A stretch of DNA of 60,234 nucleotides, taken from contig JAIPBM010000029.1 in NCBI GenBank assembly GCA_021739695.1, forward strand, positions 1 through 60,234, written 5' to 3'. Both the position numbers and the translations under genes were made by a program. The notes beneath the pieces are model-generated. The model was not told where the DNA came from. It was given only the letters and a program-made list of their open reading frames with translations, and made no database searches. The DNA comes from Flavobacteriales bacterium. GTDB taxonomy: Bacteria > Bacteroidota > Bacteroidia > UBA10329. Within the stretch, counting starts at the first letter, position 1, and the number at the start of each line of letters is the position of its first letter. This document shows positions 1-60,234 of this stretch, piece by piece.

Positions 1-4
1 CGTT

Positions 5-1831
5 TCAACCGAATCGTTTCTCCAACTCATCCAAGGTCATGGTGATCATGGTTGGTTTACCGCTTGGGGCAGAATAAGGAAGGTCGCAGGCAAAAAGCTC
101 GTCAATCAATTGGGTCATTTCGGCAGGTTGCAGCACTTTTCCATAATCGATGGACGCTCTGCGTGCCATTGCTTGCGCTAGTTTATCCATCTTCTTGCTG
201 GCCGTCAAATTTCCCGATTCGTTGTATTCCTCCAGAATCTCATCAATCACGTCTTTCACGTTATTCTCATTGATGTAAGTGGCCAGACCTTGCACAATGA
301 AGGTGTTCTTGCCAAATGGTTCTATGTCCATTCCTAGCAATTTCACATCATCCAAAATGCTCGAAAGTGTTTTGCTATCCGAACTGTTGAGTTCAATATT
401 TATAGGAAAAAGATGTGTCTGTTTCGGTGCTTGCTGCAATGCCAGACTCTGCACGATCTTTTCGTAAACCACCCGTTCGTGCGCCCGTTTTTGGTCAATA
501 ATGATCGTTCCTGAACGGATGCTTGTAAGAATGTACTTGCCATGGATCTGAACTGGCCGCTTTTCCACTTCGTCTCCAACTGACATTCGGCTTTGAACTG
601 TTGCCGTTTCCCGTTGTTCGGGCAATTGCTCTGGCAAACCTTCGTACAGCTTCTGCCAATTATTGTCTGACGGCTTTTCCCAACCTTCTGACCGTGTTCG
701 GGTTATGGCTGCAGAATGCGCACCTCTAGCACTAAAAGAACCTGCAGTGACAGGAAGCTCAGGTTGAAATATCCGAACATCCTTTGGTGGAGGAGGAAAG
801 TTGATGCTCATTTCCTGATTGAAATCGAGCGTAGGTGCAATATTGTATTTGCCCAATGACTGGCGAGTTGCCGAACGCAGAATGGCATAGATCGATTTCT
901 CGTCCTCGAATTTTATCTCCGTTTTGGTCGGATGAATATTGATGTCGATAAAAGATGGGTCAACTGTGAAGAAGACAAAATAGGCTGGATGGGTCTTTTG
1001 ATCGATCAGTTCATCGTATGCCGATGAAATGGCATGATTGAGGTACGAACTCCGAATAAAACGATCGTTTACAAAGAAGAATTGCTCACCACGTTTCTTG
1101 CGCGCAAATTCAGGTTTGCCAATAAAACCATCAATCTTGGCAATGCTCGTTTCTTCCTCTATCGGAACGAGTTTTTCATTGAAGCTTTTACCGAAAAGCT
1201 CCACGATACGCTGACGCAACTTGCCTGGCTTCAGATTAAAAAGCTCATCGCCATCATGATAAAGGCTCATTTCAATCTCAGTATGCGCCAACGCCACGCG
1301 GATAAATTCATCCATGATGTGACGCGTTTCCACCTGATTCGACTTCAAGAAATTCCTTCTCGCAGGAACGTTGAAGAACAGATTTTTGATAGAAATGCTC
1401 GTTCCTACAGGCGTTTGACAAGCTTCCTGTCGTTGGATCTTCGATCCTGCAATGTTTATCTGAACACCGATCGGACTTTCCTCTGTTCGGGTTTTCATTT
1501 CCACGTGTGCAATGGCAGCAATGGAAGCCATCGCTTCTCCTCGGAAACCTTTGGTTTTAATGGCAAAAAGCTGGTCGGCCGATTGGATCTTGGATGTTGC
1601 ATGACGCTCGAAACACATGCGTGCGTCATTTTCGCTCATTCCTTTTCCGTTGTCAATCACTTGCATCAGCGTTTTTCCGGCATCTTCAACCACAAGTTGA
1701 ATCTTGCTTGCGCCAGCATCCACCGAATTCTCCAACAGCTCTTTGACTGCCGATGCAGGGCGCTGAATCACCTCGCCAGCTGCTATCTGGTTGGCAACGC
1801 TATCAGGAAGTAAACGGATAATATCACTCAT
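5..1831 (-). CDS. mutL: DNA mismatch repair protein MutL
   Basis: MutL couples mismatch recognition by MutS to strand removal. The 608-residue length is normal for the family. The N-terminal GHKL ATPase is complete: the catalytic Glu lies in VKELLENSVDAGA (about residue 31), followed by DNGKGM (60-65), GFRGEA (95-100) and NIHPTK (298-303). A variable linker (about 340-425) leads to the C-terminal dimerisation domain. That domain carries DQKRAHERVVYE at 446-457, where endonuclease-type MutLs have DQHAxxExxxxE, so the His-Ala pair is Lys-Arg here while the acidic residues are kept. The ATG start fits the family N-terminus. A small membrane-protein gene lies 13 bases upstream on the same strand. 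The family call is certain; nicking activity is uncertain. Confidence 0.97.
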   Translation of the reverse strand: MSDIIRLLPDSVANQIAAGEVIQRPASAVKELLENSVDAGASKIQLVVEDAGKTLMQVIDNGKGMSENDARMCFERHATSKIQSADQLFAIKTKGFRGEAMASIAAIAHVEMKTRTEESPIGVQINIAGSKIQRQEACQTPVGTSISIKNLFFNVPARRNFLKSNQVETRHIMDEFIRVALAHTEIEMSLYHDGDELFNLKPGKLRQRIVELFGKSFNEKLVPIEEETSIAKIDGFIGKPEFARKKRGEQFFFVNDRFIRSSYLNHAISSAYDELIDQKTHPAYFVFFTVDPSFIDINIHPTKTEIKFEDEKSIYAILRSATRQSLGKYNIAPTLDFNQEMSINFPPPPKDVRIFQPELPVTAGSFSARGAHSAAITRTRSEGWEKPSDNNWQKLYEGLPEQLPEQRETATVQSRMSVGDEVEKRPVQIHGKYILTSIRSGTIIIDQKRAHERVVYEKIVQSLALQQAPKQTHLFPINIELNSSDSKTLSSILDDVKLLGMDIEPFGKNTFIVQGLATYINENNVKDVIDEILEEYNESGNLTASKKMDKLAQAMARRASIDYGKVLQPAEMTQLIDELFACDLPYSAPSGKPTMITMTLDELEKRFG

Positions 1832-1844
1832 GCAGAAACTGCGC

Positions 1845-2147
1845 TCAGCCCCAATTGAAGAAGAACCAGACCAGTCCGAAAAGGAAGCTTACGATGAGCA
1901 CCAATCGCATAGACTGTGCAGAAGATTGGGTTTTGCGCACCGAACCACCTCCTGAAGACCAACTTTTGCTAAGTTTGCCACGAAGCAATTCTCTTCTTCG
2001 TTCATCAGAAAGTTCTCCGTTCTGTTGTTCTTCAACCAAACGCTTCAGTTCTTCTTTGCGCTCTTTCTGTTGGTCGTAAATGACCGGTTTATAGTCAAAG
2101 CTGCGGTGCCTTGGCGTCTTAAACATCGATGGAATTCCAAAACTCAT
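1845..2147 (-). CDS. Small single-pass membrane protein of unknown function
   Basis: This 100-residue protein has a charged, Glu/Arg-rich helical stretch (about residues 27-60), a Ser/Gly-rich linker and one C-terminal membrane segment (about 80-97, LVLIVSFLFGLVWFFF). I recognise no enzymatic motif. It sits just upstream of mutL on the same strand and is probably co-transcribed with it. Small proteins of this shape beside mutL occur in other Bacteroidetes, so it is probably a real conserved gene, but no function can be given. The predicted topology is cytoplasmic with a C-terminal anchor. Confidence 0.75.
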   Translation of the reverse strand: MSFGIPSMFKTPRHRSFDYKPVIYDQQKERKEELKRLVEEQQNGELSDERRRELLRGKLSKSWSSGGGSVRKTQSSAQSMRLVLIVSFLFGLVWFFFNWG

Positions 2148-2239
2148 GGCCCAAATTTATCGGATCTGACAAGAATGTGTGAATAATTAAGACTTTAAAC
2201 GCAATAGCAAGGCATTTTATTTGTTCACCTTCGAAGAAT

Positions 2240-5167
2240 ATGAAGGGAATGAGAACGGTCGGCTGTTGGGTATTTATGTTAATCGTGTTCAGATCAGCGA
2301 TGGTCTCAGCACAGGTGAAACCTGTTTTTTACAATCATAACAAACAAGCTTGGGTTGATTCCGTTTTCAAAAGTCTAACTCCAGATGAGCGGCTTGGCCA
2401 ACTTTTTATGGTGGCTGCGTATTCAAACCGCGATTCGAGCCATGTGGCCGAGCTGGAAAAACTAATACGAGAGAATAAGATAGGTGGCCTTATTTACTTT
2501 CAGGGAGGACCGGTTAGGCAAGCTAAAATGTGCAATTATCTGCAGTCGATTTCCGATGTGCCGATGATGATTGCGATGGATGCCGAGTGGGGAATAGGCA
2601 TGCGTTTGGACAGCACGATTGACTATCCGCGATCCATGACCTTGGGAGCCATACAAGATGACAAGTTGCTCTATGATTTTGGAGCAGAAACAGCCCGCCA
2701 AATGAAACGCATGGGCATGCACGTCAACTTTGCACCTGTGGTTGATGTGAATAGCAACGCGGAAAATCCTGTTATCGGAACACGAAGCTTTGGCGAGAAT
2801 AAGATCAAAGTGGCCCAAAAGGGAATTGCCGTGATGAAAGGCATGCAGGAAAACGGCATTCTTGCTTGCGCCAAACACTTTCCTGGTCATGGCGATACTG
2901 ATTCTGATTCGCATCTCACGCTTCCTGTGATCAATCATCCATACGAACGAATTGATTCATTGGAGCTTTATCCTTTCAAGCAAATGATCAAGGAAGGGAT
3001 TGGAAGTATGATGGTGGCGCACCTCTACATTCCACAGTTGGATACAACTACAAATCAAGCTTCTACGCTTAGTCCCAAAATTGTGAATGGCCTCTTGAAA
3101 GACACGCTTGGTTTCGAAGGATTGATCTTTACCGATGCCTTGAATATGAAAGGTGTCAGCAAGTTTTACCAACCCGGTGAGGTGGAATTGAAGGCCTTAC
3201 TTGCTGGCAATGACGTGATGGAATTTGCTGAAGATGTTCCTAAAGCCATGGAGCTTATCAGGCAGGCCGTAAACGATGGGGTAATTACGCAAGAGGAAAT
3301 TGACAAACGCTGTCTGAAAGTGCTGAATGCAAAGGCTTGGTTCGGGTTGGATCGGTATAAACCTATTCCGCTCAAGAACCTTACAGCCGATTTGAACAAT
3401 AGCCAAGCTCGCGCAGTCGATAACAAGTTAGTGGCCAATTCAATCACGCTGCTTATCAACAAGAACGCAATTCCTGTTCAGAATTTAGACTCAGAAAGCA
3501 TCGCTTCATTGGTGATTGGAGATGATCCGGAAAATGCATTTCAGCAGATGCTTTCCAAGTATGCCCCGATCAATCATTTTTCAATTTCCACCAGTGCATC
3601 GGACGATGAATATTGGTCCATTCTGAATCAATTGAAAGACTATGATAAGGTTATTGTGAGTGTTCATGGATTGAATAATAGTCGACCTAAAAATTACGGA
3701 ATTACTCAGAAATTGATTGATGCCATTAGTGAATTGACCTTTAGTACGCAATTGATTGTCAATGTTTTTGGAAATCCGTATGCTTTGGGAAGATTGCCTG
3801 GAATAGAACATGCAAACGCACTTTTATTTTCGTACGAGCAATCGGATGTAGCTGAACAGATGGCAGCTCAGGCCATTTTTGGGGGCATTGGCATTTCGGG
3901 CAAAATGCCGGTAACCGCCAATGCGCAATATCCATACGGTAGCGGACTGAAAACCGAAAAAACACGTTTGGCTTACGGAGAACCTGCGCAAGTTGGGCTC
4001 AACGAATTGGAATTGGCCAAGATCGATTCTATCACCTTGGATGCTATTGCAGCCAAAGCAACTCCGGGCGCACAACTGTTGGTTGCCAAAGATGGCGTGG
4101 TGGTTTACCAGAAGAATTTTGGATATCAGACCTATGCCAACGAGCAAGCCGTTCGTTGGGATGACGTGTATGATCTTGCTTCAATAACCAAGATCGGAGC
4201 TTCGCTTGTTTCGTTCATGCAATTGGTAGATAAAGGTGAAGTGTCGGTTGATGATAAGGTTTCGGAACACCTTTTAGAACTTAAACGAACCAACAAAAAG
4301 GACATCACCTTTCGCAATATGCTGGCGCATTATGCTCAATTGCAGGCTTGGATTCCGTTTTACACCAAAACGCTTAAAAACGGAGCACCTGATAGCCTTT
4401 ACTATCGCAAGGTCAAATCACCCGAATTTCCGCATCATGTAGCACAAAACCTCTACATGAGAAAGGATTATCCTGATTCAATCTATCGAATCATCAACGA
4501 ATCGAAACTGCTGGATAAAAAGCAATACAAATACAGCGACCTTGGATATTACTACATGAAAAAAGTGGTTAGGCTGGAATCAGGAAAACCGTTGGATGAA
4601 TATGCCACCACCAACTTCTATCGGCCGCTTGGACTGACTACAATGGGATTCCAACCACGCGAACGCTTTGAATTGAACAGGATTGTGCCTACGGAATACG
4701 ATATGACTTTCCGAAAGCAATTGGTGCAAGGCGATGTGCATGATCCGGGTGCAGCCATGTTGGGCGGAGTTGGCGGCCACGCAGGTTTGTTCTCCGATGC
4801 AAACGACCTTGCGGTTATGATGCAACTCTTCTTGAACAAAGGAACATACGGAGGCAAGCGATACATTTCTGAGAAAACGGTGAACGAATTCACCAAATGT
4901 CAGTTCTGTAAAAGTGGAAATCGAAGAGGAATTGGGTTTGATAAACCCGAACCTAGTGGTGGCGGTCCAACATGTGAGTGTGTTTCTATGCTCAGTTTCG
5001 GACATACTGGTTTTACAGGAACAATGGCTTGGGCCGATCCAGACAAGAATATCGTTTACATCTTTTTATCTAACCGTGTTTATCCAGATGCGGACAACAG
5101 TAAACTCTTGAAAATGGATGTTCGGACCAAAATCCAGCAAGTAATCTACGATTCGATTGTAGAGTAA
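2240..5167 (+). CDS. Fused glycoside hydrolase family 3 and beta-lactamase-family serine hydrolase
   Basis: An N-terminal signal peptide (MLIVFRSAMVSAQ region, cut near residue 25) precedes a GH3 domain of the beta-N-acetylhexosaminidase type. That domain has the signature KHFPGHGDTDSDSH at 212-225 and the likely nucleophile Asp299 in FTDALNMKG. A GH3 C-terminal alpha/beta domain (about 390-580) follows. The last 370 residues form a class C beta-lactamase/esterase-type domain with SITK (SxxK, about 649), YSD (about 764) and HTG (about 920). The protein is probably exported to the periplasm or surface and acts on peptidoglycan or chitin-derived amino sugars. The serine-hydrolase half could be a carboxypeptidase or an esterase. 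GH3/beta-lactamase fusions are known in Bacteroidetes. All catalytic residues I looked for are present in both halves. Confidence 0.9.
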   Translation: MKGMRTVGCWVFMLIVFRSAMVSAQVKPVFYNHNKQAWVDSVFKSLTPDERLGQLFMVAAYSNRDSSHVAELEKLIRENKIGGLIYFQGGPVRQAKMCNYLQSISDVPMMIAMDAEWGIGMRLDSTIDYPRSMTLGAIQDDKLLYDFGAETARQMKRMGMHVNFAPVVDVNSNAENPVIGTRSFGENKIKVAQKGIAVMKGMQENGILACAKHFPGHGDTDSDSHLTLPVINHPYERIDSLELYPFKQMIKEGIGSMMVAHLYIPQLDTTTNQASTLSPKIVNGLLKDTLGFEGLIFTDALNMKGVSKFYQPGEVELKALLAGNDVMEFAEDVPKAMELIRQAVNDGVITQEEIDKRCLKVLNAKAWFGLDRYKPIPLKNLTADLNNSQARAVDNKLVANSITLLINKNAIPVQNLDSESIASLVIGDDPENAFQQMLSKYAPINHFSISTSASDDEYWSILNQLKDYDKVIVSVHGLNNSRPKNYGITQKLIDAISELTFSTQLIVNVFGNPYALGRLPGIEHANALLFSYEQSDVAEQMAAQAIFGGIGISGKMPVTANAQYPYGSGLKTEKTRLAYGEPAQVGLNELELAKIDSITLDAIAAKATPGAQLLVAKDGVVVYQKNFGYQTYANEQAVRWDDVYDLASITKIGASLVSFMQLVDKGEVSVDDKVSEHLLELKRTNKKDITFRNMLAHYAQLQAWIPFYTKTLKNGAPDSLYYRKVKSPEFPHHVAQNLYMRKDYPDSIYRIINESKLLDKKQYKYSDLGYYYMKKVVRLESGKPLDEYATTNFYRPLGLTTMGFQPRERFELNRIVPTEYDMTFRKQLVQGDVHDPGAAMLGGVGGHAGLFSDANDLAVMMQLFLNKGTYGGKRYISEKTVNEFTKCQFCKSGNRRGIGFDKPEPSGGGPTCECVSMLSFGHTGFTGTMAWADPDKNIVYIFLSNRVYPDADNSKLLKMDVRTKIQQVIYDSIVE

Positions 5168-5270
5168 AATCGATGCTTTCGGGCAAGTTTCCGATGGTTT
5201 TTGAACTTAATTGTGACTATTGCTTCATCTTTATGTGACCTAAGTTTCTAAACGAAGCTTTTAGTGTCTG

Positions 5271-5278
5271 TAGTTTTG
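5271..5278 (+). promoter_or_regulatory. Candidate -7 element TAGTTTTG
   Basis: TAGTTTTG matches the Bacteroidetes -7 consensus TAnnTTTG. It lies about 40 bases before the start of the MBL-rhodanese gene. A TTTC at about 5245 is near where the -33 TTTG box would be. This is pattern matching only. Confidence 0.35.
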
Positions 5279-5319
5279 TCTAAGAATCTTGAGAGTTTCA
5301 ACATATTAAAACATATACC

Positions 5320-6744
5320 ATGAAAGTAGAACAATTGTATACCGGATGTTTGGCTCACGGAGCTTACTACATCGAAAGCAATGGCGAAGCAGCCATCATT
5401 GATCCATTACGCGAAGTGCAACAGTACATTGACATGGCTGAAGCGCGAGGCGCGAAGATCAAGTACATTTTTGAAACGCATTTTCATGCAGATTTCGTTT
5501 CAGGACACGTGGATCTGGCCAAGAAAACAGGCGCACCGATTGTTTATGGTCCAACGCAAATGGAAACTGGATTTACAGTTTACGTGGCAAAGGATGGTGA
5601 GAATTTCCCATTGGGAAATGCCAATATCAAGTTGATTCATACACCTGGTCATACCATGGAAAGCAGCTGCTTTCTTCTAACGAACGAAGAAGGTAAGGAA
5701 GAGGCCATTTTTACGGGCGATACGCTTTTCATTGGAGACGTAGGTCGTCCGGATCTTGCACAGCACGTAATTGCTGATCTCACACAGGAAAAATTGGCCA
5801 ATCACCTGTTCGATTCGCTTCGAAACAAGTTGATGCCGCTAAATGATGACATCATTGTTTATCCAGGTCATGGCGCTGGAAGTGCTTGCGGAAAGAATAT
5901 GAGCAAAGAGACTTCTGATACGCTTGGCAATCAGAAAAAGACCAATTACGCTTTGCGTGCCGATATGACGCGCGAAGAATTCGTGAAAGAACTGCTCACA
6001 GGTTTGACTGCTCCTCCGTCATACTTTCCAAAGAATGTGGTTATGAACATTCAAGGTTATGATTCATTCGATAACGTAATGAGCCGCGGAATTAAGCCGC
6101 TGTCACCACGTGAGTTTGAAGCAGCCATGGAAGAAACAGGTGCCGTTGTCATTGACACACGTAAAGCACAGGATTTCGCCAAAGGATTCATTCCAAATTC
6201 ATACAGCATTGGAATTGATGGAAGCTTTGCCGTTTGGGTTGGTACATTGATCACCGATATCACTCAGAAGATTCTTTTGGTTGGCGATGCAGAGCGAATT
6301 CCTGAAGTAGTGACGCGCTTGGCCAGAGTAGGATACGATCATGCCATCGGATACCTGAATGGAGGCGTGGAAGCTTGGACAGCGGATGGAAAAGCGGTCG
6401 ATACGATTGAATCTGTTTCTGCTGCTGAGTTTGCTGCTAGAGAAGAAGCTGATAAAAGCATCAAGATCGTTGATGTGCGTAAGAAGAGCGAATACGATTC
6501 AGAGCATATTGTAAATGCCTTGAATGCTCCTTTGGATTACATCAACGATAGCATGACCAAATTGAACAAGAACGAAACCTACTATGTGCATTGCGCTGGT
6601 GGTTACCGTTCAATGATCTTCACATCCATTCTTCGATCAAAAGGATACAATAATCTAATTGATGTCGATGGTGGTTTCAACGCTATCAAAGACAGCGGAA
6701 AATTTGAAGTGACAGCTTATGTATGTCCAACAACATTGCTTTAA
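5320..6744 (+). CDS. MBL-fold persulfide dioxygenase-like protein with two rhodanese domains
   Basis: The N-terminal metallo-beta-lactamase domain (about 1-240) carries THFHADFVSGH (53-63), HTPGHTMES, FTGDTLFIGDVGRPDL and YPGHGAGSACG, the pattern of the ETHE1/CstB-like sulfur-oxidising group. Two rhodanese domains follow. The first (about 265-360) has no cysteine at its active-site loop (LLVGDAER) and must be non-catalytic. The second (about 375-465) has an intact loop HCAGGYRS. The likely role is oxidation or transfer of persulfide sulfur, with the catalytic rhodanese passing sulfur to or from the iron-containing MBL centre. No signal peptide, so it is cytoplasmic. It is followed 26 bases later by a single-domain rhodanese and probably shares its transcript, which ends at the hairpin near 7070. 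Confidence 0.9.
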   Translation: MKVEQLYTGCLAHGAYYIESNGEAAIIDPLREVQQYIDMAEARGAKIKYIFETHFHADFVSGHVDLAKKTGAPIVYGPTQMETGFTVYVAKDGENFPLGNANIKLIHTPGHTMESSCFLLTNEEGKEEAIFTGDTLFIGDVGRPDLAQHVIADLTQEKLANHLFDSLRNKLMPLNDDIIVYPGHGAGSACGKNMSKETSDTLGNQKKTNYALRADMTREEFVKELLTGLTAPPSYFPKNVVMNIQGYDSFDNVMSRGIKPLSPREFEAAMEETGAVVIDTRKAQDFAKGFIPNSYSIGIDGSFAVWVGTLITDITQKILLVGDAERIPEVVTRLARVGYDHAIGYLNGGVEAWTADGKAVDTIESVSAAEFAAREEADKSIKIVDVRKKSEYDSEHIVNALNAPLDYINDSMTKLNKNETYYVHCAGGYRSMIFTSILRSKGYNNLIDVDGGFNAIKDSGKFEVTAYVCPTTLL

Positions 6745-6770
6745 TCATTAATCAAACAAACAGAATAGAC

Positions 6771-7034
6771 ATGAATAATACAGGCTATACCATTGTGGAT
6801 GTTCGCAGTCCGATGGAATTTCAAGGAGGTCATGTGGCAGGAAGCGTCAATATTCCGCTACAGGAAGTTCCAGATAGGGTAGAAGAGTTTGCAAATATGA
6901 AGCAGCCGTTATTGTTGTGCTGCGCTAGCGGAAACCGAAGTGGACAAGCGGTAGCATTCCTACACCAGCAAGGAGTAGAGTGTGAGAACGGTGGAGGCTG
7001 GATGGATGTGAACTATCGTTTGCAGCACGCCTAA
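6771..7034 (+). CDS. Single-domain rhodanese
   Basis: An 88-residue rhodanese-like sulfurtransferase with DVRSPMEFQGGHVAGSVNIP near the N-terminus and the active-site loop CCASGNRSG near residue 60. The ATG at 6771 was chosen over the in-frame ATG at 6723: the upstream one overlaps the preceding gene and adds 16 residues with no rhodanese similarity. It is cytoplasmic. Its position after the MBL-rhodanese protein suggests it supplies or accepts persulfide sulfur in the same detoxification route. Confidence 0.88.
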   Translation: MNNTGYTIVDVRSPMEFQGGHVAGSVNIPLQEVPDRVEEFANMKQPLLLCCASGNRSGQAVAFLHQQGVECENGGGWMDVNYRLQHA

Positions 7035-7055
7035 GTACACGTACTGAACAGATTG

Positions 7056-7093
7056 AACGCCACCATGACGCAAGTTGTGGTGGCGTTTCTGTT
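7056..7093 (+). terminator. Rho-independent terminator after the rhodanese gene
   Basis: AACGCCACCA (7056-7065) pairs perfectly with TGGTGGCGTT (7078-7087) around a 12-base loop. A T-rich stretch (TCTGTTTT) follows. It closes the sulfur-metabolism transcription unit. Confidence 0.75.
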
Positions 7094-7156
7094 TTAGAGA
7101 TCAGAACTACATCTACTTTTCTATACCTTCAATGCTACAAATTGAACCTCAGCATC

Positions 7157-9355
7157 ATGCGGATTTTTACTCTTACAATTCTCCTTTTAAGTTCGTTTTC
7201 ACAGGCATTTTCTCAGCAGCATTCCGTGGCTAGGCGATGGAATGAAGTGCTGCTGGAAGCCATCCGAAATGATTATGCACGTCCAACCATTCACGCACGC
7301 AATCTGTTCCATACATCCATCGCGTTGTACGACAGTTGGGCCATCTTCGATCCCGTGGCAGAACCTTACATGCTTGGTAAAGTGGTACACGATTTCAACT
7401 GTCCATTCAATGGAATCACAGGTCCAACAGATATTCAATCCGCACAAGAAGAAACTATGAGTTACGCTGCCTACAGGTTACTGTCGCATCGTTTTATCAA
7501 TTCGCCCAATCCAACAGAAAATCAGATGCGTTTCGATACGCTGATGGCGAATTTGGGCTACGATATCAACTTTACATCAACCGATTATTCTAACGGTTCG
7601 TATGCTGCATTGGGAAACCATTTGGCAGCAAATCTGATTGCTTACGGGTTCCAAGATGGCTCCAACGAAACTGGAGGTTATGCCAATCAGCATTATGTGC
7701 CTCTCAATCCAACCTTGGTTCCTATTGTACCAGGAAATCCAGATATAATTGATGCCAATAGATGGCAACCGCTCACGCTTCAAGTTTACATTGACCAAGC
7801 TGGAAATGTTTATCCCTTGAGTACGCCAACGTTCTTAGGTCCAGAATGGGGCGAAGTTGATGCGTTTGCACTTGATCAGGCTGACCTTTCCGTTCATACG
7901 CGCGATGGCTATGATTATCAGGTGTATCACGATCCTGGTTCTCCACCGATGATGGATACCGCCAACGTGACTGGACTTGCCGAGATGTATCAATGGAGTT
8001 TTGAGTTGGTAGCTGTTTGGTCTTCGCATTTGAGCAGTGGTGATACAACTACGTGGGATATCTCACCAGCTTCAATCGGGAACGTTCAACAATACCCGAC
8101 CAATTTCTACGATCACACACAGTTTTACGATTTGCTGAATGGAGGCGATATCAGCATCGGGTATTCAGTGAATCCATACACTGGTCAACCATACACACCA
8201 CAGGTAGTGAAACGCGGTGATTACGCGCGTGTTTTGGCAGAGTTTTGGGCTGATGGACCAGCCTCGGAAACACCGCCTGGACATTGGTTTACGATTCTAA
8301 ATTACGTCAATGATCATCCATTGTTTGAAAAGCGCTATATGGGCGCTGGGCCGATTCTTCCAGATCTGGAATGGGACGTGAAAGCGTATTTCACCATGGC
8401 AGGAACTGTGCACGATGCTGCAGTTAGTGCTTGGGGTGTAAAAGGTTGGTACGACTTTATTCGTCCGATTTCCGCCATTCGATTCATGGCCGATCTTGGT
8501 CAATCATCCTTTCCAGATTCGGTTCATTATCATCCTGCCGGATTGAAATTGCACGAAAATATTGTGGAACTGGTAGATTCTTCCGATGCATTGGCTGGAG
8601 CAACCTATCAGCACGTAGGAAAGATCAAAATGAATGTTTGGCGCGGCCACGATTACATTACCAACACCGCAACGGATACGGCAGGAGTGGGCTGGATTCT
8701 CGCTGAAGATTGGTGGCCATATCAACGACCATCGTTCGTTACTCCACCTTTTGCCGGTTTTGTTTCCGGTCACTCTACGTTCTCGCGTGCTGCCGCAGAA
8801 GTAATGACCTCACTAACTGGCAATGCTTATTTTCCAGGAGGTATGGGTGAGTTTCATGCGCCAATGAATGAGTTTCTTGTGTTTGAAGATGGACCAAGCA
8901 CAGATGTTACGCTTCAGTGGGCTACATACCGCGATGCATCCGATCAGTGTAGTCTTTCGCGTATTTGGGGAGGAATTCATCCAACCTTAGATGATATTCC
9001 TGGGAGATTTATGGGGATGGAAATCGGTCACGATGCTTTCGATTTTGCACATCAGTATTTTGAGGGAAACGCTGTGGTCACCAATATTTCTGACGTTGAA
9101 AAGGAAGATGCGCTCATTTTTCCGAATCCATCGCATAATGGAATCGTCTCCATCCATTGTGAAGAACAAACCGAAAGAATGGATGTTTCCGTGTTTGATG
9201 TGAGCGGAAAATGTTGTTTTAAAAGCTCTGTTTTAACCAATGGAAAATCGGAAGTGATTTCACTCGACCTTCATCAATTGCAATCAGGATTGTATCTGGT
9301 TGAAGTTAATTCGGATGGCAAACGTTCAAGTCATCGGGTTTCTCTTCTGAACTAA
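7157..9355 (+). CDS. Secreted vanadium-dependent haloperoxidase/PAP2-family protein with T9SS sorting domain
   Basis: After a signal peptide (MRIFTLTILLLSSFSQAFSQ) the protein holds all three PAP2/vanadium-haloperoxidase motifs in order: KGWYDFIRP (KxxxxxxRP), VSGHSTFSRA (SGH) and SRIWGGIHPTLD (SRxxxGxHxxxD). These bind vanadate or phosphate, and the His of the third motif is the covalent-site residue in the family. The last 75 residues are a T9SS type A sorting domain (PNPSHNGIVSI to HRVSLL). Substrate and activity (halide oxidation or phosphatase) cannot be told apart from sequence. The ATG at 7157 is preferred over the TTG 15 bases earlier because it gives a clean signal peptide. The next two genes follow at 4-base gaps. 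Confidence 0.88.
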   Translation: MRIFTLTILLLSSFSQAFSQQHSVARRWNEVLLEAIRNDYARPTIHARNLFHTSIALYDSWAIFDPVAEPYMLGKVVHDFNCPFNGITGPTDIQSAQEETMSYAAYRLLSHRFINSPNPTENQMRFDTLMANLGYDINFTSTDYSNGSYAALGNHLAANLIAYGFQDGSNETGGYANQHYVPLNPTLVPIVPGNPDIIDANRWQPLTLQVYIDQAGNVYPLSTPTFLGPEWGEVDAFALDQADLSVHTRDGYDYQVYHDPGSPPMMDTANVTGLAEMYQWSFELVAVWSSHLSSGDTTTWDISPASIGNVQQYPTNFYDHTQFYDLLNGGDISIGYSVNPYTGQPYTPQVVKRGDYARVLAEFWADGPASETPPGHWFTILNYVNDHPLFEKRYMGAGPILPDLEWDVKAYFTMAGTVHDAAVSAWGVKGWYDFIRPISAIRFMADLGQSSFPDSVHYHPAGLKLHENIVELVDSSDALAGATYQHVGKIKMNVWRGHDYITNTATDTAGVGWILAEDWWPYQRPSFVTPPFAGFVSGHSTFSRAAAEVMTSLTGNAYFPGGMGEFHAPMNEFLVFEDGPSTDVTLQWATYRDASDQCSLSRIWGGIHPTLDDIPGRFMGMEIGHDAFDFAHQYFEGNAVVTNISDVEKEDALIFPNPSHNGIVSIHCEEQTERMDVSVFDVSGKCCFKSSVLTNGKSEVISLDLHQLQSGLYLVEVNSDGKRSSHRVSLLN

Positions 9356-9359
9356 TCGG

Positions 9360-9884
9360 ATGAAGGGAATTTTCAAGCGGTTGACCAGCACGATAGGAAA
9401 AGGGAAGCTGCTTAAGCTGTTTTTCAATCTTTCTCCGATGTATCGCTCCACTGGCGGTAGAATCGTGGAAATGTCTGACGATTTCCACTACGTCAAGCTC
9501 AAATTACCGCTCACCCGCAGAACGCGCAATTATGTGGGAACGCTTTATGGTGGACACATGTACAGCTGTGTGGATGGCATTTACATGGTTCAACTCATCA
9601 ATATTCTTGGGAAGAACTTTGTGGTTTGGGACAAATCAGCAAGCATCAGATTCCGTAGACCAGGAAATCAAACGCTCTATGCAGAATTTCCCATTTCCAA
9701 AGATTTCATTCAGCAGATCAAGATGGAAATCGCTGAACTTGGAGAAAAGGATTACATCTTGCCTGTAAACTTGGTTGACAGTGAAGGAAAGATCTATGCA
9801 GAAGTTGAAAAGGTGATCTACATTTCTTCGAAAGAGTTCTATTCTAAGAAGCAGGAAAAACGAACTTCGCGCACGTCAAATTAA
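9360..9884 (+). CDS. DUF4442 hotdog-fold protein
   Basis: A 174-residue protein with the hotdog-like core NYVGTLYGGHMYSCVDGIY (about 57-75) followed by FVVWDKSASIRFRRPG. This is the pattern of DUF4442 proteins, distant relatives of acyl-CoA thioesterases. No signal peptide. It starts 4 bases after the haloperoxidase-like gene and ends 4 bases before the peptidase gene, which implies one operon. The acyl-thioester substrate is unknown. Confidence 0.78.
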   Translation: MKGIFKRLTSTIGKGKLLKLFFNLSPMYRSTGGRIVEMSDDFHYVKLKLPLTRRTRNYVGTLYGGHMYSCVDGIYMVQLINILGKNFVVWDKSASIRFRRPGNQTLYAEFPISKDFIQQIKMEIAELGEKDYILPVNLVDSEGKIYAEVEKVIYISSKEFYSKKQEKRTSRTSN

Positions 9885-9888
9885 ACCA

Positions 9889-11991
9889 ATGAAACAACTC
9901 TTAGCCATTTTAATGCTTGGATTAACCGCTTGCCAGAATAACGACAAAGTAGCCATCAATTATCCCGATACCAGAAAGGACACCTTCGTAGTTGACGATT
10001 ACTTCGGTACAAAAGTGGCTGATCCGTATCGTTGGTTGGAAGATGATAATTCGGAGGAAACAGCTGATTGGGTCAAGCGACAGAATGAGGTGACATTCGC
10101 TTATTTGGAAACACTTCCGCAACGTAAAAAGATCCGCGAGCGTTTGGAGAAACTATTCGATTACGAGCGTTATGGAACACCTTTCAAGAAAGGAGGGAAG
10201 TTCTTCTTTTTCAAGAACGATGGCATGCAGGATCAAAGCGTGCTGTATGTACAGGATTCGCTCAATACCGAACCAAAGGTTCTGATTGACCCGAATACTC
10301 TCTCAGCTAACGGAACGGTTGCTTTGGGCGGTACATCTGTTTCAAAAGATGGCAAGTTCATGGCTTATCAATTGTCTGCTGCCGGATCAGATTGGAACGA
10401 GATTCACGTTAAAGATCTTTCATCAGGAAATGATCTGGAGGAAGTGATTAAATGGGTGAAATTCTCTGGCGTTTCGTGGAAAGGAAATGGCTTTTTCTAC
10501 AGTAGATACGATGCACCCGAAGATGGAAAAGCGTATTCAGGCAAGAATGAATTCCATAAGATCTATTTCCACACTTTGGGTACGTCTCAAGAAGCAGATG
10601 AACTCATTTATTGGAACGAGAATGAGCCGTTGCGCAATTATTACGCTTGGACTCCTTACACGGAAGATGCGGTAGTTATCTTCGAATCTCAATCAACCAG
10701 CGGTGTGCAATTGTATTACAAGGCCGATGGCGATAAGGACTTTATGCAGATTGCCCAAGGTTTCGATTTTGAATATGGAATTCTTGATCACGCAGACGGA
10801 AAATTGCTTGCCTACACGAACAATGGCGCGCCAAACTATCGAGTGGTAAGTATTGATGCACGCAATTCGAGTTCTGAAAATTGGAAAGAACTGATTCCTG
10901 AAAAACAGCAAGTTCTAGAAGGCGTGCAACTGGCAGGAGGCAAGTTGGTCTGTTCGTATTTGAAAGATGTGGCTTCGGAAATCAACGTACATGGTTTGGA
11001 TGGTGCATTCATTCGGTCAATCGAATTTCCAACGAAAGGAAATGTAGAATTCAGTGGAAATCGGGAAGATGACGGAGCGTTCTATGCCTTCACTTCATTT
11101 ACATATCCAACTACCATTTTCAAGTATGACATGTCGTCTGGAAAATCAGAACTCTTCAAAGCACCATCGCTCGATTTCGATGCTGAGAAGTACGAGGTAA
11201 AGCAGGTGTTTTATCCAAGCAAGGATGGAGCCAAGATTCCGATGTTCATTGTGCACAAAAAAGGCTTGAAATTGGATGGAAACAATCCATGCTTCTTGTA
11301 CGGATACGGAGGATTCAACATCAGTGTAACGCCAAGTTTTTCGGCCAGCAGATTGGTGTTTTTAGAAAATGGCGGTATTTACGCACAGGCAAACATGCGT
11401 GGAGGAGGAGAATATGGCGAGGAATGGCATCAGGCCGGAACCAAACTGAGCAAGCAGAATGTGTTTGATGATTTCATTGCAGGTGCTGAATACTTGATAT
11501 CTGAGAATTACACGAGTTCAGAAAAACTGGCTATTTCTGGAAGAAGTAATGGCGGTTTGCTCGTTGGCGCGTGCATGACGCAACGACCAGACTTATTCAA
11601 AGTAGCATTGCCAGCAGTTGGTGTTCAGGATATGTTGCGTTTCCACAAGTTCACCATTGGTTGGGCGTGGACGGGAGATTACGGTTCAAGTGACAACGAA
11701 GAGGAATTCAAGGCTTTGTACGCGTATTCGCCATTGCATAATGTAAAAGCACAGGCTTATCCAGCCACACTGGTAACTACTGCCGATCACGATGACCGCG
11801 TGGTACCAGCACACTCATTCAAATTCATTTCGGAACTTCAGGCCAAGCAAACAGGCAATTTGCCAGTTCTTATCCGAATTGATGTTGATGCAGGCCACGG
11901 TGCTGGAAAACCACTATCCAAAACCATTGACGAAAGTGCCGACATCTGGGCCTTCGTTTTTGAGCATTTGGGAATGAGCGAAGTGAAGTAG
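9889..11991 (+). CDS. Prolyl oligopeptidase family (S9A) lipoprotein
   Basis: The N-terminus MKQLLAILMLGLTACQ is a lipoprotein signal with the lipobox LTAC, so the enzyme is probably anchored in the periplasm or outer membrane. An N-terminal beta-propeller region (about 60-430) begins with the typical DPYRWLEDD. The C-terminal alpha/beta hydrolase has the Ser in SGRSNGG (about 552), the Asp in DHDDRVVP (about 634) and the His in GHGAG (about 669). The protein should cleave proline-containing oligopeptides. Length of 700 residues is standard. Confidence 0.95.
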   Translation: MKQLLAILMLGLTACQNNDKVAINYPDTRKDTFVVDDYFGTKVADPYRWLEDDNSEETADWVKRQNEVTFAYLETLPQRKKIRERLEKLFDYERYGTPFKKGGKFFFFKNDGMQDQSVLYVQDSLNTEPKVLIDPNTLSANGTVALGGTSVSKDGKFMAYQLSAAGSDWNEIHVKDLSSGNDLEEVIKWVKFSGVSWKGNGFFYSRYDAPEDGKAYSGKNEFHKIYFHTLGTSQEADELIYWNENEPLRNYYAWTPYTEDAVVIFESQSTSGVQLYYKADGDKDFMQIAQGFDFEYGILDHADGKLLAYTNNGAPNYRVVSIDARNSSSENWKELIPEKQQVLEGVQLAGGKLVCSYLKDVASEINVHGLDGAFIRSIEFPTKGNVEFSGNREDDGAFYAFTSFTYPTTIFKYDMSSGKSELFKAPSLDFDAEKYEVKQVFYPSKDGAKIPMFIVHKKGLKLDGNNPCFLYGYGGFNISVTPSFSASRLVFLENGGIYAQANMRGGGEYGEEWHQAGTKLSKQNVFDDFIAGAEYLISENYTSSEKLAISGRSNGGLLVGACMTQRPDLFKVALPAVGVQDMLRFHKFTIGWAWTGDYGSSDNEEEFKALYAYSPLHNVKAQAYPATLVTTADHDDRVVPAHSFKFISELQAKQTGNLPVLIRIDVDAGHGAGKPLSKTIDESADIWAFVFEHLGMSEVK

Positions 11992-11992
11992 C

Positions 11993-12451
11993 TCAGTTTT
12001 TCAGCAGCACAAACGCATTAAGCGAAGTGGCAATCAATAGCCAGAGAAAGTAGGGTAAAACGAACAACGACTTTGCTTTGAGTTGTGGCCATAGTCCGAT
12101 AAGGAAATATCCTATCAATACTGTAAGCGCAAGAATGAGCACCAGCCCCAAACCTACCATGTGGAATTTGAAGAATACGGGGTTCCAGACCACGTTCAAA
12201 ATCCATTGCACGGAAAACAAAGCAAGTAGGAAGTTCTTGTTCTCAATCGTTCCCCAAGCTTGAGCCATATAAACTGAAAAACAGAGCATGATGGTGGTCC
12301 ATGCAGCACCGAAAACCCAACCTGGTGGTGTCCAAGGTGCTTTATTAAGGCTTGCGTACCATTCTCCAGTTACTTGACCACCCATTAAGATTCCACCAAT
12401 ACCCAGTGCTGCAAAGTTGATAACGAGAAAGATGATCAGACGTAGCCACAT
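11993..12451 (-). CDS. TspO/MBR family membrane protein
   Basis: A 152-residue integral membrane protein with five predicted helices and the family signature NKAPWTPPGWVFGAAWT (about 35-51). Conserved Trp and Asn residues follow in the third helix (WILNVVWNPVFF). TspO proteins bind tetrapyrroles and related ligands. It is convergent with the peptidase gene, with only one base between the stops. The neighbours do not reveal a specific role. Confidence 0.92.
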   Translation of the reverse strand: MWLRLIIFLVINFAALGIGGILMGGQVTGEWYASLNKAPWTPPGWVFGAAWTTIMLCFSVYMAQAWGTIENKNFLLALFSVQWILNVVWNPVFFKFHMVGLGLVLILALTVLIGYFLIGLWPQLKAKSLFVLPYFLWLLIATSLNAFVLLKN

Positions 12452-12524
12452 GATTATTGTTCTTTATTGTTATTCAACCAAATTACAAGTTATTGGTTCA
12501 TCCTGAAGGAAACATTTCAGTCTG

Positions 12525-12532
12525 TACTTTTG
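12525..12532 (+). promoter_or_regulatory. Candidate -7 element TACTTTTG
   Basis: A perfect TAnnTTTG match 10 bases before the ATG of the MOSC gene, implying a very short or absent leader. No convincing -33 box at the usual spacing. Confidence 0.35.
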
Positions 12533-12542
12533 GCTGCAAGCA

Positions 12543-13184
12543 ATGAAGGTAATATCGGCAAATAGAGGAGACGTGCGCACCATAACCTGGCGAGGGAAAA
12601 AGGTCCAGACTGGCATTTTTAAGTATCCGGTTTCTGAACCGATCTATTTGGGAACGGAAGACGTGGTGAATGATGCAGTTGTTGATCGAAAACACCATGG
12701 TGGAGTAGATATGGCGGTATATGCTTATAGCTCTGATCATTATGCGTTTTGGAAACCATTGTTTCCGAATTCGGATTGGGACCTTGGAATGTTTGGCGAA
12801 AACCTTACGGTAGAAGGACTGAATGAGAAAGAACTTCGCATCGGCAGTGTTTATCAAGTAGGCGAAGCGCAAGTTGAAGTGTGCCAACCACGACAACCTT
12901 GTTTCAAATTGGGTATTCGATTCAACACGCAATCGGTTCTCAAAAAGTTTATCAATTCATCTTATTCGGGCGTCTATTTTAGGGTGGTCAAACCGGGTTC
13001 GGTGGCTGTGGGAGATGAATTTCAATTACTATCTGAACAAATCGATTCGCCAACCATTGCTGAGGTTTATCTGCTCATGTATTTCAAACAGGCCAACGAG
13101 CAACTCGTGGATAAAGCCATCAATTGCATTCATCTGCCTATTGGTATTCGAGAATTGATCAGAGAGACTCAGGCCGCTTCATAG
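12543..13184 (+). CDS. MOSC domain protein (YiiM-like)
   Basis: A 213-residue protein with the MOSC hallmarks RKHHGGVDMAVYAYS (about 50-64), MFGENLTVEG (about 84) and the cysteine motif CQPRQPCFKLG (about 114-124). MOSC proteins bind or transfer molybdenum cofactor or its sulfur; YiiM-type members reduce N-hydroxylated compounds. The C-terminal three-helix extension seen in YiiM is present. No molybdenum genes are close by. Confidence 0.88.
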   Translation: MKVISANRGDVRTITWRGKKVQTGIFKYPVSEPIYLGTEDVVNDAVVDRKHHGGVDMAVYAYSSDHYAFWKPLFPNSDWDLGMFGENLTVEGLNEKELRIGSVYQVGEAQVEVCQPRQPCFKLGIRFNTQSVLKKFINSSYSGVYFRVVKPGSVAVGDEFQLLSEQIDSPTIAEVYLLMYFKQANEQLVDKAINCIHLPIGIRELIRETQAAS

Positions 13185-13222
13185 CTGTTCGTCAACTGGG
13201 TCAATTTCGAAAATCACTACGC

Positions 13223-13230
13223 TAAGTTTG
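13223..13230 (+). promoter_or_regulatory. Candidate -7 element TAAGTTTG
   Basis: A perfect TAnnTTTG match 13 bases upstream of the ATG of the phosphatase-like gene. The transcript would have a leader of about 7 bases. Confidence 0.35.
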
Positions 13231-13243
13231 TAATATTACCAGC

Positions 13244-13561
13244 ATGAATATCCTTTTTATCTGCAGCAGAAACGAATGGCGAAGCCGAACAGCCGAAACC
13301 ATCTTTAGCGAAAGCGAAGAACACGTGGTGCGTTCTGCGGGAACTGCATCTTCGGCCAGAGTGAAAGTAAGTGAAGCCATGCTGCTGTGGGCAGATATGG
13401 TGTTTTGCATGGAAGACAAGCATAAGGAGATTCTTAAAGAACGATTTGCAATTGCTACGCGCGACCTACGGATAATCGTGCTTCACATTGAGGATGAATA
13501 CAGATACATGGATCCGGAGCTGATTGAGGAGCTGGAAGATACCACCGCTCCTTACTTCTGA
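13244..13561 (+). CDS. Low-molecular-weight protein phosphatase-like protein
   Basis: A 105-residue protein beginning MNILFICSRNEWRSRTAE. This keeps the P-loop Cys, Asn and Arg-Ser of low-molecular-weight tyrosine phosphatases (CxGNxCRS), with CSRNEWRS replacing the canonical loop. The usual general-acid DPY-type motif near the C-terminus is not evident. At 105 residues it is shorter than the usual 140-160. Related small proteins are annotated as phosphatases or ArsC-like; activity is unproven. It converges with the following minus-strand operon. Confidence 0.75.
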   Translation: MNILFICSRNEWRSRTAETIFSESEEHVVRSAGTASSARVKVSEAMLLWADMVFCMEDKHKEILKERFAIATRDLRIIVLHIEDEYRYMDPELIEELEDTTAPYF

Positions 13562-13566
13562 GCATC

Positions 13567-14349
13567 TTAGGCCTTTGGTGAATTCTTGCCAGATTCAGCT
13601 TCCTTGGCGAACAGTTCTTCCAACACGTCCACTTCGATACCGATAATGATGTTGAAGATAGATTTCTGATCGGCAGTGCTCAATTGATCAAAAAGCATAT
13701 TTCCTTCCTTCAGCATTTCCAGACCTATTTCCAAGCCTCCAACTTCGGCCTCTGAATATCCCGCCCGCGATTTCTTCATCCGTGCAATCAATTCTGTCAA
13801 GATCTGAATGATCTCACGTACTAGCTTTCGGTCGTACAAAAGTTCCAGCAATGCCGTTGTATTTCGGATGAAATCGTCAATATCTGCGCGTCTTAGAGCG
13901 GTAATGAAAGAATTGATATCATCGCTGGAATAGGGTGGAAGCTTGCCACTTGTTTTGGCCTTGCGTACCAACTTTGCTTCAAATTCTGTTGCAATTCTGA
14001 ATGACTTGAAGGCCTTGATGCCTGCACCCAACAGGCGAGGAAGGCTTCTTCCGTGGCGGAGCAGTATGGCTGTAGAATCGAAAAGGATTCGCGCCAATCT
14101 ATCAGGATGTGTGAGGTAATTATCTAAGCTTCGGAAAGCTTCATTCAGCAATTCTCTTTTTTCCGGATGCGGATAAACCTGCTCCAAAAAGAAGCTTCGG
14201 TATCTGGCCACACGTTCTTCATCAAACGAATCAGGGATTTCGTACTTACCATTGATGTTATCGTACTGATAACGATTGTTTATAAGGTTTCTGAATCCGA
14301 TGATGACGCCATCAAGAATCTCGTTGTCCGCTGGTGCTTTTTTGCTCAT
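13567..14349 (-). CDS. Helical protein of unknown function
   Basis: A 260-residue protein, soluble by composition and almost entirely predicted alpha-helix. I recognise no family motif. It is the last gene of a likely three-gene operon (DUF350 membrane protein, transglutaminase-like lipoprotein, this gene) with gaps of 6 and 9 bases, so its role is probably tied to those two proteins. No signal peptide or membrane segment. Confidence 0.7.
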   Translation of the reverse strand: MSKKAPADNEILDGVIIGFRNLINNRYQYDNINGKYEIPDSFDEERVARYRSFFLEQVYPHPEKRELLNEAFRSLDNYLTHPDRLARILFDSTAILLRHGRSLPRLLGAGIKAFKSFRIATEFEAKLVRKAKTSGKLPPYSSDDINSFITALRRADIDDFIRNTTALLELLYDRKLVREIIQILTELIARMKKSRAGYSEAEVGGLEIGLEMLKEGNMLFDQLSTADQKSIFNIIIGIEVDVLEELFAKEAESGKNSPKA

Positions 14350-14358
14350 TTTCTGCCC

Positions 14359-15189
14359 TTATCCTTCTGCATTACGCAAATAACGCGAAACCTTCTTCCA
14401 CTGCGGCTTCCGATGACTTTGTTCACCTTCTCTTATTGGCTCGTAATAGTAATCATGATCAAACATAAATGCAGGTCGGTATTTAGGCATTAACACAGCC
14501 AACGGGTAATGTCCATTCTTCGAAACGTTGCTTTTCTGTGTAGCTTCAAGAATAAACTCCTTTCCATCCTTGTACAATACCACCCAAGCGTGCCCAGAAG
14601 TCTCATAAGTACCACAAACTACCCGTGCTTCGTAACCCATTGTATTCAGCCAATCGCATAGAATAATGCTATGGTCTTCACAATCGCCACGCGTGTTGGC
14701 ATAGGCTTCAATGGAGTACTGCCACACATCCAAATAACCGTTGTATTGTTGCTCATCGTACATGTATTGCTTACGCATGGCCAAGGTCTGCAACGGAATC
14801 CATAACTGCTCGGTGAAATAGGGCTCATAGTTGCTTAGGAAACCTTGAACAAAATGATGCTTCCTATCGGTTCCAAGTGCGCTAATCGCGGCACCATCGC
14901 TAGAGGTTTGCCAATAGAGAATGAAACCTTCTTTAGATCGATCTTTGGGTTTTACGGCAAACTCAAATTCTTCTGATGTAAAAACAGCTTTTCCATCCAT
15001 GCTACTGATGTTTCCGCTGTTGGCTTTCCAATAGACAGAATCTGCAACTGTTATTACAACTGGGTCAGGAATCAGACTTAATTTGTTGGAAAGCGATTGC
15101 TTATTCTGGTTTCGTAAGCAGCCAGCAATACAAAACAAGAAGAGGATCACACCAGCAAAGATCTGCATGATGGTTTTTCTAACATCCAA
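14359..15189 (-). CDS. Transglutaminase-like lipoprotein
   Basis: The N-terminus contains the lipobox FCIAGC, so the protein is probably membrane-anchored after export. The C-terminal half has a transglutaminase/cysteine-protease-like core: the Cys in RGDCEDHSIILCDWL, the His in SGHAWVVLY and the Asp or Glu in FILEATQ. This could be a protease, amidase or cross-linking enzyme. The start at 15189 is TTG. It supplies the positive charges (DVRK) expected before the hydrophobic stretch. The ATG at 15168 is the alternative. Middle gene of a three-gene operon. Confidence 0.8.
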   Translation of the reverse strand: MDVRKTIMQIFAGVILFLFCIAGCLRNQNKQSLSNKLSLIPDPVVITVADSVYWKANSGNISSMDGKAVFTSEEFEFAVKPKDRSKEGFILYWQTSSDGAAISALGTDRKHHFVQGFLSNYEPYFTEQLWIPLQTLAMRKQYMYDEQQYNGYLDVWQYSIEAYANTRGDCEDHSIILCDWLNTMGYEARVVCGTYETSGHAWVVLYKDGKEFILEATQKSNVSKNGHYPLAVLMPKYRPAFMFDHDYYYEPIREGEQSHRKPQWKKVSRYLRNAEG

Positions 15190-15195
15190 AACCGA

Positions 15196-15426
15196 TCAAG
15201 CTTTAAGTCCGAAAGAGATGATAAGCGCCACAAACAGCAGAATGGCAGATGCAGCAATAGCAACAGAAACGTTATTGTCTTTTAGTTCTTGCTGAATGTC
15301 AATTTTAGTCAAGAGAACTCTGTCCACAAAGCCCAAGGCGAGGATGGCCACAATGAGTGAAATGATGGCGTAAAGGATGTTTATCGTGAGATTGAAAATG
15401 GTGGCCTCAAAGAATTCCCAGTTCAT
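15196..15426 (-). CDS. DUF350 family membrane protein
   Basis: A 76-residue protein with two hydrophobic helices (about 10-32 and 54-74) separated by a short polar segment (LLTKIDIQQELKDNNVSVA). This matches DUF350/YjfL-type membrane proteins. First gene of the operon with the transglutaminase-like lipoprotein, 6 bases upstream of it. Function is unknown; DUF350 proteins often sit beside periplasmic or spermidine-like genes. Confidence 0.75.
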   Translation of the reverse strand: MNWEFFEATIFNLTINILYAIISLIVAILALGFVDRVLLTKIDIQQELKDNNVSVAIAASAILLFVALIISFGLKA

Positions 15427-15540
15427 TAGGGTTAGTTTTGGTTTCTGACGAAAATACGAACCACGTTCAATATTATTTCAGCTAATAGAGGATTGTTAGA
15501 AATACAACGATCAGAGTAAAAGGCGAAGATGATCCAAGAA

Positions 15541-16797
15541 TCAACTTGTCAAAAGACTTAAACGTTCACTTTGCGGCCAAATCCGTTTGCAGTTTTCCAC
15601 AGCAGATTCAATGGCATTTTCGTGCGAACCAATGTCGCGGGTATAATCTCCGCCAAAGTAAATGTTGTGCGTTCCTTGCACTTTTTCCAAGGCTTTCTGT
15701 GCCTCAAAGAATTGAGGCGTTTCGCAAGGAAGCCACCATTCAGATACGTGATGAACATGCTTTGGGTCGTCACCTTCGTTGATGTAAGAATCGAACACAT
15801 TCTGATCGGTGTGCCAACCATCCCAAATGGTTGCATCGGCATGCTTGCCCTTGTGCAACACGTTCACCACGCTCCAATCCTTTCGATTGGGTGGCATATA
15901 CCGTGTATCGCTGTGCGTGCAGACCGTAGCCAGGTAATACTCGAATTGGCTCAATACATTTTTCACGCTTTCCATGTGGAGCGTGTCTTTGAGAATGTAC
16001 TGCGCATCTTTTGCCCCAGCAGTAATGATCAACTTGTCAAATTCGAAGCTTTTTCCACTATCAGATGTCACGCTTACCTTTCCAGTTTGAGGGTTGGGTT
16101 GCACGTGTTTTACCCCATCTTTTACCAGTATTTCAGTGTTAAGAAGACTATCGGCCATCAATTGGATGTATTGCCTGACTCCGCCTTTCATCACTTTCCA
16201 ACTGAAGTCGCTTAATCCGCTCGGTTTGTGATAGACCAAATATTTCATCAGCGGATAAATGGCAAAATCTTCCGTTTGGTCGAACGGACTGCCCCAAACA
16301 CCTGATAGAAGCGGCTTGAGGAAACCGTTTCGTTGCTTGTCGCTCAAGTTCAGTTTGTCCATAAACTGCCCAAGTGTTAGCTCCGTTTGACGCTCGTGAA
16401 CAATTTTTTCAGATGCATTTATAACCTTATTCATCAACAGCAGTTCGGGTAATCTGTGTGCTTTGGTGAACATCTGCACGAACCTTCTTGGCGTGGAAGG
16501 AGGCATGCAGTTTACCTGACCAGTAAGTGTGTTGTAATAGGTCATCGACATTGGAACCCATTCGTAAGGAATCTGTTGTAATTCCAGCAATCGATTGAAA
16601 AGTGGATAAATGGTAGGTGAGAACCAATTGGCGCCATCATCAACGTAGTGCATAATGCCGTTCAGTTCAACCTCCACGGTATGGGTATTTCCACCCAAAT
16701 AATCCTTCTTTTCGAACAAGGTTATTTCGTGGCCTTGATCTAAAAGCCACGCAGTACACATTCCTGCACCGCCAGAACCTATAATTCCGATCTTCAA
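15541..16797 (-). CDS. FAD/NAD-dependent oxidoreductase, amine-oxidase-like (COG2907 type)
   Basis: A 418-residue flavoprotein starting with the dinucleotide-binding fold GIIGSGGAGMCTAWLL, followed by FEKKDYLGGNTHTVEV and a C-terminal FAD-contact segment GGDYTRDIGSHENAIESA. Such proteins resemble phytoene desaturases and amine oxidases; the substrate is unknown. The only start that keeps the Rossmann loop is TTG at 16797, one base after the stop of the upstream ferredoxin gene, so translation is probably coupled. That coupling suggests the ferredoxin is its electron partner. Confidence 0.85.
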   Translation of the reverse strand: MKIGIIGSGGAGMCTAWLLDQGHEITLFEKKDYLGGNTHTVEVELNGIMHYVDDGANWFSPTIYPLFNRLLELQQIPYEWVPMSMTYYNTLTGQVNCMPPSTPRRFVQMFTKAHRLPELLLMNKVINASEKIVHERQTELTLGQFMDKLNLSDKQRNGFLKPLLSGVWGSPFDQTEDFAIYPLMKYLVYHKPSGLSDFSWKVMKGGVRQYIQLMADSLLNTEILVKDGVKHVQPNPQTGKVSVTSDSGKSFEFDKLIITAGAKDAQYILKDTLHMESVKNVLSQFEYYLATVCTHSDTRYMPPNRKDWSVVNVLHKGKHADATIWDGWHTDQNVFDSYINEGDDPKHVHHVSEWWLPCETPQFFEAQKALEKVQGTHNIYFGGDYTRDIGSHENAIESAVENCKRIWPQSERLSLLTS

Positions 16798-16798
16798 A

Positions 16799-17005
16799 CT
16801 ATTGGTCTTTCAGCGAAAGTGCTCCAGAAGGACACATTTTCACTTGTGCTTGAATCGTTTTAGACTCTACAACACACATTTGTATCCAAGGTTTTTCTCT
16901 TGGTTTGAAAACTTCCGGTAAACCTTTAGCGCATTCAGCGCAATGGATGCATTTTTCCGGCTGCCACACAATAGTGGTTTCTCCGTTGGTGTATTCCTTT
17001 TTCAT
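16799..17005 (-). CDS. Single-cluster 4Fe-4S ferredoxin-like protein (YjdI type)
   Basis: A 68-residue protein with four cysteines suited to one iron-sulfur cluster: CIHCAEC in the N-terminal half and MCPSGAL near the C-terminus, plus a Cys in QMCVVES. The pattern fits the divergent Fer4_19 (YjdI) group. It directly precedes the FAD oxidoreductase gene with a one-base gap, so it is probably that enzyme's electron carrier. Confidence 0.85.
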   Translation of the reverse strand: MKKEYTNGETTIVWQPEKCIHCAECAKGLPEVFKPREKPWIQMCVVESKTIQAQVKMCPSGALSLKDQ

Positions 17006-17058
17006 GGCTGAAAAATAGGAATTGAATCTTACATCCGTTCACATAAAAGGGTCTCGGG

Positions 17059-17781
17059 TCATCCAACATTCGCGTTAAACAAATACCCTACTAAGGCTGT
17101 AAGTCCCATTGCGACCGTGCCCCAAAATGTTATCCTTCCAATCGCTTTAAAAACACTGGAACCACCTGTTTTAGCGGCCAATGCGCCTAAAACACTCAGG
17201 AAGATGATTGAAAAACCATAGAGGTAGATCTCCATACTTTTTATTGGCAAGAAGATGGCTACGATGAGAGGAAGCAAACCACCCACGGTAAAAGCAGCAC
17301 CAGAAGCAATAGCAGCTTGAATTGGTTTAGCCTGACTGATTTCATTCAATCCAAGTTCATCTCTTACATGTGCTCCCAAGGCATCAATCGCTGTGAATTC
17401 TTTTGCAACCATCAGTGCTGTTTCCTTTTTTAATCCACGTTTTTCGTAGATGTCTGCTAATCGGAGAAGTTCAATTTCTGGCATTTGTTCCAATTCAATT
17501 CGTTCACGCTCGATATCTGCTTTTTCTACGTCTGTCTGAGAGCTTACCGAAACATATTCTCCCGCAGCCATTGATAGCGCACCAGCAACCAATCCGGCCA
17601 ACGTTACTAGAATGATCGGCTCTCTTGTATCGCTTGCCGCTGAAATACCGATGGCGAGACTTGCAGTAGATAAAATTCCATCGTTCGCGCCAAGTACCGC
17701 AGCCCTCAGCCAGTTACTTCTATGGATGAAGTGATTATCCATATAGTCATCCTGTTTGTGCTTATTTTCGTTCGTAGACAT
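17059..17781 (-). CDS. VIT1/CCC1 family iron/manganese transporter
   Basis: A 240-residue membrane protein with RSNWLRAAVLGANDGILSTASL (split around residues 22-43), the family's first-helix signature. Further helices lie at about 75-95, 155-185, 190-205 and 215-235. The cytoplasmic loop is rich in Glu (QTDVEKADIERERIELEQ), the metal-binding region of this family. It should move Fe2+ or Mn2+ out of the cytoplasm or into a store. It lies 53 bases upstream of the ferredoxin gene on the same strand. Confidence 0.92.
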   Translation of the reverse strand: MSTNENKHKQDDYMDNHFIHRSNWLRAAVLGANDGILSTASLAIGISAASDTREPIILVTLAGLVAGALSMAAGEYVSVSSQTDVEKADIERERIELEQMPEIELLRLADIYEKRGLKKETALMVAKEFTAIDALGAHVRDELGLNEISQAKPIQAAIASGAAFTVGGLLPLIVAIFLPIKSMEIYLYGFSIIFLSVLGALAAKTGGSSVFKAIGRITFWGTVAMGLTALVGYLFNANVG

Positions 17782-17883
17782 TATGCTGATCGGTTAGGTG
17801 TTTAGCGAAATGGAAATGTAGTGATTCGACCCAACTTCACTGATGAATACTTAATCCACCGATGTGTTTCATTTTATTGGGTC

Positions 17884-18576
17884 CTAAGCAGAGCGATTAC
17901 AGAAAATCGCCACATCTGGCATCCCTTTTCTGTTGGTAATCACTGAAATCGGTTTTCCTAAGAATTCCTCTACGCATGGGCTGTGAACGGGGTGCACGTA
18001 AACCAAATAGATCTCCTTATCCAATTTGAAATGAGGTTTCACACGTTTCATCAACTCAGAAATGGCCTGTTCATCAAATGGGTTAAACAGATAGATTACA
18101 TCTACTTCTGAAGGAATGGAGTAGGTGAGCGCATCGCCTTCTTCCAGATGGAATTCTGTATTTGGGAAACGGTCTTTGACCAATTCGACATTCGTATAAG
18201 CGATGTCATTCAATTCGTTGGCATACTCAATGCCTATCACTTTTCGGAAACCACTTTCGGCTGCCAATATCAACGCGCGTCCTTTGCCGGAACCGATATC
18301 GAGAAAAACCTTTTCCTTAAAGTTGAAAGGAAGTGTGTTCATCGCTTTTTCGAATATGACTGAACTGGATGGTTGATATAAATGGCCGCCTTCTTTGGAA
18401 TTGCAGCTTATGGTCAATTCGTCAGAAGAACGGTTACCGAAGGTGCTGATCCCCAATTCGCGTTCTTTCTTCCATTCTTTTAAACCTAATGAACAGGTAT
18501 TCATCAATCCTCTGTGCTTCAGAGAATAGATAAAATGGCTGAGCCACGGTAGTTTGCTTTTATGTTTAAAGTCCAC
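17884..18576 (-). CDS. SAM-dependent methyltransferase-like protein
   Basis: A 230-residue protein with the class I SAM-binding motif VFLDIGSGKGRALILAAES (about residues 92-110), the acidic strand end GIEYANELND and the motif IV-like DVIYLFNPFDE. Substrate unknown; the spacing resembles small-molecule or histone-lysine-type methyltransferases. The only in-frame start is GTG at 18576. It is divergent from the secreted-protein cluster that follows. Confidence 0.78.
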   Translation of the reverse strand: MDFKHKSKLPWLSHFIYSLKHRGLMNTCSLGLKEWKKERELGISTFGNRSSDELTISCNSKEGGHLYQPSSSVIFEKAMNTLPFNFKEKVFLDIGSGKGRALILAAESGFRKVIGIEYANELNDIAYTNVELVKDRFPNTEFHLEEGDALTYSIPSEVDVIYLFNPFDEQAISELMKRVKPHFKLDKEIYLVYVHPVHSPCVEEFLGKPISVITNRKGMPDVAIFCNRSA

Positions 18577-18697
18577 GGGTTACCAAAGGTAAGTGCTTCT
18601 CTTTCGTTTCTAAAACGTTATCGAAAGACATGACCATTATCAGAAAATTGCTAATATTGTCTATGTAAGTGTTAAAATGACACTAAGTAAAATCACC

Positions 18698-20074
18698 ATG
18701 AATCGATTTCTTTCCATTGCTTTCCTACTGACACCGTTCTTCGGATTTTCTCAGTGTTCCGTCAGTTTAGGTGACGATATTGTTCAATGCAACGGCAATC
18801 CATTCACCTTGGAGCCGGTCTATTCCGGTGGAATTGGGCAAGATTCTTTGCGAATTGTTTACGATGCGACACAAGGTCAGAGCGGTCTGGTTGGTGCTTC
18901 GCAGGTTTATATTCATTCGGGAATTCAAACAGTTCCTTTTGGTCCTTGGGAGTATGTAATCGGTAACTGGGGGTTGAATGATGGTGTAGGGCAAATGACA
19001 TCTCTAGGTAATAACCTTTGGTCTATCACTCTTAATGTAGAAGATTATTACGGTTATCCAGGAGGAACGAATGTGATCGGATTATGGATGATATTCCGTA
19101 ATGGAGATGGATCTGCGTCTGGTCGAGATAATAACGGCAATGACATTTTTCTGGAGACGTCAAACAATAACGCCAGCACTTTTGGAGGTGTTTCTGCTAC
19201 TGATATTGCTGGAGGTACAGGTTCGTTCAGTTGGAGCACTGGTGCGCAAACAACTACTATCAACGTAACGCAGAGCGGTAGTTATACTGTTACGTATACA
19301 GATGGACTTGGATGTGTGAGCACAGACGAGATACAAGTGACTTTCGGTTCGGGTAATGTTCAGGTTAACCTCGGACCTGATATGTCTTTATGCGATGGAG
19401 AAAGCATTACGCTTGATGCGGGTTCTGGATTCAGTTCTTATGATTGGTCTTCTGGCGCAAGTACTCAAACATTAGTTGTGACCGAGCCAGGCGATTATGC
19501 CGTTACCGTAACAGATCAAGCAGGTTGTACAGGAATTGACCTGATCAATATTCAAACTGGAACTTCTCCGGTTGCTGATTTCGAATACAATGCTGTGGTA
19601 GGAACAACCGTGAGTTTTACGGACATTGGTTCGGGTGCCACTACCATTTATTGGGATTTCAACGGAGATGGAAATACGGATGCCACATCGGCTGAGGGAG
19701 CTTCTGTTGAATACGATTTTGGTTCAGAAAGCGTGTTTGGAGTTGTAATGATTGCAGAGAATGGCTGCGGAGCGGATACATCATCTCAGAATGTGCTCGT
19801 TCAAGACGTGGGAATTGAAGAATTGAAATCGAAACTTGGTTTTTCAGCTTATCCGAACCCAGTAAATGAACAGGTAAGCTTCGGGTTTTCAAACCAAAGC
19901 GCTTTAATTCAAACCTTTGCAATGATGGATGTGCAGGGAAGAGTGATCTTCTCAAAATCCAATATTGTTGGAACTAAAGCAATCGTTGATCTGTCAAGCT
20001 TTATTCCAGGAACCTATCTATTGAAAGTTGAAACATCAGAAGGAATCATTTACGAACGCATTTTAAAACAATAA
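18698..20074 (+). CDS. Secreted carbohydrate-locus protein with PKD domain and T9SS sorting domain
   Basis: The signal peptide is MNRFLSIAFLLTPFFGFSQ; ATG 18698 was chosen over 18677 for that reason. Residues about 45-150 form a domain shared with the next two genes: VYIHSGIQ, WEYVIGNWG, DGVGQMTSLG, DYYGYPGG, FRNGDGSASGRDNNGNDIF. Two immunoglobulin-like segments, a PKD-like domain (WDFNGDGNTDAT) and a C-terminal T9SS sorting domain (YPNPVNEQVSFGF) follow. No catalytic motif was found. From the position beside a GH13 amylase I infer an alpha-glucan-binding surface protein. Confidence 0.75.
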   Translation: MNRFLSIAFLLTPFFGFSQCSVSLGDDIVQCNGNPFTLEPVYSGGIGQDSLRIVYDATQGQSGLVGASQVYIHSGIQTVPFGPWEYVIGNWGLNDGVGQMTSLGNNLWSITLNVEDYYGYPGGTNVIGLWMIFRNGDGSASGRDNNGNDIFLETSNNNASTFGGVSATDIAGGTGSFSWSTGAQTTTINVTQSGSYTVTYTDGLGCVSTDEIQVTFGSGNVQVNLGPDMSLCDGESITLDAGSGFSSYDWSSGASTQTLVVTEPGDYAVTVTDQAGCTGIDLINIQTGTSPVADFEYNAVVGTTVSFTDIGSGATTIYWDFNGDGNTDATSAEGASVEYDFGSESVFGVVMIAENGCGADTSSQNVLVQDVGIEELKSKLGFSAYPNPVNEQVSFGFSNQSALIQTFAMMDVQGRVIFSKSNIVGTKAIVDLSSFIPGTYLLKVETSEGIIYERILKQ

Positions 20075-20076
20075 AC

Positions 20077-20982
20077 ATGAAGAAAATATTACTATCATCC
20101 GCTCTAATGATTGGAGCGTCAAGTATTTATGCGCAAACACAAATTACCATTACGCTTGACACCAAAAGCATGTTTAACGTGGATTGCAACCTGCTTGGCG
20201 ATGGAATTGGTGGTCCGGCTCCCGTGAATAAGGTTTACATGCACTCTGGTGCATGTTCAGAAAATAGAGGCTCCAATCAGAGCCAAACAGCTCAAGAATA
20301 CTGTGCGGATCAAATTGTTCCATACGCATCAGATGTATGGCAACACGTGGTTGGAAATTGGGGTGCAAATCCGCAAGACGATGGCGTTGGGCAAATGGTG
20401 GATGAAGGAAATGGTGTTTACAGCAAGACCTTCATCATGGAAGACTTTTACAGCGATCCTACCTTGGTGAGTACAGAGCAAAATGCCACAGGAACTACTG
20501 TTTCAGCTCCATTTGACCCGATCAATACAATATATCTGTTGGGTCTGGTTTTCAGAAATGAAGATGGAACTGCTTCTGGTCGCGATCAGCAAGGATGCCA
20601 AGACATATTTGTGATAAATGTTGATAAGGCAAATCCAACCGTCATTAATTCTACGGACAACTCAATTTGCGAATCGGTAACCTTCTCAAAATCATCTGTT
20701 GGAATCAAAGACAACGATCTTGCATATGATCTTTTTGTTGGCCCGAATCCTATGGCAACTGAAGGTTTCGTCCGTATCAGTTTGAAAGAAAACGTGGCCA
20801 ATGCCCGATTTGAATTGGTAAACAGCGTTGGACAATTGGTTCATTCAGAAAGCACCAATCTCACCGCTGGAAAGAACATCCTTCCTTTTGGCGTATCTGA
20901 ACTTAGCAACGGTATTTATTTTGCCACGATCAGAAGCAATTCTGGTCTTTTAATGCAACATAAAGTTGTAGTAAGTCATTAA
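20077..20982 (+). CDS. Secreted protein with the shared N-terminal domain and T9SS sorting domain
   Basis: A 301-residue protein beginning 2 bases after the previous stop. The signal peptide (MKKILLSSALMIGASSIYAQ) precedes one copy of the domain seen in both neighbours: VYMHSGACS, WQHVVGNWGANP, DDGVGQMVDEG, EDFYSDP, VFRNEDGTASGRDQQG. A T9SS sorting domain ends the protein (VGPNPMATEGFV). It has no catalytic domain, so it looks like a stripped-down binding protein, comparable in role to SusE/SusF. That role is inference. Confidence 0.72.
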   Translation: MKKILLSSALMIGASSIYAQTQITITLDTKSMFNVDCNLLGDGIGGPAPVNKVYMHSGACSENRGSNQSQTAQEYCADQIVPYASDVWQHVVGNWGANPQDDGVGQMVDEGNGVYSKTFIMEDFYSDPTLVSTEQNATGTTVSAPFDPINTIYLLGLVFRNEDGTASGRDQQGCQDIFVINVDKANPTVINSTDNSICESVTFSKSSVGIKDNDLAYDLFVGPNPMATEGFVRISLKENVANARFELVNSVGQLVHSESTNLTAGKNILPFGVSELSNGIYFATIRSNSGLLMQHKVVVSH

Positions 20983-21003
20983 TAGAATTCAAATTTCCTT
21001 TTC

Positions 21004-23847
21004 ATGAGAATCATTTCGTTCTGTTTATGTGCTGTTTTTGTAGCAACTGCATCCGTTGCTCAAGTGGTGACGACCGATATCCCGTATATCACGGTTTCGG
21101 ACTCCATCACCATCACCTTCAATAGCAATCAAGGAAATGGTTCTCTTTCTGGAGTTAGCCCTGTTTACATGCACACTGGGCTTATTACTGCTTCGAGTGA
21201 ATATGAAGGAAATTGGCGAAGTCAAGTAGGACTTTGGGGCGAAGCAAATCCAGAACTGGTAATGACCAATGCTGGAGGTGGTGTACATACCAAGGGCATC
21301 AATATTGAGGATTTTTACAATACGGGTACTTGGGCAGGAGTTCGGGCCTTGGCCATGGTATTCAGAAACGCGGATGGTTCTGTAGTTGGGCAAAATGCCA
21401 ATGGATCCGATATCTACATTCCTGTGTTCGAATCGGCTACTGAATTGGATGCGATGATCATGAATCCGATTGTTCCAGGAAAAGTGGTAGAGCAGAATGC
21501 GCCTCTGACGATGGATGTGCGCAGCAATAATCCACTCAGCCTCATCAATCTATATCAGAATGGTGCATTGATCGGGCAGAATTTGGGTGACATGGCTACT
21601 GCGAGTGTAAACACTTCAGCGCCTGGTAAGTATTACCTCAGCTATTCGGTAGAAGCCGGTGGAGAAACCATTACAGATAGCACATATTTCATTGTTGCTG
21701 AACCACCAACGGTGCAAGATCCGCCACAAGGAATAGAACCGGGAATTACCATCATAAATAGCACAACCGTAACGTTCTGTCTTTGGGCCCCTTTTAAGCA
21801 ATTCGTGTATTTCATTGGCGATGAAACAAATTGGGAAATTGACCCAGCATATCAATTGAAACGATCTGTTGATGGCGAACGCTATTGGATCACCTTGAAT
21901 AACGTAACGCCACAGACGGAATATCGCTTTCAGTATTTTGTGGATGGGATGTTCAAAGTGGCTGATCCGTATTCTTACAAAGTTTTGGAGGAATACAGTG
22001 ACGCGGGCATTAACCCGAACATCTATCCCAATCTGATTCCTTATCCAAATGATCTTACAAGTGGAGATGTGTCAGTCTACCAAACCGACATGCCAACTTA
22101 TGATTGGCAAACCACAGGTTATCAGCGACCAGCGAAGGAAGACCTCGTTATTTACGAGTTGCTAATCCGCGATTTCTCATTCAGGAAAAGCTTCACATCA
22201 GTAATTGATTCGCTTAACTATCTGAAGGGTCTTGGTATCAACGCTATTCAATTAATGCCTGTGATTGAGTTCGAAGGAAACGATTCGTGGGGATACAATC
22301 CGATTTTCTTCACTGCTGTGGATAAGAAATATGGTCCTGCGGATAAACTGAAGGAATTGATTGACGCCTGTCATGATCATGGCATTGCCGTAATACTTGA
22401 TATTGTGCCTAACCACGCATTTGGAAGAAATCCATACGTTGAAATGTATTGGGACGCAGGACTTCAACGACCGGCTTGGAACAGTCCATATTTCAATGCG
22501 GTTGCTACACATCCATTCAGTGTAGGATACGATTTCAATCACGAAAGCCAGTACGTGCGTCAGATGTTCCATCGCATTTTCAGGTATTGGATAGAGGAAT
22601 TTAAGATAGACGGTTACCGTGTTGACCTTTCTAAAGGACTGACGCAAACAAATAGCGGGAACGACATCGGTGCTTGGACCAACTACGATCAAAGCCGTGT
22701 GAACATCATTCTCGATTACGCGAATACTATTTGGTCCTATTCTCCAGATTTCCACATGATCTTGGAGCATTTGGGCGATAATGGCGAGGAAACCGTTCTA
22801 GCCAACAACAATATCATGTTGTGGAGCAAAGCGCAGGAACAGTTCAAACAAGCTACTATGGGCTATCAATCCAATTCGGATTGGGGATGGCAAATGAGCT
22901 ATCAGACTAAAGGTTGGAATCTACCTAGGGCAGTTGGTTACATGGAAAGCCACGATGAAGATCGCTTGATGTTTGAGAACGTGACCTACGGAAACGGCTC
23001 CAATCCTGATTACAACTGCGCAGACACAACAACTGCTTTATACCGTATGCAAGCTGCGGCCGCCATGTTCACTTTGGTGCCAGGACCAAAAATGATCTGG
23101 CAATTTGGCGAGCTGGGTTACGATATATCTATTTTTTGGCCTTCAGGTCTTGATCTTTCCCGAACGGCAGCGAAGCCTATCCGTTGGAACTATTTCTGGG
23201 AAGAAGCCAGACAGAAGCTCTATCGTGCTTGGGGTGCCATCAATACCTTGAAGCATATGCAACCCGTCTATTCGGTCACAACTTATGGCTTAGACCTTGG
23301 CGGGACAGGCAAAAGAATGTGGCTCTCTCATCCAGACATGAACACCAGTGTTACTGCTAATTTTGATGTGAATGGTTTTGATATGACGCCCGATTTCCAG
23401 CACACTGGAACGTGGTACAATTACATGACAGGCGAACCGCTTGAAGTGAATGCGACCAACATGACGCTTTATTACGAACCAGGTCAATATTACATCTACA
23501 CCGATCAGCCTTTGCCTGTTCCAAATCTCGATTTTGTTGAGGAAGATCAACCGGATGGAATTGCGGAGAATGATCCGTTGCAAACGCGCATCTACCCGAA
23601 TCCTACGACTGGAACCACGTACATTGAATATGCTTTGAAAAATGATGTAGCGCGTTCCATTGAAATACGCGACATCACCGGAAGACTTGTCAGAAACATA
23701 CCGATCGGTTCTAGCACAGTTGGATTGAATCGTGTTTCTTGGAATGGAACGAACGATCAGGGGCAGGCCGTTTCCAATGGTCAGTACATCGTAACCATTA
23801 CAACTAACAAGTATCGATTTTCGAAGATATTGATGATGGCGCGATAG
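21004..23847 (+). CDS. Secreted alpha-amylase family (GH13) enzyme
   Basis: A signal peptide is followed by the shared N-terminal domain (about 30-145: VYMHTGLI, FRNADGSVVGQNANGSDIY), an Ig-like spacer and a CBM48-like domain (about 255-335: FCLWAPFKQFVYFIGD). The GH13 barrel (about 375-760) keeps all four regions: DIVPNHAF, GYRVDLSKG (nucleophile Asp), ILEHLG (acid/base Glu) and ESHDED. The C-terminus carries a T9SS sorting domain with a FlgD-like fold (YPNPTTGTTYIEY). It should cleave alpha-1,4 or alpha-1,6 glucans at the cell surface. It starts 21 bases after the previous gene, so the three genes are likely one operon. Confidence 0.92.
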   Translation: MRIISFCLCAVFVATASVAQVVTTDIPYITVSDSITITFNSNQGNGSLSGVSPVYMHTGLITASSEYEGNWRSQVGLWGEANPELVMTNAGGGVHTKGINIEDFYNTGTWAGVRALAMVFRNADGSVVGQNANGSDIYIPVFESATELDAMIMNPIVPGKVVEQNAPLTMDVRSNNPLSLINLYQNGALIGQNLGDMATASVNTSAPGKYYLSYSVEAGGETITDSTYFIVAEPPTVQDPPQGIEPGITIINSTTVTFCLWAPFKQFVYFIGDETNWEIDPAYQLKRSVDGERYWITLNNVTPQTEYRFQYFVDGMFKVADPYSYKVLEEYSDAGINPNIYPNLIPYPNDLTSGDVSVYQTDMPTYDWQTTGYQRPAKEDLVIYELLIRDFSFRKSFTSVIDSLNYLKGLGINAIQLMPVIEFEGNDSWGYNPIFFTAVDKKYGPADKLKELIDACHDHGIAVILDIVPNHAFGRNPYVEMYWDAGLQRPAWNSPYFNAVATHPFSVGYDFNHESQYVRQMFHRIFRYWIEEFKIDGYRVDLSKGLTQTNSGNDIGAWTNYDQSRVNIILDYANTIWSYSPDFHMILEHLGDNGEETVLANNNIMLWSKAQEQFKQATMGYQSNSDWGWQMSYQTKGWNLPRAVGYMESHDEDRLMFENVTYGNGSNPDYNCADTTTALYRMQAAAAMFTLVPGPKMIWQFGELGYDISIFWPSGLDLSRTAAKPIRWNYFWEEARQKLYRAWGAINTLKHMQPVYSVTTYGLDLGGTGKRMWLSHPDMNTSVTANFDVNGFDMTPDFQHTGTWYNYMTGEPLEVNATNMTLYYEPGQYYIYTDQPLPVPNLDFVEEDQPDGIAENDPLQTRIYPNPTTGTTYIEYALKNDVARSIEIRDITGRLVRNIPIGSSTVGLNRVSWNGTNDQGQAVSNGQYIVTITTNKYRFSKILMMAR

Positions 23848-23853
23848 GCCGTA

Positions 23854-24312
23854 TCAAATATCCCAATCCCAAAAGCGCCACCAGTCATTCTTGTCGTTCA
23901 CCACAACTTTTATCTGTGGGTTTCGTGTCTTTAACAATTGAATGAATTCCTTTTCCTGTGCAGGAGAAATGAGCACGCTTTTAGATTTTGATTTAACAAG
24001 CAAGCGTTTGAGCGATGATGCTGGAGACGAAAGCGGATTGTAACTACGCTTCACTGATGTGATCTCGCTCAGTGGAATCTTTCCATAGTTTACGGGGCCG
24101 AGTTTGATACTCAGCGTGGAATCCGATACTTCATACCGCATTCCCAACAGTAGCAGTAGCACAATTGCTAGCGAACCAGCAATGGTGGCTATAGCCGCTA
24201 CAAGTTCACCCGAACCCACATTTCCCTTTGTTAAAAACAGAATAGGCGTAAACATGACCAAGATGAATAGGAGTAGAGCCACACTTATTCTTGATCGGAA
24301 TGTTGTTGTCAC
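23854..24312 (-). CDS. Membrane protein with bacterial PH-like domain
   Basis: A 152-residue protein with two membrane helices (about 10-30 and 38-58) and a C-terminal PH-like domain (YEVSDSTLSIKLGP, KIPLSEITSVKRS, VLISPAQEKEFIQLL). This is the pattern of DUF1200/bPH proteins. The start is GTG, two bases after the stop of the upstream GH31 gene, so the two are probably co-transcribed. Function unknown. Confidence 0.75.
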   Translation of the reverse strand: MTTTFRSRISVALLLFILVMFTPILFLTKGNVGSGELVAAIATIAGSLAIVLLLLLGMRYEVSDSTLSIKLGPVNYGKIPLSEITSVKRSYNPLSSPASSLKRLLVKSKSKSVLISPAQEKEFIQLLKTRNPQIKVVVNDKNDWWRFWDWDI

Positions 24313-24314
24313 GT

Positions 24315-25928
24315 TCAGTTCAATATCACTTTGCGAATGGCATAATTACCATTCTGAATCACTTTGCAGATATACACTCCTTGGTTGAGCTGGCTGATGT
24401 CTAACTGTGTTTTGGCCGTAGTCAAACCACTTGAATGGACCATTTTACCCGATACATCCATCAGTTCCAAACGTGCGCCATTGAAATCGGTGTTGTTCAG
24501 TTGAATGGTCAATAGACCCTCACTCGGATTCGGATACATGGATACCAAGGTTTCATTTTGCTCAGCAATTCCCAATGGATTTCCCTTGGTGAAAATGGGA
24601 AACTCTGTGTATGGAACCGTAAATGTTTCCGTGGTTCCACCTGTATAGACCTGATTGTTGTCGTAGAGATAGATCCATTCATACCCTTCTGGGAAATTGA
24701 CGGTGATGGAAGTGCCTTCGGCCAAAAATGGTGTTACAAAAATGTCAGGACCAAGCATGTAACTGTAGTCTGTCTTATTGAAGAACTGCATCAGCGATTG
24801 CCCGTTGGCGAAGTACGATTCGCTGTTTACCATCAGGTAATGGAGCATGTTGTAACGTTTCTCAACCAAGTCTCGATAAATATCTTCGGTTTCCTGATCA
24901 AACATCCAAGGACGATGTTCTCCGCCACCACCGTTTTCCATCAGTCCGCTAAAGGTGCCCAACTGCGCCCAACGGATAAAAAGCTCTTTCGAACGACCTC
25001 CAGGATAATTATCATCCTCACGATAACCGCCAATGTCTGAACCAAAAGATAGGTAGCCCATTTCGTAAGAATGGTACATGCTATTCAAGGCCCAAGTAAG
25101 TCCTTCAAAGGTGGCATCCTGATCACCGACCCAAGCTGCAAAACCTGTCTGGACAGGGGAGAACGATACTTGATCACCACCTACATCAGCTAAGCCATAA
25201 TTATCAATCGGTCTGGCCATAATGATGCGGTCATCGCCCAGAACCTCCCACGTGTAGTCGAAATGAAGCTGATAGTAAGCGTGCGAATAATCCAATCGGG
25301 AAACGAAGCCATTGGCGCCATCAGACCAAGGCGTTTGAATAGCAGAAAAGTCGGTGCCATCACATTTCCAACCGTCAATGCCCATATCCAGCATGTTGTC
25401 CATTAGGCCTTTCCACCATGCAACTGCATCTGGATTGAACCAATCAATCAGACTTCCATCACCTTTCCACCAATTCACCACCGCAGGGTTGTTGTCGAAC
25501 GGCAACTGCTTCATAAAATAGCCTTGGTCTTTTGCATAATCGTAAATCGCGCCTTCATCAATGTTGATGATTCCCGTTATCCACATCACCACTTTCACAT
25601 CACGTGCATGCAAGGAATCAATCATGGCCTGCGCGTCCTCAAACAGGGTGGTGTCCCATTCAAAGGTGTTGTAACCCGTTTCCCATGGACTATCAATGAT
25701 GATGGCGCTAACGGGAATGTCTCTTGCGATGTAATCGTCCACAACTTGCAGGGCGCTTGCCTGTGTGCTTTCATCCTCCCAAACCCAGTGCGAAAATGCC
25801 CATGAGGGCCACGGAAGGTTGAAAGTGTCTTCTAATGCGGTAAGTGGAGCGGTTGCATTCCAATTGATCTGCTGTGCCTGTGAATTCAAATACAGGGAGC
25901 AAAGGGCAAGGCTAAAAAGTGTGCGCAT
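24315..25928 (-). CDS. Secreted glycoside hydrolase family 31 enzyme with T9SS sorting domain
   Basis: The signal peptide is MRTLFSLALCSLYLNSQAQ, giving the start at 25928; the longer frame adds 14 unconvincing residues. The barrel shows GH31 features: the sheet start PVSAIIIDSPWETGYNTF, the likely nucleophile region GIDGWKCDGTDF and the acid/base region SFGSDIGGY. A T9SS sorting domain (MYPNPSEGLLTIQL) ends the protein. It probably removes alpha-linked glucose or xylose residues at the surface and works with the GH13 enzyme encoded convergently. Shorter than many GH31 enzymes because it lacks the large N-terminal sandwich. Confidence 0.85.
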   Translation of the reverse strand: MRTLFSLALCSLYLNSQAQQINWNATAPLTALEDTFNLPWPSWAFSHWVWEDESTQASALQVVDDYIARDIPVSAIIIDSPWETGYNTFEWDTTLFEDAQAMIDSLHARDVKVVMWITGIINIDEGAIYDYAKDQGYFMKQLPFDNNPAVVNWWKGDGSLIDWFNPDAVAWWKGLMDNMLDMGIDGWKCDGTDFSAIQTPWSDGANGFVSRLDYSHAYYQLHFDYTWEVLGDDRIIMARPIDNYGLADVGGDQVSFSPVQTGFAAWVGDQDATFEGLTWALNSMYHSYEMGYLSFGSDIGGYREDDNYPGGRSKELFIRWAQLGTFSGLMENGGGGEHRPWMFDQETEDIYRDLVEKRYNMLHYLMVNSESYFANGQSLMQFFNKTDYSYMLGPDIFVTPFLAEGTSITVNFPEGYEWIYLYDNNQVYTGGTTETFTVPYTEFPIFTKGNPLGIAEQNETLVSMYPNPSEGLLTIQLNNTDFNGARLELMDVSGKMVHSSGLTTAKTQLDISQLNQGVYICKVIQNGNYAIRKVILN

Positions 25929-26077
25929 AGTTTGATGTTTGGTGTGTTCTAATTTAGGAAAATGCTGCAAGTGACAATTATTTGTGCGCTTTCAAGTTCG
26001 ATTTCATCGTAATCGTTAATTATTCAAAAATGACTTTTGCTATGTACATATCCTAGCAATGGTGCTTAAGGTTTGGG

Positions 26078-26085
26078 TATCTTTG
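26078..26085 (+). promoter_or_regulatory. Candidate -7 element TATCTTTG
   Basis: A perfect TAnnTTTG match 4 bases before the ATG of the YceI-like gene. If functional, the transcript would be leaderless. Confidence 0.3.
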
Positions 26086-26089
26086 AAGT

Positions 26090-26644
26090 ATGAAATTCCT
26101 GCTGACCCTTGTTCTTATATTGGGTGGCTTAAACGCCCAAGCTCAAGACAAAACCACTTTTCAGATTCGTGATGGCAAGGTGGGCATTAGCATTTACTAC
26201 CAAGATACCTTATTGAATATCGGCAGTCACAAACTTCGAATGATGATCAATAATGTCAATATGGAAGTCGTGATTGCTGTTAGTCCGAATACGTTCTCTA
26301 CCGGCATAGATTCCTTGGACTTGAAGCTACGAGAGGGATCGCAGAATGATGTGGTTTTTAGAGGCGTACTCGGACTAGACCAACTTTGGACCAAGAACAA
26401 ATCGACCCAACATTTTGATGCAGAAGGGGAGCTGACTTTAAACGGACGGACAGAAAGCGTGGTACTGAAAGGAGCACTCAGCGATTTTCAGGTGGGGCCA
26501 AACCTCGATTGCATGATGTATCTGCACTACGATATCACGCTTAGCGATTTTGGCCTGGACGAAACACTGCCAGATGGGTTTGCAGAAACCGGTTGTATGG
26601 AAATCCTACAACCTTTGAGCCTGCCTACGAGCCGGGATCAATAA
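26090..26644 (+). CDS. YceI-like secreted protein
   Basis: A signal peptide (MKFLLTLVLILGGLNAQAQ) precedes a 165-residue beta-rich domain. It has the YceI-type late strand pair HFDAEGELTLNGRTESVVLKG (residues split around 118-138). YceI proteins bind isoprenoid lipids in an elongated lipocalin-like barrel. The last 7 bases overlap the stop of the convergent receptor gene. The call rests on pattern rather than strong motifs. Confidence 0.65.
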   Translation: MKFLLTLVLILGGLNAQAQDKTTFQIRDGKVGISIYYQDTLLNIGSHKLRMMINNVNMEVVIAVSPNTFSTGIDSLDLKLREGSQNDVVFRGVLGLDQLWTKNKSTQHFDAEGELTLNGRTESVVLKGALSDFQVGPNLDCMMYLHYDITLSDFGLDETLPDGFAETGCMEILQPLSLPTSRDQ

Positions 26645-29085
26645 TCATCGCCACCGCCATCCATTTCGCCAGCTTCTCCACGGCCACCACGTTCGCGTTT
26701 CTTTTTCTGATTGAGTCGATAGGCAAAACTGACCACGAATTGTCGCGTCATCCATTGAAAATCGTTGGTTGAAACCAGTGTAGGTGTGTCAATTTCCCAC
26801 CGTCTTCTGCGTGAGTTAAGAATATCTCGGGCACTCAGCGTCAGCGTTCCATTTCCTTTCAGCACATCCATCGTCAGGCCAATATCCCACGAATACATGC
26901 TCAGATTCTTGCCCTGTGGCGTATTTCGAGGCGCATTGTACATGAATGAGGTCTGAATGTTGACCTTCTTCACAATGGTCCATTTGCTGGTAAACCGTCC
27001 GTTGGCGGTAAAGGTCTCGGCATAGAACGACTGATTTTCGTACTGGCCATTTGTAATGGAATAGTAGATGTTGGCATTGAAGGTGGTGCGCCACCATTTA
27101 AATAGGCTGTAAGAGAAACTGAGCTCAACTCCAGCCGCATCCTCTTTACTTAGGTTGATGGGAGAAGTAGTGATGAGTCCGGTGCTGTCTGAACGCGATA
27201 CCCGCTGAACGACCCCATCGCTGTGGCGATAATACACGCTCGAAAGCAGGGTTCCATTGTCCCATGTTTTCAGATGTCCCAATTCGATAGAGTGTGTGAA
27301 TACCGGATTCAGATTCGGGTTACCCGCACGGAAATTCCGATTGTCGGAAAGGCTAGAAAAAGGAATCAGGTCGCGGAAACGAGGTCGGCTTATCCTTCGG
27401 CTATAGCTCAGTTGCAGCGAATTGTTGGATGCAAACTCGTAGTTAAGATGAGCTGAAGGAAAGAAGCTGATGTAGCTGCGGTAATTTTTGACGTTGGTCT
27501 TTACCAGATCAGTTCGGATGTCGGAATATTCCGCACGCAAGCCACCTTGCATTGAGAACCGTTTGACCTTGCCACTGGCCATCAGATAGGCGGCATACAC
27601 GTTTTCCGTGTAAATGAAATTATTGTCGAACTGACTCAGTACCTCCCAAGCCGCAGTGGAATCGTTCTGTTGGTCTACCTGATAGTTGTTGTCAATCTTT
27701 CGAATGGTGGCCTTTAGACCCGTTTCCAGCCGCACCTTTTCATTGAATGGATGCACATAATCTGTCTGGAACAACCACGTCCGCTCATTTTCCACATTAT
27801 CTGTGCGCTGATTGAGCACATAGTCCGTACCTCGTTCCAACAGGTCGCTCTTGTCGTGATCATCACTCACAAACCAGCGCACGTCAGCAGTAAGAAGCTG
27901 TTCTTCCGTTTTAAACGTGTGTCTGAAATTCAGGTTGGCCTCTATGTTCTGTTGTGGTTCCGTCTCTTTTTCTGTTCGAACTACCTGCTGGGTCACGGTT
28001 CCGTTCTCGTCAATATCCGTGTAGTTGAGTTCGGAAGTGTTGTTGTTCCACGAGCGGCTGTACATGCCCGATGCAGTGAGGTTCGTTTTCTTGTCAATGA
28101 AATAGTCGATGCCAAAACGCCCGTTGGCCGAAACCCCTGCGCGAATCTGTTGGCGAGTGCGTTCGTAGGCAAAGCTCGTGTCTTCCAGAAAGAACTGTTG
28201 GAATGAGCGTCCATTACCCGGTCGCTGTCGGTACTGCCCTCCAATGCTGGTAAAGAAATTGAACTTGCCTGTTCGGTAATTCAGATTGGCCGAAGCGCCA
28301 TAGTTGTGCGGATAACCTGCATTGACTTCGAAACTGCCATTCAGACCGGCACGTTTGTCTTTTTTAAGCACAATATTCAAAATACCCGCATCGCCTTCTG
28401 CATCATATTTGGCCGAGGCATTGGTTACCACCTCAATTTTCTCTATTAGATTTCCGGGCAGCTGGCGCAAGGCATCCTGCGTGCTGATTCCTGTCAGTCC
28501 AGAAGGTTTCCCGTCAATCAGAATACGCACATTCGAACTACCCCTGAGGCTCACCGTGCCATCCACATCCACCTGCACAGAAGGCACCGTTTCTAGAATA
28601 TCCTGTGCATTCTTTCCCACATTATTCGGGTCCTTATCCACGTTATACACCCGCTTATCAAGCTTCAGTTCCATGTAGCTCTTATCTGCCGATATCACCA
28701 CCTCATCCACCAGTTCTGCTTTTGGTTCAATGCTCAGCTTGCCGATATTCACGTCTGCTTCCCGAAGGTCAAGGTCCATCACCTTATCCTGATACGAAAT
28801 GAAAGAGACTGTCAATTCATACATACCAGGTCTCAGCTGCAATTCAAAGGCACCGTCAAGGACGGTGGCTGTTCCTCGTAAGAAGGTTGAATCGCGTTTT
28901 GAGCGCAGGGCAACAGACGCATAAGGCACCGAGTTGCCTTTTTCATCCACCACGCTACCGCTCACAGTTCTGCCTGCTGGTCGCTCGCCTTGTCCGGGGC
29001 CAGGGCGTTGCGCCATGGCCACAGAAACATGCAAAAGCACTGCTAGAAAGAAGATGGTAAATGACCTTAAATGGATGTTGAACAT
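26638..29085 (-). CDS. TonB-dependent receptor-like outer membrane protein (OMP_b-brl_3 type)
   Basis: A signal peptide (MFNIHLRSFTIFFLAVLLHVSVAMAQ, start ATG 29085) is followed by a carboxypeptidase-regulatory-like domain (VSGSVVDEKGNSVPYASVAL). A plug domain comes next (NAQDILETVPSVQVD, VSLRGSSNVRILIDGKPSG), then a long beta-barrel of the PF14905 type. The extreme C-terminus is a charged Gly-rich tail (GGRGEAGEMDGGGDDY), unusual because barrels normally end in an aromatic residue after the last strand. It lacks SusC features and no SusD is adjacent, so the substrate is unknown. The 29 extra residues of the longest frame were rejected. Confidence 0.9.
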   Translation of the reverse strand: MFNIHLRSFTIFFLAVLLHVSVAMAQRPGPGQGERPAGRTVSGSVVDEKGNSVPYASVALRSKRDSTFLRGTATVLDGAFELQLRPGMYELTVSFISYQDKVMDLDLREADVNIGKLSIEPKAELVDEVVISADKSYMELKLDKRVYNVDKDPNNVGKNAQDILETVPSVQVDVDGTVSLRGSSNVRILIDGKPSGLTGISTQDALRQLPGNLIEKIEVVTNASAKYDAEGDAGILNIVLKKDKRAGLNGSFEVNAGYPHNYGASANLNYRTGKFNFFTSIGGQYRQRPGNGRSFQQFFLEDTSFAYERTRQQIRAGVSANGRFGIDYFIDKKTNLTASGMYSRSWNNNTSELNYTDIDENGTVTQQVVRTEKETEPQQNIEANLNFRHTFKTEEQLLTADVRWFVSDDHDKSDLLERGTDYVLNQRTDNVENERTWLFQTDYVHPFNEKVRLETGLKATIRKIDNNYQVDQQNDSTAAWEVLSQFDNNFIYTENVYAAYLMASGKVKRFSMQGGLRAEYSDIRTDLVKTNVKNYRSYISFFPSAHLNYEFASNNSLQLSYSRRISRPRFRDLIPFSSLSDNRNFRAGNPNLNPVFTHSIELGHLKTWDNGTLLSSVYYRHSDGVVQRVSRSDSTGLITTSPINLSKEDAAGVELSFSYSLFKWWRTTFNANIYYSITNGQYENQSFYAETFTANGRFTSKWTIVKKVNIQTSFMYNAPRNTPQGKNLSMYSWDIGLTMDVLKGNGTLTLSARDILNSRRRRWEIDTPTLVSTNDFQWMTRQFVVSFAYRLNQKKKRERGGRGEAGEMDGGGDDY

Positions 29086-29260
29086 TAGGCGTTCAGACGC
29101 TGAAAAGAGTGGAAAGTTTAATGGATTGCAAAAATGGTGAATCATAACCACGTGGAGACCCGATTTAGTCATACCTTATTACGCCTAAGAGTATTAGTTC
29201 AATAGTTTAACCGAGCGAAATTTCATCCATCACTCAATAAACCGACATGTTCACGTTTTA

Positions 29261-29268
29261 TACTTTTG
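29261..29268 (+). promoter_or_regulatory. Candidate -7 element TACTTTTG
   Basis: A perfect TAnnTTTG match 24 bases before the following ATG, giving a leader of about 18 bases. No clear -33 box. Confidence 0.35.
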
Positions 29269-29292
29269 AGACTTCACCTTGAATAAACTCAG

Positions 29293-29916
29293 ATGAAACG
29301 AACATGGATACTGTTGCTAATTATGGCACCAATGCTCTCCTTTGGTCAAAAGACCATGAGGGATTTCATGGATGAGAAGTGTAGCATTGTTTGGTTTGGT
29401 CTCGATTTTTCAAAATCACGGATGATCGGGGAGGACGGATTCAATGATCCTGTGGCCATTAAAGAAAGCTATTTCGAAAAATGGAACCACCTGATGATAT
29501 CTGAAGGCGACAAGTACGATTGGGGAAAAGCACTGCTGGTATCTGACCTCAAATATGATTATGGTGTAGTGGCCGCGGTTAACGATCAGGTGAAGGTGAA
29601 AACATTGGTCATCAACAAATCTTACAGCGTGGCAGATGAAGATATTGCCGCTGCTGTGCGTGCCTACACCATTGCCGATTACAAAGAGGGGATAGGAGTA
29701 GTGGTGGTTGTCGAATCTTTTGACAAAATAAAAGAGCAAGGCTTTGGGTATCTCACTTTCTTCGATATTGCTAGCCGTTCCGTCATTTATAAGCACAAAC
29801 TCGTTGGCAAGGCAGGTGGATTTGGATTTAGAAACTATTGGGCTGCAGCCATCTACGATTGGACCACCTACACTCGTGGCCGCGTTATGAAAGACATCAA
29901 AAAGGAATTTAAGTAG
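29293..29916 (+). CDS. Secreted protein of unknown function
   Basis: A 207-residue protein with a signal peptide (MKRTWILLLIMAPMLSFGQ). The mature part has alternating strands and helices (VWFGLDFSKSRMIGEDGF, VVVVESFDKIKEQGFGYLTFFDI). It resembles small periplasmic proteins seen widely in Bacteroidetes, but I cannot assign a family. Stands alone between a divergent receptor gene and a DUF2461 gene 30 bases downstream, which may be co-transcribed. Confidence 0.7.
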   Translation: MKRTWILLLIMAPMLSFGQKTMRDFMDEKCSIVWFGLDFSKSRMIGEDGFNDPVAIKESYFEKWNHLMISEGDKYDWGKALLVSDLKYDYGVVAAVNDQVKVKTLVINKSYSVADEDIAAAVRAYTIADYKEGIGVVVVVESFDKIKEQGFGYLTFFDIASRSVIYKHKLVGKAGGFGFRNYWAAAIYDWTTYTRGRVMKDIKKEFK

Positions 29917-29946
29917 TTTTGGGCTCCGTACTTAACACCTGTTCCA

Positions 29947-30618
29947 ATGGCCTATTTTACTCAAGATTTCATCGATTTCTTCAAAGACCTTGCGGCCAAC
30001 AACAATAAAGATTGGTTCAATGCAAACAAGAAGCGCTACGAAATTTCAGCAAAAGACGCATTCAACTCCTTTGTTCAAGACACCATAGACCGTACGGCCA
30101 AGGTAGATGAACGCTTTGCAGGCTTAGCCAAGAATGCAGTCTTCCGTATTCATAAAGATGTACGTTTCAGTAAGGACAAGACGCCTTATAAGATGCACAT
30201 GGGCGCTGTAATAGCTCCAGGAGGTAAAAAGGAAGGAATGGCTATTCCTGGTATGTATTTGGAGTTGGGCGCAGAGCATTTCCGTTTCTACAGTGGCTTG
30301 TATCAACTGGAAAAAGATGACCTGCAGTCTGTGCGCGAATACATCATGGCCCATTCTTCCGAATTCAACAAATTGATAACCGATAAGGAGTTCGTGGCCA
30401 AATTCGGAGAAGTGCGTGGTGAGAAGAATAAGCTCCTGCCGAAGGAGTTCAAAGAAGCTGCCGAAAATCAGCCTTACTTGTTCAATAAACAATTCTATTT
30501 CTTTGGTGAGTTGCCACCAGAAACCATTCTTAGAGAAGACTTTGCCTCTGTGATTGCTGACTATTTCAAAGCCAGCGAGCCCATGCGCCAGTTCCTGACA
30601 GATGCGCGAGGTAAATAA
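29947..30618 (+). CDS. DUF2461 family protein
   Basis: A 223-residue cytoplasmic protein with the hallmarks FFKDLAANNNKDWFNANKKR near the N-terminus, then RIHKDVRFSKDKTPYKMHMG (about 68-87) and YLELGAEHFRFYSGLY. These define the DUF2461/TIGR02453 family, whose function is not established. Length is normal. The call is firm at the family level only. Confidence 0.88.
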   Translation: MAYFTQDFIDFFKDLAANNNKDWFNANKKRYEISAKDAFNSFVQDTIDRTAKVDERFAGLAKNAVFRIHKDVRFSKDKTPYKMHMGAVIAPGGKKEGMAIPGMYLELGAEHFRFYSGLYQLEKDDLQSVREYIMAHSSEFNKLITDKEFVAKFGEVRGEKNKLLPKEFKEAAENQPYLFNKQFYFFGELPPETILREDFASVIADYFKASEPMRQFLTDARGK

Positions 30619-30801
30619 CAGATCCGTCTATTAATGCTTCATGCATTCTGAATAGAATATTCAGCGTGTAATCATCGGATAATCCACCCTCCTGTACATT
30701 TCAACAACCTGACGAATGTCATTGGTGGTACTGACTTCGATAATTCAGTTAACCGTAGCTTTACCCAACCTTTATTACAAAAACAACCTAATTCAAACAC
30801 A

Positions 30802-32487
30802 ATGAAAAAAATCTACCTAATTGCGCTAATGGGAATTACAACCATGTTCGTGCAAGCGCAACCTATTGTAAACCTAAGCTCAGATAATATTTGTGCAGGA
30901 GAAACAATATCAGCTACAGTATCAGGCCCATTGCTGGAACTACCGAGCCCAGCCTCAGGTGTAAATAACAATTCGGGCGTCATGTTCGATGTGCTTGGCG
31001 AGGAAGGAGCCATCATCAAGGGATTTGTTGCGAATGTGCTTTCTGCCAACTCATCATTTGAAGTTTATTACCGACCAGGCTCTTACGTTGGGTTCGAAAA
31101 TAGTAGCACAGGATGGACGCTTTTAGGAACATCTTCTGGCATAGTGATGGGCGATGGCGTCAACATCGGAGTTGACATTTCTCAGATAGTACTTCCCGGA
31201 CAGACCGTGGCCTTTTACATAACATCAACGGGTTCTGGGCAATACATTGAATATGCAGATGGAGTGTCTGAGGGCGCGGTGCTTACTGGAAACACTTATC
31301 TGACCATACACACTGGAATTGGAAAAGGGTATCCGTTCGGCACTACAAATACTCCAAGGGATTTTATCGGAACGGTCATGTTCGAACCCATTTTGACAAA
31401 CATCAGTTGGTTGGGAAATACAAGCACGCTCGAAACGGTCGAATTCACACCAGATGAATCAATGGGTATTGTGGTTTCTGTGGATTATGGTAGTACAACG
31501 CATGTCGGTACAGCTTTGGTCACAGTTAATGATTATGAGGTTACCGCAAGCGCCAGCCCTTCAGTTCTCGCATGGAATCAGTCCAGCACACTTAGTACGG
31601 ACGTCATTGTTGCAACAGGATTATCAACAACTTACAGAGGAGGAAATAGCAATTATGGGGTAATGTTTGATGTATCTGCTGCAAATGCCTTGACCATCAG
31701 TGGATTTACAATGTCACTTCGCACAAATGTTCCTACTGCTGATCTTGAGGTATATTACAAGACAGGCACACACGTTGGTTTTGAAGCGACCGCTGGAAGC
31801 TGGACCTTGCTGAACACATTAACGGGCATCGAGGCTGGGTATAACTCTTCCATTCCTCTTACAGCACCTTTGAATATGGCTCCCGGGCAAACTTTTGCGT
31901 TCTACATTACAAGAACCGATGGATTGTTATTGAATTACAGCAACGGCATTGGAGTTGGAACAGTGGTTGCCACGGACGGTAATTTAAGCGTCAAAGAAGG
32001 GGTTGGGGTTCAATATCCATTTGGAACCATGTCGAGTGGTCGAATTGCCAACGTTATCGTGAATTACGAAATGGAAAATCCTGCTGGGCTCAATTATACT
32101 TGGACCCCTGGAGGGGAAACAACATCATCCATTTCAGTAGCTCCTAATGCTGATGTCACTTATACTGTTTCTGTAGATAACGGATTTTGCACAGCAACTA
32201 CAGATGTTTCTGTTACCATGGCGGTTGGAATTGAAGAAGATATCATGGCAAGCGTGAATGTATATCCTAACCCAGCCACCGATATCCTTACAATTGAAAT
32301 GGATAGTCCCGTTGATCTTACTTCAGTGAGATTGATAGATATGAGTGGAAAATTGGTGTACAGCATTGCTCCAAACAGTGCTGTCAGCAGAATGAACATT
32401 CCCGTGAATGAGCTAACTGCAGGCATGTACCTACTTCAATTGAACGTTGAAAACGGATTTGTGAATTACAGAGTAGCTGTGCAATAA
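30802..32487 (+). CDS. T9SS-secreted protein with two tandem homologous domains
   Basis: A signal peptide (MKKIYLIALMGITTMFVQAQ) precedes two copies of one domain, about residues 60-200 and 290-430. Each has GVMFDV, a strand EVYY(R/K)xGxxVGFE, a W(T)LL turn, PGQT(V/F)AFYIT and a late YPFGT. An Ig-like segment (YTWTPGGETTSSISV) and a T9SS sorting domain (VYPNPATDILTIEM) follow. No catalytic motif. It may be an adhesin or matrix protein. A terminator follows immediately. Confidence 0.75.
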   Translation: MKKIYLIALMGITTMFVQAQPIVNLSSDNICAGETISATVSGPLLELPSPASGVNNNSGVMFDVLGEEGAIIKGFVANVLSANSSFEVYYRPGSYVGFENSSTGWTLLGTSSGIVMGDGVNIGVDISQIVLPGQTVAFYITSTGSGQYIEYADGVSEGAVLTGNTYLTIHTGIGKGYPFGTTNTPRDFIGTVMFEPILTNISWLGNTSTLETVEFTPDESMGIVVSVDYGSTTHVGTALVTVNDYEVTASASPSVLAWNQSSTLSTDVIVATGLSTTYRGGNSNYGVMFDVSAANALTISGFTMSLRTNVPTADLEVYYKTGTHVGFEATAGSWTLLNTLTGIEAGYNSSIPLTAPLNMAPGQTFAFYITRTDGLLLNYSNGIGVGTVVATDGNLSVKEGVGVQYPFGTMSSGRIANVIVNYEMENPAGLNYTWTPGGETTSSISVAPNADVTYTVSVDNGFCTATTDVSVTMAVGIEEDIMASVNVYPNPATDILTIEMDSPVDLTSVRLIDMSGKLVYSIAPNSAVSRMNIPVNELTAGMYLLQLNVENGFVNYRVAVQ

Positions 32488-32513
32488 TTACGCATTGTAA
32501 TTCTAATAATAAG

Positions 32514-32546
32514 ACCACCGATGCTTCATGTGTCGGTGGTTTTTTA
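32514..32546 (+). terminator. Rho-independent terminator
   Basis: ACCACCGA (32514-32521) pairs with TCGGTGGT (32533-32540) and is followed by a run of T. It ends the transcript of the T9SS cargo gene. Confidence 0.8.
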
Positions 32547-32685
32547 TTTACCACCATGATTTATCACACAACGATCAGTATTGAAACTGACATCAATCCG
32601 TAAGTTGCACCGTGAAGTGACTAATTTGGCAACAATTCAATTCAACTTACAAATGAATTGTGCCATCAAATAAACATTCTTACGA

Positions 32686-33522
32686 TTGGAAAACACACTG
32701 ATCACAAAAGCTTCGGGAGAACGTGTACCTTTTGACGTGGCTAGATTGAGAAGATCTCTCGAACGTTCAAAGGCTGAGCGAAAGGCCATTGACGAAGTTG
32801 TGGATGCAATTTCTGCATCATTGCATGAAGGAATGACCACCAAAGAAATCTATCGCAAAGCATTTACGTTGCTTAGGAAAGGTTCGAGCTCTACTGCTGC
32901 CAGATACAAACTCAAGAACGCCATTATGGAATTGGGTCCTGCAGGATTCGCCTTCGAAAAATTTGTCGCAGCGCTGCTTCGTGCCGAAGGATTTCACACC
33001 CACACTGGAGAAATTGTGCAAGGAGAATGCGTAAAACATGAAGTGGACGTGATTGCTGAACGAGGAAACGTACGATGTATGATTGAGTGCAAGTTCCACA
33101 GCGACAAGGGAAAATATTCTGATGTGAAGATTCCATTATACATACGGTCTCGTTTTGTGGATGTGGCCCAAGCTTGGGGCAAGATGCCAGAGCATGAAGG
33201 AAAAAGCTTTGAAGGATGGGTGGTGACAAATACTCGATTTACAACTGATGCTGTTCAGTATGGTAGTTGTATTGGCCTCACACTCATTGGATGGGATTCG
33301 CCCAAGGATGGAAGTCTCAATCAGCGTATTGATCGGGCTGGATTACATCCCGTAACCAGCCTTACAACGATAAGTACGGCTGAGAAGAAAGCTTTACTTA
33401 AGGAAGAAGTTGTCTTATGTACTGAATTATGTAAATCACCACAACTACTTGATATTGAAGGAATAAGTAAATCAAGAAAGAAAAGGATTTTAAAAGAGGC
33501 ACACGAACTGTGCAGTCTCTAA
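32686..33522 (+). CDS. ATP-cone domain fused to Mrr-like restriction endonuclease
   Basis: Residues 1-90 form an ATP-cone, the nucleotide-binding module of NrdR and ribonucleotide reductase (ITKASGERVPFDVARLRRSL). Residues about 90-210 form a PD-(D/E)xK nuclease of the Mrr type: EVDVIAE and MIECKFH supply the catalytic Asp and the ExK pair. The C-terminus contains a helix-hairpin-helix-like element (LLDIEGISKSRKKRILKEA). The start is TTG at 32686; the only upstream codons before a stop are aca ttc tta cga, and the first internal ATG would cut the ATP-cone. No methyltransferase or specificity gene is adjacent, so nucleotide-gated cleavage of modified or damaged DNA is a reasonable guess. Confidence 0.82.
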   Translation: MENTLITKASGERVPFDVARLRRSLERSKAERKAIDEVVDAISASLHEGMTTKEIYRKAFTLLRKGSSSTAARYKLKNAIMELGPAGFAFEKFVAALLRAEGFHTHTGEIVQGECVKHEVDVIAERGNVRCMIECKFHSDKGKYSDVKIPLYIRSRFVDVAQAWGKMPEHEGKSFEGWVVTNTRFTTDAVQYGSCIGLTLIGWDSPKDGSLNQRIDRAGLHPVTSLTTISTAEKKALLKEEVVLCTELCKSPQLLDIEGISKSRKKRILKEAHELCSL

Positions 33523-33538
33523 TTGAAAAAATACGAAT

Positions 33539-34927
33539 ATGGAAAATCAGGTCAGAATTCATTTTTTAGGAGCAGCTGGCACCGTTACTGGATCCAAATA
33601 CCTAATTGACACAGGCGAATACAAAATCCTGGTTGATTGTGGGCTCTTCCAAGGATTGAAGGAATTGAGATTGCTCAACTGGGATCATCTTCCGGTTGAT
33701 GTAACCCAAATTGATGCAGTGGTCCTCACGCACGGACACATGGATCATACTGGCTACTTGCCTCGATTGATGAAAATGGGATTCAAAGGCCCGATTCACG
33801 GTACGCGTCCAACCTTGGAAGTAGCAGAGATCATTCTGCGCGATAGTGCCAAAATTCAAGAAGAGGAAGCTAAAAAAGCCAATAAGGAAGGGTATTCAAA
33901 ACATCATCCTGCCGAGGCGCTATATGATCTGAAAGATGCTGAACAGGCCATTGCTCATTTCAATTCCATGCCAGAAGGAGAGTGGATTGACCTGGTACCC
34001 GGCATTCAGATTCGATTTCAGTACAACGGGCACATCATTGGCGCCACATTCATTGAAATGAAGATCAGCAACAAACGTTTCGTTTTCTCTGGCGACATAG
34101 GGCGAACAGAAGACCTGTTGATGCGACCTCCTAAAAAGCCGACAAGGGCAGATGTGCTATTTATGGAGAGTACCTATGGTGATCGGCTTCATACTAAAGA
34201 AGACTTGGAAGAGAAGCTGAAAGAGATAATTCAGAAAACCTACGATAGAGGAGGAACATTGATCATTCCAAGTTTTGCAGTTGAGCGCACACAAACCCTC
34301 ATGTACATCATTTGGAAGTTGAAACAGGAAAAGGCGATTCCTGTCATGCCACTCATTATGGATAGCCCAATGGGAGCCAATGTGCTGCAGGTTTTTAACG
34401 ACAACAGAGAATGGCACAAACTCACGCCCGCTGAATACACGAGCATGTGCCAATCATTCAGAATTGTGGACAGCTATAAGGAAACGTGGGAAATCATCAA
34501 TGAAAATGAACCGAAGATCGTGATTGCTGGTAGCGGAATGATTAGTGGCGGTCGTGTACTTACGTATCTTCAGCATTACATCGGAATGATTGAAACAACC
34601 GTGCTATTGGCGGGTTTTCAAGCTGCTGGTACGCGAGGCAGAAAACTGCTTGAAGGTGCAGAAGACCTGAAAATCTATGGCAAATACTATCCAGTAGAAG
34701 CGGAGATTCTCAATTTGGAAGTGCTTTCGGCACATGCCGATCAGTCAGAATTATTGGATTGGGTGAGCGATCTCGAAATGGCACCAGAACATTTGTTCAT
34801 TGTACATGGTGAAAGCCAATCGGCAGCCACGCTCAAAGACAAGATCAAAGAAGTTTACGGTTGGGATTCAGAGATTCCTGAACTGTACTCCATTGTGGAT
34901 ATTCCGATAGAAAGCAATCCTAATTAA
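33539..34927 (+). CDS. MBL-fold/beta-CASP RNA-metabolising hydrolase
   Basis: A 462-residue protein with the MBL metal motif HGHMDHTGYLP (about 65-75) and later metal ligands in FSGDIGR. The beta-CASP domain includes GGTLIIPSFAVERTQTLMYI, IVIAGSGMISGGR and the C-terminal SAHADQSELLDW. These features match CPSF-73-like bacterial RNases and exonucleases (YSH1/RNA specificity domain type). Cytoplasmic. It starts 17 bases after the nuclease gene and ends 18 bases before cbpA. Confidence 0.93.
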   Translation: MENQVRIHFLGAAGTVTGSKYLIDTGEYKILVDCGLFQGLKELRLLNWDHLPVDVTQIDAVVLTHGHMDHTGYLPRLMKMGFKGPIHGTRPTLEVAEIILRDSAKIQEEEAKKANKEGYSKHHPAEALYDLKDAEQAIAHFNSMPEGEWIDLVPGIQIRFQYNGHIIGATFIEMKISNKRFVFSGDIGRTEDLLMRPPKKPTRADVLFMESTYGDRLHTKEDLEEKLKEIIQKTYDRGGTLIIPSFAVERTQTLMYIIWKLKQEKAIPVMPLIMDSPMGANVLQVFNDNREWHKLTPAEYTSMCQSFRIVDSYKETWEIINENEPKIVIAGSGMISGGRVLTYLQHYIGMIETTVLLAGFQAAGTRGRKLLEGAEDLKIYGKYYPVEAEILNLEVLSAHADQSELLDWVSDLEMAPEHLFIVHGESQSAATLKDKIKEVYGWDSEIPELYSIVDIPIESNPN

Positions 34928-34944
34928 CTAGTTGAAATTCGATA

Positions 34945-35841
34945 ATGGAGTTCATAGATTACTACAAAGTTTTAGGCATTGAGAATAATGCCACTGCCGC
35001 TGACATCAAGAAGGCGTACAGGAAATTGGCCCGAAAACATCATCCGGATGTAAATCCGAACAACAAGGAAGCCGAAGAGAAATTCAAACAGATAAGCGAA
35101 GCCAATGAAGTGCTGAGCAACGCAGAAAACCGTAAGAAATACGATAAATACGGCAAGGATTGGAAGCATGCCGATGAGATTGAAACGCAGCGTCAACAGC
35201 AGCAACAATATCAATCTCAGCAAGGTTCTCGGTCTTCTGCGGGAGGTTATCAAGAATCAGATTACTCCGATTTCTTTGAATCGATGTTCGGTGGCGGATC
35301 TTCGCGAGGAAGAAGTTCAGTCAAATACAGAGGACAAGATTATCATGCAGCGCTTCAGTTGCAAATAAAAGATGTTTACACCACTGATAAACGCACACTT
35401 ACGATAAACGGCAAAAACATCCGCCTTACTATTCCAGCGGGTGTTAAAGACGGGCAACAGATCAAGATTGCAGGCCATGGAGGTGAAGGGATGAATGGTG
35501 GCCCGAAAGGCGACCTGATCATTGAGTTCAGCATTATTAACGATACGCCATTTAAACGCGATGGAGACGACCTCTATACGACCGTGGGTCTGGATCTTTA
35601 CAAGGCGCTGTTGGGAGGTGAATTAATGGTGAACACCTTTGATGGAAAGGTGAAATTGACCGTTAAACCAGAAACTCAGAATGGAACAAAGGTCAAATTG
35701 AAAGGAAAGGGATTTCCAATTTACAAAGCAGATAATCAATTTGGTGACCTTTATATTACGTTCCAATTGAAAACACCTACTAACCTCAGCGACAAGGAAA
35801 AAGAACTATTTGCCGAACTTGCCAAACTCAGAAACGCATGA
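34945..35841 (+). CDS. cbpA: DnaJ-class co-chaperone CbpA
   Basis: A J-domain (1-70) with the HPD tripeptide in [10 protein letters not shown] is followed by a Gly/Ser/Gln-rich linker (about 78-115, with runs of Gln). The C-terminal substrate-binding domains ([21 protein letters not shown]) follow. There is no zinc-finger region, so this is class II (CbpA) rather than DnaJ. It overlaps the next gene, a CbpM-like modulator, by 4 bases, supporting the cbpA-cbpM assignment. Confidence 0.92.
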
Positions 35842-36134
35842 AAACGGAAAGCCTAATTCTAATTGATGATCTGTGTGTGCATTACGAAGTTGAACACACG
35901 TTCTTCACCCGTTTGGATGAAATGGGACTTATTCAGATCAACGTGATTGAAAATGTCCAATACATCCATACCGACCTTGTTGTGGATCTAGAGAAAATGA
36001 TCCGACTGCACCACGAACTGGAAGTAAACATGGAAGGCATTGATGTGGTCTTCAATCTTCTACGGAAAATGGATGAAATGAATGATGAACTGTCCATTCT
36101 AAAAAGTCGATTACGGTTTTACGAAGACCAATAA
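35838..36134 (+). CDS. cbpM: Chaperone modulator CbpM-like protein
   Basis: A 98-residue protein of the MerR-like CbpM type: [20 protein letters not shown], then a basic/acidic helix region and a C-terminal coiled-coil ([20 protein letters not shown]). The ATG lies within the cbpA stop (ATGA overlap), showing translational coupling. CbpM proteins bind the CbpA J-domain and hold it inactive. Confidence 0.85.
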
Positions 36135-36208
36135 TTCTATTCAAAAAGAAACTATTGATGCAAAGCCTTCATATTGCATCAGTTCAGAAAAAATGCAACT
36201 TTGCTTGC

Positions 36209-37129
36209 ATGAGATTATCCAAGCAATTCGTGTCGCTTTCTGTGGCATTTCTTTCTTTTTTAGCTGTTTCAGCTCAAGATGCAAACACGTATCATCAAAG
36301 AGGTGCATCTAAAATGAGTGTGGGCGATAATGTTGGTGCTTTGGCCGACTTCGAGACAGCTATTTCAATGGATCCAAAGTTCAAAGATGCTTATGTTGAT
36401 AGAGCTGTTGTAAAACAACAAATGAACGATACTGAAGGCGCCATGGCCGATCTGGACAAGGCCATTTCGTTGGATTCAACACTTGGAATTGCCTTTTGCA
36501 ACAGAGGCGTTATTCACGAAAAACAAGGACATCATCAAGCAGCATTGACTGACCTTGACCGCGCACTGAAACTCGATCCATCAGATGCCACCGCAGCGCT
36601 CAATCGGGGGCTGGTAAAAAGTAGAATACAAAATATCGATGGCGCCATGGAAGATTATAATACTGCACTTAAGCTTAGCCCAGATTATGCAAGAGCGTAT
36701 TATCTACGAGGTCTGCTAAAGGCTGGACAAGAAGATATTGATGGAGCAATAAGCGATCTTGATGCGGCCATAAGTTTCGCGCCAAATAGCGCACTTGCTT
36801 ACTGCGATAGAGCAGTTGCCCTCGAGAGAAAAGGCAACTATCAGGAAGCGTTGGCTGATTTTGACCAAGCAATTGCTATTGACCCTGCGAATGCCAGAAC
36901 CTATCGTAATCGAGGAATTGCCCGCGAAAAGGCTGGTAATTGGAAAGGAGCCATCGAAGATTACACGAAAGCAATCTCGCTGAATCAAGAATTCGCAACT
37001 GCTTACTTTGATAGAGGAGTGGCTAATTATCGTAATGGCGAAAAGGAGAAGGGCTGTGAAGACGTGAAGAAGGCGGCCGCTTTTGGATACGAGCAGGCTG
37101 TTTTTACGCTTGATGAATTGTGCAAATGA
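36209..37129 (+). CDS. Exported TPR-repeat protein
   Basis: A signal peptide (MRLSKQFVSLSVAFLSFLAVSAQ) is followed by eight consecutive 34-residue TPR units of the pattern AYxxRGxxKxxxGDxxGAxxDxxxAIxLDP. The ATG at 36209 was chosen because the longer frame starts with TTG and adds non-signal sequence. The protein probably scaffolds a periplasmic or outer membrane complex. Partner unknown. Confidence 0.85.
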   Translation: MRLSKQFVSLSVAFLSFLAVSAQDANTYHQRGASKMSVGDNVGALADFETAISMDPKFKDAYVDRAVVKQQMNDTEGAMADLDKAISLDSTLGIAFCNRGVIHEKQGHHQAALTDLDRALKLDPSDATAALNRGLVKSRIQNIDGAMEDYNTALKLSPDYARAYYLRGLLKAGQEDIDGAISDLDAAISFAPNSALAYCDRAVALERKGNYQEALADFDQAIAIDPANARTYRNRGIAREKAGNWKGAIEDYTKAISLNQEFATAYFDRGVANYRNGEKEKGCEDVKKAAAFGYEQAVFTLDELCK

Positions 37130-37204
37130 TTCTAGGTTCAAAACCTAGTTGATGCATTTTCCATTAGGATCCCAGTCAATTTCAAATTGTCAGATTGGAC
37201 ATAG

Positions 37205-37233
37205 TTTCTGACGTTATCAAATCTTTACATTTA
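37205..37233 (+). promoter_or_regulatory. Candidate Bacteroidetes promoter
   Basis: TTTC (37205-37208), one base from the -33 TTTG box, lies 17 bases before TACATTTA (37226-37233), one base from TAnnTTTG. The start codon of the T9SS cargo gene follows 24 bases later. Confidence 0.35.
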
Positions 37234-37256
37234 TCGCATCAATCAACCCCTATAAC

Positions 37257-39491
37257 ATGAGAAAGAACATTACCCTAATCACCTTTATATTCCTGGGTTT
37301 TACTGCGTTCGCGCAAAATCTCGTGGTTAATCCAAGCTTTGAACAAACTTCCAGCAACTGTGGCAATTTTGGCGGAGAAGGATTCTTCACTGATCTTTCT
37401 GGTAGTTGGAGCAATGCCAGTTCCAATGCTCCTGGTGATAGTTGCTCTTCGCCTGATCTTTTCTCATCATGTAATACCATTTTCGGCAGTCCTGGACCAA
37501 CTCACATGCCTAACTCAACGTTGGGTTATCAGTACTCGCATACAGGTACACGTCATGCTGGAATCATCACACATGAATCGCTGGATGAATACCGCGAATA
37601 CATTCAAGGTCATACATCTGCTCCATTGCAAGCAGGCGTGAGTTATTGTGTGAGTATGTATGTCAGTTTAGGGAATTCTGTGGTTTATGCCACAGACAAC
37701 ATGGGCGTTTACTTTACCAATACACCTTATCTGCGCGACCCTTGTCCTGGTCAGACAAGTTCATTGATCAACGTTACTCCTCAATTGAACTACGATTGCG
37801 CTCCTATCACAGATACGACTTCCAATTGGTTTCGGCTACAGTGGAATTATGTGGCAACGGGTGGTGAGCAGTATTTTACAATCGGGAATTTCTTTAATAA
37901 CGCAAATACGAATATCGTTACGGTAGGCAACAACTTCATCAATCCATATGCCTACTACTACATTGACGATGTAAGCATTATTGCTTCATCAGAATGCTGC
38001 TATGCAGATGTTCCAGCTACTCAGGTTGTTTGTGCCAGCGATGCGGCATTCAATTTAATAGCTACTGGCGGTGTTGGAAGCAGTTGTTCAGGAACGGTTT
38101 CGGGAACGTGGTCTGGAACAGGCATCACAAATGCCAATACAGGAACTTTCAACCCGGCCACGGCAGGAGTTGGCACACACACACTTACATATACAATGAG
38201 CTGTGGATATACCACAACATCGACCGTCATTGTAAGTGGCTGTGCAGCACTAACTGTTTGCCAAGAAGCGAATGGTGATCTAACGGTAACTGGAGGTGTT
38301 GGACCATATACATGGAATGAGCAAGTAGTAGGCGAGGATTGCAGTGCTTGTCTTGACATGTTTCCATTTCCTCCTTGTACCTTCCCAACTGATTGTTCGG
38401 TGCCTACATTAGAATGGTCTCAATATGCTAATGGAACTACAATCACACCTCCGGGAACTTGGCCAATCCAAGTTACTGACAGTGATGGTGGTTCTTTGGA
38501 AATTGTTGGTTTGGCCGGACTTCCTTTGTGTTCTGGTGGAGCATGTGACCTCGAAGTTCAACTCATTTCTTCACAAGATGCATGTGATGGCGTGGAAAAT
38601 GGTACGGCTACGGTAAATGCGATTGGAAACATCAGTACAGTAAGCTATTCTTGGAACACGGTTCCTGTACAAAATGGTGTCACGGCATCATCTTTAGCCA
38701 CAGGAGAATACGTAGTCACAGCCACTGATCAGCAAGGCTGTGAAAGCACACTTACTGTAGTTATCGGAAGCGGGGGAATTATTGCTAATGCTGGAGAAGA
38801 TGTCGTTATCTGTAAAGGACAGACTACCGTTCTTTCTGCATCAGGTGGTATAGGATACGTTTGGGATCATGGAGCAGGTACGGGAGCAACTGTGACTGTT
38901 GGACCAGGTTCTACCACCACATATACGGTTACTGTTACTGGGGCTGGCGGATGTCCAGGTACGGATCAAGTTACTGTAACGGTGTATGATACTCCTGCAG
39001 TGAATTTTATCACAGAAAGCACCACTGTATGTAGTGAATCAAGTTCGGTACAATTGTTCGGTGATCCATCGGGAGGAACGTTTTCTGGAGACGGAGTAAC
39101 TGGAAATTCATTTAACCCAGCATCTGCTGGAGTTGGAGAGCATATTATCACTTATGAATATTTTGAGCAGCAAGAATGTCCTGGAACAGATAATATCACA
39201 ATCACTGTTGAATTGTGTACTGGGATTTCTGATATCGCAACGGAAGAACTCAACGTTCACCCAAATCCAAGTTCAGGAATTTTCACTGTGGAATACAACG
39301 GAAACCTTACTGGAGTGGCAGAATTTATTCTTAGAGACATGACTGGAAGATCGGTTGTAACTACAAAACGTGCTGAATTAAATGGACTTCGACTGTCTTT
39401 TGACATCAGTACGCTTGCCAACGGTCAATATTTATTGGACATGGTTAAAGATGGAAAACGCCTCAGCACTACGCGTTTGACCAAGCAATAG
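37257..39491 (+). CDS. Large T9SS-secreted multidomain protein
   Basis: The signal peptide MRKNITLITFIFLGFTAFAQ is followed by a jelly-roll carbohydrate-binding-like domain starting NLVVNPSFEQ (about 20-245). Several Ig/SprB-like repeats follow (SYSWNTVPVQNGVTASSL, YVWDHGAGTGATVTV, GGTFSGDGVTGNSFNP). A T9SS sorting domain (VHPNPSSGIFTVEY) ends the protein. Many cysteines (about 25) occur in the N-terminal half, suggesting disulfides outside the cell. Probably a surface or released adhesin or binding protein. Confidence 0.8.
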   Translation: MRKNITLITFIFLGFTAFAQNLVVNPSFEQTSSNCGNFGGEGFFTDLSGSWSNASSNAPGDSCSSPDLFSSCNTIFGSPGPTHMPNSTLGYQYSHTGTRHAGIITHESLDEYREYIQGHTSAPLQAGVSYCVSMYVSLGNSVVYATDNMGVYFTNTPYLRDPCPGQTSSLINVTPQLNYDCAPITDTTSNWFRLQWNYVATGGEQYFTIGNFFNNANTNIVTVGNNFINPYAYYYIDDVSIIASSECCYADVPATQVVCASDAAFNLIATGGVGSSCSGTVSGTWSGTGITNANTGTFNPATAGVGTHTLTYTMSCGYTTTSTVIVSGCAALTVCQEANGDLTVTGGVGPYTWNEQVVGEDCSACLDMFPFPPCTFPTDCSVPTLEWSQYANGTTITPPGTWPIQVTDSDGGSLEIVGLAGLPLCSGGACDLEVQLISSQDACDGVENGTATVNAIGNISTVSYSWNTVPVQNGVTASSLATGEYVVTATDQQGCESTLTVVIGSGGIIANAGEDVVICKGQTTVLSASGGIGYVWDHGAGTGATVTVGPGSTTTYTVTVTGAGGCPGTDQVTVTVYDTPAVNFITESTTVCSESSSVQLFGDPSGGTFSGDGVTGNSFNPASAGVGEHIITYEYFEQQECPGTDNITITVELCTGISDIATEELNVHPNPSSGIFTVEYNGNLTGVAEFILRDMTGRSVVTTKRAELNGLRLSFDISTLANGQYLLDMVKDGKRLSTTRLTKQ

Positions 39492-39497
39492 AACAAG

Positions 39498-39529
39498 AAA
39501 GGTGGGAACATAATTTCCCACCTTTTTTT
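39498..39529 (+). terminator. Rho-independent terminator
   Basis: GGTGGGAA (39501-39508) pairs with TTCCCACC (39515-39522), followed by seven T. Strong classical structure after the T9SS cargo gene. Confidence 0.85.
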
Positions 39530-39578
39530 ATCCAATATTTCGATAAAACCTTCGTTCACGCCACGTGATTGAAAAAAC

Positions 39579-39586
39579 TATCTTTG
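39579..39586 (+). promoter_or_regulatory. Candidate -7 element TATCTTTG before bamD
   Basis: A perfect TAnnTTTG match 5 bases before the ATG at 39592. TTCA at 39555-39558, 20 bases upstream, is near the TTTG -33 consensus. Implies a nearly leaderless message for the bamD-rpoZ unit. Confidence 0.45.
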
Positions 39587-39591
39587 CGGCC

Positions 39592-40428
39592 ATGTTAAAA
39601 AACGCGTCCGCGGCCATCTTTTTATCGTTTATTCTATTAGGGTTTGCAGGATGCAGTAAGTATCAGCGGGTTCTAAAAAGCAACGATTTCGAACAGAAGT
39701 TCGATATGGCCAAGACCTATTACGATAATGGAAAGTACCAGAAAGCGTTTCCGTTGTTCGAGGAATTGATCACAGTGTTCAGGGGAACGAGTAAGGCCGA
39801 AGACGTTTATTACTATTACGCTTATTGCAATTATCAACTCGGAGACTACATGTTGGCCGGTTACCATTATGACAATTTCGTCAGAACGTTTCCAAGAAGC
39901 AGTAGGGCAGAAGATGCGCAGTTCATGAATGCCAAATGTTACTTTCTCGATTCGGCAGAACCGAGTTTAGATCAGGCAAGTACCAAAAAGGCAATTGATG
40001 AAATGCAGATTTTCATCAATAAATACCCAGAAAGCCCGAAGGTTGATGAATGTAACGATCTGATGGATCGTCTGAGGTTCAAATTGGAAACGAAAAGCTA
40101 CAATACTGCTAAACTTTATTACCGTCTTGGTGAATATAAAGCTGCTATCTTTGCGCTCCGAAATACGCTTGAAGACTATCCTGATACTAAATTCAGAGAA
40201 GAGATTAGTTTTATGATACTTCGTTCAAGTTATCTGCTTGCAGATAACAGTATTGAGGAAAAGAAAATTGAGCGTTTTGAACAGACATTGAAAGAATGTG
40301 ATGATTTCATCGAACGACATCCAAGGTCGTCTGATGTGAGAAACGCAGAGAATATTAAAGAAGATTCTAAGAAGGAACTTGAAAAGTTAAATACCCGTAA
40401 AGATGGAATACAAAAACACAAAGGCTGA
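39592..40428 (+). CDS. bamD: Outer membrane assembly lipoprotein BamD
   Basis: The lipobox GFAGC near residue 21 precedes TPR-like helices (KSNDFEQKFDMAKTYYDNGKY), with further repeats through residue 250. The architecture and length (278 residues) fit BamD, the essential lipoprotein of the beta-barrel assembly machine. The ATG at 39592 gives the lipoprotein signal directly. The last 26 bases overlap rpoZ, and the bamD-rpoZ-coaC order is typical of Bacteroidetes. Confidence 0.93.
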   Translation: MLKNASAAIFLSFILLGFAGCSKYQRVLKSNDFEQKFDMAKTYYDNGKYQKAFPLFEELITVFRGTSKAEDVYYYYAYCNYQLGDYMLAGYHYDNFVRTFPRSSRAEDAQFMNAKCYFLDSAEPSLDQASTKKAIDEMQIFINKYPESPKVDECNDLMDRLRFKLETKSYNTAKLYYRLGEYKAAIFALRNTLEDYPDTKFREEISFMILRSSYLLADNSIEEKKIERFEQTLKECDDFIERHPRSSDVRNAENIKEDSKKELEKLNTRKDGIQKHKG

Positions 40429-40759
40429 AAGAGATACTGTAACCAGAGACATGCGTCAGTTTGAGACTGGAACGGACAATACGTTCGAAACCATCGCTAT
40501 AATTGCAAAACGCGCAAATCAGATCGGTGCAGACATCAAGGAAGAATTGAATTCTAAATTGGCTGAATTTGCAACTACTTCTGACAATCTGGAAGAGATC
40601 TTTGAGAACAGAGAGCAAATTGAAATCTCTAAGTTCTACGAAGCGCTTCCTAAGCCAGTATCAATTGCTGTTGAGGAGTACTTGAACGGTAAGATATATT
40701 TCAGAAACCCAGCAAAAGAAGAGGCTGCTGAAGCAGAAGCCACTTCTACTGAAGCATAA
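40403..40759 (+). CDS. rpoZ: RNA polymerase omega subunit, Bacteroidetes type
   Basis: A 118-residue protein with the Bacteroidetes omega pattern: NTFETIAIIAKRANQIGADI (about 29-48), LEEIFENREQIEISKFYEAL (about 69-88), then PKPVSIAVEEYLNGKIYFRN. Acidic C-terminal tail. It overlaps bamD by 26 bases and is followed by a strong terminator. Confidence 0.92.
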   Translation: MEYKNTKAERDTVTRDMRQFETGTDNTFETIAIIAKRANQIGADIKEELNSKLAEFATTSDNLEEIFENREQIEISKFYEALPKPVSIAVEEYLNGKIYFRNPAKEEAAEAEATSTEA

Positions 40760-40777
40760 GTTTGAATAAAATTGAGC

Positions 40778-40812
40778 ATGAAAACCCGACATCGTTCGGG
40801 TTTTCATGTTTT
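40778..40812 (+). terminator. Rho-independent terminator after rpoZ
   Basis: A perfect 12-bp stem, ATGAAAACCCGA (40778-40789) with TCGGGTTTTCAT (40796-40807), around a 6-base loop. The T-rich right arm follows. It separates bamD-rpoZ from coaC. Confidence 0.75.
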
Positions 40813-40851
40813 CAGAACTTAGTTTTGGTTTCATTCTACAAGGACAAGACC

Positions 40852-41388
40852 ATGAAGGGGAAAAAGATCTTAGTTGGAATTAGCGGAGGAATTGCAGCGT
40901 ACAAAACTCCGTTGCTTATCAGATTATTGGTGAAAGCCGGTGCTGAAGTAAAAGTGGTGGCTACAGATGCTTCTTTCGAATTCGTTACAGCACTTACATT
41001 ATCCACGCTATCGAAAAACCCGGTTGTTTCAACATTTTCAGACGAGTCTGGAAATTGGAATAACCATGTTGAATTAGGCCTTTGGGCTGATGTTTTCGTA
41101 ATTGCCCCAGCAACTGCCAACACTATTGGAAAAATGGCCAACGGTATTTGCGACAGCCTTCTACTTGCTACTTATTTATCCGCTCGATGTCCTGTAGTTG
41201 TAGCACCAGCCATGGATCTTGACATGCTTCAGCATCCTGCGGTTCAAAAAAACATGCAAACCATTCTTGGGTTCGGAAACCATATCATTGATCCAACGGA
41301 AGGAGAATTGGCAAGTGGTTTAGTTGGTAAAGGTAGAATGGCAGAGCCTGACGAGATCTTTCAGTTTATTTCAACGCTCATCCAATGA
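40852..41388 (+). CDS. coaC: Phosphopantothenoylcysteine decarboxylase (CoaC half)
   Basis: A 178-residue flavoprotein: KKILVGISGGIAAYKTPLL at the N-terminus, an active-site region with the His in NHVELG, then the PATANTIGKMANGICDSLL and APAMDLDMLQHP segments of the CoaC/Dfp family. It catalyses the FMN-dependent decarboxylation step of coenzyme A synthesis. In most bacteria it is fused to CoaB; here a stop codon overlaps the coaB start (ATGA at 41385-41388). ATG 40852 was chosen because upstream in-frame codons run through the rpoZ terminator. Confidence 0.93.
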   Translation: MKGKKILVGISGGIAAYKTPLLIRLLVKAGAEVKVVATDASFEFVTALTLSTLSKNPVVSTFSDESGNWNNHVELGLWADVFVIAPATANTIGKMANGICDSLLLATYLSARCPVVVAPAMDLDMLQHPAVQKNMQTILGFGNHIIDPTEGELASGLVGKGRMAEPDEIFQFISTLIQ

Positions 41389-42035
41389 CTGAACTGAAGG
41401 GGAAGAAAGTACTGGTAACAGCAGGGCCAACGCACGAGGCGATTGATCCTGTTCGCTACATCAGCAATCATTCTTCTGGAAAAATGGGGATTGCTATTGC
41501 AGAAGCTGCACTTGAACAAGGAGCGGAAGTAACCCTGATCTGTGGCCCATCTAATGTCACTTCGGCAGAGGGAATAAACAGGATAAACGTACGTTCTGCG
41601 CAAGACATGTTTGAGGCCGTAATGCAAATCCGATCTAAAAATGATATCCTGATACTTTCCGCAGCGGTTGCCGATTATCGGCCAAAATCGGTAGCTGATA
41701 AGAAGATCAAGAAGAAAGTGGCCGAACTGGTGATTGAACTGGAACCTACGCCAGATATCTTGGCTTCATTGGGAAAGCAAAAACAACCAGGTCAACTTTT
41801 GGTCGGATTTGCGTTAGAAACAGATAATGAACTGAGCAATGCGCAGGAAAAACTTAAAAAAAAGAACTGCGATCTGATTGTCTTGAACTCACTTCAAGAT
41901 TCTGGAGCTGGATTTGGGCATGATACAAACAAGGTCTCAATTCTGGACAGACACAATAATATCACTACTTTTGAATTGAAGTCGAAAGCAGAAGTTGCCA
42001 AAGATATTCTGCGCACAATCGTTGCCTTCAAATGA
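41385..42035 (+). CDS. coaB: Phosphopantothenate-cysteine ligase (CoaB half)
   Basis: A 216-residue protein starting at the usual CoaB domain boundary (LKGKKVLVTAGPTHEAIDP, then VRYISNHSSGKMG). The NPxxxxx-type region reads LSAAVADYRPKSVADKKIKK, with the conserved Lys residues and the VGFALETDN motif. With CoaC this makes a complete 394-residue CoaBC. Start overlaps the coaC stop by 4 bases; its own stop overlaps the porD start. Confidence 0.93.
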   Translation: MTELKGKKVLVTAGPTHEAIDPVRYISNHSSGKMGIAIAEAALEQGAEVTLICGPSNVTSAEGINRINVRSAQDMFEAVMQIRSKNDILILSAAVADYRPKSVADKKIKKKVAELVIELEPTPDILASLGKQKQPGQLLVGFALETDNELSNAQEKLKKKNCDLIVLNSLQDSGAGFGHDTNKVSILDRHNNITTFELKSKAEVAKDILRTIVAFK

Positions 42036-42925
42036 GACACTTTTTTACACTATTTCTCCTATTTATCAGTCTTGCTTCTGTTGCTCAGGAGCTCAATTGC
42101 ACTGTTACCGTTATAAGTCCGCAGGTTCAGAACACGGAGAAGCGAATCTTTGAAACACTACAAAAAGACATTCGGCAGTTCATGACATCAACTGCTTGGA
42201 CAACGGATGTTTTTGCACAGGACGAACGCATCGAATGTAGTATACTGATCACCGTTACGGAACGTGTCTCAACAGACACTTACAAGGCCACGATGCAGGT
42301 TCAATCGAGCCGACCTGCTTACATGACCGCCTACAACACGGTCTTATTGAACGTGAATGATCAAGATTTTACCTTTCAATACAATGAAGGTCAACCACTG
42401 CAATGGCAGCAGAATCAACACATTAGCAACTTGACTTCTGTGCTTGCCTTTTATGCCTACATGATCATTGGAGCAGATTACGATAGTTTCTCACCGCAAG
42501 GAGGCGAAGCACATTTTCAAAAAGCACTTCAAATTGTGAATAATGCACAAAATGAATCTCAACGAGGATGGAAAGCTTTCGAAGGGTCGAAGAACCGTTA
42601 TTGGTTGGTTGAAAATATGGTGAACGCAAGGTATGAGCGGTACAGAGATGTGATGTACAAATACCATCGTTTGGGACTTGATGTGATGCAATCAGACCTG
42701 AATGGAGGAAGGCAAGTGATCACTGACTGTCTGCCATTGCTTCAGCAAATGCGATTGGATCAACCGAACTCTTATTTGCTCACGGTTTTCTTCACAGCTA
42801 AGGTTGATGAGTTCATCAACATTTATAAAGAAGCATTCCCTGATATGAAAACGAAGGCTGCAAATGCACTTATGCAGATGGATCCGGCCAATGCCAATAA
42901 GTATCAGGCAATTGTAAAAGGGTAG
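42032..42925 (+). CDS. porD: Type IX secretion-associated protein PorD (DUF4835)
   Basis: A 297-residue protein with a signal peptide (MRHFFTLFLLFISLASVAQ). It has the family pattern ELNCTVTVISPQVQNTEKRIF, FTFQYNEGQPL and NLTSVLAFYAYMIIGADYDSF. Members of DUF4835 have been tied to T9SS (PorD) and lie between coaB and recN in many Bacteroidetes, as here. The ATG overlaps the coaB stop. Periplasmic or outer-membrane localisation is expected. Confidence 0.88.
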   Translation: MRHFFTLFLLFISLASVAQELNCTVTVISPQVQNTEKRIFETLQKDIRQFMTSTAWTTDVFAQDERIECSILITVTERVSTDTYKATMQVQSSRPAYMTAYNTVLLNVNDQDFTFQYNEGQPLQWQQNQHISNLTSVLAFYAYMIIGADYDSFSPQGGEAHFQKALQIVNNAQNESQRGWKAFEGSKNRYWLVENMVNARYERYRDVMYKYHRLGLDVMQSDLNGGRQVITDCLPLLQQMRLDQPNSYLLTVFFTAKVDEFINIYKEAFPDMKTKAANALMQMDPANANKYQAIVKG

Positions 42926-42929
42926 AGTT

Positions 42930-44588
42930 ATGCTCACCCGTCTTCATATCCGAAACTACGCGATCATCAGCGAGTTGGACGTTGAGCTGAATGAAGGGCT
43001 CACCATCATTACAGGTGAAACAGGTGCTGGAAAATCAATATTGATCGGGGCGCTTTCGTTGGTTCTTGGCAAACGTGCCGATGCAACGGTGCTTTATAAT
43101 GAATCTGAGAAATGTGTTGTGGAAGCATTCTTCAATATTTCGGGTTACGAGTTAGAGCCATTCTTTGCTGAAAACGACCTTGATTTTGAGAATCCAACCA
43201 TCCTCCGAAGAGAAATAAATGCGAACGGTAAATCGCGAGCGTTCATCAATGACACACCTGTAACCTTACTTCAGCTCAAAGATCTCGCTTCAAAGCTTAT
43301 AGATATTCATTCTCAGCATGAAGTACTGACATTGAAGTCTGCTGAATTCAGAGCTCGCTTTCTAGACCTCTGTGCTGATGGTGGTAAACAATCAAATCGC
43401 TATCAGTTGCAATATGCTGCCTGGAATACGCTTCGCAAGGAAGTGGAAACCTTGAGGAACAGTTTAGCGAAATCAGCTGCTGATGAAGATTACCTCAAAT
43501 TTCAATTGGAGGAATTGCTAGCGCTGAATTTGAAAGAAGGAGAATTAGCTGAAAATCAAGAACGATTGTCGTTGCTCGAAAATGCAGAAGAGATAACGGT
43601 CACCTTGAGTGGAATTTCTGATATGCTACAGAATGGAGAAAATCCGTTGGTTGATAGTTTGCGAAAAGCAGAAACTGAACTCCAACGTCTAGCAAAAAAG
43701 TATCCGTCTGCTACTGAATGGGCACAACGCATCAAGCAAAGTCTGATTGATCTGGAAGATGTAGCTGAAGAAATGAATCAGCGGTCTTTGGCCATTGATC
43801 AAGATCCAGCAGAGTTACAACGGCTGGAAGAGCGGGTTGATGAGATTCTACGATTGATGACCAAACATCGCGTTCAGTCCGAATCAGAATTGATTCAATT
43901 TCAGGCTGAATTGGATGAAAAACTACTGTCAATCAATAATTCTGATGAGAAGCTGACAATCTTGAACGGTAGACTTGAAATTGCCGAATCGTTGCTTCAA
44001 AAAGAAGCAGACAAACTCACCGAGACAAGAAAAGCCGAAGCCAAGCGAATATCTCCCATACTTGCCAAAGAATTGCAGCAGTTGGGAATGCCAGATGCGC
44101 AGATGAATATTCTTATTGAACCATCAGAAAGAAGTAGCGATGGTCAAGATCGGATTGAGATTCTGTTTACAGCCAACAAGGGCCAAAAGCCTCAGGATAT
44201 AAGTAAGATTGCCAGTGGCGGAGAACTTTCGCGACTGATGCTTTCAGTAAAAGCTGAAATGGCGAGTAAGACCCAACTTCCAGCCATCATATTTGATGAG
44301 ATCGATACAGGGGTTTCTGGAGATGTGGCCGATAAGATGGGAGGGAAGATCAAAGACCTAAGCAAGCAAATGCAGATTCTGTGCATTACACATTTGCCAC
44401 AGATCGCATCCAAAGCCGATCAGCATTTGTTTGTTTACAAAGAAGAGCAGGAGGGAAGGGCCGTTACTGGAGTCCGTAAATTGGATGAAGCGGAAAGAAT
44501 TTTGGAAATTGCAAAGATGTTGAGCAACGCCAATCCTACGGAAGCTGCGTTGGCTCATGCAAAAAACTTAGTCAACTTGAATAATTAG
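42930..44588 (+). CDS. recN: DNA repair protein RecN
   Basis: A 552-residue SMC-like ATPase with Walker A GETGAGKS (29-36), a central coiled-coil (about 150-360), the signature IASGGELSRLMLSVKAEM and Walker B AIIFDEIDTGVSG. RecN holds broken DNA ends together during double-strand-break repair. Starts 4 bases after porD and ends the bamD-to-recN block. Confidence 0.97.
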   Translation: MLTRLHIRNYAIISELDVELNEGLTIITGETGAGKSILIGALSLVLGKRADATVLYNESEKCVVEAFFNISGYELEPFFAENDLDFENPTILRREINANGKSRAFINDTPVTLLQLKDLASKLIDIHSQHEVLTLKSAEFRARFLDLCADGGKQSNRYQLQYAAWNTLRKEVETLRNSLAKSAADEDYLKFQLEELLALNLKEGELAENQERLSLLENAEEITVTLSGISDMLQNGENPLVDSLRKAETELQRLAKKYPSATEWAQRIKQSLIDLEDVAEEMNQRSLAIDQDPAELQRLEERVDEILRLMTKHRVQSESELIQFQAELDEKLLSINNSDEKLTILNGRLEIAESLLQKEADKLTETRKAEAKRISPILAKELQQLGMPDAQMNILIEPSERSSDGQDRIEILFTANKGQKPQDISKIASGGELSRLMLSVKAEMASKTQLPAIIFDEIDTGVSGDVADKMGGKIKDLSKQMQILCITHLPQIASKADQHLFVYKEEQEGRAVTGVRKLDEAERILEIAKMLSNANPTEAALAHAKNLVNLNN

Positions 44589-44593
44589 AAATT

Positions 44594-44677
44594 AGAAATG
44601 AAGAATTATGAATTGAATGGTCATGCTCACAACCATGTAACGGTGTAGCCATTTCTACTTCATAATTTTTAATTCAT
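44594..44677. repeat. Imperfect inverted AT-rich repeat between recN and fabI
   Basis: The left arm around AGAATTATGAATT (44602-44614) is matched, inverted, by TTCATAATTTTTAATTCAT (44659-44677) with mismatches. Similar 'aattatgaa' spacer repeats are common in flavobacterial genomes. No ORF and no T-run, so not a clear terminator. Confidence 0.35.
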
Positions 44678-44687
44678 CATTATCGAA

Positions 44688-45473
44688 ATGGGATACGGAT
44701 TATTAAAAGGAAAGAAAGGAATCATTTTCGGAGCACTTGACGAACGGTCGATAGCTTGGAAAGTGGCGGAGAAATGTAGCGAAGAAGGCGCTGAGATCAT
44801 GCTCACCAATGCGCCAGTTGCCTTGCGAATGGGTAAGATCAATGAACTGGCAGAAAAGCTAAACACGATAGTTGTTCCAGCGGATGTGACGGTGATGGAA
44901 GACATCGAAAACCTGGTTTCAACTGCAAAAGAGACATTCGGAGGAATTGATTTTGTACTGCATTCTGTGGGAATGTCGCCTAACGTGAGAAAGGGGAGAG
45001 TTTATACTGATCTGAACTATGAATTCTACCATAAGACCTTGGACATTTCGGCCATGTCGTTGCATCGCGTGTTGCAAACCTGCTACAAGATGGATGCGCT
45101 GAATGAATATGCTTCCGTGATTGCGTTGACTTACATTGCTGCGCAACGGACCTATACCGGTTATGGAGATATGGCTGAAGCGAAAGCGATGCTCGAAAGT
45201 ATTGCTCGTAGTTTCGGTCATCATTATGGCGTAAAAAAGAACGTTCGGGTTAATACCGTTTCTCAAAGTCCAACCGTGACCACAGCAGGTTCGGGAGTAG
45301 AAGGATTTGATGATTTCATCTCCAATGCAGACAAACTTTCTCCACTCGGAAATGCAAGCGCATCAGAATGTGCCGATTATTGCGTTACGCTCTTTTCAGA
45401 CCTTACCCGAAAAGTGACGATGCAGAACCTATTCCATGATGGCGGTTACAGCAGCATGGGAGCAGCAGAATAA
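44688..45473 (+). CDS. fabI: Enoyl-[acyl-carrier-protein] reductase FabI
   Basis: A 261-residue SDR protein with the FabI-type cofactor loop GALDERSIAWKVAEKC near the N-terminus and LHSVGMSP mid-protein. The catalytic pair is YGDMAEAK (Tyr with Lys seven residues later), in the YTGYGDMAEAKAMLES segment. It performs the last reduction in each fatty-acid elongation cycle and is the triclosan/isoniazid-class target. Length and spacing are normal. Confidence 0.92.
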   Translation: MGYGLLKGKKGIIFGALDERSIAWKVAEKCSEEGAEIMLTNAPVALRMGKINELAEKLNTIVVPADVTVMEDIENLVSTAKETFGGIDFVLHSVGMSPNVRKGRVYTDLNYEFYHKTLDISAMSLHRVLQTCYKMDALNEYASVIALTYIAAQRTYTGYGDMAEAKAMLESIARSFGHHYGVKKNVRVNTVSQSPTVTTAGSGVEGFDDFISNADKLSPLGNASASECADYCVTLFSDLTRKVTMQNLFHDGGYSSMGAAE

Positions 45474-45497
45474 TTTCAGATTGAACTAGCTGGAAAA

Positions 45498-45525
45498 AGA
45501 AAGAGGGGCAATTTGCCCCTCTTTT
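45498..45525. terminator. Bidirectional terminator between fabI and clpC
   Basis: GAGGGGCA and TGCCCCTC form a perfect stem around ATT near 45503-45521, flanked by an A-run on the left and a T-run on the right. It can serve both convergent genes. Confidence 0.75.
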
Positions 45526-45544
45526 CATTTGCTTTATTCTGGAA

Positions 45545-48106
45545 TTAACCTTCCGAAGAATCTTTCTTCTTCTTGTCAGCTTTTGGCTTTTTTACGCTGA
45601 TGGTAAGTTCAGTGGCATCTTTCTCATGCTTCACTTCCAATATATCTCCTTGCGCAATGGTAGAACCAATGATTGCTTCCGCCAACGGATCTTCCAAATA
45701 CTTCTGAATAGCGCGTGCCAATGGTCGTGCACCAAATTCAGGATCATATCCTTTTTCAGAAAGGAACTCTTTGGCTGTACTTGCAAGTTCTATCGTGTAA
45801 CCAACTTCCTCAATTCGTTTGAATACACTTTTCAATTCCAGATCAATGATCTGGAACAGATCTTCCTTCTTTAACTGATTGAAGAGAACCACATCATCAA
45901 TTCTATTCAAGAACTCAGGAGCAAATGCTTTCTTCAACGCCTTCTCAATCACACCGCGAGAGTGGTCATCACTAGAAGATGTTTTTGCACTAGTTGCAAA
46001 TCCAACGCCTTGACCGAAATCCTGCAATTGTCTTGATCCAATATTCGATGTCATGATCACAATCGTGTTCTTGAAATCAATCTTGCGACCCAAAGAATCT
46101 GTCATCTGTCCATCATCCAACGCCTGAAGAAGCAAGTTGAACACATCTGGATGCGCTTTTTCAATCTCATCCAATAGCACAACTGAATAAGGCTTTCTTC
46201 GAACTTTTTCGGTCAACTGACCGCCTTCTTCATAACCAACGTATCCCGGAGGGGCACCAACCAATCTTGAGATGGCAAATTTCTCCATATACTCACTCAT
46301 GTCTATTCTGATGAGCGAATCATCCGAATCGAACAGATACTGAGACAATACTTTAGCCAACTCCGTTTTACCAACTCCTGTTGGTCCAAGGAAAATGAAA
46401 CTACCGATCGGTTTGTTCGGGTCTTTCAATCCAGCACGATTTCGTTGAATGGCGCGAACAACTTTCTTAATGGCATCATCTTGCCCGATCACCTTTCCTT
46501 TCAGGTTCTCGTACATGGATTTCAGTCGGTTACCTTCATTTTGAGCAACACGATGAACAGGAATTCCCGTCATCATCGAAACCACTTCAGCAACATCTTC
46601 TTCGGTTACAGTCTCACGGTTTTCTTTCGTGTCTTCTTCCCATTTGTTCTTTTGTCGTTCCAACTCCTCTTGAAGCTTACGTTCCTTATCGCGCAAGTTG
46701 GCAGCCTCTTCATACTTCTGGCTTCTAACCACACGATTCTTCTCTTCCTTCACTTCATCCACCTTCTTTTCCAGTTCCACAATCACTTCAGGAACATGAA
46801 TATTGGTGATGTGAACACGAGAACCGACTTCATCCAATGCATCAATGGCCTTGTCTGGAAGGAAGCGGTCGGTCATGTACCGATTCGTTAATGTCACACA
46901 GGCAACTATGGCCTCAGGTGTGTAGTTCACATTATGATGCTCTTCGTATTTGCCTTTGATGTTATTCAAGATCTCAATGGTTTCATCAACTGTTGTTGGG
47001 TCAACGATCACCTTTTGGAAACGTCTTTCCAAGGCACCATCCTTCTCAATGTATTGACGGTATTCATCTAGTGTTGTAGCACCGATACATTGAACTTCTC
47101 CACGTGCCAAAGCTGGTTTGAACATGTTAGATGCATCCATAGAACCTGAAGCGCCACCAGCACCAACAATGGTGTGAATCTCATCGATGAAAAGAATGAC
47201 GTCCGGAGATTTCTCCAACTCGTTCATTACGGCTTTCATACGCTCTTCAAATTGCCCACGGTATTTTGTGCCGGCAACCAAAGACGCAAGATCAAGCGTT
47301 ACTACGCGCTTACCGAACAGTACACGCGATACTTTACGCTGAATAATGCGGAGCGCCAAACCTTCTGCAATGGCAGACTTACCAACACCAGGTTCACCGA
47401 TAAGGATCGGATTGTTCTTTTTTCTTCGGCTTAGGATCTGAGAAACACGCTCAATTTCCTTCTCACGACCTACAACAGGATCAAGCTTTCCATCTTCGGC
47501 AGCCTTTGTCAGGTCGCGGCCAAAGTTGTCCAATACCGGTGTTTTCGACTTTGGATCGACCGGCTTTCTAACCTGTCCGCCTCCAGTACCAGCTGCACCA
47601 AAGTTGTCACCTTCGTCATCATCGTCAGCAGAATCGCTGTGTCGAGCCTCAGGACTAACACCAGTCTCGCCCAATATTACTTCGACCTCTTCTTTCACAA
47701 GGTCATAATCCACTCCCATTTTCTTCATGCTTCTAGTTACAACGTTATCATCGTCTTTTAGGATGGCAAGCAGCAAATGTTCTGTTCCGATGGTCGGACT
47801 CTTGAACACCTTTGCTTCCAAATAAGTGATTTTTAAAGCTTTTTCTGCTTGTTTGATCAGTGGGATGTTTCCCAAATTGGTCTTCTTCGAAGCCTTGCCC
47901 GTATGCGTTGCAGACTCAATCTCCTTACGAAGGTCTTGAATATCAACTCCCAGCGAACCCAGAATGCGAATGGCCGTTCCTTCGCCTTCGCGAATAATGC
48001 CAAGCAGCAAGTGCTCCGTTCCAATGTAATCGTGCCCTAGTCTTAGTGCTTCTTCGCGACTGAAACTGATCACATCCTTTACCCGTGGTGAAAATTTAGC
48101 GTCCAT
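45545..48106 (-). CDS. clpC: ATP-dependent Clp protease ATPase subunit ClpC
   Basis: An 853-residue HSP100 protein with two N-terminal Clp repeats (MDAKFSPRVKDVISFSREEA; LIKQAEKALKITYLEAKVF). It has two AAA+ modules with Walker A GEPGVGKS and GPTGVGKT, and a UVR-type coiled-coil (RSQKYEEAANLRDKERKL), which distinguishes ClpC from ClpA and ClpB. It unfolds substrates for ClpP. The acidic stretch at about 155-170 and the Lys-rich tail are normal for Bacteroidetes. Confidence 0.96.
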   Translation of the reverse strand: MDAKFSPRVKDVISFSREEALRLGHDYIGTEHLLLGIIREGEGTAIRILGSLGVDIQDLRKEIESATHTGKASKKTNLGNIPLIKQAEKALKITYLEAKVFKSPTIGTEHLLLAILKDDDNVVTRSMKKMGVDYDLVKEEVEVILGETGVSPEARHSDSADDDDEGDNFGAAGTGGGQVRKPVDPKSKTPVLDNFGRDLTKAAEDGKLDPVVGREKEIERVSQILSRRKKNNPILIGEPGVGKSAIAEGLALRIIQRKVSRVLFGKRVVTLDLASLVAGTKYRGQFEERMKAVMNELEKSPDVILFIDEIHTIVGAGGASGSMDASNMFKPALARGEVQCIGATTLDEYRQYIEKDGALERRFQKVIVDPTTVDETIEILNNIKGKYEEHHNVNYTPEAIVACVTLTNRYMTDRFLPDKAIDALDEVGSRVHITNIHVPEVIVELEKKVDEVKEEKNRVVRSQKYEEAANLRDKERKLQEELERQKNKWEEDTKENRETVTEEDVAEVVSMMTGIPVHRVAQNEGNRLKSMYENLKGKVIGQDDAIKKVVRAIQRNRAGLKDPNKPIGSFIFLGPTGVGKTELAKVLSQYLFDSDDSLIRIDMSEYMEKFAISRLVGAPPGYVGYEEGGQLTEKVRRKPYSVVLLDEIEKAHPDVFNLLLQALDDGQMTDSLGRKIDFKNTIVIMTSNIGSRQLQDFGQGVGFATSAKTSSSDDHSRGVIEKALKKAFAPEFLNRIDDVVLFNQLKKEDLFQIIDLELKSVFKRIEEVGYTIELASTAKEFLSEKGYDPEFGARPLARAIQKYLEDPLAEAIIGSTIAQGDILEVKHEKDATELTISVKKPKADKKKKDSSEG

Positions 48107-48366
48107 TTTATATGGTTCAAATGTCGTATTAATGCTGTAACTCCATCCATCAAACAGCGCAGTACTGCCTCATGTTCAAAAATAGGTTCGGGCTAACTGA
48201 CAACCTTCCGGAAAACTCGTTTTTATCAACAGAAATCTGTTAGTAATAACCGCGTTTTCAATCTCCTGAAACAAGCGTCAACAGGGGCTAAAAGCTTAAA
48301 TTCGAAAACTATTTGAAGTCGCGGTTATCAAAGACCGTGCAAATCACTAAACATTAACATTTTGTC

Positions 48367-50949
48367 ATGGCAGAAGGAGAGAGGATCATACCCATCAACA
48401 TTGAAGATGAGATGAAAACCGCCTACATCGATTATTCGATGTCGGTTATCGTTTCAAGAGCACTTCCCGATGTAAGGGATGGCTTGAAACCAGTTCACAG
48501 AAGAGTATTATATGGTATGCTCGACCTTGGGGTTAGAGCAGGTAGCGCGTACAAGAAGTCGGCAAGAATCGTAGGAGAGGTGCTTGGAAAGTACCATCCA
48601 CATGGCGATTCGTCAGTATACGACACCATGGTTCGTATGGCGCAGGAATGGTCTTTGCGCTATCCTTTGGTTGACGGACAAGGTAACTTTGGTTCGGTAG
48701 ATGGCGACAGCCCTGCCGCCATGCGTTATACCGAGGCACGTCTTCGCAGAATTGCAGAGGAGTTGTTGGCAGACATCGAAAAAGATACAGTTGACTTCCG
48801 ACTGAACTTTGATGATACCTTGCAAGAACCAACCGTTCTTCCTGCAAGAATCCCCAACCTGTTGATCAATGGTTCTTCGGGTATTGCTGTTGGTATGGCC
48901 ACGAATATGGCACCACATAACCTTACAGAGGTTATCAACGGTACCATCGCTTACATCGATAACCGCGACATTACCATTGCTGAGTTGATGGAGCACATCA
49001 AGGCTCCTGATTTCCCTACAGGAGGAACCATCTACGGATACGATGGTGTTCGCGATGCTTTCGAAACAGGTAGAGGCCGAGTAATGATGCGTGCCAAAGC
49101 TGAGTTTGAAGAAACGAAGTCAGGTCGTGAGCAGATCATCGTTACCGAAATTCCTTATCAGGTCAATAAGGCCGAAATGATCAAGAAAACTGCCGACCTG
49201 GTAGTTGAGAAGAAGATTGAAGGAATCAGCGATATCCGCGATGAATCGGATAGAAAAGGGATGCGTATCGTTTATGAATTGAAACGCGATGCCATTCCTA
49301 ATGTGGTGCTTAATACCTTATATAAGTATACAGCGCTGCAGACCTCTTTCAGCGTAAACAATATTGCGCTTGTTAAAGGCCGTCCGGAAATGCTCACGTT
49401 GAAAGACATGATCGTGCATTTCGTGGAGCACCGTCATGACGTCATTGTAAGACGTACCAAGTTTGAATTGGACCAAGCTGAAAAGCGTGCGCACATCCTG
49501 GAAGGTCTCATCATTGCCTCAGATAACATTGATGAGGTCATCAAGATCATCCGTGCTTCTTCTAGCCCAGATGAGGCGAGAGAAAAGTTGATGGAACGCT
49601 TCAATCTCAGCGATATTCAATCGCGTGCCATTGTTGAAATGCGTCTACGTCAGCTTACAGGACTGGAGCAAGACAAATTGCGTGCTGAGTACGAGGAGTT
49701 GATGAAGACCATCGAATACTTGAAAAGCATTCTAGACAACGAAGACCTGAGATACACCATCATCAAAGATGAATTGGTGGTTATCAGAGATAAGTACGGT
49801 GATGAAAGACGAAGTGTGATTGAGCACAACGCCAACGACCTTCGTATGGAAGACATGATTGCCGATGAGGAAGTGGTCATCACCATTTCCCATATGGGCT
49901 ACATCAAGCGTACGCCACTAACCGAATACCGTGTTCAAAGTAGAGGAGGAGTAGGAGCAAAAGGCAGCACCACGCGTGATGAGGATTTCTTGGAATACCT
50001 CTTTGTGGCAACCAACCACAACTACATGCTCTTCTTTACCGAAAAAGGCAAGTGTTTCTGGATGCGCGCTTTCGAAATTCCGGAAGGAACCAAGACAAGT
50101 AAAGGACGTGCCATTCAAAATCTGATCAACATTGAATCGGACGATAAGGTGAAAGCCTTCATCAATGTGAAAGACCTGAAAGACGAGGAGTACATCAACA
50201 ACACCTACGTTATCATGTGTTCTAAGCACGGAATCATCAAGAAAACAACTCTTGCTGCGTACTCTCGCCCACGTGTAAATGGTATCAATGCCATTACCAT
50301 TAAAGATGGCGATCAATTGCTTGAAGCCAAATTGACCACAGGAGAAAGCCATATCCTTATTGCAGGAACACATGGCCGTTGCATCCATTTCCCTGAAGCC
50401 AAAGTTCGTCCGATGGGAAGAACCGCTGCTGGGGTAAAAGGAATCAGCCTTCCGAAAGGAGTAGAGGTGGTTGGCATGATCTGTGTAGAAGACGTGGAAA
50501 CCGAAACAGTAATGGTGGTTTCTGAGAACGGCTACGGCAAACGATCATCGGTAGAAGATTACCGAATCACGAATAGAGGTGGAAAAGGGGTTAAGACCAT
50601 GAATGTGACCGAAAAGACCGGTGCACTCATCGCTATCAAGTCTGTTGTGGATGCGAACGACCTCATGATCATCAATAAATCGGGAATCGCTATTCGAATG
50701 GATGTGGCCGAGATCAGAGTAATGGGAAGAGCCACACAAGGGGTGAAACTCATTAACCTGAAAGGTAAAGACAGCATTGCTGCCATTGCCAAGGTCGAGA
50801 TATCTGTGGAAGAAGATGAGATCCTTTTAGATGAAGAAGGAAATCCGATAGTAGCTGAGGCTGATGAGAACGCAGCAGAAGATACTGGAGCTGATGCTAC
50901 AGATGAAAATCTTGACGAAGAGCAAGAATCAGACGAAAACGAAGAATAA
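48367..50949 (+). CDS. gyrA: DNA gyrase subunit A
   Basis: An 860-residue type II topoisomerase A subunit. The catalytic Tyr121 lies in [10 protein letters not shown]. The quinolone-determining region [13 protein letters not shown] keeps Ser82 and Asp86, the equivalents of E. coli Ser83 and Asp87, so it looks susceptible. The C-terminal beta-pinwheel begins with the GyrA box [10 protein letters not shown], a slight variant of QRRGGxG, and ends in a long acidic tail (about 815-860). The 260 bases upstream, divergent from clpC, hold no ORF; I saw no convincing promoter there. Confidence 0.97.
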
Positions 50950-51036
50950 AAAGCAAAATCGGATGACGGATCAGGCGAGAATTATCATATTCGAACCCGA
51001 TTCGTTATCCGTATCTGAAACAAAAAACCAAAAATC

Positions 51037-52242
51037 ATGACCATTAAGAAGACAACGCTGATCTCAGCAGCCCTTTTAGTGAGTGTTGCCGTCTTCGGAC
51101 AAAAATCCAAGAGGACGAGCGCCAACAACTACCTGCAATACGGTGAGTTGGACAACGCCAAAGAGGCCATTGACCCATGTATCACCAACGAAGCAACCAT
51201 GGCCGAAGCCAAAACGTGGTTCTTTAGAGGACAGATCTACCAAGCCATCTACGAAACCAAAGAAGAGAAGTATAAATCGCTATCAGACAATCCTTTACAG
51301 ATAGCATTTGAAAGTTTTCTTAAATGCAGGGAACTGGATGATAAGAACTATCATACCGAAATGGTTCTTAAATATTTGGATGTTGAAGGCAAGCAATTCG
51401 TGAATGAAGGCATCACCCGATACAATGCCAAAGATTACGCTGGAGCATTGGCTGCATTCGAAAACACGCTTACTGCGAGTGCCATTGAGCAGATTAAACG
51501 GACCGATTCGTTGGCCATTTATTATTCTGGTGCTTGCGCTGAACAAGTAGGAGATCTGCAAAAAGCAGAGATGTACTATCGTATGGCGATGGATATCAAT
51601 TTCAAGGCAGAAGCGGCTTTAGTTAGAATGCAGAACATGTATGCAGCTGCCAAACAAGAAGAAAAAGCCTTTGAGATTTTGAAGGAAGGCCGTGCTAAAT
51701 TCCCGAACAACCAAGCGCTTATCACAAGCGAAGTGAACGTGTATTTAGGTAAAAACCAGCATGCAGAAGCCATGCAAGCATTGGAATTGGCCTTGAAGGG
51801 AGAGCCTGACAATGCATCGTTGCATTTTGCGTACGGATTTGTGAACGATAGACTGGCAGCCAAAGAAATTGAGGCAAATCCGAAGGGAAATGACGCCTAC
51901 AACGGTTATTTAGCTGCTGCTGAAAAAAGCTATGCCAGATCGGTAGAATTGGATCCATCGAATTTTGATGCCGTTTACAACCTAGGCGCCTTGTATTTTA
52001 ACCAAGCGGTTAAAATGAACGAAGCCGCGAATATGATCGATGACACGAAGAAATTTGAAGTAGCGCGAGCAGAAGCTGATAAAGTATTCGACAAAGCTTT
52101 ACCAATTTTGGAAAAGGCATATGCGATTCAACCAGACGATAAAGGCGTGTTGATTTCTTTGAAACAATTGTACTACCGTAAAATGGTGGAGGATGCATCA
52201 TACAAATCAAAGTATGATGAGATCATTGCACGTATGAAGTGA
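51037..52242 (+). CDS. Exported TPR-repeat protein
   Basis: A signal peptide (MTIKKTTLISAALLVSVAVFGQ) is followed by helical TPR-like repeats through the whole 401 residues, for example ALAAFENTLTASAIEQ and YYSGACAEQVGDLQKAEMYY. No catalytic motif. Periplasmic or outer-membrane scaffold is likely. A terminator follows within 15 bases, so it is monocistronic. Confidence 0.8.
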   Translation: MTIKKTTLISAALLVSVAVFGQKSKRTSANNYLQYGELDNAKEAIDPCITNEATMAEAKTWFFRGQIYQAIYETKEEKYKSLSDNPLQIAFESFLKCRELDDKNYHTEMVLKYLDVEGKQFVNEGITRYNAKDYAGALAAFENTLTASAIEQIKRTDSLAIYYSGACAEQVGDLQKAEMYYRMAMDINFKAEAALVRMQNMYAAAKQEEKAFEILKEGRAKFPNNQALITSEVNVYLGKNQHAEAMQALELALKGEPDNASLHFAYGFVNDRLAAKEIEANPKGNDAYNGYLAAAEKSYARSVELDPSNFDAVYNLGALYFNQAVKMNEAANMIDDTKKFEVARAEADKVFDKALPILEKAYAIQPDDKGVLISLKQLYYRKMVEDASYKSKYDEIIARMK

Positions 52243-52255
52243 CAACGAAACAGAA

Positions 52256-52288
52256 TTAAGAATGGGAGCGATTTGCTCCCTTTCTTTT
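52256..52288 (+). terminator. Rho-independent terminator
   Basis: GGGAGC and GCTCCC form a 6-bp GC stem (52264-52280, loop GATTT), extended by A/T pairs. TTTCTTTT follows. It marks the end of core genome before the accessory islet. Confidence 0.75.
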
Positions 52289-52334
52289 GATAATACTATT
52301 TAACATAATATTAATTATAAAACATTAATGATAT

Positions 52335-52346
52335 AGACAAATGTCT
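52335..52346. promoter_or_regulatory. Operator-like palindrome AGACAaaTGTCT
   Basis: A perfect 5-bp inverted repeat with a 2-base spacer, 49 bases upstream of the XRE-like regulator gene. A possible autoregulatory site. Short enough to be chance. Confidence 0.25.
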
Positions 52347-52394
52347 GATAATCAATTTATCACGAATTACTATTGTAGCGCATAATCTTGCGGT

Positions 52395-52700
52395 GTGCAA
52401 ACTGACACTATTTCCAGCAGAATTAAACAGGTCCTTGACCTGAAGTATCAGAATGATCGCAGAAAATTCTGCATGAAAACTGGAATTGCACAAGGAACAC
52501 TTGGTCCGATAGTCAATGGCCATAGAACCCCTGGTCATGGGTTTTACGAGAAACTTCTAGAATGTCATCCGGATTTGAGTATCACTTGGATAATCACTGG
52601 ACATGGAGAAATGTTCCTTCCAGATACGAATGCCCTGAAACAAAAGATTGACCTACTGGAAAATTTGAATGAATTCTTAAAGAAAAATCATTCAAGATAA
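52395..52700 (+). CDS. XRE/CI-like helix-turn-helix DNA-binding protein
   Basis: A 101-residue protein resembling the N-terminal half of CI-type repressors: SSRIKQVLDLKYQNDRRKFC with the helix-turn-helix around GIAQGTLGPIVNGHRTPGHG, then DLSITWIITGHGEMFLP, close to the 'NxxWLLTGEGxMF' pattern. A short coiled-coil ends it. The start is GTG at 52395: a stop lies 12 bases upstream and the first internal ATG would break the fold. No peptidase domain, so unlike LexA-type repressors it cannot self-cleave. Divergent from the SecB-like module and possibly its regulator. Confidence 0.7.
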   Translation: MQTDTISSRIKQVLDLKYQNDRRKFCMKTGIAQGTLGPIVNGHRTPGHGFYEKLLECHPDLSITWIITGHGEMFLPDTNALKQKIDLLENLNEFLKKNHSR

Positions 52701-52728
52701 ACATCAGGATTAATCAAAACTCTCACGG

Positions 52729-53160
52729 TCAAACGATTTGCCGAATCGTGGTATTTGCCCTTAATTCCTCCTTAAAGCTCATCAGATTGAGCAAGCCAAG
52801 AACAATCCGATTAACTTCTGCTTGAGCCGTAAACGTTGAAACAAAAGCACGAATGAATGGAAATGTAATTGCCAATGCACTACTGTAGAAATACTCTGGG
52901 ATTAAATCAAATGTTAGAGGATGTTCATTAAATCTGTACAATGAACAAGTGGTCATCTTAATTATTTCAAGACCAGTATGTTTGTCATAGGCCTTGAAAT
53001 CCACCCACAGCTCAAATTCCCCTGTTGCCTCAATGAATTCTCCTCGAGGTTTCATATCCATTACTAAATCAACAGACTTATCAATAGACTCCTTATAATA
53101 AAACTCAGGAACCTTGAAGTTTGTGAACTGGAAAGAATGTGCAGGTTGCGCTTGTGACAT
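52729..53160 (-). CDS. SecB-like chaperone
   Basis: A 143-residue protein whose strand-rich first half and C-terminal helix align with SecB. FQFTNFKVPEFYYKES resembles SecB strand 1, and LAITFPFIRAFVSTFTAQAE resembles the family's 'ILFPYARECITSMV' helix. NRIVLGLLNLMSF corresponds to 'FPQLNLAPVNF'. SecB-like proteins act either in export or as the chaperone of TAC toxin-antitoxin systems. Its place as third gene after an ART-like gene and an unknown gene favours the second, by inference. A terminator hairpin ends about 20 bases upstream of its start. Confidence 0.65.
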   Translation of the reverse strand: MSQAQPAHSFQFTNFKVPEFYYKESIDKSVDLVMDMKPRGEFIEATGEFELWVDFKAYDKHTGLEIIKMTTCSLYRFNEHPLTFDLIPEYFYSSALAITFPFIRAFVSTFTAQAEVNRIVLGLLNLMSFKEELRANTTIRQIV

Positions 53161-53665
53161 AAGGCAATATTAAGTAAAAAGAAAAAGCCCCGGAGGATTC
53201 CGAGGCTTTTTCATTGTGTGACTTATAATTATTTACAGGGTCTGGTGGATTGGTCGAAACAATTTTGGGGCCTCCAATTGTTACATCACTCCGTTGAGCA
53301 AATTCATATAGCCAATACGAGTTAACCGCAGAATTGTCAATGCGATAACAACTTGGGGCAAAACCAAATTCAGTTAGACTCCAAGTCCCAAATAAAATTT
53401 CAGTCGGTAGTAGCTCATCCCAATTAATCGGAACCTGAGAGAATAGATTAAAATCATCGCAATCACTTACAACGACAGCGGCTTCATCAATTCGACTACG
53501 CTGAAAATTGAATTCAGCTTCAATTCCATTGAGATACTCATTCACAGTGGGCCCAACGATTCCGTAGGAATTTACTCGGTCTATAATCTTTTTGAGTAAC
53601 TCATCGGAAATCATTTCACGTACCTCTTTGGATACTTCCATGATATTATTGACCTGATTTTTCAT
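53105..53665 (-). CDS. Unknown protein, candidate antitoxin of a TAC-like module; 3' end probably read-through
   Basis: The 186-residue frame starts MKNQVNNIMEVSKEVREMI. I recognise no family. Residues 1-145 look like ordinary coding sequence (predicted helical N-terminus, then FGTWSLTEFGFAPSCYRIDN). Residues from about 150 are encoded by a terminator hairpin and then by the antisense-frame start of the SecB-like gene, so the true protein probably ends near SKxNN at about 53230, where both other frames have stops. A TAnnTTTG element precedes it. TAC antitoxins carry a C-terminal chaperone-recognition tail, which the hydrophobic read-through tail could mimic, but I regard loss of a stop as likelier. 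Confidence 0.55.
   Translation of the reverse strand: MKNQVNNIMEVSKEVREMISDELLKKIIDRVNSYGIVGPTVNEYLNGIEAEFNFQRSRIDEAAVVVSDCDDFNLFSQVPINWDELLPTEILFGTWSLTEFGFAPSCYRIDNSAVNSYWLYEFAQRSDVTIGGPKIVSTNPPDPVNNYKSHNEKASESSGAFSFYLILPYVTSATCTFFPVHKLQGS
53182..53211 (-). terminator. Terminator inside the read-through ORF, just upstream of the SecB-like gene
   Basis: AAAAAGCCCCGG (53182-53193) pairs with CCGAGGCTTTTT (53200-53211) at 11 of 12 positions. On the minus strand it is followed by TTTTTCTTTTT. It lies within the middle ORF and about 20 bases before the SecB-like start. Confidence 0.8.
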
Positions 53666-53678
53666 GACTCTGTTATTT

Positions 53679-53686
53679 CAAAGATA
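53679..53686 (-). promoter_or_regulatory. Candidate -7 element TATCTTTG before the middle gene
   Basis: A perfect TAnnTTTG on the minus strand, 13 bases upstream of the ATG at 53665 and downstream of the ART-like gene. It suggests the middle and SecB-like genes can be expressed apart from the putative toxin. Confidence 0.4.
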
Positions 53687-53695
53687 AGAAATAAA

Positions 53696-54211
53696 TCAAA
53701 TATTTTTTGCTGGATGAATCAATTTTAAGGGCGACAAAAGTACTTCAGACATTCTCACTACGCAAATCATAACTCTAGGGGTTAGATTCATTTCCCCTTT
53801 TAACGGTTTTCCATTCTTCCTCTCAGCAAATTTCACAATTTGTTCAGGAAACGGACTCGGACTCTCGTCAACAGCTCTAATCACATCAAACGGAAATAAA
53901 TCTCTTCGCATCATCACCTGTGAAATATTCTTCATGATTTCAATAACCGCGCCAATGGGTTTATCCTCCAAACCATAATCTTTGGCATAACGCTGAAATA
54001 GCTTCTGATGTTGTCTACTACCAAGAAGATCAAACATTAAACCCCTGTCAACTTCAAAATCCGCTTCACAAACCATGCATCCTAGACGATTATACCATAC
54101 TTCATCCCCCCAAAAAATCGCCCAATCTTCATGATCGTCCCAGAAATAAGTTCCTTTTCCCAAGTACGCAGTAGGTCCTGTTTGGGTTTCAAACGGCCCA
54201 TCCCTCAACAA
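53696..54211 (-). CDS. PARP/ADP-ribosyltransferase-like protein, N-terminus probably frameshifted
   Basis: The frame contains GPTAYLGKGTYFWDDHEDWA, which resembles the PARP and DUF3990 core strand (GxGxYF...). It opens with TTG, and no ATG precedes the core. Upstream, a peptide from ATG 54275 (MDNHFNTVVHHVVENRG) is in another frame. Removing one A from the AAAA at about 54228 joins them as HHVVEIGEIRRKLLRDGPF, matching the ART 'HGT...IL.EG' start. The catalytic His-containing segment is therefore missing from the open frame. Either a dead toxin gene or a sequence error. First gene of the three-gene minus-strand module. Confidence 0.55.
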   Translation of the reverse strand: MLRDGPFETQTGPTAYLGKGTYFWDDHEDWAIFWGDEVWYNRLGCMVCEADFEVDRGLMFDLLGSRQHQKLFQRYAKDYGLEDKPIGAVIEIMKNISQVMMRRDLFPFDVIRAVDESPSPFPEQIVKFAERKNGKPLKGEMNLTPRVMICVVRMSEVLLSPLKLIHPAKNI

Positions 54212-54440
54212 CTTCCTTCGGATTTCCCCTATTTTCTACAACGTGATGAACGACAGTATTAAAGTGATTATCCATAATTCAGTCCAATGTCAAAAAAATC
54301 GATTCAATCTCCACAAGAGGAATCCAAACATAATCAAACATTTGACTTTCAAGATATAGCACACTTCATCTTTGACATTATTTCAAAAGACCAAGGATAC
54401 ACTGTAAAGTTTGAGTCCAGCATTATTCTTATTAGATGCA

Positions 54441-54614
54441 TTACATCAAACCATCTAAGTCTATACTGCCCAAAAACTTTCCCAGCCCCTCCCCTTTTTT
54501 GAACGTCCGAAATTCAAATACAATGGCAGATGTAAACACGACCTCGACATAGAAGTCGTTGATGGCGTACAAATTGGACTTTAATTGCTCGTTGGACACG
54601 TTTGTAAGAAACAC
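54441..54614 (-). CDS. Small 'FYVEV' protein, 5'-truncated at a junction
   Basis: The frame encodes about 57 residues from a GTG at 54614: NEQLKSNLYAINDFYVEVVF followed by EFRTFKKGEGLGKFLG and IDLDGL. The FYVEV plus C-terminal leucine pattern resembles a small hypothetical family frequent in Bacteroidetes. The usual N-terminal 15-20 residues are missing and the frame runs into the antisense of the next gene, so it looks truncated. Function unknown. Confidence 0.45.
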   Translation of the reverse strand: MFLTNVSNEQLKSNLYAINDFYVEVVFTSAIVFEFRTFKKGEGLGKFLGSIDLDGLM

Positions 54615-55142
54615 GCCACGTTCCCTACTCCTAACCCACCTTTGGCCGACCTTGCACTGCATGCCGATGCCTTAGACGCTGCCGAAACAGCTGCTTCGGA
54701 AGGAGGAAAAGACAGAACCCGCTTGCGCGATGCCGCTTTGAGCAAGGCAACGGATGACATGAATCTACAGGTACTGTACGTGCAAACTGTAACGTTGGGA
54801 GATAGAGACATGACAGCCTTAGCAGGTATGGAAACGCAGGCGGTACCGAGCGAATGGCCCGTACCAGATATGCCTGAGGGCTTTAAAGTAAGGCCAGGCA
54901 CCTTGGAAGGGTCTATCTACATGTTCTGCAAGAATACCCGATACAAGAGAGAGTATGTGTTTGAAATGTGGGTAGAAGACACAGCAGGTGGTGGCAATTG
55001 GAAAGGCATTCAGGTTCAAACAAGTGGTCGCTATCAGCACGAAGGCTTGGAGCGTGGCAAGATCTATCGTTTCAGGGTGTATGCCAAAAACTCGAAAGGC
55101 CGCGGCCTTGCTAGCAGCGAGGCAAGTTGTGCCGCCAGATAG
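54585..55142 (+). CDS. Fibronectin type III-domain protein, 5'-truncated
   Basis: The 185-residue frame has FPTPNPPLADLALHADALD (about 13-31), a helical segment and a C-terminal fibronectin type III domain (VFEMWVEDTAGGGNWKGIQV, IYRFRVYAKNSKGRG). This combination is a Bacteroidetes hypothetical family. The normal N-terminus of about 30 residues is lacking. The frame opens with TTG, and a short ATG-started frame (MAYKLDFN at 54562) that could be its start is two bases out of phase. I read it as truncated or frameshifted at the N-terminus. Confidence 0.55.
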   Translation: MLVGHVCKKHATFPTPNPPLADLALHADALDAAETAASEGGKDRTRLRDAALSKATDDMNLQVLYVQTVTLGDRDMTALAGMETQAVPSEWPVPDMPEGFKVRPGTLEGSIYMFCKNTRYKREYVFEMWVEDTAGGGNWKGIQVQTSGRYQHEGLERGKIYRFRVYAKNSKGRGLASSEASCAAR

Positions 55143-55233
55143 ACAAGGATGGACAAGCAAATGTTCGTCACCCGCTGGCGGACATAGAACCCTGGGGTTA
55201 AGTTTTTTCGCCTCGGGGTTCTGAATGTTCATT

Positions 55234-55771
55234 TGTCATGCTGACGAAGTGCCTGCCCTGAGCTTGTCGAAGGGAAGCATCTCTTTTACCATCTTGGCAA
55301 GTCAATCAAACGAGATTCCTCCCTTCGATAAAAACTCAGGGCAGGCTGCACCTCGGAATGACAGGACTACTGTCATGCTGACGAAGGAAGCATCCCCTAT
55401 CCCGTTTGTCATGCTGACGTTAGGAAGCATCCCTATTCACAAGGAGATTCCTCGTGCACTCGGAATGACAAGACTACTGTCATGCGGACGAAGGAAGGAT
55501 CTGTTTTGCAATCTTGGCAAGTCAATCAGACGAGATTCCTCGTGCCTCGGAATGACAGGACTACTGTCATGCTGACGAAGGAAGCATCCCCTATCCCGTT
55601 TGTCATGCTGACGAAGGAAGCATCCCTATTCACAAGGAGATTCCTCGCGCACTCGGAATGACAAGACCGCTGTCATGCTGACGTTAGGAAGCATCTCTAT
55701 TCACAAGGAGATTCCTCGCGCACTCGGAATGACAAAACCAATGTCATGCTGACGAAGTGCCTCGGAAAGAC
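55234..55771. repeat. Array of composite palindromic repeats (left array)
   Basis: At least six units run from TGTCATGCTGACG to CGGAATGACA. Full unit L1 is 55234-55363 (130 bases) and contains the inner inverted arms CCTGCCCTGAGCttgTCGAAGGG and CCCTTCGAtaaaaaCTCAGGGCAGG. Others are 55371-55470, 55478-55557, 55565-55663, 55671-55734, and a minimal 31-base unit near 55742-55771. The 90 bases before the array (55143-55233) hold an AGAACCC/GGGTTCT inverted pair but no ORF. No gene lies in this stretch. Confidence 0.9.
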
Positions 55772-55776
55772 AAGAG

Positions 55777-56085
55777 CTAATCCTCCTTCACACTATCGTT
55801 CAAAAACTCCCAGTTGGGATTGAAACCATTGATCAGTTCATTCTTTTTCTGTCGTCTCCAACCTTTTATCTCTTTCTCTCTGGCAATAGCGTCAGCAACA
55901 TATTGAAACCGTTCCCAATACAACAGATAATGACACTTGTATTTGCCAGTAAACCGAATGGTTGATGGTTGTTTGTGTTCAGACAACCGCCTTTCCAGAT
56001 TATTGGTCACGCCAGTGTAAAGCACCGTCTTGGTCTTATTCGTTATGATGTAAACGAAGTAGTTATGCAGTCCTAGAGGTTTCAT
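55777..56085 (-). CDS. GIY-YIG endonuclease-like protein
   Basis: A 102-residue protein with FVYIITNKTKTVLYTGVTNN (GIY-YIG variant FVYII...LYTGV, about 10-29). It then has LERRLSEHKQ with the catalytic Arg, the acidic EKEIKGWRRQKKNELI region and NPNWEFLND. It matches the small UPF0213/YhbQ-like group. It is embedded between units of the palindromic repeat array, ending 5 bases after the array's last unit. Confidence 0.9.
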   Translation of the reverse strand: MKPLGLHNYFVYIITNKTKTVLYTGVTNNLERRLSEHKQPSTIRFTGKYKCHYLLYWERFQYVADAIAREKEIKGWRRQKKNELINGFNPNWEFLNDSVKED

Positions 56086-56122
56086 CTTCCAGATCAGGCA
56101 AGCTAAATTAACTGATCTCGTT

Positions 56123-56176
56123 TGTCATGCTGACGAAGTGCCTGCCCTGAGCATGTCGAAGGGAAGCATCTCTTTT
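56123..56176. repeat. Half unit of the palindromic repeat
   Basis: TGTCATGCTGACGAAGTG to AAGCATCTC with the inner arm CCTGCCCTGAGCATGTCGAAGGG but no matching right half. It lies 38 bases upstream of the GIY-YIG start. The remaining bases to 56314 hold no ORF that I can support. Confidence 0.85.
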
Positions 56177-56314
56177 CTTGCAATAGCCTATAGATGAAGC
56201 TACGCTGAACTTCGTTTCTCCAACATTCTAAGTAAAACGAATTATTCTGAATAATGAGTACAGATACGAGTTATAAGTTATTGTATTTCAATATACTTAT
56301 GGCTGTGTATATAT

Positions 56315-58723
56315 TCAAAATTCCATACCGAAGGCAATCACGTCATCTACCTGAAAATTGTCTCCCTTCCATTCTAGAAAATGTCTTTCAAGCAATTCTT
56401 TGTGCTCAATGAATGGCTTAGACTGTATCTTTAAGAGGAAGGCTTTTTTTCTTCTACGAAGCATTTTCTTTTTCTCATCGCCACCAAACTGATCGACAAA
56501 ACCGTCTGAGAAAGTGTAGATCCTATCCCCCGCTCTGAACTCAACGCAGTGCTCTTCGGCATCCTGCGTTTGAATACGTATTGCTCCACCAACCATGGCC
56601 TTAAGCCCTTTATACACCTTCAATTCCCCAGACGAAAAGTAGTAGACGTCTCTTCCAATATTCACAAAATGAACATACTTTTCCGTTTGGTCTATCCGAA
56701 ACAGTGACAGTTCCATCCCATCGTTCAGCATTGATGTTTCTTTGGTCTGGCCAAGAAAATCAGTAATGGCAGCATCCGTTTCCATTACCACCTGTTTAGG
56801 ATTTCGTTTCTTCTTGCGCCCCAAAGTGTACTGTTTCAACAGCTGCACCGCCAAAATGGTCATCAAGGCACCAGGTACACCATGCCCTGTGCAATCTCCA
56901 ATGGCAATATAGCTACAGTCGTATGCATTATCTTGATGGGTCCAATGGAAATCTCCGCTTAGTATATCGCGCGGTATATCGATCACAAAGAAATCTTTGA
57001 CACCGATATCTGCTGGGTTTACGTGTTGAATGAAGGCATTCTGAATATGCTTGGCATAACTGATACTATCTGTGATATCCTTGTTCCGGTCTACCAGTAA
57101 TGTGTTGGCCCTTGATAGTTCTTCTGTTCGCTCATCAACCTTCATCTCCAATGTCCTAAACAGTTCATCCCGTTCTATCTCGGCCATTTTACGTGGGGTA
57201 ATATCGGTCATGATGGCAATAAGCTGTTCCATTCTTCCATCTCCACCCATTACTGGAGTAGCATGGACGCTAGCCCAATAGCCATCTCCGTTCTTCTTAC
57301 GAAGAAACATCTCCTCGTGCACGGCCTTACCGTTTTTCAACGCCTTCATGATAGCTTTTATCCGAGCAAATGCATCTTCATTCGGACTGCTGAATATCTG
57401 ATAAGGCAAACGACCTTCAATATCTTTTAAAGTGTAACCCGTTTGGTTCAGAAAGCCTTCATTCACCCATGTGGGATAAAAAGACCCGTCTCCAATAAAA
57501 ACGCCATTGTTGATCTTGCTTGCCACCATGGAAAGCTTACGTATTTCTTCTTCCTGTACCTTCCGTTTGGTAATATCTCGCATCATCACCATGGTACCCG
57601 TGCTACCATCCCAATTCAGTGGCCCAAGGTTGATATCAACAGGGAATTCACTGCCATCCTTCCGTTTGGCAATCAAATTATTCATTACACCCATGGCGCG
57701 CCTTTCAGGCTTTTGTGCATATCCATTCCGATGATGTTGGTGTACATGTGCATATCGGTCGGGAATGAGTATTTCTACTGGTTTGCCCAGCACTTGCTCA
57801 TACTTGTACCCAAAATAATCTTCTGCCTGTTGGCTAAAGAAGACGATCTTTCCCTCATCATTGGCAATGATCACTGCGTCTGGGGCCTGATTGAGGGCAT
57901 CTTTGAAACGCTTGCGTGTTTGCCGTACCTCCTGTTCCCTTATAACCCTTTCGGTTATATCCGAATGAATGACAACCGCCCCTCCCTCATTGCCGTGGAA
58001 AGGCGTTACTTTCATAATAAACCAGCGTATAGCATCTGGTGAATGGCAGGGATACTCGTATACGAAATAGCTGCGTTTACCACTTAGGATATCATTAACT
58101 CCCTCAAATGGAGCCACTGCCGATGAATCTCCTCCCGTAATGAAATTCTTACAAACCTCTAGGTAATTGACCCCATGATAATCGGCTTCTGTAGTTCCTC
58201 CACCATTCGCTGCCGAAAACTTTATCCAGTTCTCGTTCACATAGATCAGCTCTCCTCTTTTATTGATCACTCCGATATTGGAGGGTATGACCGATAATAT
58301 ACCGGAGCCGATTGCTGCTTTTGTTCGCAAAACTTCGGAGGCTTCTTTTTCGGCCAAGGCCATTTCCCGCTCTTCTTTGGCCTGTTTCAGTTCTACCTGT
58401 AGTTTACAAAGACTCCCTTTCTGTGCTTCAACAATTGCTAGCTGAGAAAGTAATTCCATCACAGCCCCATTGTGCATTGAATCCGAAATCACTACGCATG
58501 GAACATCCTTTGCTATGGAACGTATCTGTTGCAATGTTTCAACTGCAGATATACATGGTAAATTGCTATTCAATAAGATAGCAGCATATTTACCCGGAAC
58601 GAAGCGCTTTCTGAACGCCTCGTATCCCTTGGCATGATCGATCTCTATCGTAACATGATTCGGTATTTGCAGGCTTTTCAGTTCTTCATCTTGAATGTCT
58701 CTTCCTATATAGATTATACGCAT
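56315..58723 (-). CDS. PAS-domain sensor with SpoIIE-type PP2C phosphatase
   Basis: 802 residues from ATG 58723 (a TTG six bases earlier is possible). Residues 1-115 resemble a receiver but have Asn (LLNSNLP) at the phosphoacceptor position. Three PAS/PAC segments follow: about 150-265, 270-395 (PDAVIIANDEGKIVFFSQQA) and 400-520 (GVFIGDGSFYPTWVNEGFLN). A coiled-coil (EMKVDERTEELSRANTLL) leads to the SpoIIE domain. Its metal-binding Asp residues are present in SGDFHW, AIGDCTGHGVPGA and FSDGFVDQFGGDE. It should dephosphorylate a protein partner in response to a ligand or redox signal. Partner and signal unknown. Confidence 0.88.
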   Translation of the reverse strand: MRIIYIGRDIQDEELKSLQIPNHVTIEIDHAKGYEAFRKRFVPGKYAAILLNSNLPCISAVETLQQIRSIAKDVPCVVISDSMHNGAVMELLSQLAIVEAQKGSLCKLQVELKQAKEEREMALAEKEASEVLRTKAAIGSGILSVIPSNIGVINKRGELIYVNENWIKFSAANGGGTTEADYHGVNYLEVCKNFITGGDSSAVAPFEGVNDILSGKRSYFVYEYPCHSPDAIRWFIMKVTPFHGNEGGAVVIHSDITERVIREQEVRQTRKRFKDALNQAPDAVIIANDEGKIVFFSQQAEDYFGYKYEQVLGKPVEILIPDRYAHVHQHHRNGYAQKPERRAMGVMNNLIAKRKDGSEFPVDINLGPLNWDGSTGTMVMMRDITKRKVQEEEIRKLSMVASKINNGVFIGDGSFYPTWVNEGFLNQTGYTLKDIEGRLPYQIFSSPNEDAFARIKAIMKALKNGKAVHEEMFLRKKNGDGYWASVHATPVMGGDGRMEQLIAIMTDITPRKMAEIERDELFRTLEMKVDERTEELSRANTLLVDRNKDITDSISYAKHIQNAFIQHVNPADIGVKDFFVIDIPRDILSGDFHWTHQDNAYDCSYIAIGDCTGHGVPGALMTILAVQLLKQYTLGRKKKRNPKQVVMETDAAITDFLGQTKETSMLNDGMELSLFRIDQTEKYVHFVNIGRDVYYFSSGELKVYKGLKAMVGGAIRIQTQDAEEHCVEFRAGDRIYTFSDGFVDQFGGDEKKKMLRRRKKAFLLKIQSKPFIEHKELLERHFLEWKGDNFQVDDVIAFGMEF

Positions 58724-58734
58724 CCGCAATGTTC

Positions 58735-58941
58735 TTAAGAAGAATAGTAGTGGTTGAACAAGGACATTTGGCGAGCATTGCTTTGTAAGCGATTATCAGA
58801 TTTCATGAGGTGATCACATTCCAGGAAGGCTGAAGTATTCATTACATGATCCAAATTCCCTTTACGTACCACCCAAATATTTGGCAGACCAGAAATAACT
58901 GCATCTGTTTTCAGCAACCATCTACCCAACAAACGCAGCAT
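58735..58941 (-). CDS. Possible small protein upstream of the PAS/SpoIIE gene
   Basis: An ATG-started 68-residue frame (MLRLLGRWLLKTDAV to LFNHYYSS) ending 11 bases before the PAS/SpoIIE start. I see no family motif. Position is consistent with a co-transcribed small gene, but it could equally be a chance frame. Confidence 0.3.
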   Translation of the reverse strand: MLRLLGRWLLKTDAVISGLPNIWVVRKGNLDHVMNTSAFLECDHLMKSDNRLQSNARQMSLFNHYYSS

Positions 58942-59057
58942 CCTTCACCGAATAATTGATAGGTGACAAGGTATATTTGTCTTCGGAAAGACACTGTAGC
59001 CAGAAATACGAAACTGACGTGGCTGAAATCGTTACAACGAATGCGTGAATGGAAGAC

Positions 59058-59690
59058 TCATACCAATCCGTTCCGGAAGGCAAATAATGCCAGCTCAATA
59101 TTGTTATTGAGGGATAGTTTTTTCAATATGCGACTTCTGTAGCTACTGGCAGTATGACCACTTATGGATAATTCCGTTCCTATTTCATTCATCGTTTTTC
59201 CTTCGGCAATGAGAATGAGCACCTCGAATTCTCTTTCTGAAAGTGATTCTAAGCCGCTAAATGCGGTATCCTCCAAGGCTATCCTTGCCATGGTATCCGT
59301 CTGCTTCGGAGTCAGGTAGCGTCCTCCATCCAACAATTTCCGTAAAGCACTGCAGAATTCGTCAATATTATTGTCCGCACTGATGAATGCATTGAGTCCT
59401 GCTTTTATCAAGCGCAGTCCGTATAATTGTTCAGGGTAAATACTATATCCAAGAATGGGTATGGACACTTTTTCCCTCCTTAACCTGCGTACCATTTCTA
59501 AGCCTTTAAAACCAGAAGAACACATACCAAGTATCAGAAGGTCATAGTTTTTTTGATTCAATACTGGAATTATATCAGTTCCGGTTGGAAGCCGATCGAT
59601 CTTTAAGTTAGGAGATCGATTATTTAGATACTCACATAGGGTTGTCGAGCATATCTCATGGTTCAAACCGATCAAGATCTTTCCTTTCAT
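59058..59690 (-). CDS. LuxR-type response regulator with degenerate receiver
   Basis: 210 residues from ATG 59690. The C-terminal LuxR/NarL helix-turn-helix is intact (LSEREFEVLILIAEGKTMNE, then LSISGHTASSYRSRILKKL). The receiver half has the fold but not the chemistry: no acidic pair at the start (KILIGLNHE), Gly replaces the phosphoacceptor Asp (LLILGMCSSGFKG), and Ser replaces the conserved Lys (AFISAD). It should bind DNA and be controlled other than by phosphorylation. It lies 117 bases upstream of the small ORF and on the same strand as the PAS/SpoIIE gene. Confidence 0.82.
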   Translation of the reverse strand: MKGKILIGLNHEICSTTLCEYLNNRSPNLKIDRLPTGTDIIPVLNQKNYDLLILGMCSSGFKGLEMVRRLRREKVSIPILGYSIYPEQLYGLRLIKAGLNAFISADNNIDEFCSALRKLLDGGRYLTPKQTDTMARIALEDTAFSGLESLSEREFEVLILIAEGKTMNEIGTELSISGHTASSYRSRILKKLSLNNNIELALFAFRNGLV

Positions 59691-59824
59691 ATTACCATTG
59701 ATGTGCACCGAATTGAGTGCCGAACAAATCTATTTTATAATGATGCGATGATTCGTAGTTCCAAGGATGATTGTCGTGTAACGAAAAGAACTACTTTAAT
59801 GATACGGATTGACCACGATTTATT

Positions 59825-60233
59825 CATCATGCTGAGGAAGAAATCATCTTTTATCCCGTTTGTCATGCTGACGAAGTGCCTGCCCTGAGCTTGTCGAAGG
59901 AAGGATCTGTTTTGCAATCTTGGTAGGTCAATCAGACGAGATTCCTCCCTTCGATAAAAACTCAGGGCAGGCTGTGCCTCGGAATGACAAGACCGCTGTC
60001 ATGCTGACGTTAGGAAGCATCCCCTATCCCGTTTGTCATGCTGACGAAGGAAGCATCCCTATTCACAAGGAGATTCCTCGCGCACTCGGAATGACAAGAC
60101 CTCTGTCATGCTGACGAAGTGCCTGCCCTGAGCATGTCGAAGAGAAGCATCTCGTTTACCATCTTGGTAGGTCAATCAGACGAGATTCCTTCCGTCGATA
60201 AAAACTCAGGGCATGCTGCACCTCGGAATGACA
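59825..60233. repeat. Array of composite palindromic repeats (right array, runs off the window)
   Basis: A degenerate unit near 59825 is followed by the full unit 59861-59989 (129 bases, inner CCTGCCCTGAGCttgTCGAAGG arms), 59997-60096, and the full unit 60104-60233 at the end of the window. Sequence and unit types match the left array. The stretch from 59709 has no gene I can support. Confidence 0.9.
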
Positions 60234-60234
60234 G

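Follow-up and report, generated by a model that had tools for sequence, protein, structure and literature searches.

Small GIY-YIG nuclease genes of one clade lie among C/TGTC-tagged palindromic repeats and may form minimal mobile units with them

Introduction

In GIY-YIG nucleases, catalytic roles are assigned to a conserved set of residues (Y, YxG, R, E, and N). Two groups of small GIY-YIG proteins are relevant here. The first is Ssn: an article by Chenal et al. in Nat Commun (2025) is said to describe Ssn proteins as GIY-YIG site-specific single-stranded nucleases and as a modulator of transformation, and reportedly also covers the palindromic NTS repeats of Neisseria together with similar palindromes that go with other Ssn members. 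The second is UPF0213 (YhbQ-like).

The closest described repeats are the CGTC-tagged REPs. According to Di Nocera et al. (2013, PMC3733652), these carry the tag CGTC, often changed to TGTC, their stems almost always start with AT, and they mostly form head-to-head dimers, which in some families are heterodimers. They are found in alpha-Proteobacteria, Bacteroidetes, and other groups, and include dRS3 of Neisseria and RPE-4/6 of Rickettsia as well as repeats of Wolbachia (PMC3733652). According to the same authors, CGTC REPs 'apparently lack a dedicated transposase', and the enzyme behind repeats that range over several phyla, from Bacteroidetes to Neisseria, Rickettsia, and Wolbachia, is left open.

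The subject of the present analysis is a stretch of 60,234 nucleotides ("the window") from a Flavobacteriales bacterium (Bacteroidota, UBA10329; assembly GCA_021739695.1, contig JAIPBM010000029.1). A first-pass annotation had noticed in it a small GIY-YIG gene embedded in composite palindromic repeats, and had proposed that such a nuclease could play a role comparable to that of the RAYT transposases, which mobilise REP sequences. Like RAYT/REP systems (REPtrons, REPINs), the family described here has, at 30/55 two-sided loci, a nuclease gene between inverted tagged hairpins, with gene-less dimers elsewhere; unlike them, in which the RAYT is an HUH Y1 enzyme and the tag is GTAG, it has a GIY-YIG protein and a C/TGTC tag, with no Y1 match in the source genome.

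The repeat array and the GIY-YIG gene of the window

Hairpin dimers of the type TGTCAT...ATGACA form a 0.9-kb array around the window gene, at 55234-55772 and 56123-56172. A full dimer pairs two different hairpins: TGTCAT-GCT on the left and, in the opposite orientation, TGTCAT-TCC on the right. The features are as follows.

55234..55363, no strand: full hairpin dimer (left TGTCAT-GCT, right inverted TGTCAT-TCC), widened by a nested palindrome; fold z = -5.97
55371..55396, plus strand: single GCT hairpin unit
55407..55470, no strand: GCT/TCC hairpin dimer; fold z = -1.49
55478..55557, no strand: dimer whose left unit is diverged (TGTCATGCGGACG) and whose right unit is of the TCC type
55565..55590, plus strand: single GCT hairpin unit
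55601..55663, no strand: GCT/TCC hairpin dimer
55671..55734, no strand: GCT/TCC hairpin dimer; fold z = -2.12
55742..55772, no strand: truncated dimer, ending 5 bases before the ORF end
55777..56085, minus strand: small GIY-YIG nuclease gene, 102 aa; PF01541 match, with conserved Y23, G25, R33, E70, and N89 present
56123..56172, plus strand: half unit (GCT, loop widened), separated from the gene's start codon by 38 bases
59861..60234, no strand: second array of the same family, reaching the contig end, with no GIY-YIG gene in view

The first-pass annotation had described TGTCAT...ATGACA palindromes with a second palindrome nested inside full units, one unit 5 bases from the end of the gene, and a half unit 38 bases upstream of it, and this anatomy was borne out: the truncated dimer ends at 55772 and the lower end of the ORF is at 55777, the half unit starts at 56123, and a second palindrome (CCTGCCCTGAG.../...CTCAGGGCAGG) is present in the longest full dimer, 55234-55363, where it widens the hairpins. 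A strand of this dimer folds far better than shuffled versions of itself (z = -5.97), and two short dimers fold only modestly better than theirs (z = -1.49 and -2.12). The units nearest to the gene, at 55742 and 56123, have the same orientation and do not form an inverted pair. Exact copies of TGTCATGCTGACG number 17 in the genome (4.24 Mb, 53 contigs), 12 of them on the window contig; with up to one mismatch, 23 copies are found, against one for a reversed-pattern control. Because units sit at contig ends, the assembly probably breaks in repeats, and these copy numbers are probably underestimates. Other repeat units are also near contig ends (C3, C22, and C25).

The gene itself, called in the first reading from the letters, was confirmed by PF01541, with which the protein scores 60.8 bits (cut-off 22.6). 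In an alignment of 90 sequences that includes the window protein, Y23, G25, R33, and N89 are kept in 90/90, E70 in 89/90, and Y12 in 86/90. Its AlphaFold2 model has a pLDDT of 90.4, and in a Foldseek search with this model the UPF0213 structure 1zg2 was the sole match at E < 0.001 (E 4.9e-4, TM 0.51); Slx1 and the UvrC N-domain matched more weakly (E 0.015 and above), and these matches give no pointer to hairpin binding. UPF0213 is the same as the window protein in fold and size, and 1zg2 is also the nearest solved structure in a profile search (E 4.5e-8), at modest scores. A PADLOC search with the gene gave no match, and a search of a phage collection gave one weak match only. The array adjoins an 804-aa ORF (56315-58729, minus strand), the translation of which we take to comprise PAS sensor domains and a C-terminal phosphatase domain.

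A second gene-repeat pair in the same genome

Besides a short match at the end of contig C34, the genome contains three small stand-alone GIY-YIG genes. One of the three, on contig C52, lies inside an array of another palindrome family, GTCATTGCGAGG...CGAAGCAATC (TGC units). Exact copies of GTCATTGCGAGG number 51 in the genome, 12 on C52 and none on the window contig (C29), and the reversed-pattern control gave 0. The window gene goes with GCT/TCC units, and the C52 gene with TGC units. The third gene (C38) scores best with a separate type of its own, and its 2.6-kb locus holds none of six repeat patterns tried. Nine GTCATTGCGAGG sites lie in less than 500 bp at one end of the same contig (G000:C38:35-503), the C38 gene being at the far end.

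The repeats might be moved by another enzyme, an HUH RAYT or an IS transposase, with the GIY-YIG gene as a passenger; mobilisation of GTAG REPs by RAYTs has been hypothesised (PMC3733652). In the source genome, however, the assembly of which is 98.5% complete, there are 0 matches to PF01797 (Y1_Tnp, the sole transposase family searched); a resident RAYT is therefore unlikely. Moreover, Di Nocera et al. (2013, PMC3733652) saw no tie of CGTC repeats to transposase genes, and the cognacy of enzyme and repeat described below also stands against a passenger, an explanation that we regard as very improbable. Membership of the window locus in the RAYT/REP systems, which have an HUH Y1 gene beside the repeats, was likewise rejected on the 0 PF01797 matches in the genome.

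Proximity of genes and repeats across genomes

GTDB species genomes were scanned with a six-protein alignment (A1), and the best 80 of at least 574 relatives were taken with flanks of up to 10 kb; units in these 80 loci were detected as TCAT-xyz-GA...rc(xyz)-AT. Among these best 80 of at least 574, a unit lies within 250 bp of 68/80 GIY-YIG genes and within 1.5 kb of 69/80. Unit density in the same 80 loci falls from 5.21 per kb at up to 250 bp from the gene to 0.044 per kb at 4-10 kb, and two units lie inside GIY-YIG genes themselves. The enrichment that the first-pass annotation had named as a check on its proposal is thus present: other ORFs in the same loci (called mechanically, at least 100 aa long and more than 2 kb from the gene) have a unit within 250 bp in only 39 of 745 cases (odds ratio 103), the 80 loci being partly dependent, as L128, L130, and L139 represent one ancestral site. 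For 12 of these 80 genes, no unit was detected at up to 250 bp; a generic search for palindromes at the 12 found arms in six (L063, L071, L083, L090, L123, and L129) and a GTCAT tag in three.

For a comparison of clades, PF01541 matches were collected in 39 genomes, the source genome included, and 67 small and 40 long genes were scored, some short or broken matches and five long loci (L055-L059) being left out. Long genes (UvrC, DEDD-type, and a few others) were named by ORF length, and the small ones were typed by best score against a few query proteins, the label UPF0213-like of group B resting on one member (L033), which matches 1zg2 at E 8.8e-16. Units at up to 500 bp accompany 10/14 genes of clade A, 3/19 UPF0213-like genes, 4/34 other small genes, and 3/40 long genes of the UvrC/DEDD type. 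When the window and C52 genes, which prompted the test, are removed, clade A retains 8/12 (p 8e-5 versus the long genes, 0.007 versus the UPF0213-like genes, and 6e-4 versus the other small genes). One of the "other" small hits, which the script left untyped (L192), consists of a gene and three units that are those of L286, typed A. L286 (G009 C5:13112-14010) holds two GIY-YIG matches that do not differ in score or identity and whose starts are 599 bp apart; units lie between the two as well as around them, a layout that looks like a tandem duplication of gene plus repeats.

In a set of paralogues scored with a looser detector, a unit lies within 500 bp of 27/39 genes (26/36 of those typed A), and 12/39 have none within that distance. 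This set shares three genomes with the 39-genome set (G000, G009, and G011), and without them the count is 20/32. Units near genes are sparse in some genomes (1/5 in G122, 0/2 in G105).

The gene and the repeats might simply gather in the same gene-poor, repeat-rich gaps, a chance explanation that would fit the facts that repeats are mostly outside genes and that tandem arrays inflate unit counts. It is refuted by the control ORFs of the best 80 of at least 574 loci, by the other GIY-YIG clades and UvrC, which in the same genomes are mostly without a link, and by the cognacy of enzyme and repeat (see below); what probability it retains is negligible. The contrast between 68/80 genes and 39/745 ORFs means that the gene-repeat link is real and not a product of chance, and the link is specific to one GIY-YIG clade.

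Anatomy of the repeat unit

Among the best 80 of at least 574 loci, 321/565 TCATxyzGA anchors near the genes have a matching arm, as against a mean of 55 (maximum 74) in 200 shuffles of xyz and 34/468 for anchors far from the genes. GA precedes the closing arm in 265/321 near units versus 13/34 far ones. In the flanks of 306 units, TCAT is preceded by G in 97% and this in turn by T in 84%; the closing AT is followed by C in 93% and then T in 77% of units of these best 80 of at least 574 loci, the paired AT at the stem start being built into the detector and hence not independent evidence. Short GA...GA units, with repeat copies within a locus counted once, have a three-base loop in 80/120 cases, and this loop is GNA in 60/80. 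Tandem GA mismatches and GNA loops produce unusually stable DNA mini-hairpins, and such a design suggests that one DNA strand may be read as a hairpin. The GA pair is often missing from units outside Bacteroidota.

The putative cognate site would consist of a C/TGTC tag, a stem starting with AT and three variable bases (xyz), a closing stem, and then C, to which many sites in Bacteroidota would add a GA/GA mismatch pair and a GNA loop. Compared with the CGTC REPs of PMC3733652, the window-family units share the C/TGTC tag (G before TCAT and T before that, at the frequencies above) and the head-to-head dimers, and they fit except for the tail, the AT at the stem start being set by the detector. 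They differ in that many units of Bacteroidota have GA/GA mismatches, GNA loops, and a CT end instead of CCA, and in that a GIY-YIG gene is here a candidate enzyme, whereas that paper reports no dedicated transposase.

Matching of enzyme and repeat types

Among 18 genomes of the class with at least two matches, 16 were used (G013, G080, and one B-type match of G011 were left out). In same-genome pairs of paralogues with units, 13/14 share no stem (12/13 without the source genome). A stem is shared by 179/241 unit pairs within a locus, which local duplication can make uniform, and by 4/278 unit pairs between loci of one genome. Loci of different genomes are also usually disjoint in stem (265/337); these data therefore mean that the paralogues lack a genome-wide background of shared stems, and do not imply that they avoid each other.

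For comparison with the protein tree, each locus was given one label, its commonest stem, which hides mixed arrays such as the GCT/TCC array of the window. Nine genes with TGC stems require one change on the tree (support 84), the shuffled mean being 8.6 with 0/500 shuffles as low; their sources are Bacteroidota, a MAG assigned to Chloroflexota, and a MAG that has no phylum label, and three of them represent one Chryseobacterium site. The TTC stem also clusters (10 changes versus 18.7 shuffled). For TCT, TCC, CCC, CCT, and GCT, agreement with the tree is weak or absent, and all stems together require 41 changes versus 53.5 shuffled. The nearest protein neighbour has the same commonest stem in 31/79 cases versus 9.6 expected (maximum 20 in 1000 shuffles), to which organism kinship contributes. 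On these sequence patterns, the pairing looks specific, different paralogues being found among different hairpin families, and it is very probable that each enzyme goes with a cognate hairpin.

Evidence for mobility

In the best 80 of at least 574 loci, the nearest units are inverted (plus before the gene, minus after it) at 30/55 two-sided loci (p 2.7e-6 versus one quarter). In one genome (G063), the gene and a single hairpin to either side of it make up a TGTCAT-to-ATGACA segment of 370 bp (L259:1463-1832). A relative (G125) has the same gap without this 370-bp DNA and thus represents an empty site, in which comparison the ends of the insertion are the tags. A second relative (G128) holds a gene-less dimer of another family in the gap, three more (G096, G022, and G126) hold other DNA there, and the sixth (G127) matches one flank only. 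This empty-site comparison, with hairpin-gene-hairpin as a discrete 370-bp insertion, is the newer part of the present work. At empty sites the flanks are only about 75-85% identical, and since they are too diverged no target-site duplication is definable. The gap of the G063 unit, filled by other DNA in relatives (L314, L315, and L316), is an insertion hot spot: the filler in G096 is CACAGATT...AATCTGTG DNA, and in G022 and G126 it is a longer, coding-looking stretch.

In Azospirillum lipoferum, the gene and dimers lie between sufB and sufC, and both are missing from this gap in all four congeners that were compared by alignment (A. ramasamyi, A. oryzae, A. sp. B510, and A. thermophilum); the flanks are diverged at the junction, and no clean empty-site boundary was found. 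Shinella sp. PSBB067 carries a different GIY-YIG gene and a different hairpin pair in the sufB-sufC gap, so that this one gap has taken up distinct hairpin-gene pairs in Azospirillum and Shinella (L225, L248). Other small genes are present there in a Paracoccus and a Sphingomonas record. There was also no clean boundary in relatives of the window, where matches outside the gene and repeats are mostly weak (the two longest are 66-67%), in rhizobial plasmids, or in Planktothrix, and for a further genome (G061) two relatives match one flank only. In three syntenic rhizobial stretches of 49 kb, the sole indel of at least 25 bp at units is an extra tandem dimer, which recombination explains and which therefore counts against recent movement; a few further differences in unit detection occur at 23965 in the L51/94 stretch and, near the end of the R. 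tumorigenes stretch, at 75 and 181.

A homing-like process would also spread such loci: the enzyme would cleave repeat sites in double-stranded or cruciform DNA, and repair of the break would copy the gene and repeats elsewhere. GIY-YIG domains are known in homing endonucleases, PHROG homing-endonuclease profiles match the window protein weakly (E 0.0019 and 0.0049), and repair between repeats would be expected to give arrays, as it would in the Rhizobium plasmids. However, the stretch of the G125 empty-site junction that was inspected has no repeat unit, so that a cognate site was probably not already present where the insertion took place, and we consider homing improbable.

The RAYT-like role proposed in the first-pass annotation therefore stands in part: the inverted flanking pairs (among the best 80 of at least 574 loci) and the one clean empty site are consistent with it, and the window's own nearest units do not form an inverted pair. 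The tie to a single GIY-YIG clade and the matching of enzyme with repeat types go further than that annotation did. Judged from the anatomy and this empty site, mobilisation by the GIY-YIG enzyme has roughly even chances.

What is observed is proximity, clade specificity, a match between types of enzyme and types of repeat, more inverted flanking pairs than expected, and a single discrete insertion. The reading that we favour, as somewhat more probable than its opposite, is that a hairpin-specific GIY-YIG nuclease acts together with cognate palindromes and that the gene and two inverted hairpins make up a minimal mobile unit of a REP-like kind, 370 bp long in the sole empty-site case. Gene-less dimers would be miniature derivatives of this unit, like the REPs of RAYT genes. 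It is suggested that the protein binds the single-stranded hairpin, that it nicks at or near the tag while the DNA is single-stranded, at the replication fork or during DNA uptake, and that the cut at the tag starts copying or insertion of the unit. A more tentative extension, to which we give a little less than even chances, is that GIY-YIG genes of this clade encode the long-missing mobility enzyme of CGTC/TGTC REPs, each lineage moving only hairpins of its own stem. If true, hairpin-gene-hairpin (370 bp in the resolved case) would be among the smallest autonomous mobile elements, with a GIY-YIG single-strand nuclease replacing the transposase, and, if the protein moves the units, GIY-YIG transposition would be a new route for mobile bacterial DNA. 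The matching of enzyme and hairpin types within one genome permits a direct test with short oligonucleotides and one small protein.

Distribution and relation to Ssn

Restriction to Bacteroidetes, the range first supposed, proved wrong. The gene and units are also present in Pseudomonadota, on a cyanobacterial plasmid, and in MAGs assigned to Chloroflexota, Verrucomicrobiota, Thermodesulfobacteriota, Clostridia, and Calditrichota; the cases beyond Pseudomonadota, Bacteroidota, and the cyanobacterial plasmid are all MAGs, the labels of which can be wrong. A tblastn search of plasmid records gave 32 matching records, including Sinorhizobium, Rhizobium, Shinella, and Planktothrix, and among them two chromosome-sized records of N. 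gonorrhoeae filed as plasmids. Twelve of the 32 were examined, and 9/12 had units by the looser detector, most having a palindrome of their own, such as the following.

Neisseria: CGTCATTCCCGCGCAGGCGGGAATC
Sinorhizobium and Shinella: CGTCATCCTCGGGCTTGACCCGAGGATCC
Rhizobium CIAT894: CGTCATCCCAGGGCTTGACCCTGGGATCC
Azospirillum: CGTCATCCCCGCGAAGGCGGGGATCC

In most listed units of Alphaproteobacteria and Neisseria, C precedes GTCAT; it is CCTC in L227 and L231, and several alphaproteobacterial units end in CCA. Three sphingomonad loci (L224, L229, and L230) have no units by the looser detector, and two of these (L224 and L229) have inverted pairs of the CGTCGCCCC.../CGTCACCCC... type.

A tree was built from 74 proteins, comprising 34 of clade A (27 from the best 80 of at least 574), 12 from plasmid records, 16 of group B, and 12 others; the alignment is short and the inner forks are poorly resolved. 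The 46 proteins of the repeat-linked type (34 + 12), among which are those of Neisseria and the rhizobia, group together as a single clade on a long branch (SH-aLRT 100). The window protein lies within it, apart from all 16 group B rows (SH-aLRT 100), which speaks against its membership in UPF0213, to which group B is tied by one member (L033); unlike the window protein, group B stands outside the 46-row clade and is seldom near repeats (3/19).

At the N. gonorrhoeae locus (L220), the protein is 34.1% identical to that of the window and 12 units surround the gene. We take this gene to be Ssn and its repeat letters to be dRS3/NTS, and the family of the window gene is presumably the Ssn family. 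Like Ssn, the window family consists of small single-domain GIY-YIG proteins with cognate palindromic repeats, and the Neisseria homologue, in its palindrome array, belongs to the same clade as the window gene. Ssn is reported to be a nuclease and modulator of transformation; the present analysis is the source of the hairpin-gene-hairpin insertion unit and of the link to CGTC REPs. Given the reported Ssn work of 2025, the pairing of enzyme and palindrome is itself probably already known; if so, the window would be a further member, and the present analysis would add the insertion unit and the equation of these repeats with CGTC REPs.

The Neisseria relative also fits a different explanation, in which the nuclease serves the cell as a regulator of single-stranded DNA, for instance in natural transformation, and the repeats are its targets, spread passively or otherwise. 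Ssn and NTS are said to modulate transformation in Neisseria, and the pairing and cognacy of enzyme and repeat would be expected equally. Against this stand the gene of G063 in a discrete hairpin-gene-hairpin insertion, the absence of the gene from the same place in the Azospirillum congeners, and the patchiness of the family, which is matched in 50/119 genomes of the class at E 1e-12 (some UPF0213-like proteins included, e.g., L033 of G028) and in 36/119 at the stricter E 1e-18. A regulator of this kind is rather unlikely, though it deserves more weight than the other alternatives, and the mobile unit remains the reading that we prefer.

Among the titles listed in a literature search by the repeat letters, none concerned bacterial palindromic repeats, and among the papers listed, from journals that were covered in part, none tied GIY-YIG to these repeats by title or opening of the abstract, which is no proof of novelty. 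On plasmid p1 of Planktothrix (L226), the gene with its hairpins is flanked by a gene for a type IIL restriction enzyme on one side and by drmA of a DISARM system on the other.
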